Below, piece by piece: positions 1-50,864 of a DNA stretch of 50,864 nucleotides; the first letter of the stretch is position 1; each line of letters begins with the position of its first letter. Both the position numbers and the translations under genes were made by a program. The stretch spans positions 1 through 50,864 of the forward strand of contig JAFUMO010000014.1 of NCBI GenBank assembly GCA_017482565.1. The letters are read 5' to 3'. Below the pieces are notes generated by a model, which saw only the letters and a program-made list of their open reading frames with translations, made no database searches and was not told where the DNA came from. Source of the stretch: Bacteroidales bacterium. GTDB lineage: Bacteria > Bacteroidota > Bacteroidia > Bacteroidales > UBA932.

Positions 1-46
1 AAGTAGGTGGAGTAAAGTAAAAGGTCTATCTTTGAAAACAAAAAAG

Positions 47-436
47 ATGGATAAGAAAAAAGTTAGTTACGAGGATTTGCTCCGATTGATTTTACCTGAA
101 GAAATATTTGATTTCTTTGAAGTCCTTAAAGTAGATGTTTATGAAAAAGAAATTCATCTGTTTGTAGATGAAAAGAATGTTCTTCCAGAAGGTCTCAAGA
201 AGGGAGAATATCAGTCCAAAGGGTTTTACCCAGAGTCGATTATCCAAGATTATCCATTAAGAGACAAAGCAGTATTTATCCATGCCAGACGCAGGAAGTG
301 GCAGAATGTGTCAACTTCTGAAATAGTGAGCAACAGTTTCAATCTCACAGAAAAAGGCACGCGTTATTCACCGGAATTCGCGTCTTTTTTAAAAGGGATT
401 CTTGGATTTGTACCCAATCAGCAGCAAGAGTCTTGA
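47..436 (+). CDS. IS transposase, N-terminal reading frame
   Basis: A 129-residue protein matching the short first frame of ISAon1-type ISL3 elements. The HARRRKW segment followed by a KGTRYSPEFASFLKG segment near the C-terminus is what I recognise as that family's N-terminal region, probably DNA-binding. I chose the ATG at 47; a TTG at 32 would add five residues. The frame ends at 436, inside the next frame, which is shifted +1. The long T/A run at 385-394 is not at the right place for a -1 slip into the second frame, because that frame has a TAA at 390-392. Any frameshift must therefore fall between 393 and 436. Confidence 0.75.
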   Translation: MDKKKVSYEDLLRLILPEEIFDFFEVLKVDVYEKEIHLFVDEKNVLPEGLKKGEYQSKGFYPESIIQDYPLRDKAVFIHARRRKWQNVSTSEIVSNSFNLTEKGTRYSPEFASFLKGILGFVPNQQQES

Positions 437-1385
437 GAAGTTCTATCACATAGATGGGAATCAACTGGGCCAACAATATAAGGACTTCTTAAGTGATTAC
501 CAGCAGTGGGAACAGAAAGAGCATGCAGACCAATGGATAATCTTTCCTGAAAACATAGGGCCAAGACTCAGTATTGATGAAACCAGCCCATCCAATGGAG
601 AGTTATATACTGTTATCACCAATAAGGATGCTCACGGCAAAAAAGGAGCACTGGTAGCCATTGTGTCAGGTGTACAATCAGAACATGTCATAGGCATAAT
701 CAATAAGATACCGTTCAAATATAGGCAAAAGGTAATTGAGATTACCCTTGATATGGCCAACACAATGAATCTGATTGTAAAAAGATGTTTTCCTAATGCT
801 GAACGCATTATAGATCGTTTTCATGTTCAAAAACTGGCCTACGACGCATTGCAGGAGATGAGGATTGCTCACAGATGGGATGCTATCAATGAGGAGACTG
901 ATGCCATCCAAAATGCAAGGCTCGAGCACAGAAGTTACTCTCCGGAGATTCTTTCCAATGGTGACACTAAGAAACTGCTGTTATTCAGGAGCAGATACCT
1001 GTTGTTCAAATCACCGGAGAAATGGACCCCTCAACAAAGTCTCAGAGCAAGAATTCTCTTTGATATGTATCCGGATATCAAGAAAGCTTACTGGCTTGTA
1101 CACAAACTCAGAATCATTTACAACACATCCAAGCATAGAGGAATTGCATATAAAAAATTGGCTCTTTGGTTCAATGAGGTGACGGATAGTGGATTTAAAT
1201 CATTCAATACCATTAGCGCTACAATATATTCTCACTATAATGAGATCCTGAATTATTTCAACAACAGAGCAACTAATGCTTCAGCTGAATCCTTCAATGC
1301 AAAAATCAAACGATTCAGAACAACTTTGCACGGTGTCAGGGACTTGAAATTTTTCTTTTTTAGACTGGCTAAGATTTATGCATAA
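402..1385 (+). CDS. IS transposase, DDE catalytic reading frame (ISL3 family)
   Basis: The catalytic half of an ISL3-type DDE transposase. The acidic triad is visible as SIDET near residue 59, LDMAN near residue 117 followed by the conserved DRFHV segment, and ASAESFNAKIKRFR near the C-terminus. It has no ATG at its beginning. The listed start is a TTG at 402, and the frame is open only from 393, so it is probably translated by a +1 frameshift from the first frame or by coupled re-initiation across the 35-base overlap. No internal stops are seen, so the element may be active. Confidence 0.85.
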   Translation: MDLYPISSKSLEKFYHIDGNQLGQQYKDFLSDYQQWEQKEHADQWIIFPENIGPRLSIDETSPSNGELYTVITNKDAHGKKGALVAIVSGVQSEHVIGIINKIPFKYRQKVIEITLDMANTMNLIVKRCFPNAERIIDRFHVQKLAYDALQEMRIAHRWDAINEETDAIQNARLEHRSYSPEILSNGDTKKLLLFRSRYLLFKSPEKWTPQQSLRARILFDMYPDIKKAYWLVHKLRIIYNTSKHRGIAYKKLALWFNEVTDSGFKSFNTISATIYSHYNEILNYFNNRATNASAESFNAKIKRFRTTLHGVRDLKFFFFRLAKIYA

Positions 1386-1458
1386 ATTTTATCGCTCCAC
1401 CTACTTTTTCAATTGCTCCCGAAGTGCTGAAGGGCTTGGACTGTAAGTGCCTGAAAAT

Positions 1459-1490
1459 GAAAAAAGCCCTGCATTTCTACAAGGCTTTTT
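1459..1490 (-). terminator. Terminator of tRNA-Phe
   Basis: On the minus strand an AAAAAGCC/GGCTTTTT inverted repeat with an 11-14 base loop is followed by a run of T residues. It lies four bases past the 3' end of the tRNA. Confidence 0.7.
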
Positions 1491-1493
1491 GGG

Positions 1494-1566
1494 TGGTGTC
1501 ACCAGGAATCGAACCGGGGACACAAGGATTTTCAGTCCTTTGCTCTACCAACTGAGCTATGACACC
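1494..1566 (-). tRNA. tRNA-Phe (GAA)
   Basis: The reverse complement folds as a 73-base tRNA. The acceptor stem is GGTGTCA/TGACACC, the D-arm contains AGCTCAGTTGGTAGAGC, the anticodon loop is CTGAAAA with anticodon GAA between AAGGA and TCCTT, and the T-loop is TTCGATT. The discriminator is A, and the next bases are CCC, so the 3' CCA is not encoded. The T-stem is CCCGG against CCTGG, giving one apparent C-T mismatch in the middle (51:63). Confidence 0.95.
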
Positions 1567-1581
1567 ATCGTTTTGGGATTG

Positions 1582-1611
1582 CAAATGTAGGCATTAATTT
1601 TAAAACTCCAA
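1582..1611 (-). promoter_or_regulatory. Promoter of tRNA-Phe
   Basis: On the minus strand TTG (1611-1609) is followed after 19 bases by TACATTTG (1589-1582), a full match to the Bacteroidota TTG-N19-TAnnTTTG promoter. It lies 16 bases upstream of the tRNA 5' end. Confidence 0.75.
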
Positions 1612-1632
1612 AACTTTTCTCAACTTTTTTCA

Positions 1633-1640
1633 TATTTTTG
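1633..1640 (+). promoter_or_regulatory. -7 element of priA
   Basis: TATTTTTG matches TAnnTTTG and ends eight bases before the priA ATG, so the leader would be only a few bases long. No clear TTG -33 element is visible. Confidence 0.5.
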
Positions 1641-1648
1641 TAAAAGTT

Positions 1649-3916
1649 ATGGAACCGCAAATTGTGCATAAAAGGCGTTATGCCTCTGTGATTCTTCCTG
1701 TTAAGTATAGCGGGGAGGTTTCCTACATTTTACCTCAATTTATGGAGGCCAGAGTGGGGCATAGGGTGAGGGTAGACCTGGCAGGAAAGGTTTATCAGGG
1801 GGCAATCCGCCGTATCCTGCAGGAAGATGAGGTTCCTGCCTTTACTCCCGACGGAAAGCCAATCCAGTATAAGCCGATTTTGGCAATAGAGGAGCTTCCC
1901 GCAATCCTTCCTTCTGAGTTTGCCTTGTGGGATAAGGTTGCGGAGTATTATCTGTGTACCCCGGGAGAGGTGTTCAAGGCTGCCTATCCTGCACTTGCTG
2001 TAAGGCAGGAGGGGGTGAAGCCGAGGAAGACGGTGGAGCATTTCCTTGAGGGGCTTGCCTCAAAAGATACTATATACGGGGGAAGAGAGGAGCCTCTGCT
2101 TTCGGACGGGGCACCTCATTCATCGGAAGGTAAGACGCATCTGTCGGGATCGTCACCTGAGTCATCAGGAGTGGCACCCCGGTTGTCGGGAGTGCAGCAG
2201 GGGGTGTTGGAGCAGATCAGGAGGAGTTTCATGGAGGCGCCCGGGAAGCCTGTGCTGTTGAGGGGTGTTACGGGGAGCGGCAAGACTGAGATTTATATCA
2301 CTTTGGCGCTGGAGCAGCTCCGGCGGGGGAGGAGTGTCCTTTATATGGTTCCGGAGATTGCTATCAGCAAGCAGCTGCAGAGCCGTCTGAAGAAGGTTTT
2401 TGGGGAGAGGCTGCTCACATTCCATTCCAAGCAGACAGCCGCCGAGAAGGCGAGGATCCACAAGATATTGCAGTACCAGGCCGGAAGGGATGTGAGCTCC
2501 GCAACAGCCCGGGCCGGGCAGCAGACCGGCAGTCCCGTAAAGCCTGCGCAGGAAAGTACAGGTACTGCTCACGCCACAGTTAACCCGGCCACCGTAATCC
2601 TGGGGACCCGCTCTTCATTGTTCCTCCCTTTCAGCAATCTGGGGCTGGTGATAGTGGATGAGGAGCATGATTCCAGCTACAAGCAGACAGAGCCGGCGCC
2701 GCGCTATCAGGCCAAGGATACAGCAATTATGCTGGCGCAGCTGCATGGGACCAATATCCTGTTGGGCTCGGCCACCCCTTCGTTTGAGAGTGAGTACAAC
2801 TGCCTGAGCGGCAAGTTTGCCCTTGTGGAGCTCAAGGAGAAATATCACGGAGCCGTTCCCCCAAAGGTGGAGATTGTGGATACAATTTATGCGTACAAGA
2901 CCCGCCAGATGACCGGCAGTTTCAGCCAGAAGCTGATCAATGAGATGAGGAAGACCATCCGGGAGGGGTTCCAGGTGCTGGTTTTCCGCAACCGCCGTTC
3001 CTATTCCCCAATTGTGGAGTGCCAGGAGTGCGGTGCAATTCCAAAGTGCCCCCACTGCAATGTGTATCTGAGCTACCATAAATATAACAATACCCTCCGC
3101 TGCCATTATTGCGATTATATAGCCCATTTCACCGGGGTGTGCAACAGTTGCGGTACAGCTTCCTTCAAGTACAGGGGGGCAGGTACAGAGAAGCTGGAAG
3201 AGGAGCTTGCGGCACTTTTCCCTGAGGCTTCAATTGCCCGTTATGATGCCGATATTGCCAGGAGCAAGAGAACTGAGGAGCAGGTGATAAGGGATTTTGC
3301 CCAGGGGAACATTGATATACTTGTGGGAACCCAGATGATAAGCAAAGGTTTTGATTTTGAGCGGCTGAAGCTGGTTGCTATCATACAGGCGGACACCATT
3401 CTGGGCGTGCAGGATTTCCGTGGGGATGAGAAGTCCCTCCAGCTTATGAGCCAGCTGATGGGGCGCACGGGCCGCCGAGGGGTGCAGGGAAAGCTCATCA
3501 TCCAGACCTCCCAAAAGGAACACCCGGTGCTCACCAGGCTTGAGGAGCATAATATTCCCGACAGCAATTCCCTTCCCCCTCTTACAGCACAGCTGCTCAG
3601 GGAGCGTCAGGAGTACAATTTTGCCCCTTTCGTGAGGATGGTGAAGATTATTGTCAGGCACAGGGATGCCGGGAAGCTGGATGAACTGTGCGGGGAAATC
3701 TCAAGAAAGCTGTCGGGAAGAAAAGAGCTGGAATACAAGGAACTTACAGGCCCTTTTGCACCTGTGATAGATAAGGTGAGGGGGGAGTTTGTAAAGTGCT
3801 TCTACATAAAGTTCGCCCGCAACAGCCGCCTTGTGCGCAATAAGGCAATCCTGCAGGAGTGCATCAGGGATATAAAGGGGCATCAGGCCGTCATTCTGGA
3901 TGTGGACCCGCTGTAA
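1649..3916 (+). CDS. priA: Primosomal protein N' (PriA helicase)
   Basis: PriA is the 3'-to-5' DNA helicase that reloads the replisome at stalled or collapsed forks. Walker A (GVTGSGKTE) lies near residue 204 and the DEEH motif near residue 336. Eight cysteines (458, 461, 467, 470, 485, 488, 498, 501) form the two zinc sites of the family, and the GRTGRRG motif VI follows. The start gives the usual N-terminal DNA-binding domain. Two departures from the family are visible. The region between the N-terminal domain and the helicase (about residues 132-190) is short, Ser/Gly/Pro-rich and does not look like the usual winged helix. A roughly 30-residue low-complexity insertion (about 285-315) precedes VILGTRSS. 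It converges with the lipid-kinase gene, 18 bases away. Confidence 0.95.
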   Translation: MEPQIVHKRRYASVILPVKYSGEVSYILPQFMEARVGHRVRVDLAGKVYQGAIRRILQEDEVPAFTPDGKPIQYKPILAIEELPAILPSEFALWDKVAEYYLCTPGEVFKAAYPALAVRQEGVKPRKTVEHFLEGLASKDTIYGGREEPLLSDGAPHSSEGKTHLSGSSPESSGVAPRLSGVQQGVLEQIRRSFMEAPGKPVLLRGVTGSGKTEIYITLALEQLRRGRSVLYMVPEIAISKQLQSRLKKVFGERLLTFHSKQTAAEKARIHKILQYQAGRDVSSATARAGQQTGSPVKPAQESTGTAHATVNPATVILGTRSSLFLPFSNLGLVIVDEEHDSSYKQTEPAPRYQAKDTAIMLAQLHGTNILLGSATPSFESEYNCLSGKFALVELKEKYHGAVPPKVEIVDTIYAYKTRQMTGSFSQKLINEMRKTIREGFQVLVFRNRRSYSPIVECQECGAIPKCPHCNVYLSYHKYNNTLRCHYCDYIAHFTGVCNSCGTASFKYRGAGTEKLEEELAALFPEASIARYDADIARSKRTEEQVIRDFAQGNIDILVGTQMISKGFDFERLKLVAIIQADTILGVQDFRGDEKSLQLMSQLMGRTGRRGVQGKLIIQTSQKEHPVLTRLEEHNIPDSNSLPPLTAQLLRERQEYNFAPFVRMVKIIVRHRDAGKLDELCGEISRKLSGRKELEYKELTGPFAPVIDKVRGEFVKCFYIKFARNSRLVRNKAILQECIRDIKGHQAVILDVDPL

Positions 3917-3934
3917 ACGGGCATCATGCTGCCA

Positions 3935-4882
3935 TCAGATTGTGTAGTTTACACCCACCACAACCTTTATTGCATGGGGCACCAGCTCAAACACGAATGG
4001 GGAGGTGCCAACTGCCTCACCGTCAATTTCAATGCGGCTTTCCGGAAAGGTTTCTATCTCAAGCTTCTTGCACTGGGTGTGCAGCACCGTTGGTATTGAG
4101 TAGATGTTTCCGCTGTAGAGGAGCCTGAAGTTGCGGGCAATGCGGAGCTTGGACATCTTCTTTATTATGGTGAGGTCCATGAGCTCGTCATCCACGGCAG
4201 CATACGGGGTCTGCTGCATTCCTCCTCCGTTGTATTTTCCTATACCAACTGCCCCGGAGAATACCATCCCTTCATAAAAAGGCTTTCCGTCTGCCTTTAT
4301 GTTGAAGTGTACCGGGCTGAACCGGGCAAAGGTATGGAACGCACTTCTCAGATAGAGCCCCTTGCCGTATTTCCCCTCATCCTTGAGCATGTTGTACTTG
4401 AGGTTCACCACCGCATCATACCCCAATCCGGCCACATTGGCCATGTATCTGGTGTGCTGTACCCTTGTCTCGTAGTATGAGACCCTGGCCACATCCTGCA
4501 GTACGGTCCTCTTCTCTACCAGAGACCTTACCGCCTCGCTGTAGGTCTTTGAGATTCCGTACATCCTTATCCAGTCGTTGCCGGTACCGGCCGGAATCAC
4601 AGCCAGCGAAATCTCCGTTGTGGGAACCTTCTTCTGTATGAATATGCCGTTGACAACCTCATGTATGGTGCCGTCACCCCCAACCGCCACAATGTTGCGG
4701 TAGCCGTCATTGATGGCCTTTACGGTAAGCTCCATTGCATGGTACTTGTGCTCGGTGAAGAGGCAGGTGAAATGGAGTCCGCTGCTGTACATCTGGTTGG
4801 AAATTATGGGCCAGTCCTGAAGCCCCCTGCCGCTGCCGGCCTTGGGGTTCACAATCACCATCCATACATCTGTCATTGCCAT
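3935..4882 (-). CDS. Diacylglycerol/lipid kinase family protein
   Basis: A 315-residue cytosolic lipid kinase of the DAGK catalytic-domain family (YegS/BmrU/DgkB-like), which transfers phosphate from ATP to a lipid alcohol. The nucleotide-binding signatures are plain: VNPKAGSGRG near the N-terminus, GGDGTIHEVVNG in the middle and PAGTGNDWIR after it. The exact lipid substrate cannot be read from sequence. The first ATG at 4882 is listed; a second at 4876 would drop two residues. It diverges from parA with its own -7 element. Confidence 0.88.
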   Translation of the reverse strand: MAMTDVWMVIVNPKAGSGRGLQDWPIISNQMYSSGLHFTCLFTEHKYHAMELTVKAINDGYRNIVAVGGDGTIHEVVNGIFIQKKVPTTEISLAVIPAGTGNDWIRMYGISKTYSEAVRSLVEKRTVLQDVARVSYYETRVQHTRYMANVAGLGYDAVVNLKYNMLKDEGKYGKGLYLRSAFHTFARFSPVHFNIKADGKPFYEGMVFSGAVGIGKYNGGGMQQTPYAAVDDELMDLTIIKKMSKLRIARNFRLLYSGNIYSIPTVLHTQCKKLEIETFPESRIEIDGEAVGTSPFVFELVPHAIKVVVGVNYTI

Positions 4883-4905
4883 ATTGTTGAAAACTTTATA
4901 GTACG

Positions 4906-4913
4906 CAAATGTA
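4906..4913 (-). promoter_or_regulatory. -7 element of the lipid-kinase gene
   Basis: The reverse complement reads TACATTTG, a full TAnnTTTG match, 23 bases upstream of the start. It is divergent from the parA element at 4944-4951. Confidence 0.55.
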
Positions 4914-4943
4914 ATAAAAACTGAACTCTTTAAAAAGATTTCT

Positions 4944-4951
4944 TATTTTTG
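4944..4951 (+). promoter_or_regulatory. -7 element of parA
   Basis: TATTTTTG matches TAnnTTTG and lies 18 bases before the ATG at 4970. Because it overlaps the possible TTG start at 4949, it argues for the ATG at 4970 as the true parA start. Confidence 0.6.
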
Positions 4952-4969
4952 CGTGTTAGAGATTTTTTT

Positions 4970-5746
4970 ATGGGAAAAGTTATAGCTATAGCAAATCAGA
5001 AAGGAGGCGTGGGGAAGACTACCACAGCAATTAACCTGGCAGCATCACTGGCAGTTCTGGAGAAGAACACCCTGCTGATAGATGCCGACCCACAGGCCAA
5101 CACCACATCTGGCCTGAACTTTGATCCTGATTCAAACTCCAAGAGTACGCTTTATGAGGTGCTCATAGGGGAGAAGAACATAAATGACATCATACTCCCT
5201 ACGGAGATAAAGAACCTGAAGATTGTCCCTTCCCACATCAACCTTGTGGGTGCGGAGATTGAGATGCTGGATGTGCAGGAGAGGGAGAGCGTGCTCAAGA
5301 AGAACATAGAGTCACTGCAGGAACAGTTTGAGTACATCATCATAGACTGTTCCCCATCCTTGGGGCTCATTACCATAAACTCGCTTACGGCTGCAGACTC
5401 GGTTATCATACCTGTACAGTGCGAGTTCTTTGCGCTTGAAGGGTTGGGCAAGCTGCTCAATACCATCAAGCTGGTGCAGAACAGGCTGAACCCGCAGCTT
5501 GCAATTGAGGGATTCCTCCTTACCATGTATGATGGCCGCCTCAGGTACGCAAACCAGATTGTGGAGGAGGTAAGGCATCATTTTGGCAGTATGGTATTCC
5601 AGACAATGATAAACAGGAACGTAAGGCTGAGCGAGGCTCCGAGCCACGGCAAGCCGGTAATCCTGTATGATGCCCTTTCAACGGGGTCAAACAATTATCT
5701 CAACCTTGCAAAGGAGTTCATCTCCAAGCAAAAACAGGAGCAATAG
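4970..5746 (+). CDS. parA: Chromosome partitioning ATPase ParA (Soj)
   Basis: A 258-residue ParA/MinD-superfamily ATPase that, with ParB, moves replicated origins apart. The deviant Walker A KGGVGKTT spans residues 11-18 directly after a short N-terminal strand, and DADPQANTT follows as the switch region. There is no N-terminal helix-turn-helix, so this is the chromosomal Soj type rather than a plasmid ParA. The ATG at 4970 was chosen over an in-frame TTG at 4949 because the latter lies within the promoter. parB follows after three bases, so the two are co-transcribed and probably translationally coupled. Confidence 0.95.
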   Translation: MGKVIAIANQKGGVGKTTTAINLAASLAVLEKNTLLIDADPQANTTSGLNFDPDSNSKSTLYEVLIGEKNINDIILPTEIKNLKIVPSHINLVGAEIEMLDVQERESVLKKNIESLQEQFEYIIIDCSPSLGLITINSLTAADSVIIPVQCEFFALEGLGKLLNTIKLVQNRLNPQLAIEGFLLTMYDGRLRYANQIVEEVRHHFGSMVFQTMINRNVRLSEAPSHGKPVILYDALSTGSNNYLNLAKEFISKQKQEQ

Positions 5747-5749
5747 GAT

Positions 5750-6667
5750 ATGGCAAAGATTCAGACAGGCTTGGGAAGGGGGCTGGGAGCCCTCATCTCA
5801 GATGTAAATACCATCCAGCGCACAGCCGGGAAGCAGGCTGCCGGGGAGCAGGAACGTCCGCTGGTCTCCACATCCGAAATAGAGATAAGCAGGATAGAGC
5901 CAAATCCATACCAGCCCCGTACGGAGTTCAACCAGGAGGCGCTGGAGGAGCTGGCGGCATCCATCAGGCTGCTGGGGCTGATACAGCCAATTACAGTAAG
6001 GCCACTTGCCGGTGGAAGGTACCAGATTATAAGTGGAGAGCGCAGGTTCAGGGCAAGCCAGATTGCAGGACTTGAGAAGATTCCTGCATATATCCGCAAG
6101 ACCGATGACCAGGGGATGCTGGAGATGGCCATTGTGGAGAATATCCAGAGGGAGGACCTGGATTCCATAGAGGTGGCTCTCAGCTTCCAGAGGCTCATAG
6201 AGGAGTGCAACCTCACTCAGGAGGCCATGGCCGAGAGGGTAGGGAAGAAGCGTACTACAGTAACAAACTATCTCCGCCTGCTCAAGCTTCCGGCTGAGAT
6301 ACAGTTTGCCATCCGTGCCAAGAAGATCTCCATGGGGCATGCAAAGGCATTGCTCGGACTGGAGAGCAGCAGGGAGCAGCTGAAGTTTGCCAACCAGATA
6401 ATTGAGCAGGATTTGTCGGTGAGGCAGGTTGAGCAGAAGATCCAGAAGCTCGGGGAGAAGAGGAACAGGAAGGAGGAGGCGGTTGAATCTCCTGTGATGG
6501 AGCTGCCTGAGGGGCATTTCAGGGTGATTGAAATTATCGGGAAATACTTCAACAACAATGTTGTTGCCAAAAGGAGCAGCGAGGGTGCGGGCGAGATTAC
6601 CATAAGGTTTAACAGTGACAAGGAGGTGGAGGATTTCCTCCAGGCACTTGAAGATTCAAATATTTGA
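5750..6667 (+). CDS. parB: Chromosome partitioning protein ParB (Spo0J)
   Basis: ParB binds parS sites near the origin, spreads as a CTP-dependent clamp and stimulates ParA. The 305-residue protein begins with the family's GLGRGLGALI motif, has NPYQPRTEF near residue 55, the CTP-binding GERRFRA near 95, ENIQREDL near 130 and a helix-turn-helix around 155-185 (TQEAMAERVGKKRTTVTNYLRLL). The C-terminal 60 residues should form the dimer domain. I did not notice a parS palindrome (GTTTCACGTGAAAC) in the window. Confidence 0.95.
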   Translation: MAKIQTGLGRGLGALISDVNTIQRTAGKQAAGEQERPLVSTSEIEISRIEPNPYQPRTEFNQEALEELAASIRLLGLIQPITVRPLAGGRYQIISGERRFRASQIAGLEKIPAYIRKTDDQGMLEMAIVENIQREDLDSIEVALSFQRLIEECNLTQEAMAERVGKKRTTVTNYLRLLKLPAEIQFAIRAKKISMGHAKALLGLESSREQLKFANQIIEQDLSVRQVEQKIQKLGEKRNRKEEAVESPVMELPEGHFRVIEIIGKYFNNNVVAKRSSEGAGEITIRFNSDKEVEDFLQALEDSNI

Positions 6668-6671
6668 GAAG

Positions 6672-7580
6672 GTGCGTAGAATACACTTCATATTCATATT
6701 GTTGTGCGGACTGTTGGCTGCCCTTCCATCGTATGGGCAGTTCAACAACAATTTCATAAGTACCGCCCCTCCCGGAGCGGGCACGGATATGCAGCCGCAG
6801 ACAAGCCAGGATGAGGAAGAGGTAGTGGTGTCAACCAAGCCTTCATTCAACGTAAAGACATACTTCAGGGCACTTGCCCATAAGGATACCATGAAGATAG
6901 GGCAGATGGGAGTGGGATCAATGATACTCCCTGGTACTGCACAGATATATAATCGCGAGTACTGGAAGCTCCCTATAGTGTACGGTACAATAGGAGGATG
7001 TATAGGAGGTGCAGTTGCAACAAGGGGGAAGGACGCGCAGAAATTCTTCATAGCAGGGGCTGTTGCCTCATGGTGGGGCAGTGTCCTTGACGGACTGGTA
7101 TCGTACAAGAGCGTGCAGAAGCCGCTCCCTGCAAGGGCCTCAATGTATTCTGCCATACTGCCAGGATTAGGGCAGGCATACAACGGAGACTACTGGAAGA
7201 TACCAATCTTCTACACAGGGTTGGGTGCATGTGTATATTGCCTGGGGTTCAACCAGAGGCAGTATGACCGCTACAGGGACATGTATGTTGCCTATAATGA
7301 GGGGACATACACCGGTAACCTTACCGTAGACAACATCAAATGGTACAGGGACCAGCACCGCCGCTACAGGGATTATTCAATAATTGCCACAATATTGGTA
7401 TATGCCCTCAATATAATTGATGCCAATGTATTTGCACACTTCAATACCTTTGATGTGAGTGATGACATCTCCTTCAATGTGGAGCCGCAAATGATATCAC
7501 CCGTGGCACCTGCAGGGAATCTCTTTGCAGGCAACCAGGCCCCGCAGCAGCTGGGGTTCCAGATGAGCATTAAATTTTAA
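6672..7580 (+). CDS. DUF5683 family exported protein
   Basis: A 302-residue protein that begins with a clear signal peptide (hydrophobic FIFILLCGLLAALPSYG, cleavage near GQ). It then carries the DUF5683 pattern of two related segments: SMILPGTAQIYNREYWKLP and, about 70 residues on, AILPGLGQAYNGDYWKIP. Each is followed by a glycine-rich hydrophobic stretch that may be membrane-associated. The function of the family is unknown. I placed the start at the GTG at 6672, four bases past the parB stop, because it gives a tight signal peptide; an upstream ATG at 6615 would overlap parB by 53 bases. It is probably in the parAB transcript. Confidence 0.8.
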   Translation: MRRIHFIFILLCGLLAALPSYGQFNNNFISTAPPGAGTDMQPQTSQDEEEVVVSTKPSFNVKTYFRALAHKDTMKIGQMGVGSMILPGTAQIYNREYWKLPIVYGTIGGCIGGAVATRGKDAQKFFIAGAVASWWGSVLDGLVSYKSVQKPLPARASMYSAILPGLGQAYNGDYWKIPIFYTGLGACVYCLGFNQRQYDRYRDMYVAYNEGTYTGNLTVDNIKWYRDQHRRYRDYSIIATILVYALNIIDANVFAHFNTFDVSDDISFNVEPQMISPVAPAGNLFAGNQAPQQLGFQMSIKF

Positions 7581-7608
7581 AACCATATAAAAAGATACAA
7601 TTTCAACA

Positions 7609-9222
7609 ATGTCCTACAGAAAAACACTGCTTTTTGCCCTTATTGCCATTCTTGCAGCCGGCACTGCAACAGCACAGAACAAGCTCTCAAAGAAACAGCT
7701 CCTCAAAGAGAGGATACAGCTGCAGAGAACCATAGATTCACTCAGGGGAATCATAGAGGGTGGAGCATTGGAAATGTCAGACACAACCCAGTTGGATGAT
7801 GCCGGAACACTTGGCGGCTTCAACTATGTAGACAGCGAGCTGTTTGCAGATGTGGATCCCGGTTCCAATCCCGACAGCCTCCTCTCAATGTGGTATATCC
7901 AAAAGAGGCTTACCCTGGAAGGCACAGGGAGCAGCCTGGACAGCATAACCCTCACATCCAACATTCCGGATGATGTATATATTGAGAGGCTCAACAGGAT
8001 AAACTCATTCATTCCCCTTACATACAACAATATTGTAAAGAACCATATTATCTACTATACAGAGAAGATGCCGGTGAAGGCCGGGAATATCCTTGGCCTC
8101 AGTGCATACTATCTCCCTATATTTGAAGAGGTATTTGACTATTACGGCATGCCTAAGGAGCTAAAGGCGATGGCCATCATAGAATCTGCCCTCAATCCGG
8201 TGGCGGTATCAAGGGCAAGGGCCAAGGGTATGTGGCAGTTCATGTACAGGACAGCCCTCCAGTACAACCTCAAGATAAATTCGTATGTTGATGAGCGTCT
8301 GGATCCGGTTGCATCTGCACATGCGGCTGCAAAATACCTGAGGGATTCATACACAATCTTTGGTGACTGGCTCCTTGCAATCTCATCATACAACTGCGGT
8401 GTGGGCAACGTGAACAAGGCCATACGCCGTGCAGGCGGCAGCAGGGAATTCTGGAAGATCTATCCGTACCTTCCAAGGGAGACAAGGGGATATGTCCCAT
8501 CATTCATAGCAGCACTCTATATGCTCAACTACTATAAGGAGCATAACCTGCAGCCGGCGCAGTTCAACCTACCTGCACATGTAGATACCTTTATAGTGAA
8601 GAAGAACCTCCACTTTGAGCAGATCTCAGGTGTGATAGGAATACCTGTTGAGGAACTCAAGAACTATAACCCGCAGTATGTAGAGAACATTATTCCAGGG
8701 AATGAGGCAGGATATGTTCTCCGTCTCCCATACAACTATACAGTGCCGTTTGTGGAGAAGGAGCAGGAGATATATGCATACAAGGACAGCGTATATTTCA
8801 GCCCTGTAGCAAAGGCCGACATCAAACAGGGTACACAGGCTTCATCAGGAAGAGAGATTATCCACAGGGTTAAGAAAGGGGAGACTTTGGGACACATTGC
8901 CCTCAGGTATCATGTAAGCGTAAGGAACCTCCAGAGGTGGAACGGTCTTACCTCAAGATCTGTACTCAGGATAGGACAGAGAATAAAGATCTATGGAGGC
9001 TCAGCCCCTGCCTCATCATCAGGCTCCGGCAGTTCAAAATCTTCTGCAACAACCAGCAAAAGCGGTGGATATGAGTGGTACACCATAAAGAGCGGAGACA
9101 CACTTCTTGGCATAGCATATAAGTTCAAGGGAGTGAGTCTAAATGATATCCTCCAGCTCAACGGCCTTACCAAGAACTCAAAGATCTATCCGGGCAGGAA
9201 GATAAAGATCAGGAAATTGTAA
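7609..9222 (+). CDS. mltD: MltD-like lytic transglycosylase with LysM repeats
   Basis: A periplasmic enzyme that cleaves peptidoglycan between MurNAc and GlcNAc to leave 1,6-anhydroMurNAc. After a signal peptide (cut near TATAQ) and a coil-rich stretch, the SLT domain spans about residues 150-320. The catalytic glutamate is Glu192 in IIESALNP, followed by AKGMWQFM and SSYNCGVGNVNKA. One degenerate LysM-like segment (about 330-370) and two clear LysM repeats follow, HRVKKGETLGHIA near 425 and YTIKSGDTLLGIA near 490, separated by a Ser/Gly linker. E. coli MltD (452 residues) is shorter. It is 28 bases past the DUF5683 gene and 21 before the serine hydrolase, so co-transcription is likely. Confidence 0.92.
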   Translation: MSYRKTLLFALIAILAAGTATAQNKLSKKQLLKERIQLQRTIDSLRGIIEGGALEMSDTTQLDDAGTLGGFNYVDSELFADVDPGSNPDSLLSMWYIQKRLTLEGTGSSLDSITLTSNIPDDVYIERLNRINSFIPLTYNNIVKNHIIYYTEKMPVKAGNILGLSAYYLPIFEEVFDYYGMPKELKAMAIIESALNPVAVSRARAKGMWQFMYRTALQYNLKINSYVDERLDPVASAHAAAKYLRDSYTIFGDWLLAISSYNCGVGNVNKAIRRAGGSREFWKIYPYLPRETRGYVPSFIAALYMLNYYKEHNLQPAQFNLPAHVDTFIVKKNLHFEQISGVIGIPVEELKNYNPQYVENIIPGNEAGYVLRLPYNYTVPFVEKEQEIYAYKDSVYFSPVAKADIKQGTQASSGREIIHRVKKGETLGHIALRYHVSVRNLQRWNGLTSRSVLRIGQRIKIYGGSAPASSSGSGSSKSSATTSKSGGYEWYTIKSGDTLLGIAYKFKGVSLNDILQLNGLTKNSKIYPGRKIKIRKL

Positions 9223-9243
9223 AACATTATAATCCCGCAAATT

Positions 9244-10371
9244 ATGAAAAACAGATTTACCGGCGTGGTGGCCCTTTTTGCCATAGTAATGGTAGCAGCT
9301 TTTACAGTAAGCTGTGCTCCTGAGGAAGATCCGTACAAGGAGCAGATCCGGAAGATAATTGTAGAAGCCCAGATCCCTCTGATCCAGCTTGAGGGCAAAT
9401 TCAATGGGGAGAGGCTTTCATACCAGATTGAGAACCCCAATTTCTATGATTCTCTGAAGATTGCAGCCGGAGAGGCTGCAACCCCGCAGCCAGCAGTGTT
9501 TCAGGCTGCATCATTGAGCAAGGTGGTGTTCGCGTACATTGTAATGAAGATGTATGACCGCGGAGAGATAGATCTTGATGCCCCAATCTGCAACTATACG
9601 GATATAGACCGTTTTGAAGACAAGGAGTCCGCTTCAAGGCTTACTGCCCGTATGGTGCTCAACCACAGGACAGGACTTCCAAACTGGAGCAAGAGCCCTT
9701 CAAGCCAGGAGTGGCCAACCTCTCCAATCACGTTCAAGTTCCCTGTAGATTCATGCTATGGCTATTCCGGAGAGGGCTTTGCATATCTCCAGAGGGCTGT
9801 TGAGAAGATAAGGGGCAAGAAGATTGATGATATTGCAAAGGAGGAGGTCTTCCAGCCTCTTGGAATGGAATACACTTCATACGAATGGCAGCCTATGTAT
9901 GACACCCTTGCTGTTGACGGCTACAACAAGCAGAACGAAAACCGCGGAAAGGGAAGGCACCCAAGGGCAAATGTAGGCTACACCCTCCGTACATGTGCAG
10001 CCGACTATGCAAAATTTCTCCAGGCACTCCTGGACGGTACAGGATTGAGCCCTGAGGCAAAAGAGGTGTTCTTCACACCATGTGCGGAGAAGGCAGTAAG
10101 ATATGCTGCAAACCACAGGGAGTGTGACAACTCAATTGCATGGGCAATGGGTATAGGTACTGAGGACAACGCAGAGTTCGGGAAGGTTTTGTGGCATTGG
10201 GGTGACAACGGATCGTTCAAGGCCCTCTTCATTGTGATACCTTCTGCAGACGGTTATCTCACATACTTTACTAACAGCAATCACGGCCACGATATCATAA
10301 ATGACATAACTGCCCTCATTATTAAGAACAAGGAGCCGTTTGCCATTAATGACTGGATTAACATGGACTAA
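9244..10371 (+). CDS. Serine hydrolase lipoprotein (beta-lactamase class C / PBP4-like fold)
   Basis: A 375-residue lipoprotein: the signal peptide ends in the lipobox VSCA, so Cys22 should be lipidated. The catalytic SxxK is Ser90-Leu-Ser-Lys93, the YSG triad (YxN equivalent) is at about residue 176, and HWGDNGSF near 320 takes the place of the KTG motif. This is the class C beta-lactamase-related family, which also includes D-Ala-D-Ala-cleaving peptidases and esterases. Position next to a lytic transglycosylase favours a cell-wall role over antibiotic resistance, but the substrate is not determined. Confidence 0.85.
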   Translation: MKNRFTGVVALFAIVMVAAFTVSCAPEEDPYKEQIRKIIVEAQIPLIQLEGKFNGERLSYQIENPNFYDSLKIAAGEAATPQPAVFQAASLSKVVFAYIVMKMYDRGEIDLDAPICNYTDIDRFEDKESASRLTARMVLNHRTGLPNWSKSPSSQEWPTSPITFKFPVDSCYGYSGEGFAYLQRAVEKIRGKKIDDIAKEEVFQPLGMEYTSYEWQPMYDTLAVDGYNKQNENRGKGRHPRANVGYTLRTCAADYAKFLQALLDGTGLSPEAKEVFFTPCAEKAVRYAANHRECDNSIAWAMGIGTEDNAEFGKVLWHWGDNGSFKALFIVIPSADGYLTYFTNSNHGHDIINDITALIIKNKEPFAINDWINMD

Positions 10372-10395
10372 ATTTTTATAGTCCGGAATTAGTTT

Positions 10396-10403
10396 TAACT
10401 TTG
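10396..10403 (+). promoter_or_regulatory. -7 element of the YeiH-type transporter gene
   Basis: TAACTTTG matches TAnnTTTG, 34 bases upstream of the ATG. It indicates a separate promoter from the upstream cell-wall genes. Confidence 0.55.
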
Positions 10404-10437
10404 CCCGTTCATAACGGACAATTAAAAATGATGTAAT

Positions 10438-11742
10438 ATGAAAAAGTTCTGGCAGCAATTCCAGGTGGAGGACTGGGTAGTTGTAGTAGTTTCAATTCCT
10501 CTCCTTATCATTGCAGGTCTTGCATATTATCTGCCCGAGATTTCAATCCCGTCAGACCTCAGGTCTTGGGGTGCATGGGCAGATATGTGTACACTCTTTG
10601 TGATAGCCCTCCTTGCTCTTTTTGTGGGCAACATGCTCCTCGGCCGTCCTGTAAAAAGGCTTTTGGGCGGATTCATCTTTGTATTTGTAATTGCGGCGCT
10701 TGCGCTGTGGATTGCAAAGATACCTTTCATCAAGTATTATGGTTTTGAGGCAGTATTCTTCTCTGTAATCTTCGGCCTTATCATAAGGAACTGCTTCCAT
10801 ATTCCCGAATGGCTCAAGCCTGCAATCCAGGGAGAGTACTTCATAAAGATAGGTGTTGTGTGCCTGGGTGCCACAATCCTGTTCAGGGATGTGATGAAAT
10901 CCGGTTCAATGGGTCTTGTACAGGCTATTCTTGTAGTTTCAATCGTATGGTTCTTTGCCTATTTTGTAGCGCGTAAGTTCAAGGTTGAGCGTTCAGCTGC
11001 CATGACAATGTCCAGCGGCCTTTCAATCTGCGGTGTATCTGCATGTATTACTGCAGCGCGCGTTGCCGGTACAGATGACAAGAAGCTTTCATATATTGTT
11101 TCTGTAGTGCTCATTGTTGTGGTGCCTATGATATACCTGATGCCTTGGCTGGCGGAACAGATTGTTCCGCTCCTTACCTCAGACCCTGTAATACAGCAGG
11201 AGATTGCCGGTGCATGGATTGGAGGAACAATTGATACAACCAGCGGTGTGGCAGCCTCATCAGAGATGGCATTCGCACAGGTGGGAGACCTTGCAAACAA
11301 GACAGCTGTAATAGTAAAGGCAACACAGAATGTGCTCATAGGTTTTGTGGCATTCTTCATTGCCCTCTACCTCTCAACAAAGGGTGAGGACGGCAAGTCC
11401 CAGAAACCTTCTTTGGGCATAGTTTGGGAGAAGTTCCCTAAATTCATCATTGGCTTTGTGGCTGCATCACTTGTATTCAGCCTCTGCCAGAGCGGTGAGA
11501 TTTTCCCTGATTTTGCAAAGTCGAAGCTTGTAGAGACATCACTTGCAAAGACATTCTCACAGCTTTTCTTCTCCCTTGCATTCGTATGTATAGGTTTGGA
11601 TACACGCCTTAAGGATATAGTTTCAAAGGAGAACAGGAACACCCTGTATGCATTCCTTGTGGCACAGAGCTTCAATATTATTGTAACAGGAGTATTGGCA
11701 TATATCCTGTTTGGTATAGTGAAACCTTCATTCGGCCTGTAG
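10438..11742 (+). CDS. YeiH family putative sulfate exporter
   Basis: A 434-residue inner-membrane protein with about ten to eleven hydrophobic segments, belonging to the YeiH/UPF0324 family annotated as putative sulfate exporter (Pfam Cons_hypoth698). The conserved pieces are SSGLSICGVSACITAARV (about 190-210) and WIGGTIDTTSGVAAS (about 260), the likely substrate-site loops. The family assignment is firm; the transported ion is not. A strong terminator follows immediately and a promoter precedes it, so this looks like a single-gene unit. Confidence 0.85.
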   Translation: MKKFWQQFQVEDWVVVVVSIPLLIIAGLAYYLPEISIPSDLRSWGAWADMCTLFVIALLALFVGNMLLGRPVKRLLGGFIFVFVIAALALWIAKIPFIKYYGFEAVFFSVIFGLIIRNCFHIPEWLKPAIQGEYFIKIGVVCLGATILFRDVMKSGSMGLVQAILVVSIVWFFAYFVARKFKVERSAAMTMSSGLSICGVSACITAARVAGTDDKKLSYIVSVVLIVVVPMIYLMPWLAEQIVPLLTSDPVIQQEIAGAWIGGTIDTTSGVAASSEMAFAQVGDLANKTAVIVKATQNVLIGFVAFFIALYLSTKGEDGKSQKPSLGIVWEKFPKFIIGFVAASLVFSLCQSGEIFPDFAKSKLVETSLAKTFSQLFFSLAFVCIGLDTRLKDIVSKENRNTLYAFLVAQSFNIIVTGVLAYILFGIVKPSFGL

Positions 11743-11772
11743 CCGGCAAAGGTACAGACCATTAAGCTATAG

Positions 11773-11809
11773 GCGGAGGCGCATTTCTGCGGCCTCCGCT
11801 TGTTTTTTT
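11773..11809 (+). terminator. Terminator after the YeiH-type gene
   Basis: An 8-bp perfect stem GCGGAGGC/GCCTCCGC (11773-11780 with 11792-11799) is followed by TTGTTTTTTT. The TTG inside the T-rich tail doubles as the -33 element of the next promoter. Confidence 0.85.
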
Positions 11810-11829
11810 GTGCAGAAGTGCTACCTTTG
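11800..11829 (+). promoter_or_regulatory. Promoter of the btuB-btuG-btuF operon
   Basis: TTG (11800-11802), 19 bases, then TACCTTTG (11822-11829): a full Bacteroidota promoter. Transcription should begin near 11835, just at the 5' strand of the riboswitch P1 stem. Confidence 0.75.
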
Positions 11830-11835
11830 CACTTG

Positions 11836-12040
11836 AGTTGGGGTGTAACTGCCCTTGTCAGGGGCAGTTGATAATAGGGAATCCTGTGAGATTCAGGAAC
11901 TATACCCGTAGCTGTAAATTCCATAAGTTCCAACGGTTTTCTTGGCCACTGTCCATGATGATGGGAAGGCACCGCTGGAGGAACAAGTCAGAAGACCTGC
12001 CGCAATTCATGTAACTTGAAGATCTCGGGTAAAGATTTTC
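11836..12040 (+). ncRNA. Cobalamin riboswitch
   Basis: The conserved adenosylcobalamin-aptamer blocks are all present in order: AGGGAATCCTGTGAGATTCAGG shortened at 11876-11895, CCCGTAGCTGTAA at 11905-11917, GCCACTG at 11945-11951, GATGGGAAGGC at 11960-11970 and GTCAGAAGACCTGCC at 11987-12001. P1 can be drawn from 11831-11840 with 12003-12012. A downstream hairpin, GAAGATCT (12018-12025) with AGATTTTC (12033-12040), has loop CGGGTAA. Its CGGGTA complements TACCCG at 11903-11908 in L5, the expected kissing-loop pair. The hairpin ends 15 bases before the btuB ATG, so B12 binding probably blocks ribosome access. The 11743-12055 gap holds only the terminator, promoter and this element. Confidence 0.95.
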
Positions 12041-12055
12041 GTAGAACCTTAATTA

Positions 12056-14125
12056 ATGCTGTTTGAATATATCAATGATGTGCGCCGCAGCGTGTCGTAT
12101 GCCTTAAGGCAATCTGCCGTATCACACACCCGTATGGTGGCGTGGAGGCTCTGCTGTCTCCTCCTTTTGCTGGGGGCATCTGAGGCATATTCCCAGAATG
12201 TGGTGGTGGAGAAGAGCGATACCCTGAGCACAACTGTGGTTACGGCTTCGGCCAAGCCCTCGGCAACGCTCCAGAGTGCGCCGCTGCAAGTGATGGCCAA
12301 AAGCGATTTTGAGAAGCTTGGCATCAAGGAACTGCATGAGGCCGTAAAGACCTTCTCCGGTGTCCAGATAAAGGATTATGGCGGAATAGGGGGTGTAAAG
12401 ACCGTCTCCGTAAGGAGTATGGGTAGCCAGCATACTGCAATCAGCTACGATGGGGTAACCATTTCCAACGCCCAGAGCGGCCAGGTGGATATAGGGCGCT
12501 TCAATCTGGACAATGTAGATTATGTAACCCTCTCAATAGGGCAGTCAGACGAGATTTTCCAGACAGCGAGGATGTTTGCCAGCGCAGGTGTCCTCAATAT
12601 CAGGACAGCAAAGCCAACCTTCGGAGAGAAGAACGTGAATGCGGGGGCTTCAATGAGGTTTGCCTCCTTCGGCACTTATAATCCTGGGCTGTATGTGCAG
12701 CAGAAACTGTCGGGAAGATGGATATATGCCGTGAATGCAGACTGGCTGGTCTCTGACGGGGAGTATCCGTTCACTCTCAGGAACGGGAGCCTGGTTACAG
12801 AGGAGAAGAGGTTCAATTCTGATGTAAATACCTTCAGGGCAGAGGCAAATGTGTATGGAGACCTTGGAAGGGGGGGCGAAATCTCTTTCAAGGGAAATTA
12901 TCTGGGTTCCGAGAGGGGGCTGCCCGGTTCGGTTGTGCTCTATAATACGGATGCAAGGGAGAGGCTGTGGGATGAGACCTGGTTTGTACAGGCACGTTAC
13001 AGCAAGGCTTTCAGCCAGAAGTGGGAGCTTCAGGGACAGCTCAAGTACAATTATGCATGGAACAAATACAGGGATGAGAAGGAGTATTATCCGGGTGGAG
13101 TACAGACAGACCGCTACACCCAGGAGGAGTACTACGGCTCCGTATCTGCCAGATATACCCCTGTAGAGGGCTTTTCAGCCGTCCTCTCTCAGGATGTCTT
13201 CAAGAATACCCTTGAGGCCTCGTACAATAATTTTGTGTATCCCGAAAGATTTACCTCACTTACAGCCCTGGCGGCAAAATATACCAACGGGCGCCTTACT
13301 GCAACGGCAAGCCTCCTTTCAACATTCATAACAGAGGAACTCAGGGTGGGGGAGGCAGCAGATGACAGGTTCAGGCTCTCTCCGGCCGTGAGTGTATCCT
13401 ACAAGCTGTTTGAGGAGAAGAATATAAGGGTAAGGGCATCTTATCAGGACATGTTCCGTACCCCAACCTTCAATGACCTTTACTACAACAGGATAGGCAA
13501 CAAGATGCTGGATCCGGAGATTGCAAGGCAGTTCAATGTGGGGGTAACATGGAGGCAGGGATTCAGCGGTGTGCTGGATGAAGTTTCCCTACAGGCAGAC
13601 GGCTATTTCAACAAGGTGGAGGACAAGATTGTGGCACTTCCTACCCTCTTTGTGTGGAAGATGATGAACTTGGGGAAAGTGGAGATTCTGGGAGCCGATG
13701 TGAACCTGGGTGCCGCATTCTCATTTGGAGCCGCAACAAGGCTCAATATCCAGGGAAACTGGTCTTACCAGCATGCGGTGGATGTCACCTCAGTAAAGGA
13801 CAAGAACTACAAGGACCAGATACCTTACACCCCAAGGCATTCTGGAAGCCTCTCCATGTCACTTATGAACAGATGGGTGAATGTGGGCTGGATGGCGTCT
13901 GCAGTGGGTGAGAGGTATGCACTGCCGCAGAATACGGAACAGAACAGGATAGACAGCTATGTAGACCATTCAATCTCCCTGAGCCGCAGCTTTGGGATGA
14001 AGTGGGGCAGCCTAATCCTGCAGTTGGAGTGCCAGAACCTTGCAGATGTGCAGTATGATGTTATACAGTACTACCCTATGCCGGGGCGGTCCTTCAGGTT
14101 TACAGTAAAGTTTGATTATAAATGA
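12056..14125 (+). CDS. btuB: TonB-dependent cobalamin receptor BtuB
   Basis: A 689-residue outer-membrane receptor that imports corrinoids with energy from TonB-ExbBD. A hydrophobic signal segment (WRLCCLLLLLGASEAYS) is followed by a TonB-box-like DTLSTTVVTA at about residue 53, a plug domain to about 180, and a 22-strand-type barrel ending in an aromatic-alternating C-terminus. The listed ATG leaves 26 residues before the hydrophobic core; an internal ATG at 12134 would give a more typical signal peptide. I keep 12056 because the riboswitch hairpin ends 15 bases before it, where regulation of initiation would be expected. The BtuB rather than generic receptor call rests on the riboswitch and the btuG, btuF neighbours. 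Confidence 0.92.
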   Translation: MLFEYINDVRRSVSYALRQSAVSHTRMVAWRLCCLLLLLGASEAYSQNVVVEKSDTLSTTVVTASAKPSATLQSAPLQVMAKSDFEKLGIKELHEAVKTFSGVQIKDYGGIGGVKTVSVRSMGSQHTAISYDGVTISNAQSGQVDIGRFNLDNVDYVTLSIGQSDEIFQTARMFASAGVLNIRTAKPTFGEKNVNAGASMRFASFGTYNPGLYVQQKLSGRWIYAVNADWLVSDGEYPFTLRNGSLVTEEKRFNSDVNTFRAEANVYGDLGRGGEISFKGNYLGSERGLPGSVVLYNTDARERLWDETWFVQARYSKAFSQKWELQGQLKYNYAWNKYRDEKEYYPGGVQTDRYTQEEYYGSVSARYTPVEGFSAVLSQDVFKNTLEASYNNFVYPERFTSLTALAAKYTNGRLTATASLLSTFITEELRVGEAADDRFRLSPAVSVSYKLFEEKNIRVRASYQDMFRTPTFNDLYYNRIGNKMLDPEIARQFNVGVTWRQGFSGVLDEVSLQADGYFNKVEDKIVALPTLFVWKMMNLGKVEILGADVNLGAAFSFGAATRLNIQGNWSYQHAVDVTSVKDKNYKDQIPYTPRHSGSLSMSLMNRWVNVGWMASAVGERYALPQNTEQNRIDSYVDHSISLSRSFGMKWGSLILQLECQNLADVQYDVIQYYPMPGRSFRFTVKFDYK

Positions 14126-14145
14126 TCCATTAAAATACAGAAGAA

Positions 14146-15228
14146 ATGAAGAAGTTCAGAAATTTCCTGATTATTGCGGCATTGGCGTTTGCTGCAGCAG
14201 CATGTTCAGATGATGATCCGGTAATTGGTCCTGCTCCGGATGAGCCGCAGGAGGTATCAACAGTAGGGCTCTATGTGCTCAACAGCGGAAAGATGGGCAA
14301 CAACAATGCCCAGCTGGCATATTATGACATGGGTACAAAGCAGCTCTCTGCCAATGTGTTTGAAGTTGCTAACGGAAAGCAGCTGGGAGATACGGGCAAT
14401 GACATGCTCATTCACGGCAAGAAAATCTATATTGCAGTTACTAACTCCGCAATTGTATTTGTCACAGACCTTAATGGTAACATCCTTAAGGAGATAACAG
14501 TGGCAGGCGAGAGTGCAAACCTCTCTCCGAGGCGTCTGGCCAAGGTAGACGGAAAGGTTTATGTATCATACATGGAGGGATACGTTGGTGCAATTGACAC
14601 CACCAGCCTTGCAGTACAGACAGTGAAGGTGGGTCCTATGCCTGAGGGAATGGCCTATACAAACAAGAAGGTGTATGTTGCCAATTCAGACGGATACAAC
14701 TGGCCATACGGAACAACAGTTTCTGTAATTGACCCGGCTACATTTACAGTTACAAAGACATTGGAAGTTTCAAACAATCCGCAGACTTTCCACGTTGCTT
14801 CAAACAATACAATGTACCTCATAACTTGGGGCGATTATGGAGAAGTCCCTGCCAAGCTCCAGAAAATAAATACAAGCTCGGATGCTGTCACAACAATTGA
14901 GGATGTTGTACCAACCAATATGGCGGTAGGAAAGGGTGGTGTGGCCTATATCCTCAGCTCCGTTTATGACGAGAACTGGAACCAGACAATCACATATTAT
15001 ACATTTGACACCACCAAGGATAAGCTGATAGGGGAATTCGTTTCAGTTTCAGATGTCCCTAACGGCTACTGCATTTATGCAGATGAGGTTTCAGGAGATG
15101 TATATATAGGCTCTTCAGACTATATCAGCAACGGAGATGTATATGTTGTATCAAGCGACGGAACCATAAAGGCAAGCTTTGATACAGGAGCCATGAACCC
15201 TATTGCCATAGCACCATTAAGAAAATAG
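14146..15228 (+). CDS. btuG: BtuG-like surface cobalamin-binding lipoprotein (YncE/DUF5074 beta-propeller)
   Basis: A 360-residue lipoprotein (signal MKKFRNFLIIAALAFAAAAC, Cys20, then acidic SDDD, typical of surface export in Bacteroidota) whose body is made of repeated beta-propeller blades, for example KKVYVANSDG, NNTMYLITWG and GDVYIGSSDY. In Bacteroides the gene in this position encodes BtuG, a seven-bladed propeller that sits on BtuB and captures B12 very tightly. The match here is fold class plus operon position, 20 bases after btuB and six before btuF; I could not test residue-level identity. Confidence 0.85.
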   Translation: MKKFRNFLIIAALAFAAAACSDDDPVIGPAPDEPQEVSTVGLYVLNSGKMGNNNAQLAYYDMGTKQLSANVFEVANGKQLGDTGNDMLIHGKKIYIAVTNSAIVFVTDLNGNILKEITVAGESANLSPRRLAKVDGKVYVSYMEGYVGAIDTTSLAVQTVKVGPMPEGMAYTNKKVYVANSDGYNWPYGTTVSVIDPATFTVTKTLEVSNNPQTFHVASNNTMYLITWGDYGEVPAKLQKINTSSDAVTTIEDVVPTNMAVGKGGVAYILSSVYDENWNQTITYYTFDTTKDKLIGEFVSVSDVPNGYCIYADEVSGDVYIGSSDYISNGDVYVVSSDGTIKASFDTGAMNPIAIAPLRK

Positions 15229-15234
15229 CATATC

Positions 15235-16377
15235 TTGAAGAAAATAAGCGTAAATACAATAGTTGTCCTCTGCATCCTGCTCCTGTGTGCCTGTTCATCA
15301 GGCAGCAGGACAAAAGCGGGGGCGGAAGGGGGAAAGGTGGAGGAGAACCTCTATGCCAAGGGGTTTGGGATAACCCGTTTCAAGGATTATTCAACAGTGT
15401 CAATTGCGGACCCTTGGGATACCGCCAAAGTCCTCCAGAAATATATCCTTGTGGAGAAAAGTGCACCCCTACCCCGTAACCTTCCGCAAGGGACAATTAT
15501 CCGTGTCCCTATAGAAAATGCCATAATGTATACCGTGGTGCATACATCAGTGCTGGAGCAGCTTGGTGCCCTTGATGCAGTGGCTGGGATATGTGAAACG
15601 CAGTATCTTAATTCTCCCGGGGCAAAGGAGGCGGTAAGGAGCGGCAGGATTGCTGATTGCGGGCTTGCAACGGCTCCAAACGTGGAGAAAATAATGGATA
15701 TCGGGGGTGAAATAATAATAGCATCACCATTTGAGCATGGAGGATATGGCCAGGTGGAGAAGCTTGGAGTACCCATTTTTGAATCTGCGGATTATATGGA
15801 GACACATCCTCTGGGCAGGGCAGAGTGGATGAAGGTGTATGGAATGCTTCTTGGGAAAGAGGCTGAGGCAGATTCAATGTTCCAGGGGACTGTTGCAAGA
15901 TATAATGCAATCAAGGAACTCGCTTCAAAGGCTAAAAAGCGTCCGAGGCTTATGGTGGAGCGCAAGTATGGCTCCTCATGGTTCATACCCGGCGGGGCAA
16001 GCTATATGGCAACCATGTACGGGGATGCCGGGGCAGACTATATCTTCAGTGACCTCAATGAGACAGGCAGTGTCCCTTACCCTTTTGAAAGGGTGTATGA
16101 AAGGGGGCTTGACGCAGATATATGGCTGCTCAAATACAGCATGGACCGGGACATGACATACAATGACCTTTTGCAGGAGTACAAGCCTTACGGAGATTTT
16201 GCACCGTTCAGAAACAGGAATATCTATGCATGTAATACAACGCAAAGTTCATATTACGAGACAATATCAATCCATCCGGATTATATTCTGGCGGATTTCC
16301 TGCACATATTCCATCCTCAGCTGCTGCCGGAGCATGAACTGATATGCTATAAACCTATGGAAGAGGCAGCCCGTTGA
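15235..16377 (+). CDS. btuF: Cobalamin ABC transporter substrate-binding lipoprotein BtuF
   Basis: A 380-residue periplasmic binding lipoprotein of the BtuF/FecB/FhuD helical-backbone type. The start is a TTG six bases after the btuG stop, giving the lipoprotein signal KKISVNTIVVLCILLLCAC. Segments typical of the fold are VHTSVLEQLGALDAVAGI, the mid-protein IIIASPFEHGGYGQVEKLGVP and a C-terminal DYILADFLHIFHP. Operon context sets the substrate as corrinoid; on its own the family also covers haem and siderophores. Its last 23 bases overlap the 3' end of btuD on the other strand. Confidence 0.88.
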   Translation: MKKISVNTIVVLCILLLCACSSGSRTKAGAEGGKVEENLYAKGFGITRFKDYSTVSIADPWDTAKVLQKYILVEKSAPLPRNLPQGTIIRVPIENAIMYTVVHTSVLEQLGALDAVAGICETQYLNSPGAKEAVRSGRIADCGLATAPNVEKIMDIGGEIIIASPFEHGGYGQVEKLGVPIFESADYMETHPLGRAEWMKVYGMLLGKEAEADSMFQGTVARYNAIKELASKAKKRPRLMVERKYGSSWFIPGGASYMATMYGDAGADYIFSDLNETGSVPYPFERVYERGLDADIWLLKYSMDRDMTYNDLLQEYKPYGDFAPFRNRNIYACNTTQSSYYETISIHPDYILADFLHIFHPQLLPEHELICYKPMEEAAR

Positions 16378-17371
16378 GGAGTGCACACAGACCGGCCACA
16401 TTGTTGGCCGATTTTTTTTCGCCTCCTGGAAATGTAATCTCAATCTGCCCGGGATTGTGGCAGATTATGTTTATCCCCTCCTGCTGCCTTGGGGCAGGGG
16501 TAAATCCGTTGCGGAGCAGGGCATTTCCAACCCAGTAGGCTGTGTTGAAGTCCCCCTCCACACCAACGGGGATATTTCCGGCAGTGGATGAACTGAGCTT
16601 GCCGGTAGATTTGTCAAAAATAATGTTCTCCTTGCTGAAGAACTCCCCAACGGTGCCGTCCATTATGAGGTCTTCAGGGGCTCCGCACTTCACCTGTTTC
16701 CCTTTTGAGAGGAGCCACAGCCGGTCTCCCATCTGTATGGCGGAATCAATGTCGTGGGTAGAGAGGACAATTGCCTTTCCCTGCTCCCTTGCCAGTTTCC
16801 TCAGCAGTACCATTGTCTCAATCCTGGCGGTGACATCAAGGAATGCGGTGGGTTCATCCAGTATAATGATGGGACACTCCTGGGCCAGCACCTTTGCAAT
16901 CATCACCTTCTGCCTTTCACCGTCGGAGAGGGCGGAGACATAACTTTCCCTTTTGTGGGCAATGCCGGCAGCCTGCAGGGATTCTTCAATAATCTTATGG
17001 TCATGTGGCTTCAGGGTCCCAAAGAATCCTGTATAGGGGTGCCTGCCCAAAGAGACAAGTTCATACACGGTAATTCCCCCGGCATTTGTATTCTCAGTGA
17101 GGACAACCCCCACCTCCCTTGCAAACTCACTCTGGGAGTATTGCTGCAGAGGCTTTCCCCGTAGCATCACATCACCCTGAAGAGGGGGCTGGAAGCCGCA
17201 CAATGTACGGATAAGGGTTGACTTGCCGGCACCGTTGAGCCCAAGCAGGCATGTAACCTCACCGCCGTGGAGGGTAAGGTTCACATTGCTCTGTACAACC
17301 TTGCGCCCTCTGGAATCGTTGTAACCTATTGAGAGATTCCTCGCTTCAACCGCTATATCCATTGCCTTCAT
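16355..17371 (-). CDS. btuD: Cobalamin ABC transporter ATP-binding protein BtuD
   Basis: The ATPase of the B12 importer. Walker A is GLNGAGKST, the Q-loop region precedes the signature LSDGERQK, Walker B is IIILDEPTAFLD, and the switch histidine is in STHD. The ABC core ends near residue 250; a further 80-90 residues follow, larger than the E. coli BtuD (249 residues). The tail contains a YWVGNALLRNGF segment. I chose the ATG at 17371; a GTG at 17380 and an ATG at 17362 are alternatives. It lies 15 bases after btuC and is co-transcribed with it. Confidence 0.88.
   Translation of the reverse strand: MKAMDIAVEARNLSIGYNDSRGRKVVQSNVNLTLHGGEVTCLLGLNGAGKSTLIRTLCGFQPPLQGDVMLRGKPLQQYSQSEFAREVGVVLTENTNAGGITVYELVSLGRHPYTGFFGTLKPHDHKIIEESLQAAGIAHKRESYVSALSDGERQKVMIAKVLAQECPIIILDEPTAFLDVTARIETMVLLRKLAREQGKAIVLSTHDIDSAIQMGDRLWLLSKGKQVKCGAPEDLIMDGTVGEFFSKENIIFDKSTGKLSSSTAGNIPVGVEGDFNTAYWVGNALLRNGFTPAPRQQEGINIICHNPGQIEITFPGGEKKSANNVAGLCALLNGLPLP
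16393..16419 (+). terminator. Terminator of btuB-btuG-btuF, inside the btuD coding region
   Basis: CGGCCA (16393-16398) and TGGCCG (16405-16410) enclose a six-base loop and are followed by an eight-T run (16412-16419). It lies 16 bases past the btuF stop. On the opposite strand the same bases encode the EKKSANNVAGL segment near the btuD C-terminus. Confidence 0.75.
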
Positions 17372-17386
17372 CCGTTCCACTTGCGT

Positions 17387-18409
17387 TTAATTGAAATACT
17401 GCAGGTTTTTCCTGTTAATTATCACATATATGATTATTGGGGCACCTATCATTGGTGTAACTGCGTTCAGGGGGAGGAGGCTGTTGCTGCCTGGAATTAC
17501 CGTGAGCATGTTGCACAGCATTGCTATGCAGGCACCGCTGAGGATTGTTACCGGAACCAGATGCTTGTGGTTGGAAGTGCCCAGCAGTATCCTGGCCACA
17601 TGCGGTACAGCTAACCCTATGAACGAGACAGGGCCGCAGAAGGCGGTTATGGTGGCGGTAAGTATTCCTGTGCATAGGAGGATTGAAATCCTGGCACTCT
17701 TTATCTTCACTCCAAGATTGGCCGCATACATCTCCCCAAGGAGGAGGGCGTTGAGCGGCTTGATAAGCAGCAGCGAGTATATCAGCCCGGCTGTAGTAAA
17801 GAATGCAAAATAGGGGAGCTTTTCCGTTGATACACCTGTGAAGTCTCCCATTCCCCACATTACAAACTGGTGTACCTTGTCTGCAGCCGCATGGTAGTTG
17901 AGGATGGAGATTACAGATGATGCCAGATACCCTATCATTATCCCTATGATGAGCAGCATCACATTGCTGCGTACCTTGCGGGAGAAGTATATTATGAGGG
18001 AAAGCACTGCTATGGAACCTGCAAGTGCAGCCAGGATCATTGTGAAATATGCACCGCCTGTCATTCCGCCGAGGAGTCCGCCTGAATAGAGCATCACAAT
18101 TGCAACTCCAAGGTTTGCACCGTCACTGATACCTAATATTGAAGGTCCCGCCAGGGGATTCCTGAAGAGAGTCTGGAGCATGAGCCCGCTTATAGCCAGT
18201 CCGGCTCCGGCCAGCATTGCTGTAATGCTCTGTGGAAGCCTTGAGTTAAGTACAATCATGCTCCATGATGCCTTTTCTGCCTCACCGCCGGTAAGGATGC
18301 TCAGCACATCCCCTATGGGGATGTTTACCGCACCATAAACCAGGTTGCCCATAAACAGGACAACAAATGCAGCTGCCAGAACGTAATATGCCTTCCTATG
18401 CATCTTCAT
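17387..18409 (-). CDS. btuC: Cobalamin ABC transporter permease BtuC
   Basis: A 340-residue FecCD-family permease, with about ten transmembrane helices. Family landmarks include SWSMIVLNSRLPQSITAMLAGAG shortened near residue 47 (the RLPR-type motif appears as RLPQ), NPLAGPSILGISDGANLG near 90 and the C-terminal FIGLAVPHVARILLGTSNHKHL, which contacts the ATPase. The first gene of a btuC-btuD unit. No cobalamin riboswitch is visible upstream; the only signal is a TAnnTTTG element six bases before the start codon. Confidence 0.9.
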   Translation of the reverse strand: MKMHRKAYYVLAAAFVVLFMGNLVYGAVNIPIGDVLSILTGGEAEKASWSMIVLNSRLPQSITAMLAGAGLAISGLMLQTLFRNPLAGPSILGISDGANLGVAIVMLYSGGLLGGMTGGAYFTMILAALAGSIAVLSLIIYFSRKVRSNVMLLIIGIMIGYLASSVISILNYHAAADKVHQFVMWGMGDFTGVSTEKLPYFAFFTTAGLIYSLLLIKPLNALLLGEMYAANLGVKIKSARISILLCTGILTATITAFCGPVSFIGLAVPHVARILLGTSNHKHLVPVTILSGACIAMLCNMLTVIPGSNSLLPLNAVTPMIGAPIIIYVIINRKNLQYFN

Positions 18410-18414
18410 ACTGG

Positions 18415-18422
18415 CAAAGATA
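18415..18422 (-). promoter_or_regulatory. -7 element of btuC-btuD
   Basis: The reverse complement reads TATCTTTG, a full TAnnTTTG match, only five bases upstream of the btuC ATG, which implies a nearly leaderless mRNA. There is no room for a riboswitch. Confidence 0.55.
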
Positions 18423-18437
18423 GCAATTATTCCACTG

Positions 18438-18674
18438 CTAATAGCCCCTTTCAGCCACTATATTCTTAAAAATGGCATCTTCAAGGGGGCGGAGCATATG
18501 CTTCATGTGCAGTATGCTGCTCCATTCATGCAGCGGTCCTTTCCAGGTGCAGTTGTTGTGGTCTGTTCCAATGATTATGTCGGGAAGATTATCATCTCCG
18601 GCAATTATCCTGCTTACCACGCAGGCCCTTTCCTTGCGGTATATGAGGATGTTACCCACCTTTATCTCTCTCAT
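18438..18674 (-). CDS. Small protein of unknown function (78 residues)
   Basis: I do not recognise a family with confidence. The 78-residue product starts MREIKVGNILIYRKERACVVSRII, shown here only to its first 24 positions in outline: a VGNILIY strand, a VVSRII strand, then IIIGTDHNN and a W-containing C-terminal half. This spacing loosely resembles the distal half of S24/S26 peptidase folds (VGDi-hRIi-GDxN) without the catalytic Ser/Lys part, which is speculation. A longer frame reaches 18743, but the ATG at 18674 is preceded by AAAAAGGAG and a TATATTTG element, which fixes the start. It sits between btuC and the EamA gene. Confidence 0.6.
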   Translation of the reverse strand: MREIKVGNILIYRKERACVVSRIIAGDDNLPDIIIGTDHNNCTWKGPLHEWSSILHMKHMLRPLEDAIFKNIVAERGY

Positions 18675-18695
18675 CTCCTTTTTCTGTGGTTTGTA

Positions 18696-18703
18696 CAAAT
18701 ATA
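18696..18703 (-). promoter_or_regulatory. -7 element of the 78-residue protein gene
   Basis: The reverse complement reads TATATTTG, a full match, about 22 bases upstream of the ATG at 18674. Confidence 0.5.
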
Positions 18704-18747
18704 TGGAGAGATGCAGCCGGCAGTTAACACCTATAGGGTGCAAAAGG

Positions 18748-19701
18748 CTATTTCTTCCCCTTTTGGCTCATTATCACAAGGTAAACGGCAACAAATACCA
18801 GTGCCATCCCTATTCCCTGGCTGAGGTTGAGCCTTTCCCCGAATATGGCGATACCAACGAGTACTGCAGTAAGTGGCTCCATGCACCCCAGGATTGCAGT
18901 TATGGTTGAGCCTATAATCTGAATGGCATAAACAAGGGTGAGGTCTGAGATTAGGGTTGGTATGAATGCAAGTGCCAATATGTTCCACCACTGGTGGAAT
19001 GTTACAAGCGGTGCAAATGTCCCTCCCTTTACAAGTATGTTAAGCATGAACAGCATACAGGAGAATGCAAGCACGTAGAAGGTAAGCTTCATTCCGTTCA
19101 TCCCGGCAATTGCCTTTATGTTGTTAACCCCAATTATGTATGAACCGTATGTGAAGATTGTCACAAGTACAAACAGAAGTCCCAGGGGATTCATTACCAT
19201 GCCGCTTCCAAGGGATGCACCGCTCAGGAAGAACACCCCTGCAAAGGCCAGTATCACCGAGAATGCCTTGAGCAATGTAAACTTTTCACCAAAGAACAAT
19301 ACCATTACGGCAGTTACAAAAACAGGGTAGAGGAAGTGCATTGTGGTGGCAATTCCGCTTGGAATCTCTCCAATTGTATATGAGGCTGTGAGGAAGATGC
19401 TGGTTGAGGCATAGAATACTGAGATGAGCAGCAGAAGCAGGAACTGTTTAGCGGAGATTCCAAAGGCATCCGACAATATAACTCCTGCACTCTTGGCCCC
19501 GGCATGTCTCCTGGCAGAGCTGATGAGGACAATCACACCCATCAGGAGCGCAGAGAACAGGAACCTGTAGAAGCATACGCTGTCAAGGTCAAGCTCAAGG
19601 CTCTTGTCCTGGTTCACCATAAGTGGAATTGAGAACAAAGGTATCAGGCCAAAGGTGGCTGAAGACAAAATGGCCATTATCAGGCCCCGCAAGTTTCGCA
19701 T
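18748..19701 (-). CDS. EamA/DMT family transporter
   Basis: A 317-residue integral membrane protein with ten hydrophobic helices in two related halves, the drug/metabolite transporter layout. The second half shows the typical IIGSTITAILGCMEPLTAVLVGIAIFGE region (quoted in part: GCMEPLTAVLVGIAIFGE) and the first half IGEIPSGIATTMHFLYPVF. The substrate (often an amino acid or nucleotide precursor for the family) cannot be told. It follows the rubrerythrin terminator and has its own promoter. Confidence 0.85.
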   Translation of the reverse strand: MRNLRGLIMAILSSATFGLIPLFSIPLMVNQDKSLELDLDSVCFYRFLFSALLMGVIVLISSARRHAGAKSAGVILSDAFGISAKQFLLLLLISVFYASTSIFLTASYTIGEIPSGIATTMHFLYPVFVTAVMVLFFGEKFTLLKAFSVILAFAGVFFLSGASLGSGMVMNPLGLLFVLVTIFTYGSYIIGVNNIKAIAGMNGMKLTFYVLAFSCMLFMLNILVKGGTFAPLVTFHQWWNILALAFIPTLISDLTLVYAIQIIGSTITAILGCMEPLTAVLVGIAIFGERLNLSQGIGMALVFVAVYLVIMSQKGKK

Positions 19702-19720
19702 ATCAATATTAATTTGCCGT

Positions 19721-19728
19721 CAAAGGTA
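19721..19728 (-). promoter_or_regulatory. -7 element of the EamA gene
   Basis: The reverse complement reads TACCTTTG, 20 bases upstream of the ATG, and lies directly behind the T-run of the rubrerythrin terminator. Confidence 0.55.
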
Positions 19729-19730
19729 CA

Positions 19731-19759
19731 AAAAAAACCGCCCGGAAAACCGGGCGGTT
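19731..19759 (-). terminator. Terminator of rubrerythrin
   Basis: A perfect 10-bp stem AACCGCCCGG/CCGGGCGGTT (19736-19745 with 19750-19759) and AAAA loop, followed on the minus strand by eight or more T residues. Confidence 0.9.
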
Positions 19760-19779
19760 CCAACACACATAATCCAATG

Positions 19780-20355
19780 TTAGTAATTCCACTTTTTAGG
19801 CTCAAAGTATGCCTGTGGATGAAGACATGCAGGACATGCTCCAGGAGCTTTCTTTCCTGTATATACATAGCCACAGTTCCTGCACTGCCACTCAATTGCC
19901 TCTTCCCTCTCAAATACCTTGCCTGCCTCAACTCTTGCAAGAAGGGTGCGGTATCTGTCCTCGTGCATTGCCTCAACCTTAGCAATTTCCCTGAATGCAA
20001 CTGCAACCTGAGGGAAACCCTCCTGCATTGCAACTTCAGCCATATGAGGATAGGCTACGCTCCACTCCTCGTTCTCACCCATTGCTGCGGCAAGAAGGTT
20101 CTCTGCTGTAGTGCCAATCTTTCCTGCAGGGTATGTAGCTGTAATCTCAAGATCTCCCCCCTCAAGGAATTTGAAGAATCTCTTTGCATGCTCCTTCTCC
20201 TGGTCTGCAGTCTCGGCAAATACGGCGCTGATCTGCTCAAAACCCTCCTTCTTTGCTACGCTTGCAAAGAATGTATATCTTGTTCTTGCCTGTGACTCGC
20301 CTGCAAATGCGGTCAATAGATTTTTCTCGGTCTGTGTACCTTTGATAGATGCCAT
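19780..20355 (-). CDS. rbr: Rubrerythrin
   Basis: A 191-residue cytosolic peroxide reductase used by anaerobes. The N-terminal ferritin-like domain carries the diiron ligands in ESQARTRY, ETADQEKEHA and the later E...EAMHEDRY. The C-terminal rubredoxin domain has two CxxC knuckles (CRNCGY and CPACLHP). The ATG is preceded by AGGAG, one of the few clear ribosome-binding sites here. It follows the PerR-like gene by 48 bases on the same strand, a common pairing for peroxide response. Upstream, ATAATTTTATTAT (20370-20382) is a short palindrome that could be an operator. Confidence 0.95.
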   Translation of the reverse strand: MASIKGTQTEKNLLTAFAGESQARTRYTFFASVAKKEGFEQISAVFAETADQEKEHAKRFFKFLEGGDLEITATYPAGKIGTTAENLLAAAMGENEEWSVAYPHMAEVAMQEGFPQVAVAFREIAKVEAMHEDRYRTLLARVEAGKVFEREEAIEWQCRNCGYVYTGKKAPGACPACLHPQAYFEPKKWNY

Positions 20356-20403
20356 AGTTTTGTTCTCCTATAATTTTATTATTGTTTGTGTTTCTTGTGC
20401 CTA

Positions 20404-20811
20404 TTATGCAATTTTATTTCCTACAAGCTGTATATCAACGGACTTGATGTTAAAGTTGTCAAATTTTCTGGTTGATATGTATTCCATGACCATCCTTACA
20501 AGCTCAGGATCGTGAAAATCCTCATATGAGTTATCGGCTGTGTCATAAAAATGGGCATGTTCATAGACGTTTACATCAAAATACATCTTGTTGTTTGAAC
20601 TGAACCGTCTTACCAGAAGCCCTGAGTTTACAAATGACTCCAATACATTATATATTGTTGCAATGGTCATGGAAGGGAACGAGACTGCAACTTCCTCTGC
20701 AACCCTATCCACGCATGCGTGCCCAAGCTTCCTCATTGCAGCGTAAACTGCAATCCTCTGGGGCGTGGTCTTCAGTCCGGCTTCCTTAATTTTCTCTTTT
20801 AATGCAAGCAT
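20404..20811 (-). CDS. Fur/PerR-family transcriptional repressor
   Basis: A 135-residue Fur-superfamily regulator. TPQRIAVYAAM and the MTIATIYNVLESFVNSGLL recognition-helix region define the winged helix, and EHAHFYD is the regulatory metal site. The CxxC pairs that hold structural zinc in typical Fur and PerR are absent; the only cysteine is in GHACVDR, and the stretch after HAHF reads YDTADNSYEDFHDPE. Position before rubrerythrin suggests peroxide sensing. The frame runs back to 20934 without a stop, but the ATG at 20811 aligns with family N-termini. It diverges from gadB. Confidence 0.88.
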   Translation of the reverse strand: MLALKEKIKEAGLKTTPQRIAVYAAMRKLGHACVDRVAEEVAVSFPSMTIATIYNVLESFVNSGLLVRRFSSNNKMYFDVNVYEHAHFYDTADNSYEDFHDPELVRMVMEYISTRKFDNFNIKSVDIQLVGNKIA

Positions 20812-20884
20812 ATATTCTCTGTTTTTGTTTGTGCTGCAAAGTAAATTAAAATGATTATTATATGCAAGTAATTTTAAGAAAATA

Positions 20885-20915
20885 TTACAACTTAAATCAA
20901 AAAAAGTTGTTGTAA
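20885..20915. promoter_or_regulatory. Inverted repeat between the perR-like gene and gadB
   Basis: TTACAACTT (20885-20893) is mirrored by AAGTTGTTGTAA (20904-20915), with an extra GTT in the right arm. It lies 41-71 bases upstream of the gadB ATG. A second AT-rich near-palindrome resembling a PerR box lies around 20852-20866. Neither has been shown to bind a regulator. Confidence 0.3.
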
Positions 20916-20956
20916 ATGAACTATCGGGAATCAAAAAATTTAATAACCAGAAGATT

Positions 20957-22360
20957 ATGAAAGAAGAAAAATTTTTGGACGCCCCTGTATTCGCACAGAA
21001 GAGCGTTTTGGAGCAGGCTCCTGCAGATGTAATTCCACAAAATCCTACAGACCCTGAAGTTGCCTACCAGATGGTTAAGGAGGAGACCTATCCCCAGACA
21101 AACCCAATGCTCAACCTGGCTACATTTGTTACCACCTATATGGATGATTATGCCACAAGGCTCATGAATGAGGCAATAAACATCAACTATATAGATGAAA
21201 CGGAATATCCACGTGTGGCGGTGATAAACGGCAAGTGCATAAACATCCTTGCCAACCTCTGGAACACCCCGGAGCAGCGTAAATGGAAGACAGGAGCAGT
21301 GGGCATAGGGTCAAGTGAAGCCTGTATGCTGGGAGGTATTGCAGCGTGGCTGAGGTGGAAGAAGAGGAGGATATCCCAGGGCAAGCCCTATGACAAGCCC
21401 AACTTTGTGATAAGTACAGGAATGCAGGTAGTATGGGAAAAATTCTCTCAGCTGTGGCAGGTGGAGATGAGGCAGGTCCCCATTTCAAGGGAGCACATTA
21501 CCCTGGATCCGGCTCTTGCACTCCAGTATTGTGATGAAAACACAATCTGCGTGGTACCTATCCAGGGGGTAACATGGACAGGTCTCAATGATGATGTGGA
21601 GGCACTTGATGCGGCCCTTGAAGAGTACAATGCCCGCACAGGATATGATATTCCAATACATGTGGATGCAGCCTCGGGCGGATTCATCCTCCCGTTCCTC
21701 AAACCGGAGAAAAAATGGGACTTCAGGCTCAAATGGGTTCTCTCAATAAGCACCTCAGGGCACAAATATGGCCTTGTATACCCAGGATTGGGATGGGTAA
21801 TATGGAAGGATAAGCAGTATCTTCCAGATGAAATGAACTTCTCCGTAAATTATCTTGGAGCGGAAATCTCCCAGGTTGGGCTCAACTTCTCCCGTCCTGG
21901 AGCCCAGATTTTGGGGCAATACTACAATTATATAAGATTGGGATTTGAAGGGTACAAGGCAATCCAGCAGAACTGTATGGATATAGCAAAATACATCTGG
22001 GAAGAGATAGCCAAGTTCCCTCAGTTCCACAACTATGCGGATGAGGTGGTGAACCCTCTGTTCATCTGGCATCTGGATGAGGAATATGACCGGAGTGCAA
22101 AATGGACCCTCTATGACCTGCAGGACAAACTCAAGCAATATGGCTGGATGGTTCCTGCATACACCCTCCCTGCCACCCTTGAGGATATAGTAGTTATGAG
22201 GGTAGTTATAAAGCAGGGCTTCACAAGGGATATGGCGGACATGATGCTCAACGATATGCACACAGCCGTGGCAGAACTTGACAGGCTGGAATATCCTACC
22301 GCATCCCGCATTGCGTACGAAAAGCAGGAGAAGCAGAAGGGCAAGGTATTTACCCATTAA
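20957..22360 (+). CDS. gadB: Glutamate decarboxylase
   Basis: A 467-residue PLP enzyme that converts glutamate to GABA and consumes a proton, the basis of glutamate-dependent acid resistance. The PLP aspartate lies in IHVDAASGGF and the PLP-binding lysine is about Lys270 in TSGHKYGLVYPG, near the position of the E. coli residue. The N-terminal YMDDYATRLMNEAININYIDETEYP segment (shortened: YMDDYATRLMNEA) is typical of the family, and length matches E. coli GadB (466). gadC follows after 20 bases, forming a two-gene operon. Confidence 0.95.
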   Translation: MKEEKFLDAPVFAQKSVLEQAPADVIPQNPTDPEVAYQMVKEETYPQTNPMLNLATFVTTYMDDYATRLMNEAININYIDETEYPRVAVINGKCINILANLWNTPEQRKWKTGAVGIGSSEACMLGGIAAWLRWKKRRISQGKPYDKPNFVISTGMQVVWEKFSQLWQVEMRQVPISREHITLDPALALQYCDENTICVVPIQGVTWTGLNDDVEALDAALEEYNARTGYDIPIHVDAASGGFILPFLKPEKKWDFRLKWVLSISTSGHKYGLVYPGLGWVIWKDKQYLPDEMNFSVNYLGAEISQVGLNFSRPGAQILGQYYNYIRLGFEGYKAIQQNCMDIAKYIWEEIAKFPQFHNYADEVVNPLFIWHLDEEYDRSAKWTLYDLQDKLKQYGWMVPAYTLPATLEDIVVMRVVIKQGFTRDMADMMLNDMHTAVAELDRLEYPTASRIAYEKQEKQKGKVFTH

Positions 22361-22380
22361 CGGTTTAAAACTTTACAGTT

Positions 22381-23838
22381 ATGGCTGATAACAAGAAACA
22401 GGTTGCCAAGCTTGGGGTTGTTACGCTGGCAATCATGAATGTCACCGCTGTGGTGAGCCTCAGGGGCTTGCCGGCTGAGGCGGAGTATGGATTGAGTTCT
22501 GCATTCTATTATCTGTTTGCCGCAATTGTTTTTCTTATACCTACATCGCTGGTGGCTGCGGAGCTGGCAGCAATGTTCAAGGACAAGCAGGGCGGAGTGT
22601 TCAGGTGGGTAGGTGAGGCCTTTGGGAAGAAGTGGGGTTTCCTGGCCATCTGGCTGCAGTGGATAGAGAGTACCATCTGGTATCCTACAGTGCTAACCTT
22701 CGGTGCCGTGGCAATTGCATTCATCGGGATGGGGCAGGCGCATGATATGGCCCTGGCTTCAAACAAGATATATTCGCTCGTGGTGGTGCTTGCAATCTAC
22801 TGGCTGGCTACCTTAATCTCCCTCAAGGGAATGGGATGGGTATCCAAGGTGGCAAAGATAGGAGGCCTGGTGGGAACGATAATACCAGCGGCACTTCTGG
22901 TGCTGTTGGGGGTTGTGTATCTCGCTACCGGCGGGGTTTCCCAGATGGATTTCCATGGGAGCTTCTTCCCAGATCTTACCAATTTCAACAATCTGGTGCT
23001 GGCATCGGGAATATTCCTCTTCTATGCAGGTATGGAGATGGGCGGTATCCATGTAACGGATATGGAGAACCCTGCCAAGAACTACCCTAAGGCCATCTTC
23101 ATGGGTGCGTTCATCACCGTGCTGATTTTTGTGCTGGGTACTTTTGCCCTTGGTGTGATTATCCCGCAGAAGGATATCAACCTTACCCAGAGCCTGCTGA
23201 TTGGTTTTGACAAATATTTTGCCTACCTGAAGGCAAGCTGGCTTTCCCCTGTGATAGCCGTGGCCCTGGCGTTTGGAGTGCTGGCAAGTGTGCTTACTTG
23301 GGTGTCCGGTCCTTCAAAAGGTATATTTGCCGTTGGAAAGGCTGGTTATCTCCCTCCTTTTTTCCAGAAGGCCAACGGTGCCGGGGTACAGAGGAATATC
23401 CTGCTGGTACAGGGCGGCATTGTAACCATACTGGGACTCCTGTTCGTGGTGATGCCTTCAGTACAGAGTTTCTACCAGATATTGAGCCAGCTTACCGTGG
23501 TGCTCTACCTTATAATGTACCTTATAATGTTTGCTGCGGCCATAAAGCTCAGGTATAACATGAAGGATTATGAGCGTCCGTACAGGATTGGCAGGAAGGG
23601 TAACGGCATGATGTGGATTGTGAGCGGGCTGGGTTTCTGCGGATCATTGCTTGCATTTGTCCTGAGCTTCATCCCTCCTGGACAGATAGCAACGGGAAGC
23701 AATACCGTGTGGTATTCTGTCCTTGCCATAGGGTGTGTGGTTGTGGTTGGTGCACCACTGCTCATCTATGCGAACAGGAAGGATAGCTGGGTTTCAAAAG
23801 ATGCGGAGTTTGAGCCTTTCCATTGGGAGGTGAAGTAA
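22381..23838 (+). CDS. gadC: Glutamate/GABA antiporter
   Basis: A 485-residue APC-superfamily antiporter with twelve predicted helices. The N-terminal VTLAIMNVTAVVSLRGLPAE (LRGLP motif) and QGGVFRWVGEAFG are characteristic of GadC-like proteins. It exchanges external glutamate for the GABA made by GadB. The C-terminal tail after the last helix is short (about 20 residues), so the C-plug that closes E. coli GadC at neutral pH may be reduced. A terminator starts eight bases past the stop. Confidence 0.9.
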   Translation: MADNKKQVAKLGVVTLAIMNVTAVVSLRGLPAEAEYGLSSAFYYLFAAIVFLIPTSLVAAELAAMFKDKQGGVFRWVGEAFGKKWGFLAIWLQWIESTIWYPTVLTFGAVAIAFIGMGQAHDMALASNKIYSLVVVLAIYWLATLISLKGMGWVSKVAKIGGLVGTIIPAALLVLLGVVYLATGGVSQMDFHGSFFPDLTNFNNLVLASGIFLFYAGMEMGGIHVTDMENPAKNYPKAIFMGAFITVLIFVLGTFALGVIIPQKDINLTQSLLIGFDKYFAYLKASWLSPVIAVALAFGVLASVLTWVSGPSKGIFAVGKAGYLPPFFQKANGAGVQRNILLVQGGIVTILGLLFVVMPSVQSFYQILSQLTVVLYLIMYLIMFAAAIKLRYNMKDYERPYRIGRKGNGMMWIVSGLGFCGSLLAFVLSFIPPGQIATGSNTVWYSVLAIGCVVVVGAPLLIYANRKDSWVSKDAEFEPFHWEVK

Positions 23839-23840
23839 TG

Positions 23841-23877
23841 AAAAAGACGGCATCCATCAGGGTGCCGTCCTTCTTTT
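23841..23877. terminator. Bidirectional terminator between gadC and the NigD-like gene
   Basis: GACGGCATCC (23846-23855) pairs with GGGTGCCGTC (23860-23869) around ATCA. A-rich sequence precedes and T-rich sequence follows, so it can serve both converging genes. Confidence 0.8.
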
Positions 23878-23906
23878 TCTGCAGGGAAGGTGGTTCCCGT
23901 TCCGGC

Positions 23907-24608
23907 CTATTTCAATGGCTTCACTACGTAGGATTTGAGCTCCTCCTGTCCCAGGTTATGGTCCAGGCCGCGGAATTTCAGCTCATAACCGGAGCATCCC
24001 AGCATATCCATTGCATACTCCCCAATATAGAAACTTGCCATGCTGGTGATGGTGTATCCGGCACCATCCTCAAGCGGTGGGTAGCAGCTGAATCCCAATT
24101 CAAGCGGATAATACTCGTCCCACTGGGGCTCACCGTCAATCCGGTTGTCAACAAGGCCTACTGTGAGGTGCTGTTTTGAGTTGTACTGGTCTATGTTCAC
24201 CTTGAACTCAACATTGATGAAGCCGCCTCCAATGTATGCGTTGATAATCTCAATTCCGTTCTTGAGCGTATCCGCCCCGGCAGTTTGTACAGTCTGGATC
24301 TTCTTGGTAAGTACCTCGGTTATACCGTAAACATCAGCATTGTAGTCAAAGCCGGGAACAGTCTCGTTAAGTTCCTTGAAGTATACAAGGGCTCTCTGGA
24401 TGTCATTTGAAGGCTCGTACTGTACCCTCATTATGCTTGGATACAGTTTCTTGCCATCATCCAGCATGCCATAGAAACCTGCGGCATCCAGTGATTTCTT
24501 TACTGTAACAAGCGACACCTGGTCAGGCTGGTCAGATTCTGTTGTACATGACTGCAAGAAAGGAACTGCCATAAGGGCCAATAAAATGATTGTTGCAAAT
24601 TTTCTCAT
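23907..24608 (-). CDS. NigD-like lipoprotein
   Basis: A 233-residue lipoprotein (signal MRKFATIILLALMAVPFLQSC, Cys after LQS). The GGFINVEFKVN...KQHLTVGLVDN segment and the LDDGKKLYPS-like start are the pattern I associate with NigD family proteins of Bacteroidales; the molecular function is unknown. The start was taken at the ATG 24608 rather than the upstream 24644, because only the former gives a proper signal peptide. It diverges from the sigma-factor operon and shares with it a mirror-image promoter region. Confidence 0.7.
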   Translation of the reverse strand: MRKFATIILLALMAVPFLQSCTTESDQPDQVSLVTVKKSLDAAGFYGMLDDGKKLYPSIMRVQYEPSNDIQRALVYFKELNETVPGFDYNADVYGITEVLTKKIQTVQTAGADTLKNGIEIINAYIGGGFINVEFKVNIDQYNSKQHLTVGLVDNRIDGEPQWDEYYPLELGFSCYPPLEDGAGYTITSMASFYIGEYAMDMLGCSGYELKFRGLDHNLGQEELKSYVVKPLK

Positions 24609-24649
24609 TTCAGTGATTTTTATAAATATTTTTTTGTCGTTCACTACAT

Positions 24650-24713
24650 AAAACGTGCAAAAATATAAAATACTGCATAAACGGCTGCAGTATTTTTTAC
24701 ATTTGTACGTTTA
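24650..24713. promoter_or_regulatory. Mirror-image divergent promoters of the NigD-like gene and the sigma/anti-sigma operon
   Basis: Two 28-base arms, 24650-24677 and 24686-24713, are inverted copies matching at 23 of 28 positions around an 8-base spacer. The inner 11 bases of each (AAAATACTGCA / TGCAGTATTTT) are identical. Each arm contains a -7 element facing outward: TATTTTTG on the minus strand (24665-24658) and TACATTTG on the plus strand (24698-24705). ACGTTT follows both. No TTG -33 element is present. Either a dimeric regulator binds the palindrome or both promoters use the same alternative sigma factor. Confidence 0.7.
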
Positions 24714-24733
24714 TAGAGTGAGAAGATTTGAAA

Positions 24734-25303
24734 ATGGAGGAGCGGGAACTCTCAATATCATGTGCGCAGAATGATCCCGGTGCCCGGAAGGAACTATACG
24801 ACAAATACTCCGGACACCTGTTTGGGGTGTGTCTCCGCTATGCCTCAAACCGGGAGGAGGCACTTGATATCCTGCACGACTCCTTTATAAAGATCTACTC
24901 CAATATAGGCAGGTTTACCTGGCGGGGCCCAGGATCCCTCAAGGGCTGGCTCACCCGCCTTACCATAAATCTCGCCATAGAGAAGATCAGGGAAACATCA
25001 AGGTTCAGGACAGTGGAGATTCCTCCGGATGCCCCCTGCACCTATGGCCCTCTTCCCGACGAAAGGAGCGTTGGTGAGGTACCTCTTGAAGTGCTGGTAA
25101 AGTTTGTGGAGGAGCTTCCTCCCGGATACAGGGCCGTATTCAATCTATATGTATTTGAGGAGCTTTCCCACAAGGAGATAGCCCGGATGCTCGGAATCAA
25201 TGAAAAATCCTCCTCCTCACAACTGCTCAGGGCAAAAGCGGCAATGGCAAAGAAAATAAATGACTACAAAAACAGATTGGAAAATGGAAATCAACAGAGA
25301 TGA
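24734..25303 (+). CDS. ECF-type RNA polymerase sigma factor
   Basis: A 189-residue sigma-70 family factor of the extracytoplasmic type. Region 2 covers about residues 10-80 (SGHLFGVCLRYASNREEALDILHDSFIKIY, shortened: NREEALDILHDSFIKIY), region 4 about 115-170 (LPPGYRAVFNLYVFEELSHKEIARMLG in outline). The ATG at 24734 is used; a TTG at 24728 would add two residues. Its 3' end overlaps the next gene by 20 bases, so the two are translationally coupled, as expected for a sigma factor and its anti-sigma partner. Confidence 0.92.
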   Translation: MEERELSISCAQNDPGARKELYDKYSGHLFGVCLRYASNREEALDILHDSFIKIYSNIGRFTWRGPGSLKGWLTRLTINLAIEKIRETSRFRTVEIPPDAPCTYGPLPDERSVGEVPLEVLVKFVEELPPGYRAVFNLYVFEELSHKEIARMLGINEKSSSSQLLRAKAAMAKKINDYKNRLENGNQQR

Positions 25304-26666
25304 AAAGTGGCTTGTGAAGCTGAAGGACTCGCTGGGAAACTGGCAGGAGCCTGCTCCGGCTGATTTCTGGAGCAATCTGCAAAAGGATATGCCTCAGGCA
25401 GGAGCCGCCGGGGAGACTGGCGGGAGGCGTCCGGCAAGGTATCTTTATTGGACAGCCGTGGCGGCAGCGGTACTCCTGGCGGCATTCCTTTTTGTGCAGC
25501 ATCAGGAAGAAGCCCTGCCCGTGACTCCGGGCACAAAAATAGCCCAGAATGAGCCCGTACCTGAGGCGGAGCAGCCTTTGGGAACAAAAACGGCCCAGAA
25601 TGAGCCTGTACCTGTGGCGGAGCAGCATTTGGACACAAAAACAACTCAGAATGAGCCCGTACCTGTGGCGGAGCAGCCTTCAGGCACGAAAACTGTCCAG
25701 AATGAGCCCGTACCTGTGGCGGAGCAGATTTTGGGAACAAAAACAACCCAGAATGAGCCAGTACCTGTGGCGGAGCAGCCTTCGGGAACAAAAACAGCCC
25801 AGAATGAGCCAGGCACTGAGCCGCAGCTGTTGAAGGAGACAATCAGGGAGGCTCTTTATCTGGCAGAGGAAAAGCCGGAGCGCAAAAAGTGGATTGCCTT
25901 TTCTGCCGGGAACGGGGCATTTTCTGCCCCATCAGGTTTCTTGAAAGGTGAATCATCGGTGTATCCTGTTCAGGATGATATGGTTATGGGGAATATGGCA
26001 GCCAGCGGGGATGAAGACCATGAAGAGTGGGGCGGTGGCTCCGGTACGCCTGAATTGGATCTGCAGCAGGGACAGATATTGGGGATTACAAACCTTGGCA
26101 TTGAGGAGAACAGGAAAGTGGTGATGGTGGGCGGATCAAACTTCTATTCCTTCAGGAGCAAGGAGGTGTACAGGTCCTACAAGTACAGCCACAGGCAGCC
26201 TGTGAGGCTGGGTGTCTCATTTGCAATGGAGGTTACCGGCAGACTCTTCCTTGAGAGCGGCCTTACCTACGAATATCTTGGCTCCACCATGAAGGGGAAC
26301 GGTGAAACCCTGCATCAGAACCTGCATTATCTTGGAGTACCCCTGAAGGCAAATATCTACTTTTCAAAGGGTGACAGATTCTCCCTGTATGCAGGTGCAG
26401 GATTCCTTCTTGAAAGATGTGTGTACGGGACAATCGGAGGGGAGAGGATAAACCTCAGCCACTGGCAGAAGTCGCTCTCTGCAAGTATAGGTGCCCAAAT
26501 CTTTCTTGGGGGGCATGCGTACCTGTACCTTGAACCTGGTGCAAGCAGGTATCTTGGTATGGATGAAGAGGTTATATCCATGCAGAAGGGGTATATGATA
26601 AAGACTTTGCATTCAGAAGAACCATTTGGCATTACAATATCTGGCGGAGTTAGAATTTTGTTTTAA
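25284..26666 (+). CDS. Predicted dual-membrane anti-sigma factor with outer-membrane beta-barrel
   Basis: A 460-residue protein with four parts. Residues 1-50 are a cytoplasmic head with an EPAPADFWSNLQ motif, suited to binding the sigma factor. Residues 53-71 are one transmembrane helix with RR before it. Residues 83-180 are six tandem copies of a 17-residue GTKTxQNEPVPVAEQ unit. After a further linker, residues about 300-460 alternate in barrel fashion (RLFLESGLTYEYLG, DRFSLYAGAGFLL, HAYLYLEPGASRYLG) and end in GGVRILF, a barrel terminus. This layout is that of Dma proteins reported in Bacteroides thetaiotaomicron, anti-sigma factors that span both membranes. The start at 25284 was chosen over 25260 for a better head. 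Confidence 0.8.
   Translation: MEINRDEKWLVKLKDSLGNWQEPAPADFWSNLQKDMPQAGAAGETGGRRPARYLYWTAVAAAVLLAAFLFVQHQEEALPVTPGTKIAQNEPVPEAEQPLGTKTAQNEPVPVAEQHLDTKTTQNEPVPVAEQPSGTKTVQNEPVPVAEQILGTKTTQNEPVPVAEQPSGTKTAQNEPGTEPQLLKETIREALYLAEEKPERKKWIAFSAGNGAFSAPSGFLKGESSVYPVQDDMVMGNMAASGDEDHEEWGGGSGTPELDLQQGQILGITNLGIEENRKVVMVGGSNFYSFRSKEVYRSYKYSHRQPVRLGVSFAMEVTGRLFLESGLTYEYLGSTMKGNGETLHQNLHYLGVPLKANIYFSKGDRFSLYAGAGFLLERCVYGTIGGERINLSHWQKSLSASIGAQIFLGGHAYLYLEPGASRYLGMDEEVISMQKGYMIKTLHSEEPFGITISGGVRILF
25530..25820 (+). repeat. 51-bp in-frame tandem repeat (five full copies plus a partial sixth)
   Basis: Copies begin at 25530, 25581, 25632, 25683, 25734 and 25785 and encode GTKTxQNEPVPVAEQxx. Copies differ by a few bases each. 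The period is a multiple of three, so gain or loss of a unit keeps the frame and changes the length of the periplasmic linker by 17 residues. Confidence 0.92.
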
Positions 26667-26671
26667 ATTTG
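26664..26671 (+). promoter_or_regulatory. -7 element of the nucleoside-recognition gene
   Basis: TAAATTTG, a full match, overlaps the stop codon of the upstream barrel gene and lies 20 bases before the next ATG. Confidence 0.5.
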
Positions 26672-26690
26672 CGGCAAAATTCAGAGGATT

Positions 26691-27659
26691 ATGCCCGGTA
26701 CCAAAGAATCCGTCTCTACAGTAAACCATAAGGAAAAGATATTGGGATGCGTCAGAAGCGTCCTGCCAAGCACCACAAGAACCTGTATCTGGCTGTTGAA
26801 GATAACGGTGGGAGTCTCATTTGCAATAATGTTCCTGAAATACTTAAACATTCTGCCCTGGTTCTCAAATCTCCTGGCTCCTCTCTTCAACGGAATAGGA
26901 CTGCCGGGCGAGGCAGCGCTCCCTTTTGTTACGGGTTATTTTGTAAATGTGTATGCAGCCATTTCGGTTGCTGTATCCTTTGATTTTGACGTGCGCTCGC
27001 TTACAATCCTTAGCACAATGGTGCTGAGTGCCCATAATATGATAACCGAAACTGCGGTGCAGAAGAAGACAGGCACCTCTGCCGTGCGCATTGTAATTAT
27101 AAGGACAGTCTCGGCATTTACTTTGGCATTCTTATTGAATAAGATTATGCCAGGAGAGGTTGTGCGTACACTGGGAGGCTCCCAGGTACAGGATCCGGAG
27201 TTCATGCCGCTGTTCATGGACTGGCTCCGTTCAACTTTTTCGGTGGTGATAAAGATGACAACCCTTATATACTCGCTGGCAATCCTGCAGAAGCTGCTCT
27301 CCGAGTACGGGGTGATAAGGTGGATTTCAAAGTTCCTGAAATATCCCCTCGCATTTTTCGGACTCCCCGCAAGGACATCGTTCCTGTGGATTGTAGCCAA
27401 CACACTGGGGCTGGCATACGGGGCAGCTGTAATGATGGAAGAGGTGGAAAGCGGGAACGTTACAAGGAGGGACATAAACCTGCTGAACTCGCATATCGCA
27501 ATATCCCACAGCAACCTGGAGGACCTGCTTCTCCTTACGGCACTGGGGGCCTTGTGGTATGTGATGCTCTTTTCCCGATGGGCAGGCTCGTTTGTCCTTG
27601 TATGGGAACTCAGGGCTGAATATTATATAAAAGATAAGCTATTCAAAAAAAATTGTTAA
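26691..27659 (+). CDS. Nucleoside recognition (Gate) domain membrane protein
   Basis: A 322-residue inner-membrane protein with two Gate-domain halves, related to SpmA/SpmB and to the gating part of nucleoside transporters. Landmarks are FSNLLAPLFNGIGLPGEAALPFVTGYFVNVYAA in outline (about 65-95) and ISHSNLEDLLLLTALGA near the C-terminus. The substrate and physiological role are unknown; the family name is historical and does not prove nucleoside transport. Confidence 0.75.
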   Translation: MPGTKESVSTVNHKEKILGCVRSVLPSTTRTCIWLLKITVGVSFAIMFLKYLNILPWFSNLLAPLFNGIGLPGEAALPFVTGYFVNVYAAISVAVSFDFDVRSLTILSTMVLSAHNMITETAVQKKTGTSAVRIVIIRTVSAFTLAFLLNKIMPGEVVRTLGGSQVQDPEFMPLFMDWLRSTFSVVIKMTTLIYSLAILQKLLSEYGVIRWISKFLKYPLAFFGLPARTSFLWIVANTLGLAYGAAVMMEEVESGNVTRRDINLLNSHIAISHSNLEDLLLLTALGALWYVMLFSRWAGSFVLVWELRAEYYIKDKLFKKNC

Positions 27660-27664
27660 CTTTG
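27657..27664 (+). promoter_or_regulatory. -7 element of trxB
   Basis: TAACTTTG overlaps the TAA stop of the preceding gene and lies 17 bases before the trxB ATG. Confidence 0.55.
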
Positions 27665-27680
27665 CAAGATATTATGTATT

Positions 27681-28613
27681 ATGGAAATAGAAAGAATTAA
27701 ATGTTTGATTATAGGTAGCGGGCCTGCGGGGTATACCGCTGCCATTTATACATCCAGGGCTAACCTTAACCCTGTATTGTATGAGGGTATCCAGCCGGGA
27801 GGTCAGCTTACCACAACAACTGAGATTGACAATTTTCCCGGTTATCCACAGGGTGTTACAGGTTCGGAGATGATGGAGGACCTCAAGAAACAGGCACAGA
27901 GGTTCGGTGCGGACATCAGGTTCGGCATCGTTACCAAGGTGGATTTCTCAAAGAGGCCTTTCACCATTGAGATTGATTCAGAGAAGAAGGTGGAGGCGGA
28001 GACTGTCATCATTGCCACCGGTGCAACTGCCAAATACCTTGGACTCCCTTCAGAGGAGAAGTTCAGGGGGCAGGGCGTTTCTGCATGTGCAACATGTGAC
28101 GGCTTCTTCTACCGCAAGAAGGATGTTGCTGTAGTTGGAGGCGGAGATACTGCATGTGAAGAGGCCACTTACCTGGCAGGAATGTGCAACAAGGTGTACA
28201 TGATTGTGAGAAGGGATGAGCTGAGGGCTTCAAAGGCAATGCAGGAGAGGGTGTTCAATACCCCTAACATTGAGGTTCTGTGGAATACCAATACAAAGGA
28301 GATCCTTGGTGATGACTTCGGCGTTACAGGGGCAGCCCTTGTAAACAACAAGACAGGTGAGGAGAGCGAGATAAAGATCCACGGCTTCTTCCTGGCAATA
28401 GGCCACCATCCGAACTCAGAGGTGTTCAGGGAGTTTGTACAGACAAATCCTGAGGGATACATCATTACCGAGGGCAAGAGCCAGAAGACAAACGTTCCGG
28501 GAGTGTTTGCTGCAGGCGATGTCCAGGACCCTACCTACAGGCAGGCAATTGCAGCTGCAGGCAGCGGATGCAGGGCAGCCATGGATGCTGAAAAATTTTT
28601 ACAGGAGAACTAA
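27681..28613 (+). CDS. trxB: Thioredoxin reductase
   Basis: A 310-residue FAD/NADPH flavoenzyme that keeps thioredoxin reduced. FAD-binding GSGPAGYTAAIY is near the N-terminus, the redox pair is Cys136-Ala-Thr-Cys139, the NADPH motif GGGDTACEEA follows, and AAGDVQDPTYRQAIAAAGSGC in outline closes the FAD site. Length and motifs match the low-molecular-weight bacterial type. It has its own promoter and may lead the bamD-rpoZ-coaBC-recN transcript, since the gap to bamD is 12 bases. Confidence 0.97.
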   Translation: MEIERIKCLIIGSGPAGYTAAIYTSRANLNPVLYEGIQPGGQLTTTTEIDNFPGYPQGVTGSEMMEDLKKQAQRFGADIRFGIVTKVDFSKRPFTIEIDSEKKVEAETVIIATGATAKYLGLPSEEKFRGQGVSACATCDGFFYRKKDVAVVGGGDTACEEATYLAGMCNKVYMIVRRDELRASKAMQERVFNTPNIEVLWNTNTKEILGDDFGVTGAALVNNKTGEESEIKIHGFFLAIGHHPNSEVFREFVQTNPEGYIITEGKSQKTNVPGVFAAGDVQDPTYRQAIAAAGSGCRAAMDAEKFLQEN

Positions 28614-28625
28614 AAGGAATATAAG

Positions 28626-29447
28626 ATGCGTGCTGTAAAATTATTGCTTGCAGTTGTTGTGGCATCACTTCTTGTCTCTTGTGCCACCAGCTACGACAAA
28701 ATCATGAAAAGCAACGATGTTGCTGAGAAGTACAAGGCTGCACATGAGTATTTCAACAAGGGAAGGTTCAAGAAGGCTGCGGATATATTTGACAACCTCA
28801 ACCTCCTCGTGCAGGGGCTTCCCCAGGAGGATACAGTGAATTTCTATCATGGACTCAGCAACTTCAGATACGGTGATCTCCAGACAGCGGAGACTATCCT
28901 GGCAAAGTTCATAGAGGTTTATCCGAGGAGTCCGTTTTCTATGGAGGCCAAGTACCTGAGGATAAAGTGCCTCTATGAGGAGACATACAGATATGAGCTT
29001 GACCAGACACCTACCAGGAAGGCCATGATGGTAATAAGCGAGTTCATGTATGACAATCCTGGCAGCGAGTATTATCCTGTGTGCCAGGAGATGATGAAGG
29101 ACCTTATGGACAGGCTGGAGAAGAAGAGCTTTGAATCAGCCAAGCTCTACTACACAATGGAGGACTACAAGGCTTCCCGATATGCCCTCAAGAATGTCCT
29201 GAAGGAGAACTCGGACAACCAGTTCAGGGAGGATATCCTCTACTATGTAGCCATGTCTTCTTACAAGTTCGCACTCAACAGTGTGGAGGAGAGGCAGAAG
29301 GAGAGGTACCTGGATTTTATGGATGACTACTACAACTTCATAAGCGAGTATCCGGAATCCAAGTACAGGAAGGAGCTTGACGAGCTTTATGAGAAAGTGG
29401 AGCACCATGCGGAAAAAACAGATTCAGACAATTCAGAAGAAATATAA
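28626..29447 (+). CDS. bamD: Outer membrane assembly lipoprotein BamD
   Basis: A 273-residue lipoprotein (signal ending VSCA, Cys19) built of TPR-like helical hairpins, such as YKAAHEYFNKGRFKKAADIF and ILAKFIEVYPRSPF. BamD is the essential lipoprotein partner of BamA in inserting barrel proteins. Bacteroidota BamD proteins are somewhat longer than E. coli's (245). It leads into rpoZ after five bases. Confidence 0.9.
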   Translation: MRAVKLLLAVVVASLLVSCATSYDKIMKSNDVAEKYKAAHEYFNKGRFKKAADIFDNLNLLVQGLPQEDTVNFYHGLSNFRYGDLQTAETILAKFIEVYPRSPFSMEAKYLRIKCLYEETYRYELDQTPTRKAMMVISEFMYDNPGSEYYPVCQEMMKDLMDRLEKKSFESAKLYYTMEDYKASRYALKNVLKENSDNQFREDILYYVAMSSYKFALNSVEERQKERYLDFMDDYYNFISEYPESKYRKELDELYEKVEHHAEKTDSDNSEEI

Positions 29448-29452
29448 TTAAG

Positions 29453-29770
29453 ATGGAGAAAAAAGAGTACAAAGTTTACGGTAATACCATTACCAGAAAT
29501 TTGAGTGAGCTTGCAGAGCCTACAGGCAATATCTATGAGTCAACAATGATCATTGCAAAAAGGGCGAACCAGATTGCGGCTGAGGTTAAACAGGAGCTTA
29601 GTGCAAAATTGGAGGAGTTCTCAAATTTTGCTGACACTTTGGAGGAGACTTTCGAGAACAGGGAGCAGATAGAGATTTCACGTCACTACGAGAAACTTCC
29701 AAAACCTACACTTGTAGCAATAAAGGAGTTCCAGAGCGGTGAGATCTATTCAAGGAAGGTAGAAGCTTAA
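29453..29770 (+). CDS. rpoZ: RNA polymerase omega subunit (Rpb6-like)
   Basis: A 105-residue protein with the Bacteroidota omega pattern: an NIYESTMIIAKRANQIA helix near residue 27, which holds the beta-prime C-terminal tail, and a PKPTLVAIKEFQSGEI C-terminus. Position between bamD and coaBC supports the call. Confidence 0.88.
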   Translation: MEKKEYKVYGNTITRNLSELAEPTGNIYESTMIIAKRANQIAAEVKQELSAKLEEFSNFADTLEETFENREQIEISRHYEKLPKPTLVAIKEFQSGEIYSRKVEA

Positions 29771-29781
29771 TTCCTGTTCCC

Positions 29782-30978
29782 ATGCTTAAGGGAAAACATA
29801 TTCTATTGGGTATAACCGGCAGTATTGCAGCCTACAAGTCTGCACTGCTGGTGCGCCATTTTGTAAAACAGGGTGCGCAGGTGAAGGTTGTGATGACAGA
29901 GATGGCAAAACAGTTCATCACACCGCTTACAATGGCAACACTCTCAAAGAACCCTATTCTTGTGGATTTCTACAATCCCGAGAACGGGGACTGGAACAGC
30001 CATGTCTCATTGGGAATGTGGGCAGACCTCTATCTGATTGCCCCTTGTTCTGCAAATACCATAGGGAAGATGGTTTCCGGAGTTGCGGACAACCTTCTCC
30101 TTACAACCTATCTTTCGGCCAAGTGCAGGGTAGCCATAGCTCCGGCAATGGACCTTGACATGTACAGGCATCCGTCAACCCAGAGGAACCTTGAGATACT
30201 GAAGGGGTGGGGCGTTGAGGTTGTGGAACCTGCAAGCGGTGAGCTTGCAAGCGGTCTTGAGGGAAAAGGGAGGATGGCTGAGCCGGAGGAGATTGCCGCC
30301 CAGGTGGAGGCGATATTTTCCAGAGGCGGCACATTGCAGGGGAAGAAGGTGCTCATCACGGCAGGCCCTACAAGGGAGCCCATTGATCCGGTAAGGTACA
30401 TTACCAACCATTCGTCGGGAAAAATGGCATACGCATTGGCCCGTGAGGCTGCACTGAGGGGGGCTGAGGTTACCCTGGTAAGTGGTCCCGTGAACCTGAA
30501 GGCTTCACATCCGGGCATAAAGGTGGTAGATGTGGTTACTGCAGCCCAGATGTTTGAGGCAACAAAGGCCAATACCCCGGAAGCAGACATAATAATACTG
30601 TGTGCAGCAGTGGCAGACTTTACTGTGGCCCAAGCTGCCGACAAGAAGATAAAGAGGGAGAAGAGCAACTATAACCTGGAACTTACTCCTACCAATGACA
30701 TTGCGGCATGGGTGGGTGAGAACAGGTGCGGAAATACAATTGCCGTAGGTTTTGCGCTGGAGACAAATGATGAGGTGCAGAATGCCCGGGGCAAGCTTGC
30801 CAGGAAGAATCTGGACATGATTGTGCTCAACTCAATGAGGGATGCGGGTGCCGGCTTCGGACACGATACCAACAAGGTAACCCTCTTCTTTAAGGACAGG
30901 GAGCCCGTTGAATGTCCGCTCAAGAGCAAGGAGGCTGTGGCGGCTGATATTGTAGATAACATTGAGAGCCTCTTGTAA
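29782..30978 (+). CDS. coaBC: Bifunctional phosphopantothenoylcysteine synthase/decarboxylase
   Basis: Two consecutive steps of coenzyme A synthesis in one 398-residue protein. The N-terminal CoaC flavoprotein half (about 1-185) has GSIAAYKS, HVSLGMWADLYLIAPCSANT in outline and PAMDLDMY. The CoaB half (about 188-398) begins KKVLITAGPTREPIDPVRYITNHSSGKM in outline and contains AAVADFTV. Its stop codon TAA overlaps the recN ATG (TAATG). Confidence 0.96.
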   Translation: MLKGKHILLGITGSIAAYKSALLVRHFVKQGAQVKVVMTEMAKQFITPLTMATLSKNPILVDFYNPENGDWNSHVSLGMWADLYLIAPCSANTIGKMVSGVADNLLLTTYLSAKCRVAIAPAMDLDMYRHPSTQRNLEILKGWGVEVVEPASGELASGLEGKGRMAEPEEIAAQVEAIFSRGGTLQGKKVLITAGPTREPIDPVRYITNHSSGKMAYALAREAALRGAEVTLVSGPVNLKASHPGIKVVDVVTAAQMFEATKANTPEADIIILCAAVADFTVAQAADKKIKREKSNYNLELTPTNDIAAWVGENRCGNTIAVGFALETNDEVQNARGKLARKNLDMIVLNSMRDAGAGFGHDTNKVTLFFKDREPVECPLKSKEAVAADIVDNIESLL

Positions 30979-32603
30979 TGCTGAAAAGACTTTCCATACA
31001 GAACTACGCCCTTATTGAGAATCTGGACATTGAGTTTCCTGCAGGTCTGGTAATAATAACCGGAGAGACAGGTGCCGGAAAATCAATAATGCTGGGGGCG
31101 CTTTCCCTGTTGCTTGGGGCAAAGGGGGATGTCTCTGCCCTCAAGGACAGCGGCAGGAACTGTGTTGTGGAAGGTGAATTTGAAGTTGACGGCCAGGAGC
31201 TGATACTCAGGAGGGTGATTTCTCCTGCCGGCAGGACAAGGAATTTCATAAATGATGAGCCTGCCACGCTGGCTTCCCTCACAGAAATATCGTCCCGTAT
31301 AGTGGACATACATGCGCAACACCAGCATCTGCTGCTTACAAATGCAAGTTACCAGATGAGGGTGTTGGATTATTTTGCGGGCAACTCATCCATTGTGGAG
31401 GAATATGCTGCATGCCATAATGACCTTTTGAAGGCTCAGGCGGCCCTGGAGCAGCTGGAGGAGGAGATTGCAAGGAAGGAAGGGGAGAGGGAGTACAGGC
31501 AGTTCCAGTTTGACAAGCTTTATGAGGCCAGGCTCAGGACCGGAGAACTGGAGGAGCTTGAAGCAGAGCAGAAGCAGCTTGCCAATTCGGAGCAGATAAG
31601 GGAGTGCATACAGGGTGCAGAAGCCCTCATGCAGCCGATGGGAAGTTCCATTGTGCAAAATTTGAAGGATGCTGAGCATTTATTGCAAAAGTGTTCTAAC
31701 TTTGTGCCCGATTTGCAGCAGCTGTGTAACAGACTGGAAAGTTGCAGGATAGAGTGCCGCGATATTGAAGAGGAGCTGGAACGCATTGCAGACCGGATTG
31801 TGGTATCGCCGCAGAGGCTGCAGCAGGTGGAGGAGAGGCTCTCCCAAATATATTCCCTCATGAGGAAGCACTCCGCATCGGGGATGGAGGAACTCCTCCG
31901 GATACAGGATACCCTGGAGCAGGAACTTCTGGGTTCAGAGAAGGATGATGCCCGCAGAGAGGAGCTGCAGAGGGAGATTGCGGCCCTCGGGGACAGGAGG
32001 GAGAAGCTGGCAGGAGAACTTTCAGCTTCACGGCAGGAAAAGGCCCCTGAACTTGCGCAGACCCTGCAGGAGCAGATCCGCAACCTGCAGATGCCGTATG
32101 CAATATTCCAGGTGGCACTGCATGAAACAGAGAAATATACCCCAGCGGGTAAAGACAATATAGAGTTCCTTTTCTCCGCAAACGGGGAGGGGAAACTGGG
32201 CCTTCTGCAGAAGGCGGCATCGGGAGGGGAACTCTCCCGCATCATGCTCTGCCTGAAGTGGCTCATGGCCCAATATACCGGAATGCCTACCATGATCTTT
32301 GATGAGATTGATACCGGTGTTTCCGGCAGCATAGCGGACAAGATGGGGGAACTTATAGGGAAGATGGGTGAGAAGATGCAGATCTTTGCAATCACGCACC
32401 TTCCGCAGATTGCCTCAAAGAGGGGAGCCCATCTGCTGGTCTACAAGGAGTTTGACGGGGAGAGGAATGCCTCAACCCACATACGCCGCATAGAGGGGCA
32501 GGAGAGGGTGATGGAGGTTGCCAGGATGCTCAGCGGAACTTCACTCACCAACGCTGCACTTGAGAATGCAAGGGAATTATTGAAAGAAAACAATATTAAA
32601 TAG
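30978..32603 (+). CDS. recN: DNA repair protein RecN
   Basis: An SMC-like ATPase of 541 residues acting in double-strand break repair. Walker A GETGAGKS is near residue 30, two coiled-coil arms occupy about 150-370, and the signature [15 protein letters not shown] with Walker [14 protein letters not shown] lie near 415-445. The start overlaps coaBC by one base, implying coupled translation. Confidence 0.96.
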
Positions 32604-32611
32604 ATTTAATT

Positions 32612-33421
32612 ATGAGATTAATTATTCAAGAGTCTTACTCGCAGATTTCACATTGGGCTGCTGCTTACATTGTGAGGAAAATCAACGATTTTGCTCCAAC
32701 AGCAGAGAAACCGTTTGTACTTGGCTTGCCTACAGGTTCAACACCTCTCGGCACCTACAGGGAGCTCATCAAGTTCTATAACGACGGCAAAGTATCGTTC
32801 AAGAACGTTGTAACTTTCAATATGGATGAGTACATCGGTCTTCCTGAGGACCATCCTGAGAGCTACCACTCTTTCATGTGGAACAACTTCTTCAAGCATA
32901 TTGATATCCGGAAGGAGAATGTGAACATCCTTAACGGAAATGCCGGGGATCCTGAGGCAGAGTGCGTCAGATATGAGGAGAAGATCAAGTCTTACGGCGG
33001 AATTGATCTCTTCATGGGCGGTATCGGCCCTGACGGCCACATCGCATTCAACGAGCCTGGTTCTTCACTCACTTCAAGGACAAGGATCAAGACCCTTACA
33101 ACTGATACAATCATTGCAAACTCAAGGTTTTTTGACAACGATATCAACCTTGTCCCTAAGACTGCCCTTACAGTAGGTGTAGGCACAATCATGGACGCAA
33201 AAGAGGTTCTTATCCTTGCAAACGGCCACGCAAAGGCAAGGGCTTTGTACCATGCAGTTGAGGGTTGTGTAAACCACATGTGGACAATCAGCGTGCTACA
33301 GATGCATCCGAAAGGAATCATTGTTTGTGATGATGCTGCAACTGACGAGCTGAAGGTTGGTACAGTAAAATATTTCAAGGACATTGAGAAGAACAACCTT
33401 AACGCAGAGTCACTTTTGTAA
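32612..33421 (+). CDS. nagB: Glucosamine-6-phosphate deaminase
   Basis: A 269-residue enzyme that converts glucosamine-6-phosphate to fructose-6-phosphate and ammonia. LGLPTGSTP near residue 38, FNMDEYIGL near 72 and [18 protein letters not shown] near 136 contain the substrate and catalytic residues. Length is close to E. coli NagB (266). It is eight bases past recN and is followed by a strong terminator. Its codons are more biased than those of recN, suggesting higher expression than read-through alone would give. Confidence 0.96.
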
Positions 33422-33445
33422 TTGGGCCGCAAGGCACAGGCATAT

Positions 33446-33493
33446 CCCCGGCAGAAACGGCAAAATAAATTGCTCTTCTGCCGGGGTAATTTT
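33446..33493 (+). terminator. Terminator after nagB
   Basis: An 11-bp perfect stem CCCCGGCAGAA/TTCTGCCGGGG (33446-33456 with 33476-33486) is followed by TAATTTTTTA. Confidence 0.85.
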
Positions 33494-33520
33494 TTATATT
33501 TACGGAAAAATACGGAAGAT

Positions 33521-35305
33521 ATGTACAGGAAACAGGCCATACAGTCACTCAGAAGCAGGATGGAGCAGATGGGAGTATCTGCCATTATAATCCCTACAAA
33601 TGATCCCCATTTTGGGGAATATACCCAGGACAGATATAAGGTGAGGGAGTGGCTCAGCGGCTTCAACGGCTCGGCCGGGACACTTGTGGTTACCCTCAAG
33701 GGGGCGGCCTTATGGACAGATTCAAGATATTTCGTGCAGGCGGCCTCGCAGCTCAAGGGAACTGATATCAGGCTCATGAAGCTGAAGATGGAGGGGACCC
33801 CTTCAATCCCTGAATGGATAAAGGGGCAATACCCACAGGGGGAGGTTGTGGCAATTGACAAGGCCCTGTTTTCCTACAGTGAATATGAATCGCTGGGGGT
33901 GGAGCTTGCCCCTTGCAGGATAGAGCTTGTGGAGGATTTCTTTGATGAGCTCTGGGAAGGGAGGCCTGCATTGCTGTCAAATCCTGTACTCTACCTCAGC
34001 CAGCAGTATGCCGGAGAGACCCCAAGATCAAAGCATGCCAGGGTAGTGGAGGCATTGGGGGTGAAGGAGCACCGTTTTGCCCATATAGTAGCTATGTGCG
34101 ATGAGGTGGCGTGGCTGTGCAACATAAGGGGGACCGATATAGAGTACAATCCGCTGGTGCAGTCCTATGCCGTGGTTACAAATACCGCCACACACCTTTT
34201 TGCCAATCTCGGTTCAATTTCAGATGAGGTGAGGGATTCACTCCTTTCAGAGGGGGTGGAGCTGCATCCGTACGGTTCATTCACCAGATTGCTGGAGGAA
34301 CTCCCTGCGGATATCATAAGGATCTGCAGCAAGTCAAAGGTTACTGTAAGGGACTATATGGCCTTGCAGAAGCCGGGAGCGACATTCATGGAAGACCCTA
34401 CTGTGGGAGGTACCGTAAACCTCTTCAAGGCCATAAAGAACAACTGGGAGAGGGCAGGATTTGAGCAGGCCTTCCTTGCGGATGGAGTTGCGTGGTGCAG
34501 GCTGCTCAAGTTCATAGATGATTCAATAAAGGGGGGAGAAGCCCTTACAGAGTATGAAATAGGGGAGAAACTTGTGGAGTTCCGCTCCGGGAATGAATTC
34601 TACAGGGGGGAGAGCTTTGAGCCTATAGTTGCCTTTGGGGCTGCGGCTGCATTGCCTCACTACAGTGCTACAAAGGAGAGTGCTCAGGTTATAGGGAAGG
34701 ATAATTTCCTCCTTATGGATACGGGAGCACAGTATGTTTTTGGCACAACCGATACCACCAGGACAATCCCTTTGGGGAACCTTACTCCACAGCAGAGGAG
34801 GCATTATACACTGGTGCTGAAGGGGATGGTGCGCCTCTCAATGGCATGTTTCCCAAAAGGTACCAGAGGGTGCCAGCTGGATATCCTTGCCCGCGGGCCG
34901 CTGTTCAATGATGCCGCAATGTATTTTCACGGCACGGGGCACGGTATAGGGCATTACCTGTGTGTGCATGAGGGGCCGCAGAGCATAAGGATGGAGGAGA
35001 ATCCGGTGCATCTGGTTCCGGGTATGGTGCTTTCAAACGAGCCTGCTGTATATGTTGAAGGGGAATATGGCATACGGACAGAAAACGTGGTGCTGGTAAA
35101 GGAGTGGAAATACAGCAAGATGAACGATTTCTACAATTTCAGCACATATACCCTTGTGCCTGTTGATACCTCTTGCGTTGAGTGGGAGCTGCTGGATGCC
35201 CCTGAAACCCAATGGGTGAAGGATTATAACAGGAGGGTGTATGAAACAATTGCGCCGCTCCTTGATGAGGAAACGGCGCAGTGGCTTTCTGAAAAATATC
35301 TGTAA
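33521..35305 (+). CDS. pepP: Aminopeptidase P family protein (M24B)
   Basis: A 594-residue cytosolic metallopeptidase that removes N-terminal residues before proline. It has the three-domain layout of the long aminopeptidase P type: two creatinase-like N-terminal domains and a C-terminal pita-bread domain. Metal ligands are visible in LLMDTGAQY and TTDTTRTI, the GTGHGIGHYLCVHEG block, and the SNEPAVYVEGEYGIRTENV region in outline. The frame extends back to 33422, but that start would lie before the nagB terminator; the ATG at 33521 gives the usual YRKQAIQSLRSRM beginning. A near-consensus TATATTTA lies upstream. Confidence 0.9.
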   Translation: MYRKQAIQSLRSRMEQMGVSAIIIPTNDPHFGEYTQDRYKVREWLSGFNGSAGTLVVTLKGAALWTDSRYFVQAASQLKGTDIRLMKLKMEGTPSIPEWIKGQYPQGEVVAIDKALFSYSEYESLGVELAPCRIELVEDFFDELWEGRPALLSNPVLYLSQQYAGETPRSKHARVVEALGVKEHRFAHIVAMCDEVAWLCNIRGTDIEYNPLVQSYAVVTNTATHLFANLGSISDEVRDSLLSEGVELHPYGSFTRLLEELPADIIRICSKSKVTVRDYMALQKPGATFMEDPTVGGTVNLFKAIKNNWERAGFEQAFLADGVAWCRLLKFIDDSIKGGEALTEYEIGEKLVEFRSGNEFYRGESFEPIVAFGAAAALPHYSATKESAQVIGKDNFLLMDTGAQYVFGTTDTTRTIPLGNLTPQQRRHYTLVLKGMVRLSMACFPKGTRGCQLDILARGPLFNDAAMYFHGTGHGIGHYLCVHEGPQSIRMEENPVHLVPGMVLSNEPAVYVEGEYGIRTENVVLVKEWKYSKMNDFYNFSTYTLVPVDTSCVEWELLDAPETQWVKDYNRRVYETIAPLLDEETAQWLSEKYL

Positions 35306-35329
35306 CGGGGATTACTCAATTACAGATAT
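35296..35329. repeat. Inverted repeat at converging gene ends
   Basis: ATATCTGTAA (35296-35305) is exactly inverted at 35320-35329 (TTACAGATAT) around 14 bases. It contains the pepP stop and the end of the LysM gene. It may act as a bidirectional terminator, though no T-run is present. Confidence 0.4.
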
Positions 35330-37096
35330 GGTATAGTCATTGTTGTACATGATATTCCTGGTGCCGGTATTGGTATGGCCATTGCCGGCATCATTGGTAT
35401 ACAGCCCGTTCATCTGCAGTGTCCCGGACTGGATGGATGCTGCATTTCCCCTGAGGATTTCATATGCATGCATTGTAACGTCATATCCCTGGAATGCAAA
35501 CGGAGTAGGTTCGCTGTTGTACAGCGCACGGTATTTCATGAGGAAATCCTTTACATTTTCCCGGGTGTAGTCAACAAAGTAAGGCAACGAGAGGTGCAGG
35601 TTCATCCTGTGGAAATAATCCACCTCTATGGTCTCAAAATTCCTCCATCTTGGGAGTCCGAACAGGGTTATGCTTCTTCTGTTTTCCTCAACAGGGTTGG
35701 TGCAGATGAGGTTGAGGTTCCTTACAACATCGCTTACAAAGGCCTCACTGTTGGAGAGTACCAGTACAAGGTTTTCCGTTTCCGGCTTCATGTATCCGCT
35801 CATCTTTCCAAGAATCTCCCTCCCCTCAAGAATGCCGTAGGATAGGGTGCTGAATGCAATGCCTTTTGCAGCAAGAGTCTCTTTTGCAGTCCTCACAAGT
35901 GCAGTGTCAGCTCCTGATGCCTCGTATATCAGTACTGCATTGCCTGAAGCGGTGCATCTTGAGGCAAGAAGCTCAGCAATGCCCTTCTGCTGTGCCTTTG
36001 CGGCAGGAGGGGCCTGATAGAATGAGGGGTTTCCGTCAGCAAGCCTTTCACTGTTCTGGTCCATAGGGGATATCACAATTCCCTTTCCATCTGTGGCCTC
36101 AAGCACTTTCTCAATGTCTGCAGGCCTCACAGGTCCTATGATTGTCTTCTTCCCATAAACAGCTCCGGATGCCACAAGCTCTTCAATGGAACTGAACATC
36201 AGCTGGTCAACGATATTTGCTGTAACCTTGTTGTCTGTGTGCGAGAGCTTCTCCACAGCCAGCATGGCTCCGGCATAGAAATCCATGAAGCTGCTGTTGG
36301 GACCCAAGGTATCCTTGAGGTTAAGCGGAAGTATGTAGGTGAGGTCCACATTGCCGTCAAAGGCGATTCCGGCAACCTCTTCCTCAGCAACATCTCCAAC
36401 TGTCCCAACCTCCTCAGCCACTGCCTCCTGTGCAGGCTGGTCCTCTTCCTGTACAGCATTCTGCGCCATCAGCATCAGGAATGCGTCATTTGGGATGTAG
36501 AGCACCTGCTTCTTCTTTATGGCGGTTGTTTCAAGGGAGTTCAGCTCCACTATGGCATCAACCGGAACCTTGTATTTTGCAGCTACATCCTCAATCTTTT
36601 CATACCATTTTACTGTATGTTTCTTCTTGGAATACTGCTTTGTATCGTATCCGGAAGGAAGCACAGTGCCCCCTTTCCCCTTTTTCCCTGCAAGCCCGCC
36701 AATCTTCAGCCTCTCACCAAGAGTCTTGCCCCAGCTTTTCCCGGAAGCCGCGGTATTGCCCGTCTTTCCGGAGTTCATGTCAGGGGCTCCGGCAGCGGGT
36801 CTGGCCTCCTTTACAGGAGCAGGAACTGTCTGCCTGTCGGCTGCGGAAGGGATATATATGGTGCTCCCCTCCTTCAGCCCGGCTTTAAGGGATTCATTTC
36901 TGCGCACTATCTCTTCAATGGCCACATTATAGGCCCTGGAGATTGAGAAAAGTGTCTCGCCCCCCTTTACTTTATGTACAAGCATCACCTCGCCGTTTAC
37001 CTTCACCTTCTCGGTTGATACTGTAATCTGCGGTGAGGTTTGGCCGTAAACAATGCCGGCCGCCATCAGAAGGATTATTGTAAGAATGGTACGCAT
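35312..37096 (-). CDS. Exported LysM protein with type-1 periplasmic-binding domain
   Basis: A 594-residue protein: signal peptide (cut near VYGQ), a LysM repeat (HKVKGGETLFSISRAYNVA, about 42-85), a basic Gly/Lys-rich linker, a second LysM-like repeat (KHTVKWYEKIEDVAAKYKV, about 158-205), an acidic Glu/Ala-rich linker, then a roughly 340-residue Leu/Ile/Val-binding-protein-like fold with IIGPVRPADIEKVLEAT and the C-terminal PFAFQGYDVTMHAYEIL. The binding domain probably senses or holds a small ligand at the cell wall; no permease genes are adjacent. Such fusions occur in Bacteroidota, but I know of no assigned function. Confidence 0.8.
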   Translation of the reverse strand: MRTILTIILLMAAGIVYGQTSPQITVSTEKVKVNGEVMLVHKVKGGETLFSISRAYNVAIEEIVRRNESLKAGLKEGSTIYIPSAADRQTVPAPVKEARPAAGAPDMNSGKTGNTAASGKSWGKTLGERLKIGGLAGKKGKGGTVLPSGYDTKQYSKKKHTVKWYEKIEDVAAKYKVPVDAIVELNSLETTAIKKKQVLYIPNDAFLMLMAQNAVQEEDQPAQEAVAEEVGTVGDVAEEEVAGIAFDGNVDLTYILPLNLKDTLGPNSSFMDFYAGAMLAVEKLSHTDNKVTANIVDQLMFSSIEELVASGAVYGKKTIIGPVRPADIEKVLEATDGKGIVISPMDQNSERLADGNPSFYQAPPAAKAQQKGIAELLASRCTASGNAVLIYEASGADTALVRTAKETLAAKGIAFSTLSYGILEGREILGKMSGYMKPETENLVLVLSNSEAFVSDVVRNLNLICTNPVEENRRSITLFGLPRWRNFETIEVDYFHRMNLHLSLPYFVDYTRENVKDFLMKYRALYNSEPTPFAFQGYDVTMHAYEILRGNAASIQSGTLQMNGLYTNDAGNGHTNTGTRNIMYNNDYTISVIE

Positions 37097-37122
37097 ATGA
37101 AAATTTATATTTTTAAATGGAT

Positions 37123-38073
37123 TTACAGGCGTGCAAGAAGGTTCTTTACATTTGCCTCAATCCTCTCGTAAGTATCGTTGCCGTATGGGGCCTTCTCAAA
37201 TTTTGAGCCGGTAATGTTCTCATACAGCTCAATGTACCTCTCTGAGATGCCGGTTACAATCTCATCGGTCATTTCAGGCACAACCTGCCCCGGCTGTCCG
37301 CTGAAATTGTTCTCCATGAGCCACTCCCTTACAAACTCCTTTGAAAGCTGCTTCTGCTGCTCCCCTTTGTCAAACCTCTCCTGGTATCCCTCAAGGTAGA
37401 AGTAGCGGCTGCTGTCGGGAGTGTGGATCTCATCAATGAGGTAGACCTCACCATCCTTTAGGCCAAACTCATATTTGGTGTCAACAAGAATCAGGCCCCT
37501 CTCAGCTGCAATTTCACATCCCCTCTGGTAGAGGGCAAGGGTAATCTTCTCCAGCTGGTTGTAAATCTCCTCGCTTACAAGGCCCTGTGCAATGATTTCC
37601 TCCCTTGAGATGTCCTGGTCGTGGCCACCTATCTCAGCTTTTGTGGTAGGGGTGATGATAGGCTTCTCAAATTTCTGGTGCTCCCTCATTCCGTCGGGAA
37701 TCTTCACGCCGCAAATCTCCCTTGCGCCTGCCTTGTATGCCCTCCATGAACTTCCGGTAAGGTAGCCCCTTACAATCATCTCTACAGGAAGCGACTCGCA
37801 TTTGTAGCCTACGGTAACCATAGGGTCCGGTGACGCAATCTTCCAGTTCTTTACAATGTCAGAGGTGCTGTCAAGGAACTTTGATGCAATCTGGTTCAAT
37901 ACCTGTCCCTTGAAAGGGATTCCCTCAGGCAGTACAACGTCAAATGCAGAAATCCTGTCTGTGGCAACCATCACCATATACTTGTCCTCTATGGTGTAAA
38001 CGTCTCTCACTTTACCGTTGTAAACGGCAGTCTGTTTTGGAAAATCAAATTGGGTTCTTGTAATTGATTTCAT
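37123..38073 (-). CDS. purC: SAICAR synthase (PurC)
   Basis: A 316-residue enzyme of purine synthesis that joins aspartate to CAIR using ATP. Landmarks are [16 protein letters not shown] (nucleotide loop), [20 protein letters not shown] in outline, [10 protein letters not shown] and [28 protein letters not shown] in outline. It belongs to the longer PurC type common in Bacteroidota and eukaryotes rather than the 237-residue E. coli type. It is 17 bases downstream of the glycosyltransferase gene. Confidence 0.95.
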
Positions 38074-38090
38074 ATCTGATATGTTTTGTA

Positions 38091-39230
38091 TTACAAAGTA
38101 TTATAAAAATCTGTCAAGTTCTTGCAGAAGGTGCCCCAGCTCAGGCGCTGCTTCTCCTTCCTGATGTTCTCCACCATTTCTCCCCTCATTGCAGATGAGT
38201 AGGGGGAGAAGTACTCCCTTATGGCATCCGCTATGGTTGCGGGGTTTCCGTCCCTGAGTATCATTCCCGTGCCGCGGTCGCCAATAGTCTCCTTAAGCCC
38301 TCCCACATCCGTGGTTATCATTGGCACCTCAAAGTGGTATGAAACGGAGCTTATGCCGCTCTGTGTGGCGCTCCTGTATGGCAGCACACATACATCCGCA
38401 GCGGAAAAGTACCTGTTCACCTCATTATCCCTTATGTAATTGAGGTTGAGCGAGATGTTCTCCTTGTTGGGGCATCTGTCAATCAGTTCCCTATATTTGT
38501 CAAAGCTCCCGTAAGGTTCGCCGGCAATGATGAGCCTGTAGCTGCCGTCCAGCTTCCCGAAAGCCTCAATCAGCAGGTCCAGCCCCTTGTATTCCCTTAT
38601 CAGCCCAAAGAAAAGTATGTTCCTGGTCTCCTCATTTTCCCCTTTCCTTATCCCGACAGCCTTTTCTGCCTCCCTTCTTGGCATCCTCTCCCCAAAGTGG
38701 GAATAGAGCGGATGGGGGGAACAGATGTGCCTTGCATCAGGAATGAAATCCAGAAGGTCCTCCTTCACTGCATTGCACAGCACCACAAACCCGTCCTGGG
38801 GCCTGAGGAAATAGCGGGTGAACGGCCTGTCAAAGAAGCGGGGTTCATGCGGGACCACATTGTCCAATATGGAAATTACCTTGCAGTTCTCCTCCATGTG
38901 CCTTGCAACGTATCCCAATGAAGGGGCGAACCAGCTCATCCAGTATCTCATCACAAGCAGGTCCGGTTTCCACTCCCTTATGGCCCTTGCAGTGGCTGCA
39001 TATGAAAAAGGATTTGCCGTATCCAGCAGAGCCACAGACTCTACCGGTACGGCATCATCATCTTTTGTAACATATTGTGTCTTCCCCGGAAACAGAAAAT
39101 CGGGATACTGCCGCTTGAAGTTGAAGGCCTTTACGGTGTGGTTCTTCTCCAATTCCTTCAAAAGGCATGCATTGAACTGCGAAATCCCCCCTCTGTAAGG
39201 GTAGAAGCACGATAGTATTGCAATTTTCAA
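38091..39230 (-). CDS. Family 4 glycosyltransferase
   Basis: A 379-residue GT-B fold retaining glycosyltransferase. The N-terminal [18 protein letters not shown] shows the acceptor-domain glycine motif; the C-terminal donor domain holds [40 protein letters not shown] in outline and TTDVGGLKE, the ExxxxxE-type nucleotide-sugar site in variant form. Acceptor and sugar are unknown. It overlaps no neighbour but begins one base from the end of the OmpH-like gene, so these are likely one transcript. Confidence 0.85.
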
Positions 39231-39231
39231 T

Positions 39232-39831
39232 TTACTGCTTTTTAGATTTGATGTACTCGTCGTTCAATCCTGAAAGTACATCATTGGTAATGTCCAAGGC
39301 AGGGTTGCCAACTATAACGGCATTTGAAGCTGCGCTGGTGGTAAGGATAAGTGCATAGCCCTTCTCCTCATTGTATTTCTTGAGGTATGTCTGGATTGCA
39401 TCCATAACCTTCCTGCTCATTACAGCCTCTTCCTCTGCCATCTCATACTGTTTCTGCTGGCTCAGGCTCTGGAGGTTCTGCTCCCTCTCTGCAAGCCTCT
39501 GCTGCTGCTCCTCTGCCTGTGACCTTGTAAGGAGACCCTTCTCAATCTTTGTCTGGAAATCCTTCACTGCACTCTCAAAAGACCTGCCTTTCTTGGTAAG
39601 GTCATCCTGGATGGCCTGTGCCTTGCTCTCAAGCTCAGACCTCAGGTCATTGAACATATCATACTGGTTGATGAGGGAGTCCATCTGGATGTATACGATG
39701 CTTCCCTGTGGTGCCACAGCACCGCCCTCAACAGCTTTTGCAGGTTGTGTACCATTGGTGTTGCCGGTTGAAGTGCATGCACATACAAGAGCAGCAACGG
39801 CAACAGATAGAATTAGTTTCAGTTGTTTCAT
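39232..39831 (-). CDS. OmpH/Skp-like lipoprotein
   Basis: A 199-residue protein with the OmpH fold pattern: a short beta strand (SIVYIQMDSLINQYDMF), a long Gln/Glu-rich coiled coil (about 65-145) and a closing strand pair (YALILTTSAASNAVIVGNPALDIT in outline). Unlike the two OmpH proteins at 44.9-46.0 kb, it has a lipobox (VCAC), so it should be membrane-anchored. The ATG at 39831 starts the signal peptide; an upstream start at 39861 would overlap the promoter. Confidence 0.85.
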   Translation of the reverse strand: MKQLKLILSVAVAALVCACTSTGNTNGTQPAKAVEGGAVAPQGSIVYIQMDSLINQYDMFNDLRSELESKAQAIQDDLTKKGRSFESAVKDFQTKIEKGLLTRSQAEEQQQRLAEREQNLQSLSQQKQYEMAEEEAVMSRKVMDAIQTYLKKYNEEKGYALILTTSAASNAVIVGNPALDITNDVLSGLNDEYIKSKKQ

Positions 39832-39865
39832 CTTATGTTTGATTATTATTAGATTTTCCAAACTG

Positions 39866-39897
39866 CAAATATAGTCAAAAAATGGAGATTACAGCAA
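39866..39897 (-). promoter_or_regulatory. Promoter of the OmpH-like lipoprotein gene
   Basis: On the minus strand TTG (39897-39895), 21 bases, then TATATTTG (39873-39866). The -33 part lies inside the end of pdxJ. Confidence 0.6.
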
Positions 39898-40602
39898 TTG
39901 TTCCCTGTAAGCCTTTATAGTATTTTCCAGTCCCATGTACAGCGCATCACTTATGAGGGCGTGCCCTATTGACACTTCAAGCAGCCCCGGGATGTTCTCC
40001 TTAAAATATTTGAGGTTGTCCAGGTTGAGGTCGTGCCCGGCATTCAGCCCAAGCCCGCACTTCACTGCAGTTTCAGCTGCCCTTACATACGGCTCTATGG
40101 CCATTTCCCTGTTCTTCATGTAATTGGCAGCGTATGCCTCTGTGTAAAGCTCAACACGGTCACAACCAGTATCCACCGCATTCTTTATCATCTCCTCCAC
40201 CGGGTCAATGAAGATGGATACCCTAATTCCGTTGGCATGGAACACTCTGGTTATCTCTGTGAGGAACTTCTTGTTGCTGATTGTGTCCCATCCTGCATTT
40301 GATGTTATGGCATCCGGTGCATCCGGTACCAGTGTCACTTGGGCGGGATTCACCTCAAGCACCAGGCTTGTGAACGATTCAATGGGGTTTCCCTCAATGT
40401 TGAACTCAGTTGTGAGGATAGGCTTCAGGTCCCTTGCATCCTGGTACCTTATATGCCTCTCATCAGGTCTTGGATGTACAGTTATTCCCTGGGCACCAAA
40501 CTCTTCACATTTTCTGGCAGCCTTAAGTACATCCGGCATGTTGCCTCCCCTTGAGTTCCTTATGGTGGCAATCTTGTTTATGTTTACACTTAAAATTGTC
40601 AT
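39889..40602 (-). CDS. pdxJ: Pyridoxine 5'-phosphate synthase
   Basis: A 237-residue TIM-barrel enzyme that closes the pyridine ring of vitamin B6. [16 protein letters not shown] at the N-terminus, [14 protein letters not shown] near residue 38, TEFNIEG near 64 and [10 protein letters not shown] near 190 are family hallmarks. It diverges from nadK and carries its own promoter element. Confidence 0.96.
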
Positions 40603-40633
40603 GGCCGGTTTCTTTTAAATGGGTTAATTGTTA

Positions 40634-40641
40634 CAAAAATA
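40634..40641 (-). promoter_or_regulatory. -7 element of pdxJ
   Basis: The reverse complement reads TATTTTTG, a full match, 32 bases upstream of the ATG. Confidence 0.5.
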
Positions 40642-40676
40642 TGGAAATTGTTTTATCTTGCGTAAAATTTTCTCTT

Positions 40677-41558
40677 ATGAAGGCTGCACTTTTTGGAAAA
40701 AGGATAGACAAGACAAATATAGGAAAGCTTATACTCTTTGTAAACAACCTCAAGGAATACAGGCAGATGGAGTTCTGTTACCACAGTTCGTTCTATAGCC
40801 TCATAAAGGAGTTTTCCCAGGAGCTCCCCCAGGGAGGGCTCTTCAATTCCCATGAGGATCTTCCTGCGGATACGGACATTTTCCTCTCCCTTGGAGGGGA
40901 CGGAACTTTCCTTGAATCACTCACTATGGTGAGGGACAGGGAGATTCCCATTGCAGGAATTAATTTCGGCCGCCTGGGATTCCTCACAACCGCATGTGTG
41001 GAGGAGAACAACCCGTGGATAGAGAAGCTCATAAACGGGGATTTTGCCATAGAGGAGCGTACTGTGCTGCATCTGGTGAAAGAAGATATGCCGGAGGGCT
41101 TCTATCCCTATGCCATCAATGAGATGACAATCCAGAGGACAGCCCCTTCCATGCTGGAGGTGGATGTGCTCATTGACGGCAACAGGCTCCCCAAGTATTG
41201 GTCGGACGGTATTCTGGTGGCAACCGCAACAGGCTCAACTGCATACTCCCTGAGTGTGGGAGGCCCCGTAGTTACCCCTGATTCAAAAGTGCTTATCATA
41301 GCCCCTATTTCACCGCACAACCTAAATGTGAGACCCCTTGTGGTTCCCGACAGCTCAACGGTTGAAATATCATTCAACGGGCGCAGCCCCAAGGCTCTCC
41401 TTACGGTTGACAACAGGTCACAGGAGATAATGGCAGGGGAGAGGATTATCATATCCAAGGGAAGCTTCCCGCTCAAGGCGGTCTCAATCAACAATAATTT
41501 CATTGCGGCCCTCAATCAGAAACTATTATGGGGAGAGGATAAGAGAAATATGCAATAA
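40677..41558 (+). CDS. nadK: NAD kinase
   Basis: A 293-residue enzyme that makes NADP from NAD. The GGDGTFLES motif lies near residue 75, NFGRLGFLTT near 98, and the NAD-binding ATGSTAYSLSVGGPVV near 185. The frame stays open back to 40551, but that would run through the pdxJ promoter; the ATG at 40677 fits the family N-terminus (KAALFGKR). Confidence 0.95.
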   Translation: MKAALFGKRIDKTNIGKLILFVNNLKEYRQMEFCYHSSFYSLIKEFSQELPQGGLFNSHEDLPADTDIFLSLGGDGTFLESLTMVRDREIPIAGINFGRLGFLTTACVEENNPWIEKLINGDFAIEERTVLHLVKEDMPEGFYPYAINEMTIQRTAPSMLEVDVLIDGNRLPKYWSDGILVATATGSTAYSLSVGGPVVTPDSKVLIIAPISPHNLNVRPLVVPDSSTVEISFNGRSPKALLTVDNRSQEIMAGERIIISKGSFPLKAVSINNNFIAALNQKLLWGEDKRNMQ

Positions 41559-41564
41559 ATTTCT

Positions 41565-41572
41565 TATATTTG
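41565..41572 (+). promoter_or_regulatory. -7 element of uppS
   Basis: TATATTTG, a full match, 24 bases upstream of the uppS ATG. It would drive uppS-bamA and perhaps the ompH genes. Confidence 0.55.
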
Positions 41573-41596
41573 CGCCCTATTTGTTAAAACGTACTT

Positions 41597-42313
41597 ATGG
41601 CATCCGAAAAAAATAATGTTCCGGAACACGTGACCATTATCATGGACGGTAACGGAAGATGGGCAAGGCAGCGCGGTCAGGAGAGGCTATATGGCCACAA
41701 GGAGGGGGTTGAGAGTGTGAGGGCATGTACCGAGCTTGCCGTTGAAAAGGGGATAAAGTATCTCAGCGTATTCGCATTCTCGGAGGAGAACTGGGACAGG
41801 CCTGTGGCAGAAATTGAAGGGCTGATGCAGCTTATGCTCAAGGCCATCACAATGGAGACCCCCACTTTCCAGAAGAACGGTGTCCGTTTCCGTGTCATAG
41901 GTGACTTCAGCCGCCTTTCAGAGAAGCTCAGGAAGGAGATAGACGATTGCATGAAGCTTACATGCAACAATTCCAACCTGCAGCTGATAATATTCCTAAG
42001 CTACAGCGGAAAATGGGATATTGTACAGGCAGCCAACAAATTCATGAGGGAAAATTCAGAAAAGGAGGGCGCCGGGCAGCTGCAGATGACAGCAGAAGAC
42101 CTTGCGGCAAACCTCTCCACTGCCGGCATTCCGGATCCGGACCTGCTTATCCGTACAAGCGGGGAACTCAGAATCAGCAACTACATGCTCTGGCAGACTG
42201 CATATACAGAATATTACTTTACCGATATTCTTTGGCCCGATTTTCGCAAAACGGAGTTCCAGCAAGCTTTGGACACCTACAGCAAGAGGGAGAGAAGGTT
42301 TGGTAAAGTTTAA
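41597..42313 (+). CDS. uppS: Isoprenyl transferase (undecaprenyl diphosphate synthase)
   Basis: A 238-residue cis-prenyltransferase that makes the C55 lipid carrier for peptidoglycan and other glycans. IIMDGNGRWARQRG near residue 14 holds the catalytic Asp, FAFSEENWDRP and LIRTSGELRISNYMLWQ the other conserved regions. bamA begins 11 bases after it; the uppS-bamA order is usual in Bacteroidota. Confidence 0.96.
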   Translation: MASEKNNVPEHVTIIMDGNGRWARQRGQERLYGHKEGVESVRACTELAVEKGIKYLSVFAFSEENWDRPVAEIEGLMQLMLKAITMETPTFQKNGVRFRVIGDFSRLSEKLRKEIDDCMKLTCNNSNLQLIIFLSYSGKWDIVQAANKFMRENSEKEGAGQLQMTAEDLAANLSTAGIPDPDLLIRTSGELRISNYMLWQTAYTEYYFTDILWPDFRKTEFQQALDTYSKRERRFGKV

Positions 42314-42324
42314 TTTTAATTTAG

Positions 42325-44853
42325 ATGAAACTGTTTGGAAAAATAATTTTTTTGCTGGCTTTCCTTCTTCCTGCATTCCTTCATGCACAGGAAAAGGTAC
42401 AGGGGGGCAAGCCTGTTGTTGACTATCAGAACCCTAAGACATATACCCTCAAGGGGATAAAGGTGGAAGGTACCGGTTACCTCAATGCCGAGAGGATTAT
42501 AGGCCTTACCGGTCTTGATGCAGGTGACCAGGTGGAGATACCGGGTGATGTCATCACAGATATAATGAACAGGCTCTGGCTCCAGAGGAAGTTCTCGGAT
42601 GTGGGCTTCTACATTGATTCCCTCTCGCCACAGGGTGACAGCTGTCTCCTCGTCCTCAGGCTGCAGGAGCGTCCGAGGGTGTCGAGATGGATATTTGAGG
42701 GGGTGAAGAATTCTGAAAAGTCAGACCTTACCGAGAGGCTCAAGCTCAGGAGGGGAGGCGAGCTTTCGGATTATGTGGAGAAATCTTCAATAGACATCAT
42801 CAAGAACTATTTCAAGGAGAAGGGCTACTATCTTGTTGACGTATACATGACACAGGAGAACGATACTGTTGTAAAGGGTGCTGTGAAGGCAACGTTCCAC
42901 GTGAATAAGGGCAACAAGGTGAAAGTTGAAAAGATAAACTTCAACGGCAATATAGAGAATGTGAAGGAGTCCAAGCTTGCGGCTTCCATGAAGAAGACAA
43001 AGGACAGACGTCTCGCAAACTTCTTCAAGTCAAAGAAATTCAAGGAAAAGGAGTACAAGAATGACAAGAATGCCCTGATAGAGGTGTTCAACGAGGCCGG
43101 CTACAGGGATGCCAGGATTGTATCCGATTCAATAAGCTATACTCCGGAAGGGAAGATGGTCCTTGACATCAACATTGACCAGGGCAAGAGGTACTATTTC
43201 AGGGACATTACCTGGACAGGAAACTCAATCTACACTACAGACCAGCTTAATGGTGTCCTCATGATCAAGGAGGGTGACATCTATGATGTGGTTACAATGG
43301 AGAAGAGGCTCAACGGAGATCCAAAGCAGCAGCATATGGATGTGAGGAAGATGTATACGGATAACGGATACCTTTTCTTTAACGTAACCCCTGTTGAGCT
43401 CAATATAGACGGTGATTCCGTGGATGTGGAGATGCGTATCATGGAGGGCAAGCCTGCAACATTCAACAATATTGTCATCAACGGAAATACCATCACCAGC
43501 GAGAAGGTTGCAAGAAGGGCAATCTATACCCGTCCGGGCTATCTCTACAGCCAGACAGAGTTTGAGAGGTCAATGAGGGAGCTTGCCTCAATAGGCCACT
43601 TTGATCCTGAAAGGTTCCAGTCTGATGCCGGATACAGCATTGTCCCTAACATCAACAACAATACGGTAGACATTGCATACAATGTGGAGGAGAAGCCTAA
43701 CAGCCAGCTTGAGCTGTCGGGAGGATGGGGAGGCAACACTTTTGTGGGTACATTGGGTGTGAGCTTCAACAACTTCTCCTTGAGGAGGGTGTTTGAGAAG
43801 GGGGCCTGGAGGCCTGTACCGCTCGGAGACGGACAGACATTGTCCATCAGGTTCCAGACAAACGGTACATATTATACTGCCCTTTCAGCAAGCTTCATGG
43901 AGCCATGGCTTACAGGGAAGAAGCCTACTTCATTGAGCGCATCGGTATATTTCACACGCCAGACAAACTCGTACTATTATTATCTTACAAATGATGAGTA
44001 CATGGAGGTGTTTGGAGTGGCAGCCTCTTTGGGTACCCGTCTAAAGTGGCCGGATGATTACTTTGTGCTTTATCATGAGCTGAGCTGGCAGCAGTACAAG
44101 CTTAAGGACTGGAACTATAACTTCCTGTTTGCAAACGGAAAGTCAAATAACCTGAGCTACAAGGTGACTCTCAACAGGAACTCTACAGACCAGCCCATCT
44201 ATCCGAGAAGCGGTTCTGACATGATGTTCAGCCTGCAGCTTACACCTCCTTATTCGCTGTTCAAGTCTGACAAGACAGACTACAAGAACATGACAGACCA
44301 GGAAAGGTACAAATGGATAGAGTACCATAAATGGACTTTCAAGAGTACGCTGTATACAAAGCTTATTGGAGACCTTGTGCTGAAGACATCGGCGGATTTC
44401 GGTTACCTGGGTACTTACAACAGGGATCTGGGACACTCTCCGTTTGAGGGATACCAGCTTGGTGGAGACGGTATGAGCGGCTACAATACATATGGTTCGG
44501 ACATCATAGGCCTGAGGGGTTATCCAAACTACTCGCTCACGCCAATTGAGGGCAATGCGTATGCAGGAAGGGTATATGACAAGTTCACAGTTGAGCTGAG
44601 ATATCCGCTGGTGCTGCAGCCGCAGTCAACCATTTACGGACTTGTGTTCCTGGAGGGCGGTAACTGTTGGGCAGACATAAAAGACTTCAACCCATTTGAA
44701 ATAAAGAGATCTGTAGGAGCGGGCCTCAGGGTTATGCTGCCAATTGTAGGTATGTTGGGCATAGACTGGGGATGGGGATTCGACCCTGTTCCAAACGAAG
44801 GTTTGAAGAGGGGAGGAAGCCAGTTCCACTTCATGATAGGTCAGCAGTTCTAA
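42325..44853 (+). CDS. bamA: Outer membrane assembly factor BamA
   Basis: An 842-residue Omp85 protein that inserts barrel proteins into the outer membrane. After a signal peptide (cut near LHAQ) come about five POTRA repeats (residues 35-440), several ending in patterns such as YYLVDVYMTQ and YRDARIVSDSISY, and then the 16-strand barrel. The barrel includes SDIIGLRGYPNYSLTP, the VRGF/Y-type lid-loop motif as LRGY, and the C-terminus ends FHFMIGQQF with the terminal aromatic. ompH genes follow 20 bases later. Confidence 0.95.
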   Translation: MKLFGKIIFLLAFLLPAFLHAQEKVQGGKPVVDYQNPKTYTLKGIKVEGTGYLNAERIIGLTGLDAGDQVEIPGDVITDIMNRLWLQRKFSDVGFYIDSLSPQGDSCLLVLRLQERPRVSRWIFEGVKNSEKSDLTERLKLRRGGELSDYVEKSSIDIIKNYFKEKGYYLVDVYMTQENDTVVKGAVKATFHVNKGNKVKVEKINFNGNIENVKESKLAASMKKTKDRRLANFFKSKKFKEKEYKNDKNALIEVFNEAGYRDARIVSDSISYTPEGKMVLDINIDQGKRYYFRDITWTGNSIYTTDQLNGVLMIKEGDIYDVVTMEKRLNGDPKQQHMDVRKMYTDNGYLFFNVTPVELNIDGDSVDVEMRIMEGKPATFNNIVINGNTITSEKVARRAIYTRPGYLYSQTEFERSMRELASIGHFDPERFQSDAGYSIVPNINNNTVDIAYNVEEKPNSQLELSGGWGGNTFVGTLGVSFNNFSLRRVFEKGAWRPVPLGDGQTLSIRFQTNGTYYTALSASFMEPWLTGKKPTSLSASVYFTRQTNSYYYYLTNDEYMEVFGVAASLGTRLKWPDDYFVLYHELSWQQYKLKDWNYNFLFANGKSNNLSYKVTLNRNSTDQPIYPRSGSDMMFSLQLTPPYSLFKSDKTDYKNMTDQERYKWIEYHKWTFKSTLYTKLIGDLVLKTSADFGYLGTYNRDLGHSPFEGYQLGGDGMSGYNTYGSDIIGLRGYPNYSLTPIEGNAYAGRVYDKFTVELRYPLVLQPQSTIYGLVFLEGGNCWADIKDFNPFEIKRSVGAGLRVMLPIVGMLGIDWGWGFDPVPNEGLKRGGSQFHFMIGQQF

Positions 44854-44873
44854 CCTTTAAAAATGAATGGAGT

Positions 44874-45383
44874 ATGAAAAGAGGATTGATTTTTGCGGTG
44901 GCAATGTTGTTTGCAGCATTGCAGATGAACGCACAGAAGGTGGGTTACATCAATACTGAAGAGATTCTGAAGGCAGTTCCCGAGTACAGTGCTGCACAAA
45001 AGCAGCTTGAGTCTTTGGGAAGCCAGTATCAGGAGAAGATTGAAGGCGAGTATGCCAAGATTGAGGCCATGTATGTTAATTACCAGGCCCAGAAGGCAAA
45101 TCTCCCTGCACAGGCAAGGCAGCAGAGGGAGAATGAGATCATCAGCAGGGAAAAGACCGTAAAGGAGCTCCAGCAGACTTATTTCGGCCAGGACGGGCTT
45201 ATGCAGAAGAAATCGCAGGAACTTCTGGATCCTATAAAGGAGAAGGTGGATGCAGCTGTAGGGAAGGTGGCACAGGCCGGCGGTTATACCATTATACTTG
45301 ATGTTGCCTCAATGCAGGGAGTTGCCTATACGGATCCTGCTGCAGATTTGAGCGGTGCGGTGAAGAGGCTGTTGGGATATTGA
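44874..45383 (+). CDS. OmpH/Skp family periplasmic chaperone, copy 1
   Basis: A 169-residue periplasmic protein: signal peptide (cut near QMNAQ), a KVGYINTEEILKAVPEY strand-helix, a coiled-coil tentacle (about 45-120) and the closing AGGYTIILDVASMQGVAYTDP in outline. Skp-like chaperones hold unfolded outer-membrane proteins for the Bam complex, matching its place behind bamA. The ATG at 44874 was chosen over a frame start inside bamA at 44772. Confidence 0.92.
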   Translation: MKRGLIFAVAMLFAALQMNAQKVGYINTEEILKAVPEYSAAQKQLESLGSQYQEKIEGEYAKIEAMYVNYQAQKANLPAQARQQRENEIISREKTVKELQQTYFGQDGLMQKKSQELLDPIKEKVDAAVGKVAQAGGYTIILDVASMQGVAYTDPAADLSGAVKRLLGY

Positions 45384-45413
45384 TTTGGAAATAATAATAA
45401 CTGATATTAAAAT

Positions 45414-45971
45414 ATGAAGAACGTTACTAAATTTTTGGCACTTGTAATGGTGCTGTTCGCAACACAGTCATTCGCCCAGACAAAATTGGGCCATATAAAC
45501 ATGCAGGAGCTTGTAGCCCTTATGCCTGAAAGGGATTCGGCCGTTATAAAGCTGCAGAATTATGCCAAGGAGCTGGAGGAGACAATGCAGGGCATGCAGC
45601 AGGAGTTCAATACAAAGCTCCAGACATACCAGCAGAAGAACGCTACATGGACTGCAGCTATCCTTGAGGCAAAGACAAAAGAGCTTGAGGAGATGCAGCA
45701 GAGGCTCCAGATGTTTGACCAGAATGCACAGCAGGAGATGAGCCAGCTCCAGCAGTCTTTATTCGCACCTGTATTTGAGAAGGCAAACAAGGCTCTTGAG
45801 ACAATTGCAACTGCAGGCGGATATACATACGTGTTTGACCTTTCTACAGGTGCAATCCTGTTCAAGGGGGCAGCAAGCAATGACCTTCTTCCTGAGGTGA
45901 AGAAGGAGCTCGGCATTCCTGCAAGCAAGACAACCCCTACACAGATTTCTGCACCGCAGGCAGCTGAGTAA
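45414..45971 (+). CDS. OmpH/Skp family periplasmic chaperone, copy 2
   Basis: A 185-residue paralogue of the preceding gene: signal peptide (cut near SFAQ), KLGHINMQELVALMPERD, a long Gln/Met-rich coiled coil and AGGYTYVFDLSTGAILFK. It has a 20-residue Pro/Thr/Ala-rich tail (SKTTPTQISAPQAAE end) lacking in copy 1. It closes the uppS-bamA-ompH-ompH run before a terminator. Confidence 0.92.
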   Translation: MKNVTKFLALVMVLFATQSFAQTKLGHINMQELVALMPERDSAVIKLQNYAKELEETMQGMQQEFNTKLQTYQQKNATWTAAILEAKTKELEEMQQRLQMFDQNAQQEMSQLQQSLFAPVFEKANKALETIATAGGYTYVFDLSTGAILFKGAASNDLLPEVKKELGIPASKTTPTQISAPQAAE

Positions 45972-45995
45972 TTTTCAGGAACGGCAGAAAACGCT

Positions 45996-46027
45996 TGGGG
46001 GCCCCGAAAGGAGGCCCTCTTTTTTTA
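45996..46027 (+). terminator. Terminator after ompH copy 2
   Basis: A GC-rich hairpin, TGGGGGCC / GGCCCTC with a loop of CCGAAAGGA, precedes a seven-T run. The rest of the 46028-46153 gap holds only the korA promoter element. Confidence 0.75.
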
Positions 46028-46103
46028 TTGTTCCCGTTATGTACGGATACTGAGCGGCTTGAAAATATTTTCCGAAAAAGTTAAAATCGTAAAGAATATT
46101 CAT

Positions 46104-46111
46104 TACATTTG
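46104..46111 (+). promoter_or_regulatory. -7 element of korA
   Basis: TACATTTG, a full match, 42 bases upstream of the ATG at 46154. It overlaps an in-frame upstream start near 46109, which is therefore unlikely to be used. Confidence 0.6.
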
Positions 46112-46153
46112 TATAATCTTTTAAAATACGCTAACATTAAGGAACTATTCTTT

Positions 46154-47983
46154 ATGGAACACAAAATTATTGACACAAAGGAGGTCGTAATCCGTTTCAC
46201 CGGAGATTCAGGAGACGGAATGCAGCTAACCGGTACTTTGTTTGCAGATGCCTCTGCGCTATATGGAAATGAAATCTCAACATTTCCAGATTACCCGGCT
46301 GAGATCAGAGCACCGCAAGGTACAGTGGCTGGAGTATCGGGATTCCAGGTTCACATCGGACAGACAGAGGTAAAGACACCAGGAGATTTTTGTGACGTGC
46401 TTGTTGCAATGAACCCTGCAGCATTGAAGGCTAATGCAAAATGGGCTAAACCTGGCGCAAGCATTATCCTTGATGAGGATTCATTTGACGAGAAGGGCCT
46501 TGAGAAGGCAGGCTTCAAGACCAATGACCCTATTGAGGAGATGAACCTTAAAGATTATCATATTGTTTGGGCTCCTATCACAACACTTACAAAGGAATCA
46601 TTGAAAGACAGCGGCCTGGACAACAAGGCAATTGTACGAAGCAAGAACATGTTCACCTTGGGCATGTGCTACTTCATGTTCAACCGCCCATTGCACTTCA
46701 CCGAGGCTTACCTTGAGAAGAAGTTCGCAAAGAAACCGCAGCTCATAGAGACCAACAAGAAGGTCTTGAATGACGGTTACAACTACGCACACAATATCCA
46801 CGCAATTCCTAATACATACAGGATTGAGCCTGCTGCCCAGGAGCCGGGCATCTACAGGAACATCAACGGTAACCAGGCTACAGCTTGGGGACTTCTGGCA
46901 GCTTCTGAGAAATCAGGCCTTCCATTGTTCTGCGGTTCATACCCTATCACCCCTGCTACAGTTATCCTTGAGGAGCTTGCAATCCACAAGGCATTCGGTG
47001 CAAAGACCGTGCAGTGTGAGGATGAGATTGCCGGTATCTGTACTTCAGTAGGTGCAGCATACGCAGGTAACCTTGCAGTAACCACAACTTCAGGTCCCGG
47101 ACTTTCACTCAAGTCTGAGGCTATGGGTCTTGCAATGATTACCGAGCTTCCTCTCGTAATTGTGGATGTACAGAGAAGCGGCCCTTCTACAGGTATCCCT
47201 ACCAAAACTGAGCAGACAGACCTTGCACAGGCACTCTACGGAAGAAACGGTGAGTGTCCTATCATGGTGATGGCTGCAAGGACCCCTTCACATTGCTTTG
47301 AGTCTGCATTCTATGCGGCAAAATATGCATTGGAGCACATGATGCCTGTAATCCTCCTTACTGAGGGATTTATCGGTAACGGTTCAGAGCCTTGGAAAAT
47401 ACCTGATGTAAGCAAATATCCTGCAATCAACCCTCCTATCATCAACAAATGTGAGGGCAAGTTCAAACCATACGAAAGGGACCTTGAGCGTTGGGCAAGA
47501 CGTTGGGCTCATCCTGGCACACCAGGCCTTGAGCACAGGGTAGGAGGTTTGGAGAAAGCTGAGAACGGCTCGGTTTCTTCAGATCCTGAGAACCACGCAC
47601 TCATGGTTGCAAACAGGGCAGAGAAGGTTGCAAGGGTTGCAAACTATATTCCAGACCTTAAAGTTATGGGCAACCAGGAAGGTGATGTATTGATAGTTGG
47701 CTGGGGCGGTACCTACGGCCACCTCTACACTGCAACAAAACAGTTGCTTGATGAGGGCAAGAATGTAGGTTTCGCACACTTTGACTATATCAACCCGCTT
47801 CCTAAGAACACGACTGAGGTATTCAAGAAATTCAAGAAGATCATCGTTTGTGAGCTTAACAGCGGCCAGTTCGTAAACTACCTGAGAGGTATCCACCCTC
47901 AGTTTACATTCGGGCAGTTGAACAAGGTTCAGGGACAGCCATTCATCGTAAAAGAGATTGTTGATGCAGTCAATGCTCTATAA
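46154..47983 (+). CDS. korA: 2-oxoacid:ferredoxin oxidoreductase, alpha subunit (gamma-alpha fusion)
   Basis: A 609-residue subunit with the gamma domain first (about 10-190, beginning VVIRFTGDSGDGMQLTG) and the pyrimidine-binding alpha domain after it (about 215-600, with GSYPITPATVILEEL and the QCEDEIAGICTSVGAAYAG region in outline). This order is typical of 2-oxoglutarate:ferredoxin oxidoreductases, which in anaerobes run either oxidatively or as a reductive CoA-carboxylation step. Branched-chain oxoacid specificity cannot be excluded. korB follows after 26 bases. Confidence 0.9.
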   Translation: MEHKIIDTKEVVIRFTGDSGDGMQLTGTLFADASALYGNEISTFPDYPAEIRAPQGTVAGVSGFQVHIGQTEVKTPGDFCDVLVAMNPAALKANAKWAKPGASIILDEDSFDEKGLEKAGFKTNDPIEEMNLKDYHIVWAPITTLTKESLKDSGLDNKAIVRSKNMFTLGMCYFMFNRPLHFTEAYLEKKFAKKPQLIETNKKVLNDGYNYAHNIHAIPNTYRIEPAAQEPGIYRNINGNQATAWGLLAASEKSGLPLFCGSYPITPATVILEELAIHKAFGAKTVQCEDEIAGICTSVGAAYAGNLAVTTTSGPGLSLKSEAMGLAMITELPLVIVDVQRSGPSTGIPTKTEQTDLAQALYGRNGECPIMVMAARTPSHCFESAFYAAKYALEHMMPVILLTEGFIGNGSEPWKIPDVSKYPAINPPIINKCEGKFKPYERDLERWARRWAHPGTPGLEHRVGGLEKAENGSVSSDPENHALMVANRAEKVARVANYIPDLKVMGNQEGDVLIVGWGGTYGHLYTATKQLLDEGKNVGFAHFDYINPLPKNTTEVFKKFKKIIVCELNSGQFVNYLRGIHPQFTFGQLNKVQGQPFIVKEIVDAVNAL

Positions 47984-48009
47984 TTATTAATTTCAAAAGG
48001 AATATTGTC

Positions 48010-49029
48010 ATGAAATATACATCACAAGACTTTAAAAGTGATCAGGAAGTAAAATGGTGTCCGGGTTGTGGTGACCACGCAATTTTGGCATCAGTGCTTA
48101 AAGCAATGCCTGAGGTATGTGAGGAGCTCAACATCAACAAGGAGGATCTGGTATTTGTATCAGGTATCGGTTGTTCTTCACGTTTCCCTTATTATATGAA
48201 CACATACGGATTCCACTCAATCCACGGTAGGGCAACAGCAATCTCTACAGGTGTGAAGGTGGCAAATCCAAAGCTTTCTGTATGGCAGGCAACAGGAGAC
48301 GGTGACTCGCTTGCAATTGGCGGTAACCACTTTATCCATGCTATAAGGAGGAACATAGACCTTAACATAATCATGTTCAACAACAGGATTTATGGTCTTA
48401 CAAAAGGTCAGTATTCACCTACATCAAAGAAAGGTATTGTAACAAAGACTTCACCATACGGATCAATTGAGGAGCCTTTTACCCCGGGTAACCTGGTTCT
48501 TGGCGCAAGGGGTACTTTCTTTGCCCGCAGCCTTGATTCAGAACTCAAGCTAAACCAGGAGATTATGGTACAGGCAGCAAAGCACAAGGGAACTTCAATT
48601 ATGGAGATGCTTGTAAACTGCGTAATCTTCAATGACGGCACACACCAGGAGTTTGCTGAGAGGTCTGTAAGGGCAGACAGGACCATTGTCCTCAGGCACG
48701 GCGAGCCTATGATTTTTGGTGCAAACAGGGATAAGGGACTTGTGCTTGACGGTCTCCAGCTTAAGGTTGTAACCATTGGTGAAAATGGTGTAACTGAGAA
48801 GGATATCCTTGTACACGATGCCAAATCTGATGACAAGCTCCCTATCCACACCATGCTTGCAAATATGAAATATCCTGATTTTCCTGTTGCATTGGGCGTT
48901 ATCAGGGATGTTGAGGACAGCACATACGATGAGAATGTCCACAAGCAGGTTGCTGAGGTTAAGGAGAAGGCAAAGATCTCTACAATTGACCAGCTGTTGC
49001 ATTCAGGTGCAACCTGGGAGGTTAAATAA
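48010..49029 (+). CDS. korB: 2-oxoacid:ferredoxin oxidoreductase, beta subunit
   Basis: A 339-residue thiamine-diphosphate subunit. CPGCGDHAIL near residue 17, GIGCSSRFPYYMNTYGFHSIHGRA in outline near 52, and the TPP signature GDGDSLAIGGNH to MFNNRIYGLTKGQYSPTS are the Kor/For hallmarks. It pairs with korA. A ferredoxin-like subunit gene is not adjacent. Confidence 0.92.
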   Translation: MKYTSQDFKSDQEVKWCPGCGDHAILASVLKAMPEVCEELNINKEDLVFVSGIGCSSRFPYYMNTYGFHSIHGRATAISTGVKVANPKLSVWQATGDGDSLAIGGNHFIHAIRRNIDLNIIMFNNRIYGLTKGQYSPTSKKGIVTKTSPYGSIEEPFTPGNLVLGARGTFFARSLDSELKLNQEIMVQAAKHKGTSIMEMLVNCVIFNDGTHQEFAERSVRADRTIVLRHGEPMIFGANRDKGLVLDGLQLKVVTIGENGVTEKDILVHDAKSDDKLPIHTMLANMKYPDFPVALGVIRDVEDSTYDENVHKQVAEVKEKAKISTIDQLLHSGATWEVK

Positions 49030-49085
49030 CAAGACACTTAATTCATTTTTTATAAACTAAAACTACTTAAAATAAAACATTTATT

Positions 49086-50429
49086 ATGAAAGCAGCTGAA
49101 ATAATGGCTAAACTTCAGGCTAAATATAGCCATGAGCCAGAGTATCTACAGGCAGTTCACGAGGTGTTGGAGTCAATCGAGGAGGTTTACAACCAGCATC
49201 CTGAGTTTGAGAAGGCTAAGATTGTTGAGAGAATCGTAGAGCCTGACAGAATCTTCACATTCCGTGTTACTTGGGTTGACGATGCAGGTAATGTACAGAC
49301 CAACTTGGGTTACCGTGTTCAGTTCAACGCAGCTATTGGCCCATACAAGGGCGGTATCCGTTTCCACAAAGCTGTAACTCCTTCAATGCTCAAATTCTTG
49401 GGCTTTGAGCAGACTTTCAAAAACGCTCTTACAACTCTTCCTATGGGTGGTGGTAAAGGTGGTTCAGATTTCGATCCAGTTGGAAAATCTGACGCTGAGA
49501 TCATGCGTTTCTGCCAGGCATTCATGCTCGAGTTGTGGCACAACATCGGTCCTGACCAGGACGTTCCTGCAGGTGATGTAGGCGTAGGTGGCCGTGAGAT
49601 CGGTTATATGTTCGGTATGTACACCAAACTTGCAAGAGAGTACAATACAGGTGTGCTTACAGGTAAAGGTGCTTGCTGGGGTGGTTCAATCCTCCGTCCT
49701 GAGGCTACAGGTTTCGGTGCACTTTACTTCACTGAGCACGTTCTTGCTAAAGCTGGTAAAGACATTAAAGGCAAGACTGTTGCATTGTCAGGCTTCGGTA
49801 ACGTTGCTTGGGGTGCTGCAACCAAAGCTACTGAGCTGGGTGCAAAAGTTGTTGCCATCTCTGGTCCTGACGGCGTTTGCGAGATTCCAGACGGTATCAC
49901 CAAAGAGATGATTGATTACATGCTTGTTATGCGTTCTTCAAACCGCAACAAAGTTGAGGATATGGCTACCCAGTTCCCTGGCGCTGCAAAATTCACAGCT
50001 GGTAAGAAAGCTTGGAGCGTAAAATGTGATATCGCTCTTCCTTGCGCATTCCAGAATGAGTTGAACGGTGACGATGCAAAACAGCTTCTCGCTAACGGTA
50101 CATGGTGCTGCTGTGAGGTTTCTAACATGGGTTGTACTCCTGAGGCTATCAAGACTTTCCAGGATGCCAAGATTCTCTTCGCCCCTGGTAAGGCAGTTAA
50201 CGCAGGTGGTGTAGCTACTTCAGGTCTTGAGATGACCCAGAACGCTACCCATATCAGCTGGTCTGGTGCTGAGGTTGACGCTAAACTTCACTACATCATG
50301 CAGAGCATCCACGAGGCTTGCGTTAAATTCGGTCAGCTTCCTGATGGTAGAGTAGACTACGTGAAAGGTGCAAACATTGCAGGTTTCATGAAAGTTGCTC
50401 AGGCTATGTTGGAGCAGGGTATCATCTAA
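49086..50429 (+). CDS. gdhA: Glutamate dehydrogenase
   Basis: A 447-residue hexameric dehydrogenase that interconverts 2-oxoglutarate plus ammonia and glutamate. Motifs include GPYKGGIRFH near residue 92, the LPMGGGKGGSDFDP catalytic-lysine region near 122, PAGDVGVGGREIGYMFG near 165 and the dinucleotide fold SGFGNVAWGAATKA near 238. Length matches NADP-type bacterial enzymes (E. coli 447). Of its 12 arginine codons none is AGG, unlike most genes here, which suggests very high expression. The 56-base upstream gap is AT-rich with no TAnnTTTG match. Confidence 0.96.
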   Translation: MKAAEIMAKLQAKYSHEPEYLQAVHEVLESIEEVYNQHPEFEKAKIVERIVEPDRIFTFRVTWVDDAGNVQTNLGYRVQFNAAIGPYKGGIRFHKAVTPSMLKFLGFEQTFKNALTTLPMGGGKGGSDFDPVGKSDAEIMRFCQAFMLELWHNIGPDQDVPAGDVGVGGREIGYMFGMYTKLAREYNTGVLTGKGACWGGSILRPEATGFGALYFTEHVLAKAGKDIKGKTVALSGFGNVAWGAATKATELGAKVVAISGPDGVCEIPDGITKEMIDYMLVMRSSNRNKVEDMATQFPGAAKFTAGKKAWSVKCDIALPCAFQNELNGDDAKQLLANGTWCCCEVSNMGCTPEAIKTFQDAKILFAPGKAVNAGGVATSGLEMTQNATHISWSGAEVDAKLHYIMQSIHEACVKFGQLPDGRVDYVKGANIAGFMKVAQAMLEQGII

Positions 50430-50453
50430 TCCCACTCTTTCATAAGATACAAG

Positions 50454-50487
50454 AGGGTCCGTCAGCAGACGGACCCTTCTTTTTTTA
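50454..50487 (+). terminator. Terminator after gdhA
   Basis: A perfect 10-bp stem AGGGTCCGTC/GACGGACCCT around AGCA, followed by TCTTTTTTT. Confidence 0.92.
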
Positions 50488-50584
50488 TGCATATGGACAG
50501 CTTAAGTTTTCCCGGTTCCAACTATCTCTGCAGATACCTATGTAACAAATTGTAAGCAGAATATTTTGGGGTCAAAAACTGTTC

Positions 50585-50610
50585 AAATTAAATCTACGTT
50601 TAATTTAAAC
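50585..50610. promoter_or_regulatory. AT-rich palindromes before the SusC-like gene
   Basis: AAATTAAA (50585-50592) is inverted at 50599-50606, and GTTTAATTTAAAC (50598-50610) is itself a perfect palindrome. They lie 20-45 bases before the ATG. They may be an operator; AT-rich leaders give such matches by chance. Confidence 0.3.
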
Positions 50611-50629
50611 AACTAATAATTAAAAATTT

Positions 50630-50864
50630 ATGAGAAAACTTAAGCTAATTTTAGCAGTACTCTCATTGTTTGCTGTAAGTTTTGCAAATGCGCAGAACAT
50701 TACAGTAAAGGGTACTGTTACTGACCAGAGCGGAGAGCCTGTCATAGGTGTTTACGTTCTGCTGCAAGGTTCTTCTGCAGGCACATCAACAGATGTTGAC
50801 GGCCGCTATGAAATCAGTGCCCCAGCTAACGGGACATTGGAGTTTACCCTTGTAGGCATGAAAA
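50630..50864 (+). CDS. SusC/RagA-type TonB-dependent receptor, N-terminal part (cut by window end)
   Basis: Only the first 78 codons are in the window. A signal peptide (LKLILAVLSLFAVSFANAQ) is followed directly by ITVKGTVTDQSGEPVIGVYV, then GTSTDVDGRYEIS: the carboxypeptidase-regulatory-like domain that opens SusC/RagA outer-membrane receptors. A plug and barrel are expected downstream, usually with a SusD partner gene. The substrate cannot be inferred. No full TAnnTTTG element is seen in the 150 bases before it. Confidence 0.85.
   Translation, partial: MRKLKLILAVLSLFAVSFANAQNITVKGTVTDQSGEPVIGVYVLLQGSSAGTSTDVDGRYEISAPANGTLEFTLVGMK

What the first reader, a model, noticed from the sequence alone, without database searches (positions are those of the whole stretch)
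24650..24713. Mirror-image duplicated promoter joins a NigD-like gene to a sigma/anti-sigma operon
Seen: the intergenic region is a 28-8-28 inverted repeat, 23 of 28 arm positions matching, whose arms each contain an outward -7 element and whose inner 11 bases (AAAATACTGCA / TGCAGTATTTT) are perfect. The matching runs beyond the -7 boxes to ACGTTT near the predicted start points, so the two genes have near-identical promoters. Neither has the usual TTG -33 element. Inference: one regulator, most simply the ECF sigma factor itself, drives both sides, making the lipoprotein a direct target and the sigma factor self-activating. From memory and unverified here, a NigD-family lipoprotein was reported downstream of the Das1/Dma1 sigma/anti-sigma pair that controls vesicle formation in B. 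thetaiotaomicron, which would fit.
Basis: partly seen in the sequence, partly recalled or inferred. Interest (0 to 1): 0.75.

Follow-up and report, generated by a model that had tools for sequence, protein, structure and literature searches.

The report
Mirrored stress-sigma promoters flank NigD gene
Two back-to-back copies of a stress-response promoter probably let one sigma factor switch on both its own operon and a neighbouring surface lipoprotein gene; this is a conserved, partly known control module of gut Bacteroidales whose promoter signature can now be used to predict what it controls.

Summary
The inverted repeat is real: arms match at 23 of 28 positions across 8 nt, and 0 of 2000 shuffles reach that. 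It is best read as a back-to-back pair of ECF-type promoters. Each arm has TGCAGTATTT as -35 and ACGTTTA/ACGTTTT as -10, firing outward into a NigD1/NigD2-family lipoprotein gene and an ECF sigma/Dma-like anti-sigma operon. In 57 divergent NigD|sigma loci, 52 score on both arms. The gap between arms varies from 8 to 48 nt. Of 26 named sigma loci without adjacent NigD, 11 have the sigma-side arm and only 1 has both. That argues for two promoters, not one operator. That the sigma factor drives both genes is well supported; published work on Phocaeicola vulgatus shows NigD production needs the homologous EcfO. In 80 Bacteroides-group genomes the motif occurs 114 times against 3 for the reversed control; 27 of 37 fetched sites precede sigma or NigD-like genes. 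The module is known. I found no report of the promoter signature, but two key papers were not available.

The parts
24650..24713 (.). Inverted repeat: two outward ECF-type promoters back to back, 8 nt between the -35 elements
24686..24695 (+). -35 element TGCAGTATTT of the sigma/Dma operon
   Evidence: sequence and coordinates; motif
24707..24715 (+). -10 element ACGTTTATA of the sigma/Dma operon; 15 nt between TGCAGTA and CGTTTA
   Evidence: motif
24668..24677 (-). -35 element TGCAGTATTT of the nigD gene
   Evidence: motif
24648..24656 (-). -10 element ACGTTTTAT of the nigD gene
   Evidence: motif
23907..24608 (-). NigD1/NigD2-family lipoprotein, 233 aa, lipobox LQSC
   Evidence: NF051862 110.1 bits (cutoff 60); PF12667 51.1 and PF17415 28.4 bits
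24734..25303 (+). ECF sigma factor, 189 aa, Das/EcfO-like
   Evidence: PF04542, PF08281; TIGR02937; alignment A1
25284..26666 (+). Dma/Reo-like anti-sigma protein (460 aa; ORF start alternatively 25260): short N-terminal part, one TM helix near residues 53-71, repeat tether, probable C-terminal outer-membrane beta-barrel
25529..25810 (+). 51-bp tandem repeat (5.5 copies) coding the tether of the Dma-like protein

Best explanation
The repeat is two copies of the promoter recognised by the ECF sigma factor encoded on its right, placed back to back. Unstressed, the Dma/Reo-like anti-sigma protein, which has one transmembrane helix and probably ends in an outer-membrane beta-barrel, holds the sigma factor. 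Envelope stress releases it. The sigma factor with core RNA polymerase then binds TGCAGTATTT (-35) and ACGTTTA/ACGTTTT (-10), about 15 nt apart, on either arm, and transcribes rightward its own sigma/anti-sigma operon (self-amplification plus resetting) and leftward the NigD lipoprotein gene. Shown here by sequence comparison: the elements, their conservation on both sides, their place at the head of transcription units, and their enrichment before sigma and NigD genes. Shown by others in a homologous system: sigma-dependent NigD production and induction by antibacterial toxins. Inferred: that this particular sigma factor reads these two sites, the names -35 and -10, the exact start sites, and the stress signal.
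For: (1) De novo motif search on 35 named divergent loci finds, for both sides, the same outward bipartite element: aTGCAGTATT-N-gCATTTA for sigma, TGCAgTATT-N-gCaTTTt for nigD. (2) The window was not in training; its arms score 24.3 and 24.9 bits with the NigD-side model and 17.8 and 21.0 with the sigma-side model. The maxima over 2768 null slices are 17.2 and 14.0. (3) Both arms score at least 14.5 bits in 52 of 57 divergent loci, and in 20 of the 22 not used for training; the two sets share no exact 40-mer, and 2 of 1954 null slices reach that score. (4) The arms follow gene layout. In 19 named codirectional nigD-sigma-dma loci, 0 have a scoring site just before sigma and 14 have a variant site before nigD, by a regular expression written after seeing the sequences. 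Of 26 named sigma loci without adjacent NigD, 11 have the forward arm and 1 has both. (5) Gaps between arms differ: 8, 18, 22, 25-27, 37, 42, 46-48 nt. (6) 114 matches against 3 reversed controls in 80 Bacteroides-group genomes, 53 of them with a match. Of 37 fetched sites, the next gene is sigma in 15 and matches my NigD model in 12, one of which, L263, Pfam files as DUF4840. (7) In P. vulgatus ATCC 8482, 4 of 6 NigD-family genes examined carry the site; published work on another strain reports three nigD genes in the EcfO regulon and NigD production dependent on EcfO (passages of PMC13114119). (8) The nearest relative found, L178 with 65% sigma identity, has the same 23-of-28, 8-nt repeat.
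Against: No transcription start or binding data exist for this genome. Five of 57 divergent loci fall short on at least one arm; L041 has a diverged pair, TGCAGCAATA, on both sides. 15 of 26 sigma loci without NigD do not reach the score, and the models score only 2 of 19 codirectional nigD upstreams; several of these carry variant sites. L033 and L209 have both arms without an intact NigD found beside them. A canonical promoter overlaps the sigma-side arm in 6 of 56 arms, so a basal housekeeping contribution is possible and the window's TAnnTTTG may not be idle. The own genome holds a second sigma/Dma-like pair (L133), though with another promoter type. The models were trained on loci chosen by homology to this sigma factor, and the pattern was written after seeing Bacteroides sigma promoters, so its sigma hits are expected; the NigD hits are the informative part.
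Confidence: 0.9

Rival explanations
1. The repeat is one palindromic operator for a dimeric repressor or activator that controls both genes.
For: Near-perfect symmetry in the window and in L178. A Fur-like regulator ORF (my reading) lies at 20404-20934, about 3.7 kb away, so a nearby regulator exists.
Against: Arms stand 8 to 48 nt apart in different relatives while keeping internal spacing; 10 of 26 named sigma genes without adjacent NigD have the sigma-side arm alone; unlinked nigD genes have a single arm.
Confidence: 0.04
2. Two ordinary housekeeping (sigma-ABfr) promoters with -7 TAnnTTTG boxes, as the first reader read the arms, with regulation from elsewhere.
For: TAnnTTTG is present in both arms of the window and of L178; six Bacteroides-group sigma-side arms carry a full TTG-N20-TATCTTTG.
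Against: TAnnTTTG at this register in only 10 of 56 sigma-side and 3 of 51 NigD-side arms, none with TTG on the NigD side, while 52 of 57 loci have the ECF elements on both sides. It remains possible as an extra basal promoter.
Confidence: 0.05
3. The 11-bp stem with T-rich flanks is a bidirectional terminator or an RNA hairpin.
For: A simple scan flags it as terminator-like on both strands.
Against: It lies between two divergent start codons with no gene reading into it, and relatives with 26-48 nt gaps keep the arms but not so compact a stem-loop.
Confidence: 0.01

Closest known systems
EcfO-Reo with its three nigD genes, Phocaeicola vulgatus CL10 (PMC13114119, PMC9308784: passages seen)
   Same: ECF sigma plus an anti-sigma said to span all compartments; locus numbers 03760-03762 suggest a nigD beside them; NigD production depends on EcfO. 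The ATCC 8482 locus L213 has the divergent layout and mirrored sites.
   Different: Different organism; gap between arms 46 nt in L213 against 8 nt here; no promoter motif was found by the word searches made in these papers.
Das1-Dma1 and nigD1 of Bacteroides thetaiotaomicron (PMC13088901: abstract and passages; the 2024 PNAS paper is not held)
   Same: ECF sigma with a dual-membrane-spanning anti-sigma; loss of Dma1 raises nigD1 and vesicle formation.
   Different: Role in vesicles not tested for the present NigD; B. thetaiotaomicron was not among the 80 named loci kept (of 578 candidates), so its own locus was not compared.
EcfO-Reo of Bacteroides fragilis (Ndamukong 2013, not held; known from citations)
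   Same: Cited as an earlier described pair of this kind, linked to oxidative stress.
   Different: Promoter work in that paper, if any, could not be checked.
Non-canonical -30/-10 promoters of SigW-1 and SigH-1 in B. thetaiotaomicron (PMC12596196: passages)
   Same: Promoters proposed for other ECF sigma factors of the group.
   Different: Described with a TGTT motif near -10; the passages do not mention TGCAGTA or a Das1 motif.

Membership tests
NigD1/NigD2 lipoprotein family (NF051862) | Score above curated cutoff | tested here: met
   110.1 bits against 60; PF12667 and PF17415 above cutoff
NigD1/NigD2 lipoprotein family (NF051862) | Lipoprotein signal with lipobox | tested here: met
   MRKFATIILLALMAVPFLQSC by my reading of the sequence; no signal-peptide predictor was run
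Dma/Reo dual membrane-spanning anti-sigma family | Encoded directly after an ECF sigma gene | tested here: met
   pair seen in relatives
Dma/Reo dual membrane-spanning anti-sigma family | Single transmembrane helix after a short N-terminal domain | tested here: met
   top 19-residue hydropathy 2.11 at residues 53-71
Dma/Reo dual membrane-spanning anti-sigma family | Long disordered tether | tested here: inconclusive
   51-bp repeats coding a low-complexity stretch; disorder itself not predicted
Dma/Reo dual membrane-spanning anti-sigma family | C-terminal outer-membrane beta-barrel | tested here: inconclusive
Dma/Reo dual membrane-spanning anti-sigma family | N-terminal part binds the sigma factor | not testable with these tools
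   needs a binding assay
ECF21 sigma group | Assignment by ECF group model | not testable with these tools
   no ECF group library; general ECF match TIGR02937 82.5 bits against 42.9. PMC13088901 says ECF21 genes lie next to Dma genes
EcfO/Das regulon promoter | Same bipartite element before the sigma gene and nigD genes of a studied species | tested here: met
   P. vulgatus ATCC 8482 locus L213 and 4 of 6 NigD-family genes examined; strain differs from the published one

The most novel reading that the evidence does not exclude
With only 8 nt between the two -35 elements, as here and in L178 but in no other of the 57 loci, the stretch where RNA polymerase normally contacts DNA upstream of each promoter is occupied by the other promoter. 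The two cannot easily be used at once. In this lineage the mirrored pair may act as a competitive divider between making more sigma/anti-sigma and making NigD, where relatives with 26-48 nt gaps fire both together.
Probability: 0.25. Interest if true: 0.55.

Novelty: new member of a known kind. Interest (0 to 1): 0.5.

Why it matters
NigD lipoproteins are reported among the most expressed genes of P. vulgatus in the monocolonised mouse gut (PMC13114119) and one is needed for extra vesicle formation in B. thetaiotaomicron (PMC13088901), yet their function is unknown. A promoter signature for the sigma factor behind them turns the question of its direct targets into a genome search: it separates NigD genes that carry the site from those that do not, adds other lipoproteins (one serpin-like) as candidates, and follows the system across the Bacteroidales.

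Tried and rejected
A palindrome search for short-gap mirrored arms over 393 genomes of the order used arms too short to be informative and was not used. In the own genome, GCAGTATTTN{10,14}RTTTA gave 1 site against 1 control; the up-to-3-mismatch search gave 19 sites against 13 control; GCARTANTTN{9,13}CRTTTW gave 4 against 0, two of them the arms. Of the extra sites looked at, most lie in ORFs or have no clear gene downstream. Lipoprotein genes in L132 (95 nt downstream) and L134 (50 nt) are mild leads; none is claimed as a target. Helical phasing of the gaps was considered; 18, 22, 37 and 42 fit no single phase well and it was dropped. The hand-made consensus was replaced by models trained without the window. 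Early slices missed arms where the sigma ORF had been called from an upstream start; searches use longer slices. Hence the no-NigD class is 11 forward and 1 both of 26 (L209 has both), not 10 and 0 as first printed. In one search, 13 of the 35 matches listed were examined (those with plausible scores and one weak one, L328, which is the L259 gene); L324, L328 and L329 are under the family cutoff. One site in B. salyersiae (L318, 10.3 bits) resembles the others but was counted as a miss. Recalled, from no call: the sigma-ABfr -7/-33 consensus, the usual -10-to-start distance, polymerase footprint and lipobox rules; 'serpin-like' (L265) and 'Fur-like' are my reading of printed sequence.

Full report
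Observation. The repeat lies at 24650-24713, with 23 of 28 arm positions matching and an 8-nt gap. No other place in the window scores as high for 28-nt arms and gaps of 0-20, and 0 of 2000 dinucleotide shuffles of the 126-nt intergenic region reach 23.

Genes. Leftward is a 233-aa lipoprotein of the NigD1/NigD2 family (NF051862, 110 bits, cutoff 60). Rightward is an ECF sigma factor of 189 aa, followed with overlap by a 460-aa protein with one transmembrane helix, a repeat tether and a probable outer-membrane barrel. That is the layout described for Dma/Reo anti-sigma proteins (passages of PMC13088901, and PMC9308784).

Relatives. In the family, sigma-Dma pairs recur with NigD either divergent or upstream in the same direction, and many have no NigD beside them. 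I collected 14 divergent loci there (window included) from the loci fetched, 8 of 29 loci newly fetched from across the order, and 35 of 80 named loci (19 codirectional, 26 without adjacent NigD). The named divergent ones include Bacteroides salyersiae, B. faecalis, Phocaeicola vulgatus ATCC 8482, P. massiliensis, Alistipes and Barnesiella. The 22 unnamed-plus-window loci and the 35 named ones share no exact 40-mer in these slices.

The shared element. A de novo two-block motif search on the 35 named loci, run separately on the sequences upstream of sigma and of nigD, found in each the reversed promoter of the opposite gene; read outward both are TGCAGTATT, a spacer, then gCATTTA or gCaTTTt. 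The window was not in training and scores 24.3 and 24.9 bits with the NigD-side model, 17.8 and 21.0 with the sigma-side model; maxima over 2768 null slices are 17.2 and 14.0. Over all 57 divergent loci, 52 reach 14.5 bits on both arms with the better of the two models; of the 22 outside training, 20 do. In longer null slices 2 of 1954 reach 14.5. The five that fall short are L041, L062, L194, L201 and L231.

Two promoters, not one operator. Among the 52, the gap between the TGCA ends is 8 in two loci, 18, 22, 37 and 42 in one each, 25-27 in 14 and 46-48 in 32. Where NigD is codirectional, no sigma gene has a scoring site within the 120 nt before it (0 of 19), while a variant, TGCAAG with GGATTTA or similar, precedes nigD in 14 of 19 by a regular expression written after looking; the trained models score only 2 of these 19. 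Where no NigD is adjacent, 11 of 26 have the forward arm and 1, L209, has both. One same-genus locus, L033, keeps both arms beside what looks like a decayed NigD remnant.

TAnnTTTG at the window's register is found in 10 of 56 sigma-side and 3 of 51 NigD-side arms. In six sigma-side arms a TTG stands 20 nt upstream, a complete canonical promoter overlapping the ECF one. In the window it may be a basal extra or chance, but it is not the conserved element.

Regulon. In 80 genomes of the genus group of B. faecalis the pattern GCARTATTTN{9,12}GCATTTW has 114 matches against 3 for the reversed control, in 53 genomes. The pattern was written after seeing Bacteroides sigma promoters. Of 37 fetched sites (8, 29), the next gene is a sigma gene in 15, matches my NigD model in 12 (one of them, L263, is DUF4840 by Pfam), something else in 7, none in 3. 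Unlinked NigD-like genes in B. faecalis and B. salyersiae carry it about 43-51 nt before the start; these two score under the NF051862 cutoff. In six named genomes the strict pattern found nothing in P. vulgatus, P. massiliensis and the Alistipes genome, whose sites are variants. In P. vulgatus ATCC 8482, 4 of 6 NigD-family genes examined have a site of at least 14.5 bits and 2 have none; in B. faecalis 3 of 4, in B. salyersiae 2 of 3. A looser pattern in P. vulgatus gave 17 sites against 6 control, 12 of the 17 inside ORFs; the five intergenic ones include the sigma gene, a NigD-like gene and another lipoprotein gene. In the window's own genome only the two arms are convincing.

Link to experiments. 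In P. vulgatus CL10 the sigma/anti-sigma pair EcfO-Reo and three nigD genes are strongly induced in the mouse gut and by antibacterial toxins, and NigD production depends on EcfO (passages of PMC13114119 and PMC9308784). One of those nigD genes has the locus number next to ecfO, as in L213. In B. thetaiotaomicron, loss of Dma1 raises nigD1 and vesicle formation (PMC13088901). I could not match locus tags between strains. Paper searches for an ECF21 or EcfO promoter motif and word searches inside fetched papers showed none for this sigma factor; PMC12596196 describes a different -30/-10 motif for other ECF sigma factors. Ndamukong 2013 and Pardue 2024 are not held, so novelty of the motif is open.

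Specificity. A second sigma/Dma-like pair in the own genome (L133) is preceded by TGCAACTTTT and GCATCTATA, the form seen in other branches. Promoter and sigma factor thus seem to vary together; this was not tested formally.

Verdict. A conserved, mostly known control module; this locus is a new member with unusually tight spacing, shared among the 57 loci only with L178. The sigma factor most likely drives both genes.

Noticed in passing
L161, L162, L167, L168, L169, L171, L176 between the two arms (variant in L160): GTTAAAGA followed by A-rich sequence sits between the promoters in 7 of the 8 order-wide divergent loci, and GTTAAAGA is in the slice of 16 of 35 named divergent loci, but not in the window or the other 13 family loci. 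Possibly a second regulator site or upstream element.
   Followed up: partly
L033, about 2843-3031 minus strand: Same-genus relative keeps both promoter arms but next to them only a NigD-like remnant interrupted by stops.
   Followed up: partly
L179, L180, L191, L205, L207, L218, sigma-side arm: A canonical TTG-N20-TATCTTTG promoter overlaps the ECF promoter of the sigma gene, suggesting basal plus stress-driven expression.
   Followed up: partly
window 4891-4966: Second-best inverted repeat of the window (20 of 28 arm positions, 20-nt gap) also holds outward TACATTTG and TATTTTTG, perhaps mirrored canonical promoters.
   Followed up: no
window 20957-23838: Glutamate decarboxylase and GadC-type antiporter genes converge on nigD, with a terminator-like stem at 23846-23869.
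   Followed up: no
L133 1739-3407 (G000:C4): Second ECF sigma/Dma-like pair in the same genome with a different promoter type, TGCAACTTTT ... GCATCTATA.
   Followed up: partly
window 25529-25810: 51-bp tandem repeat, 5.5 copies, a multiple of three, in the Dma-like tether; its length may vary between strains.
   Followed up: no
L265, L263: In B. stercorirosoris the same promoter pattern lies 40 nt before a serpin-like lipoprotein gene (my reading) and 73 nt before a DUF4840 lipoprotein gene.
   Followed up: partly
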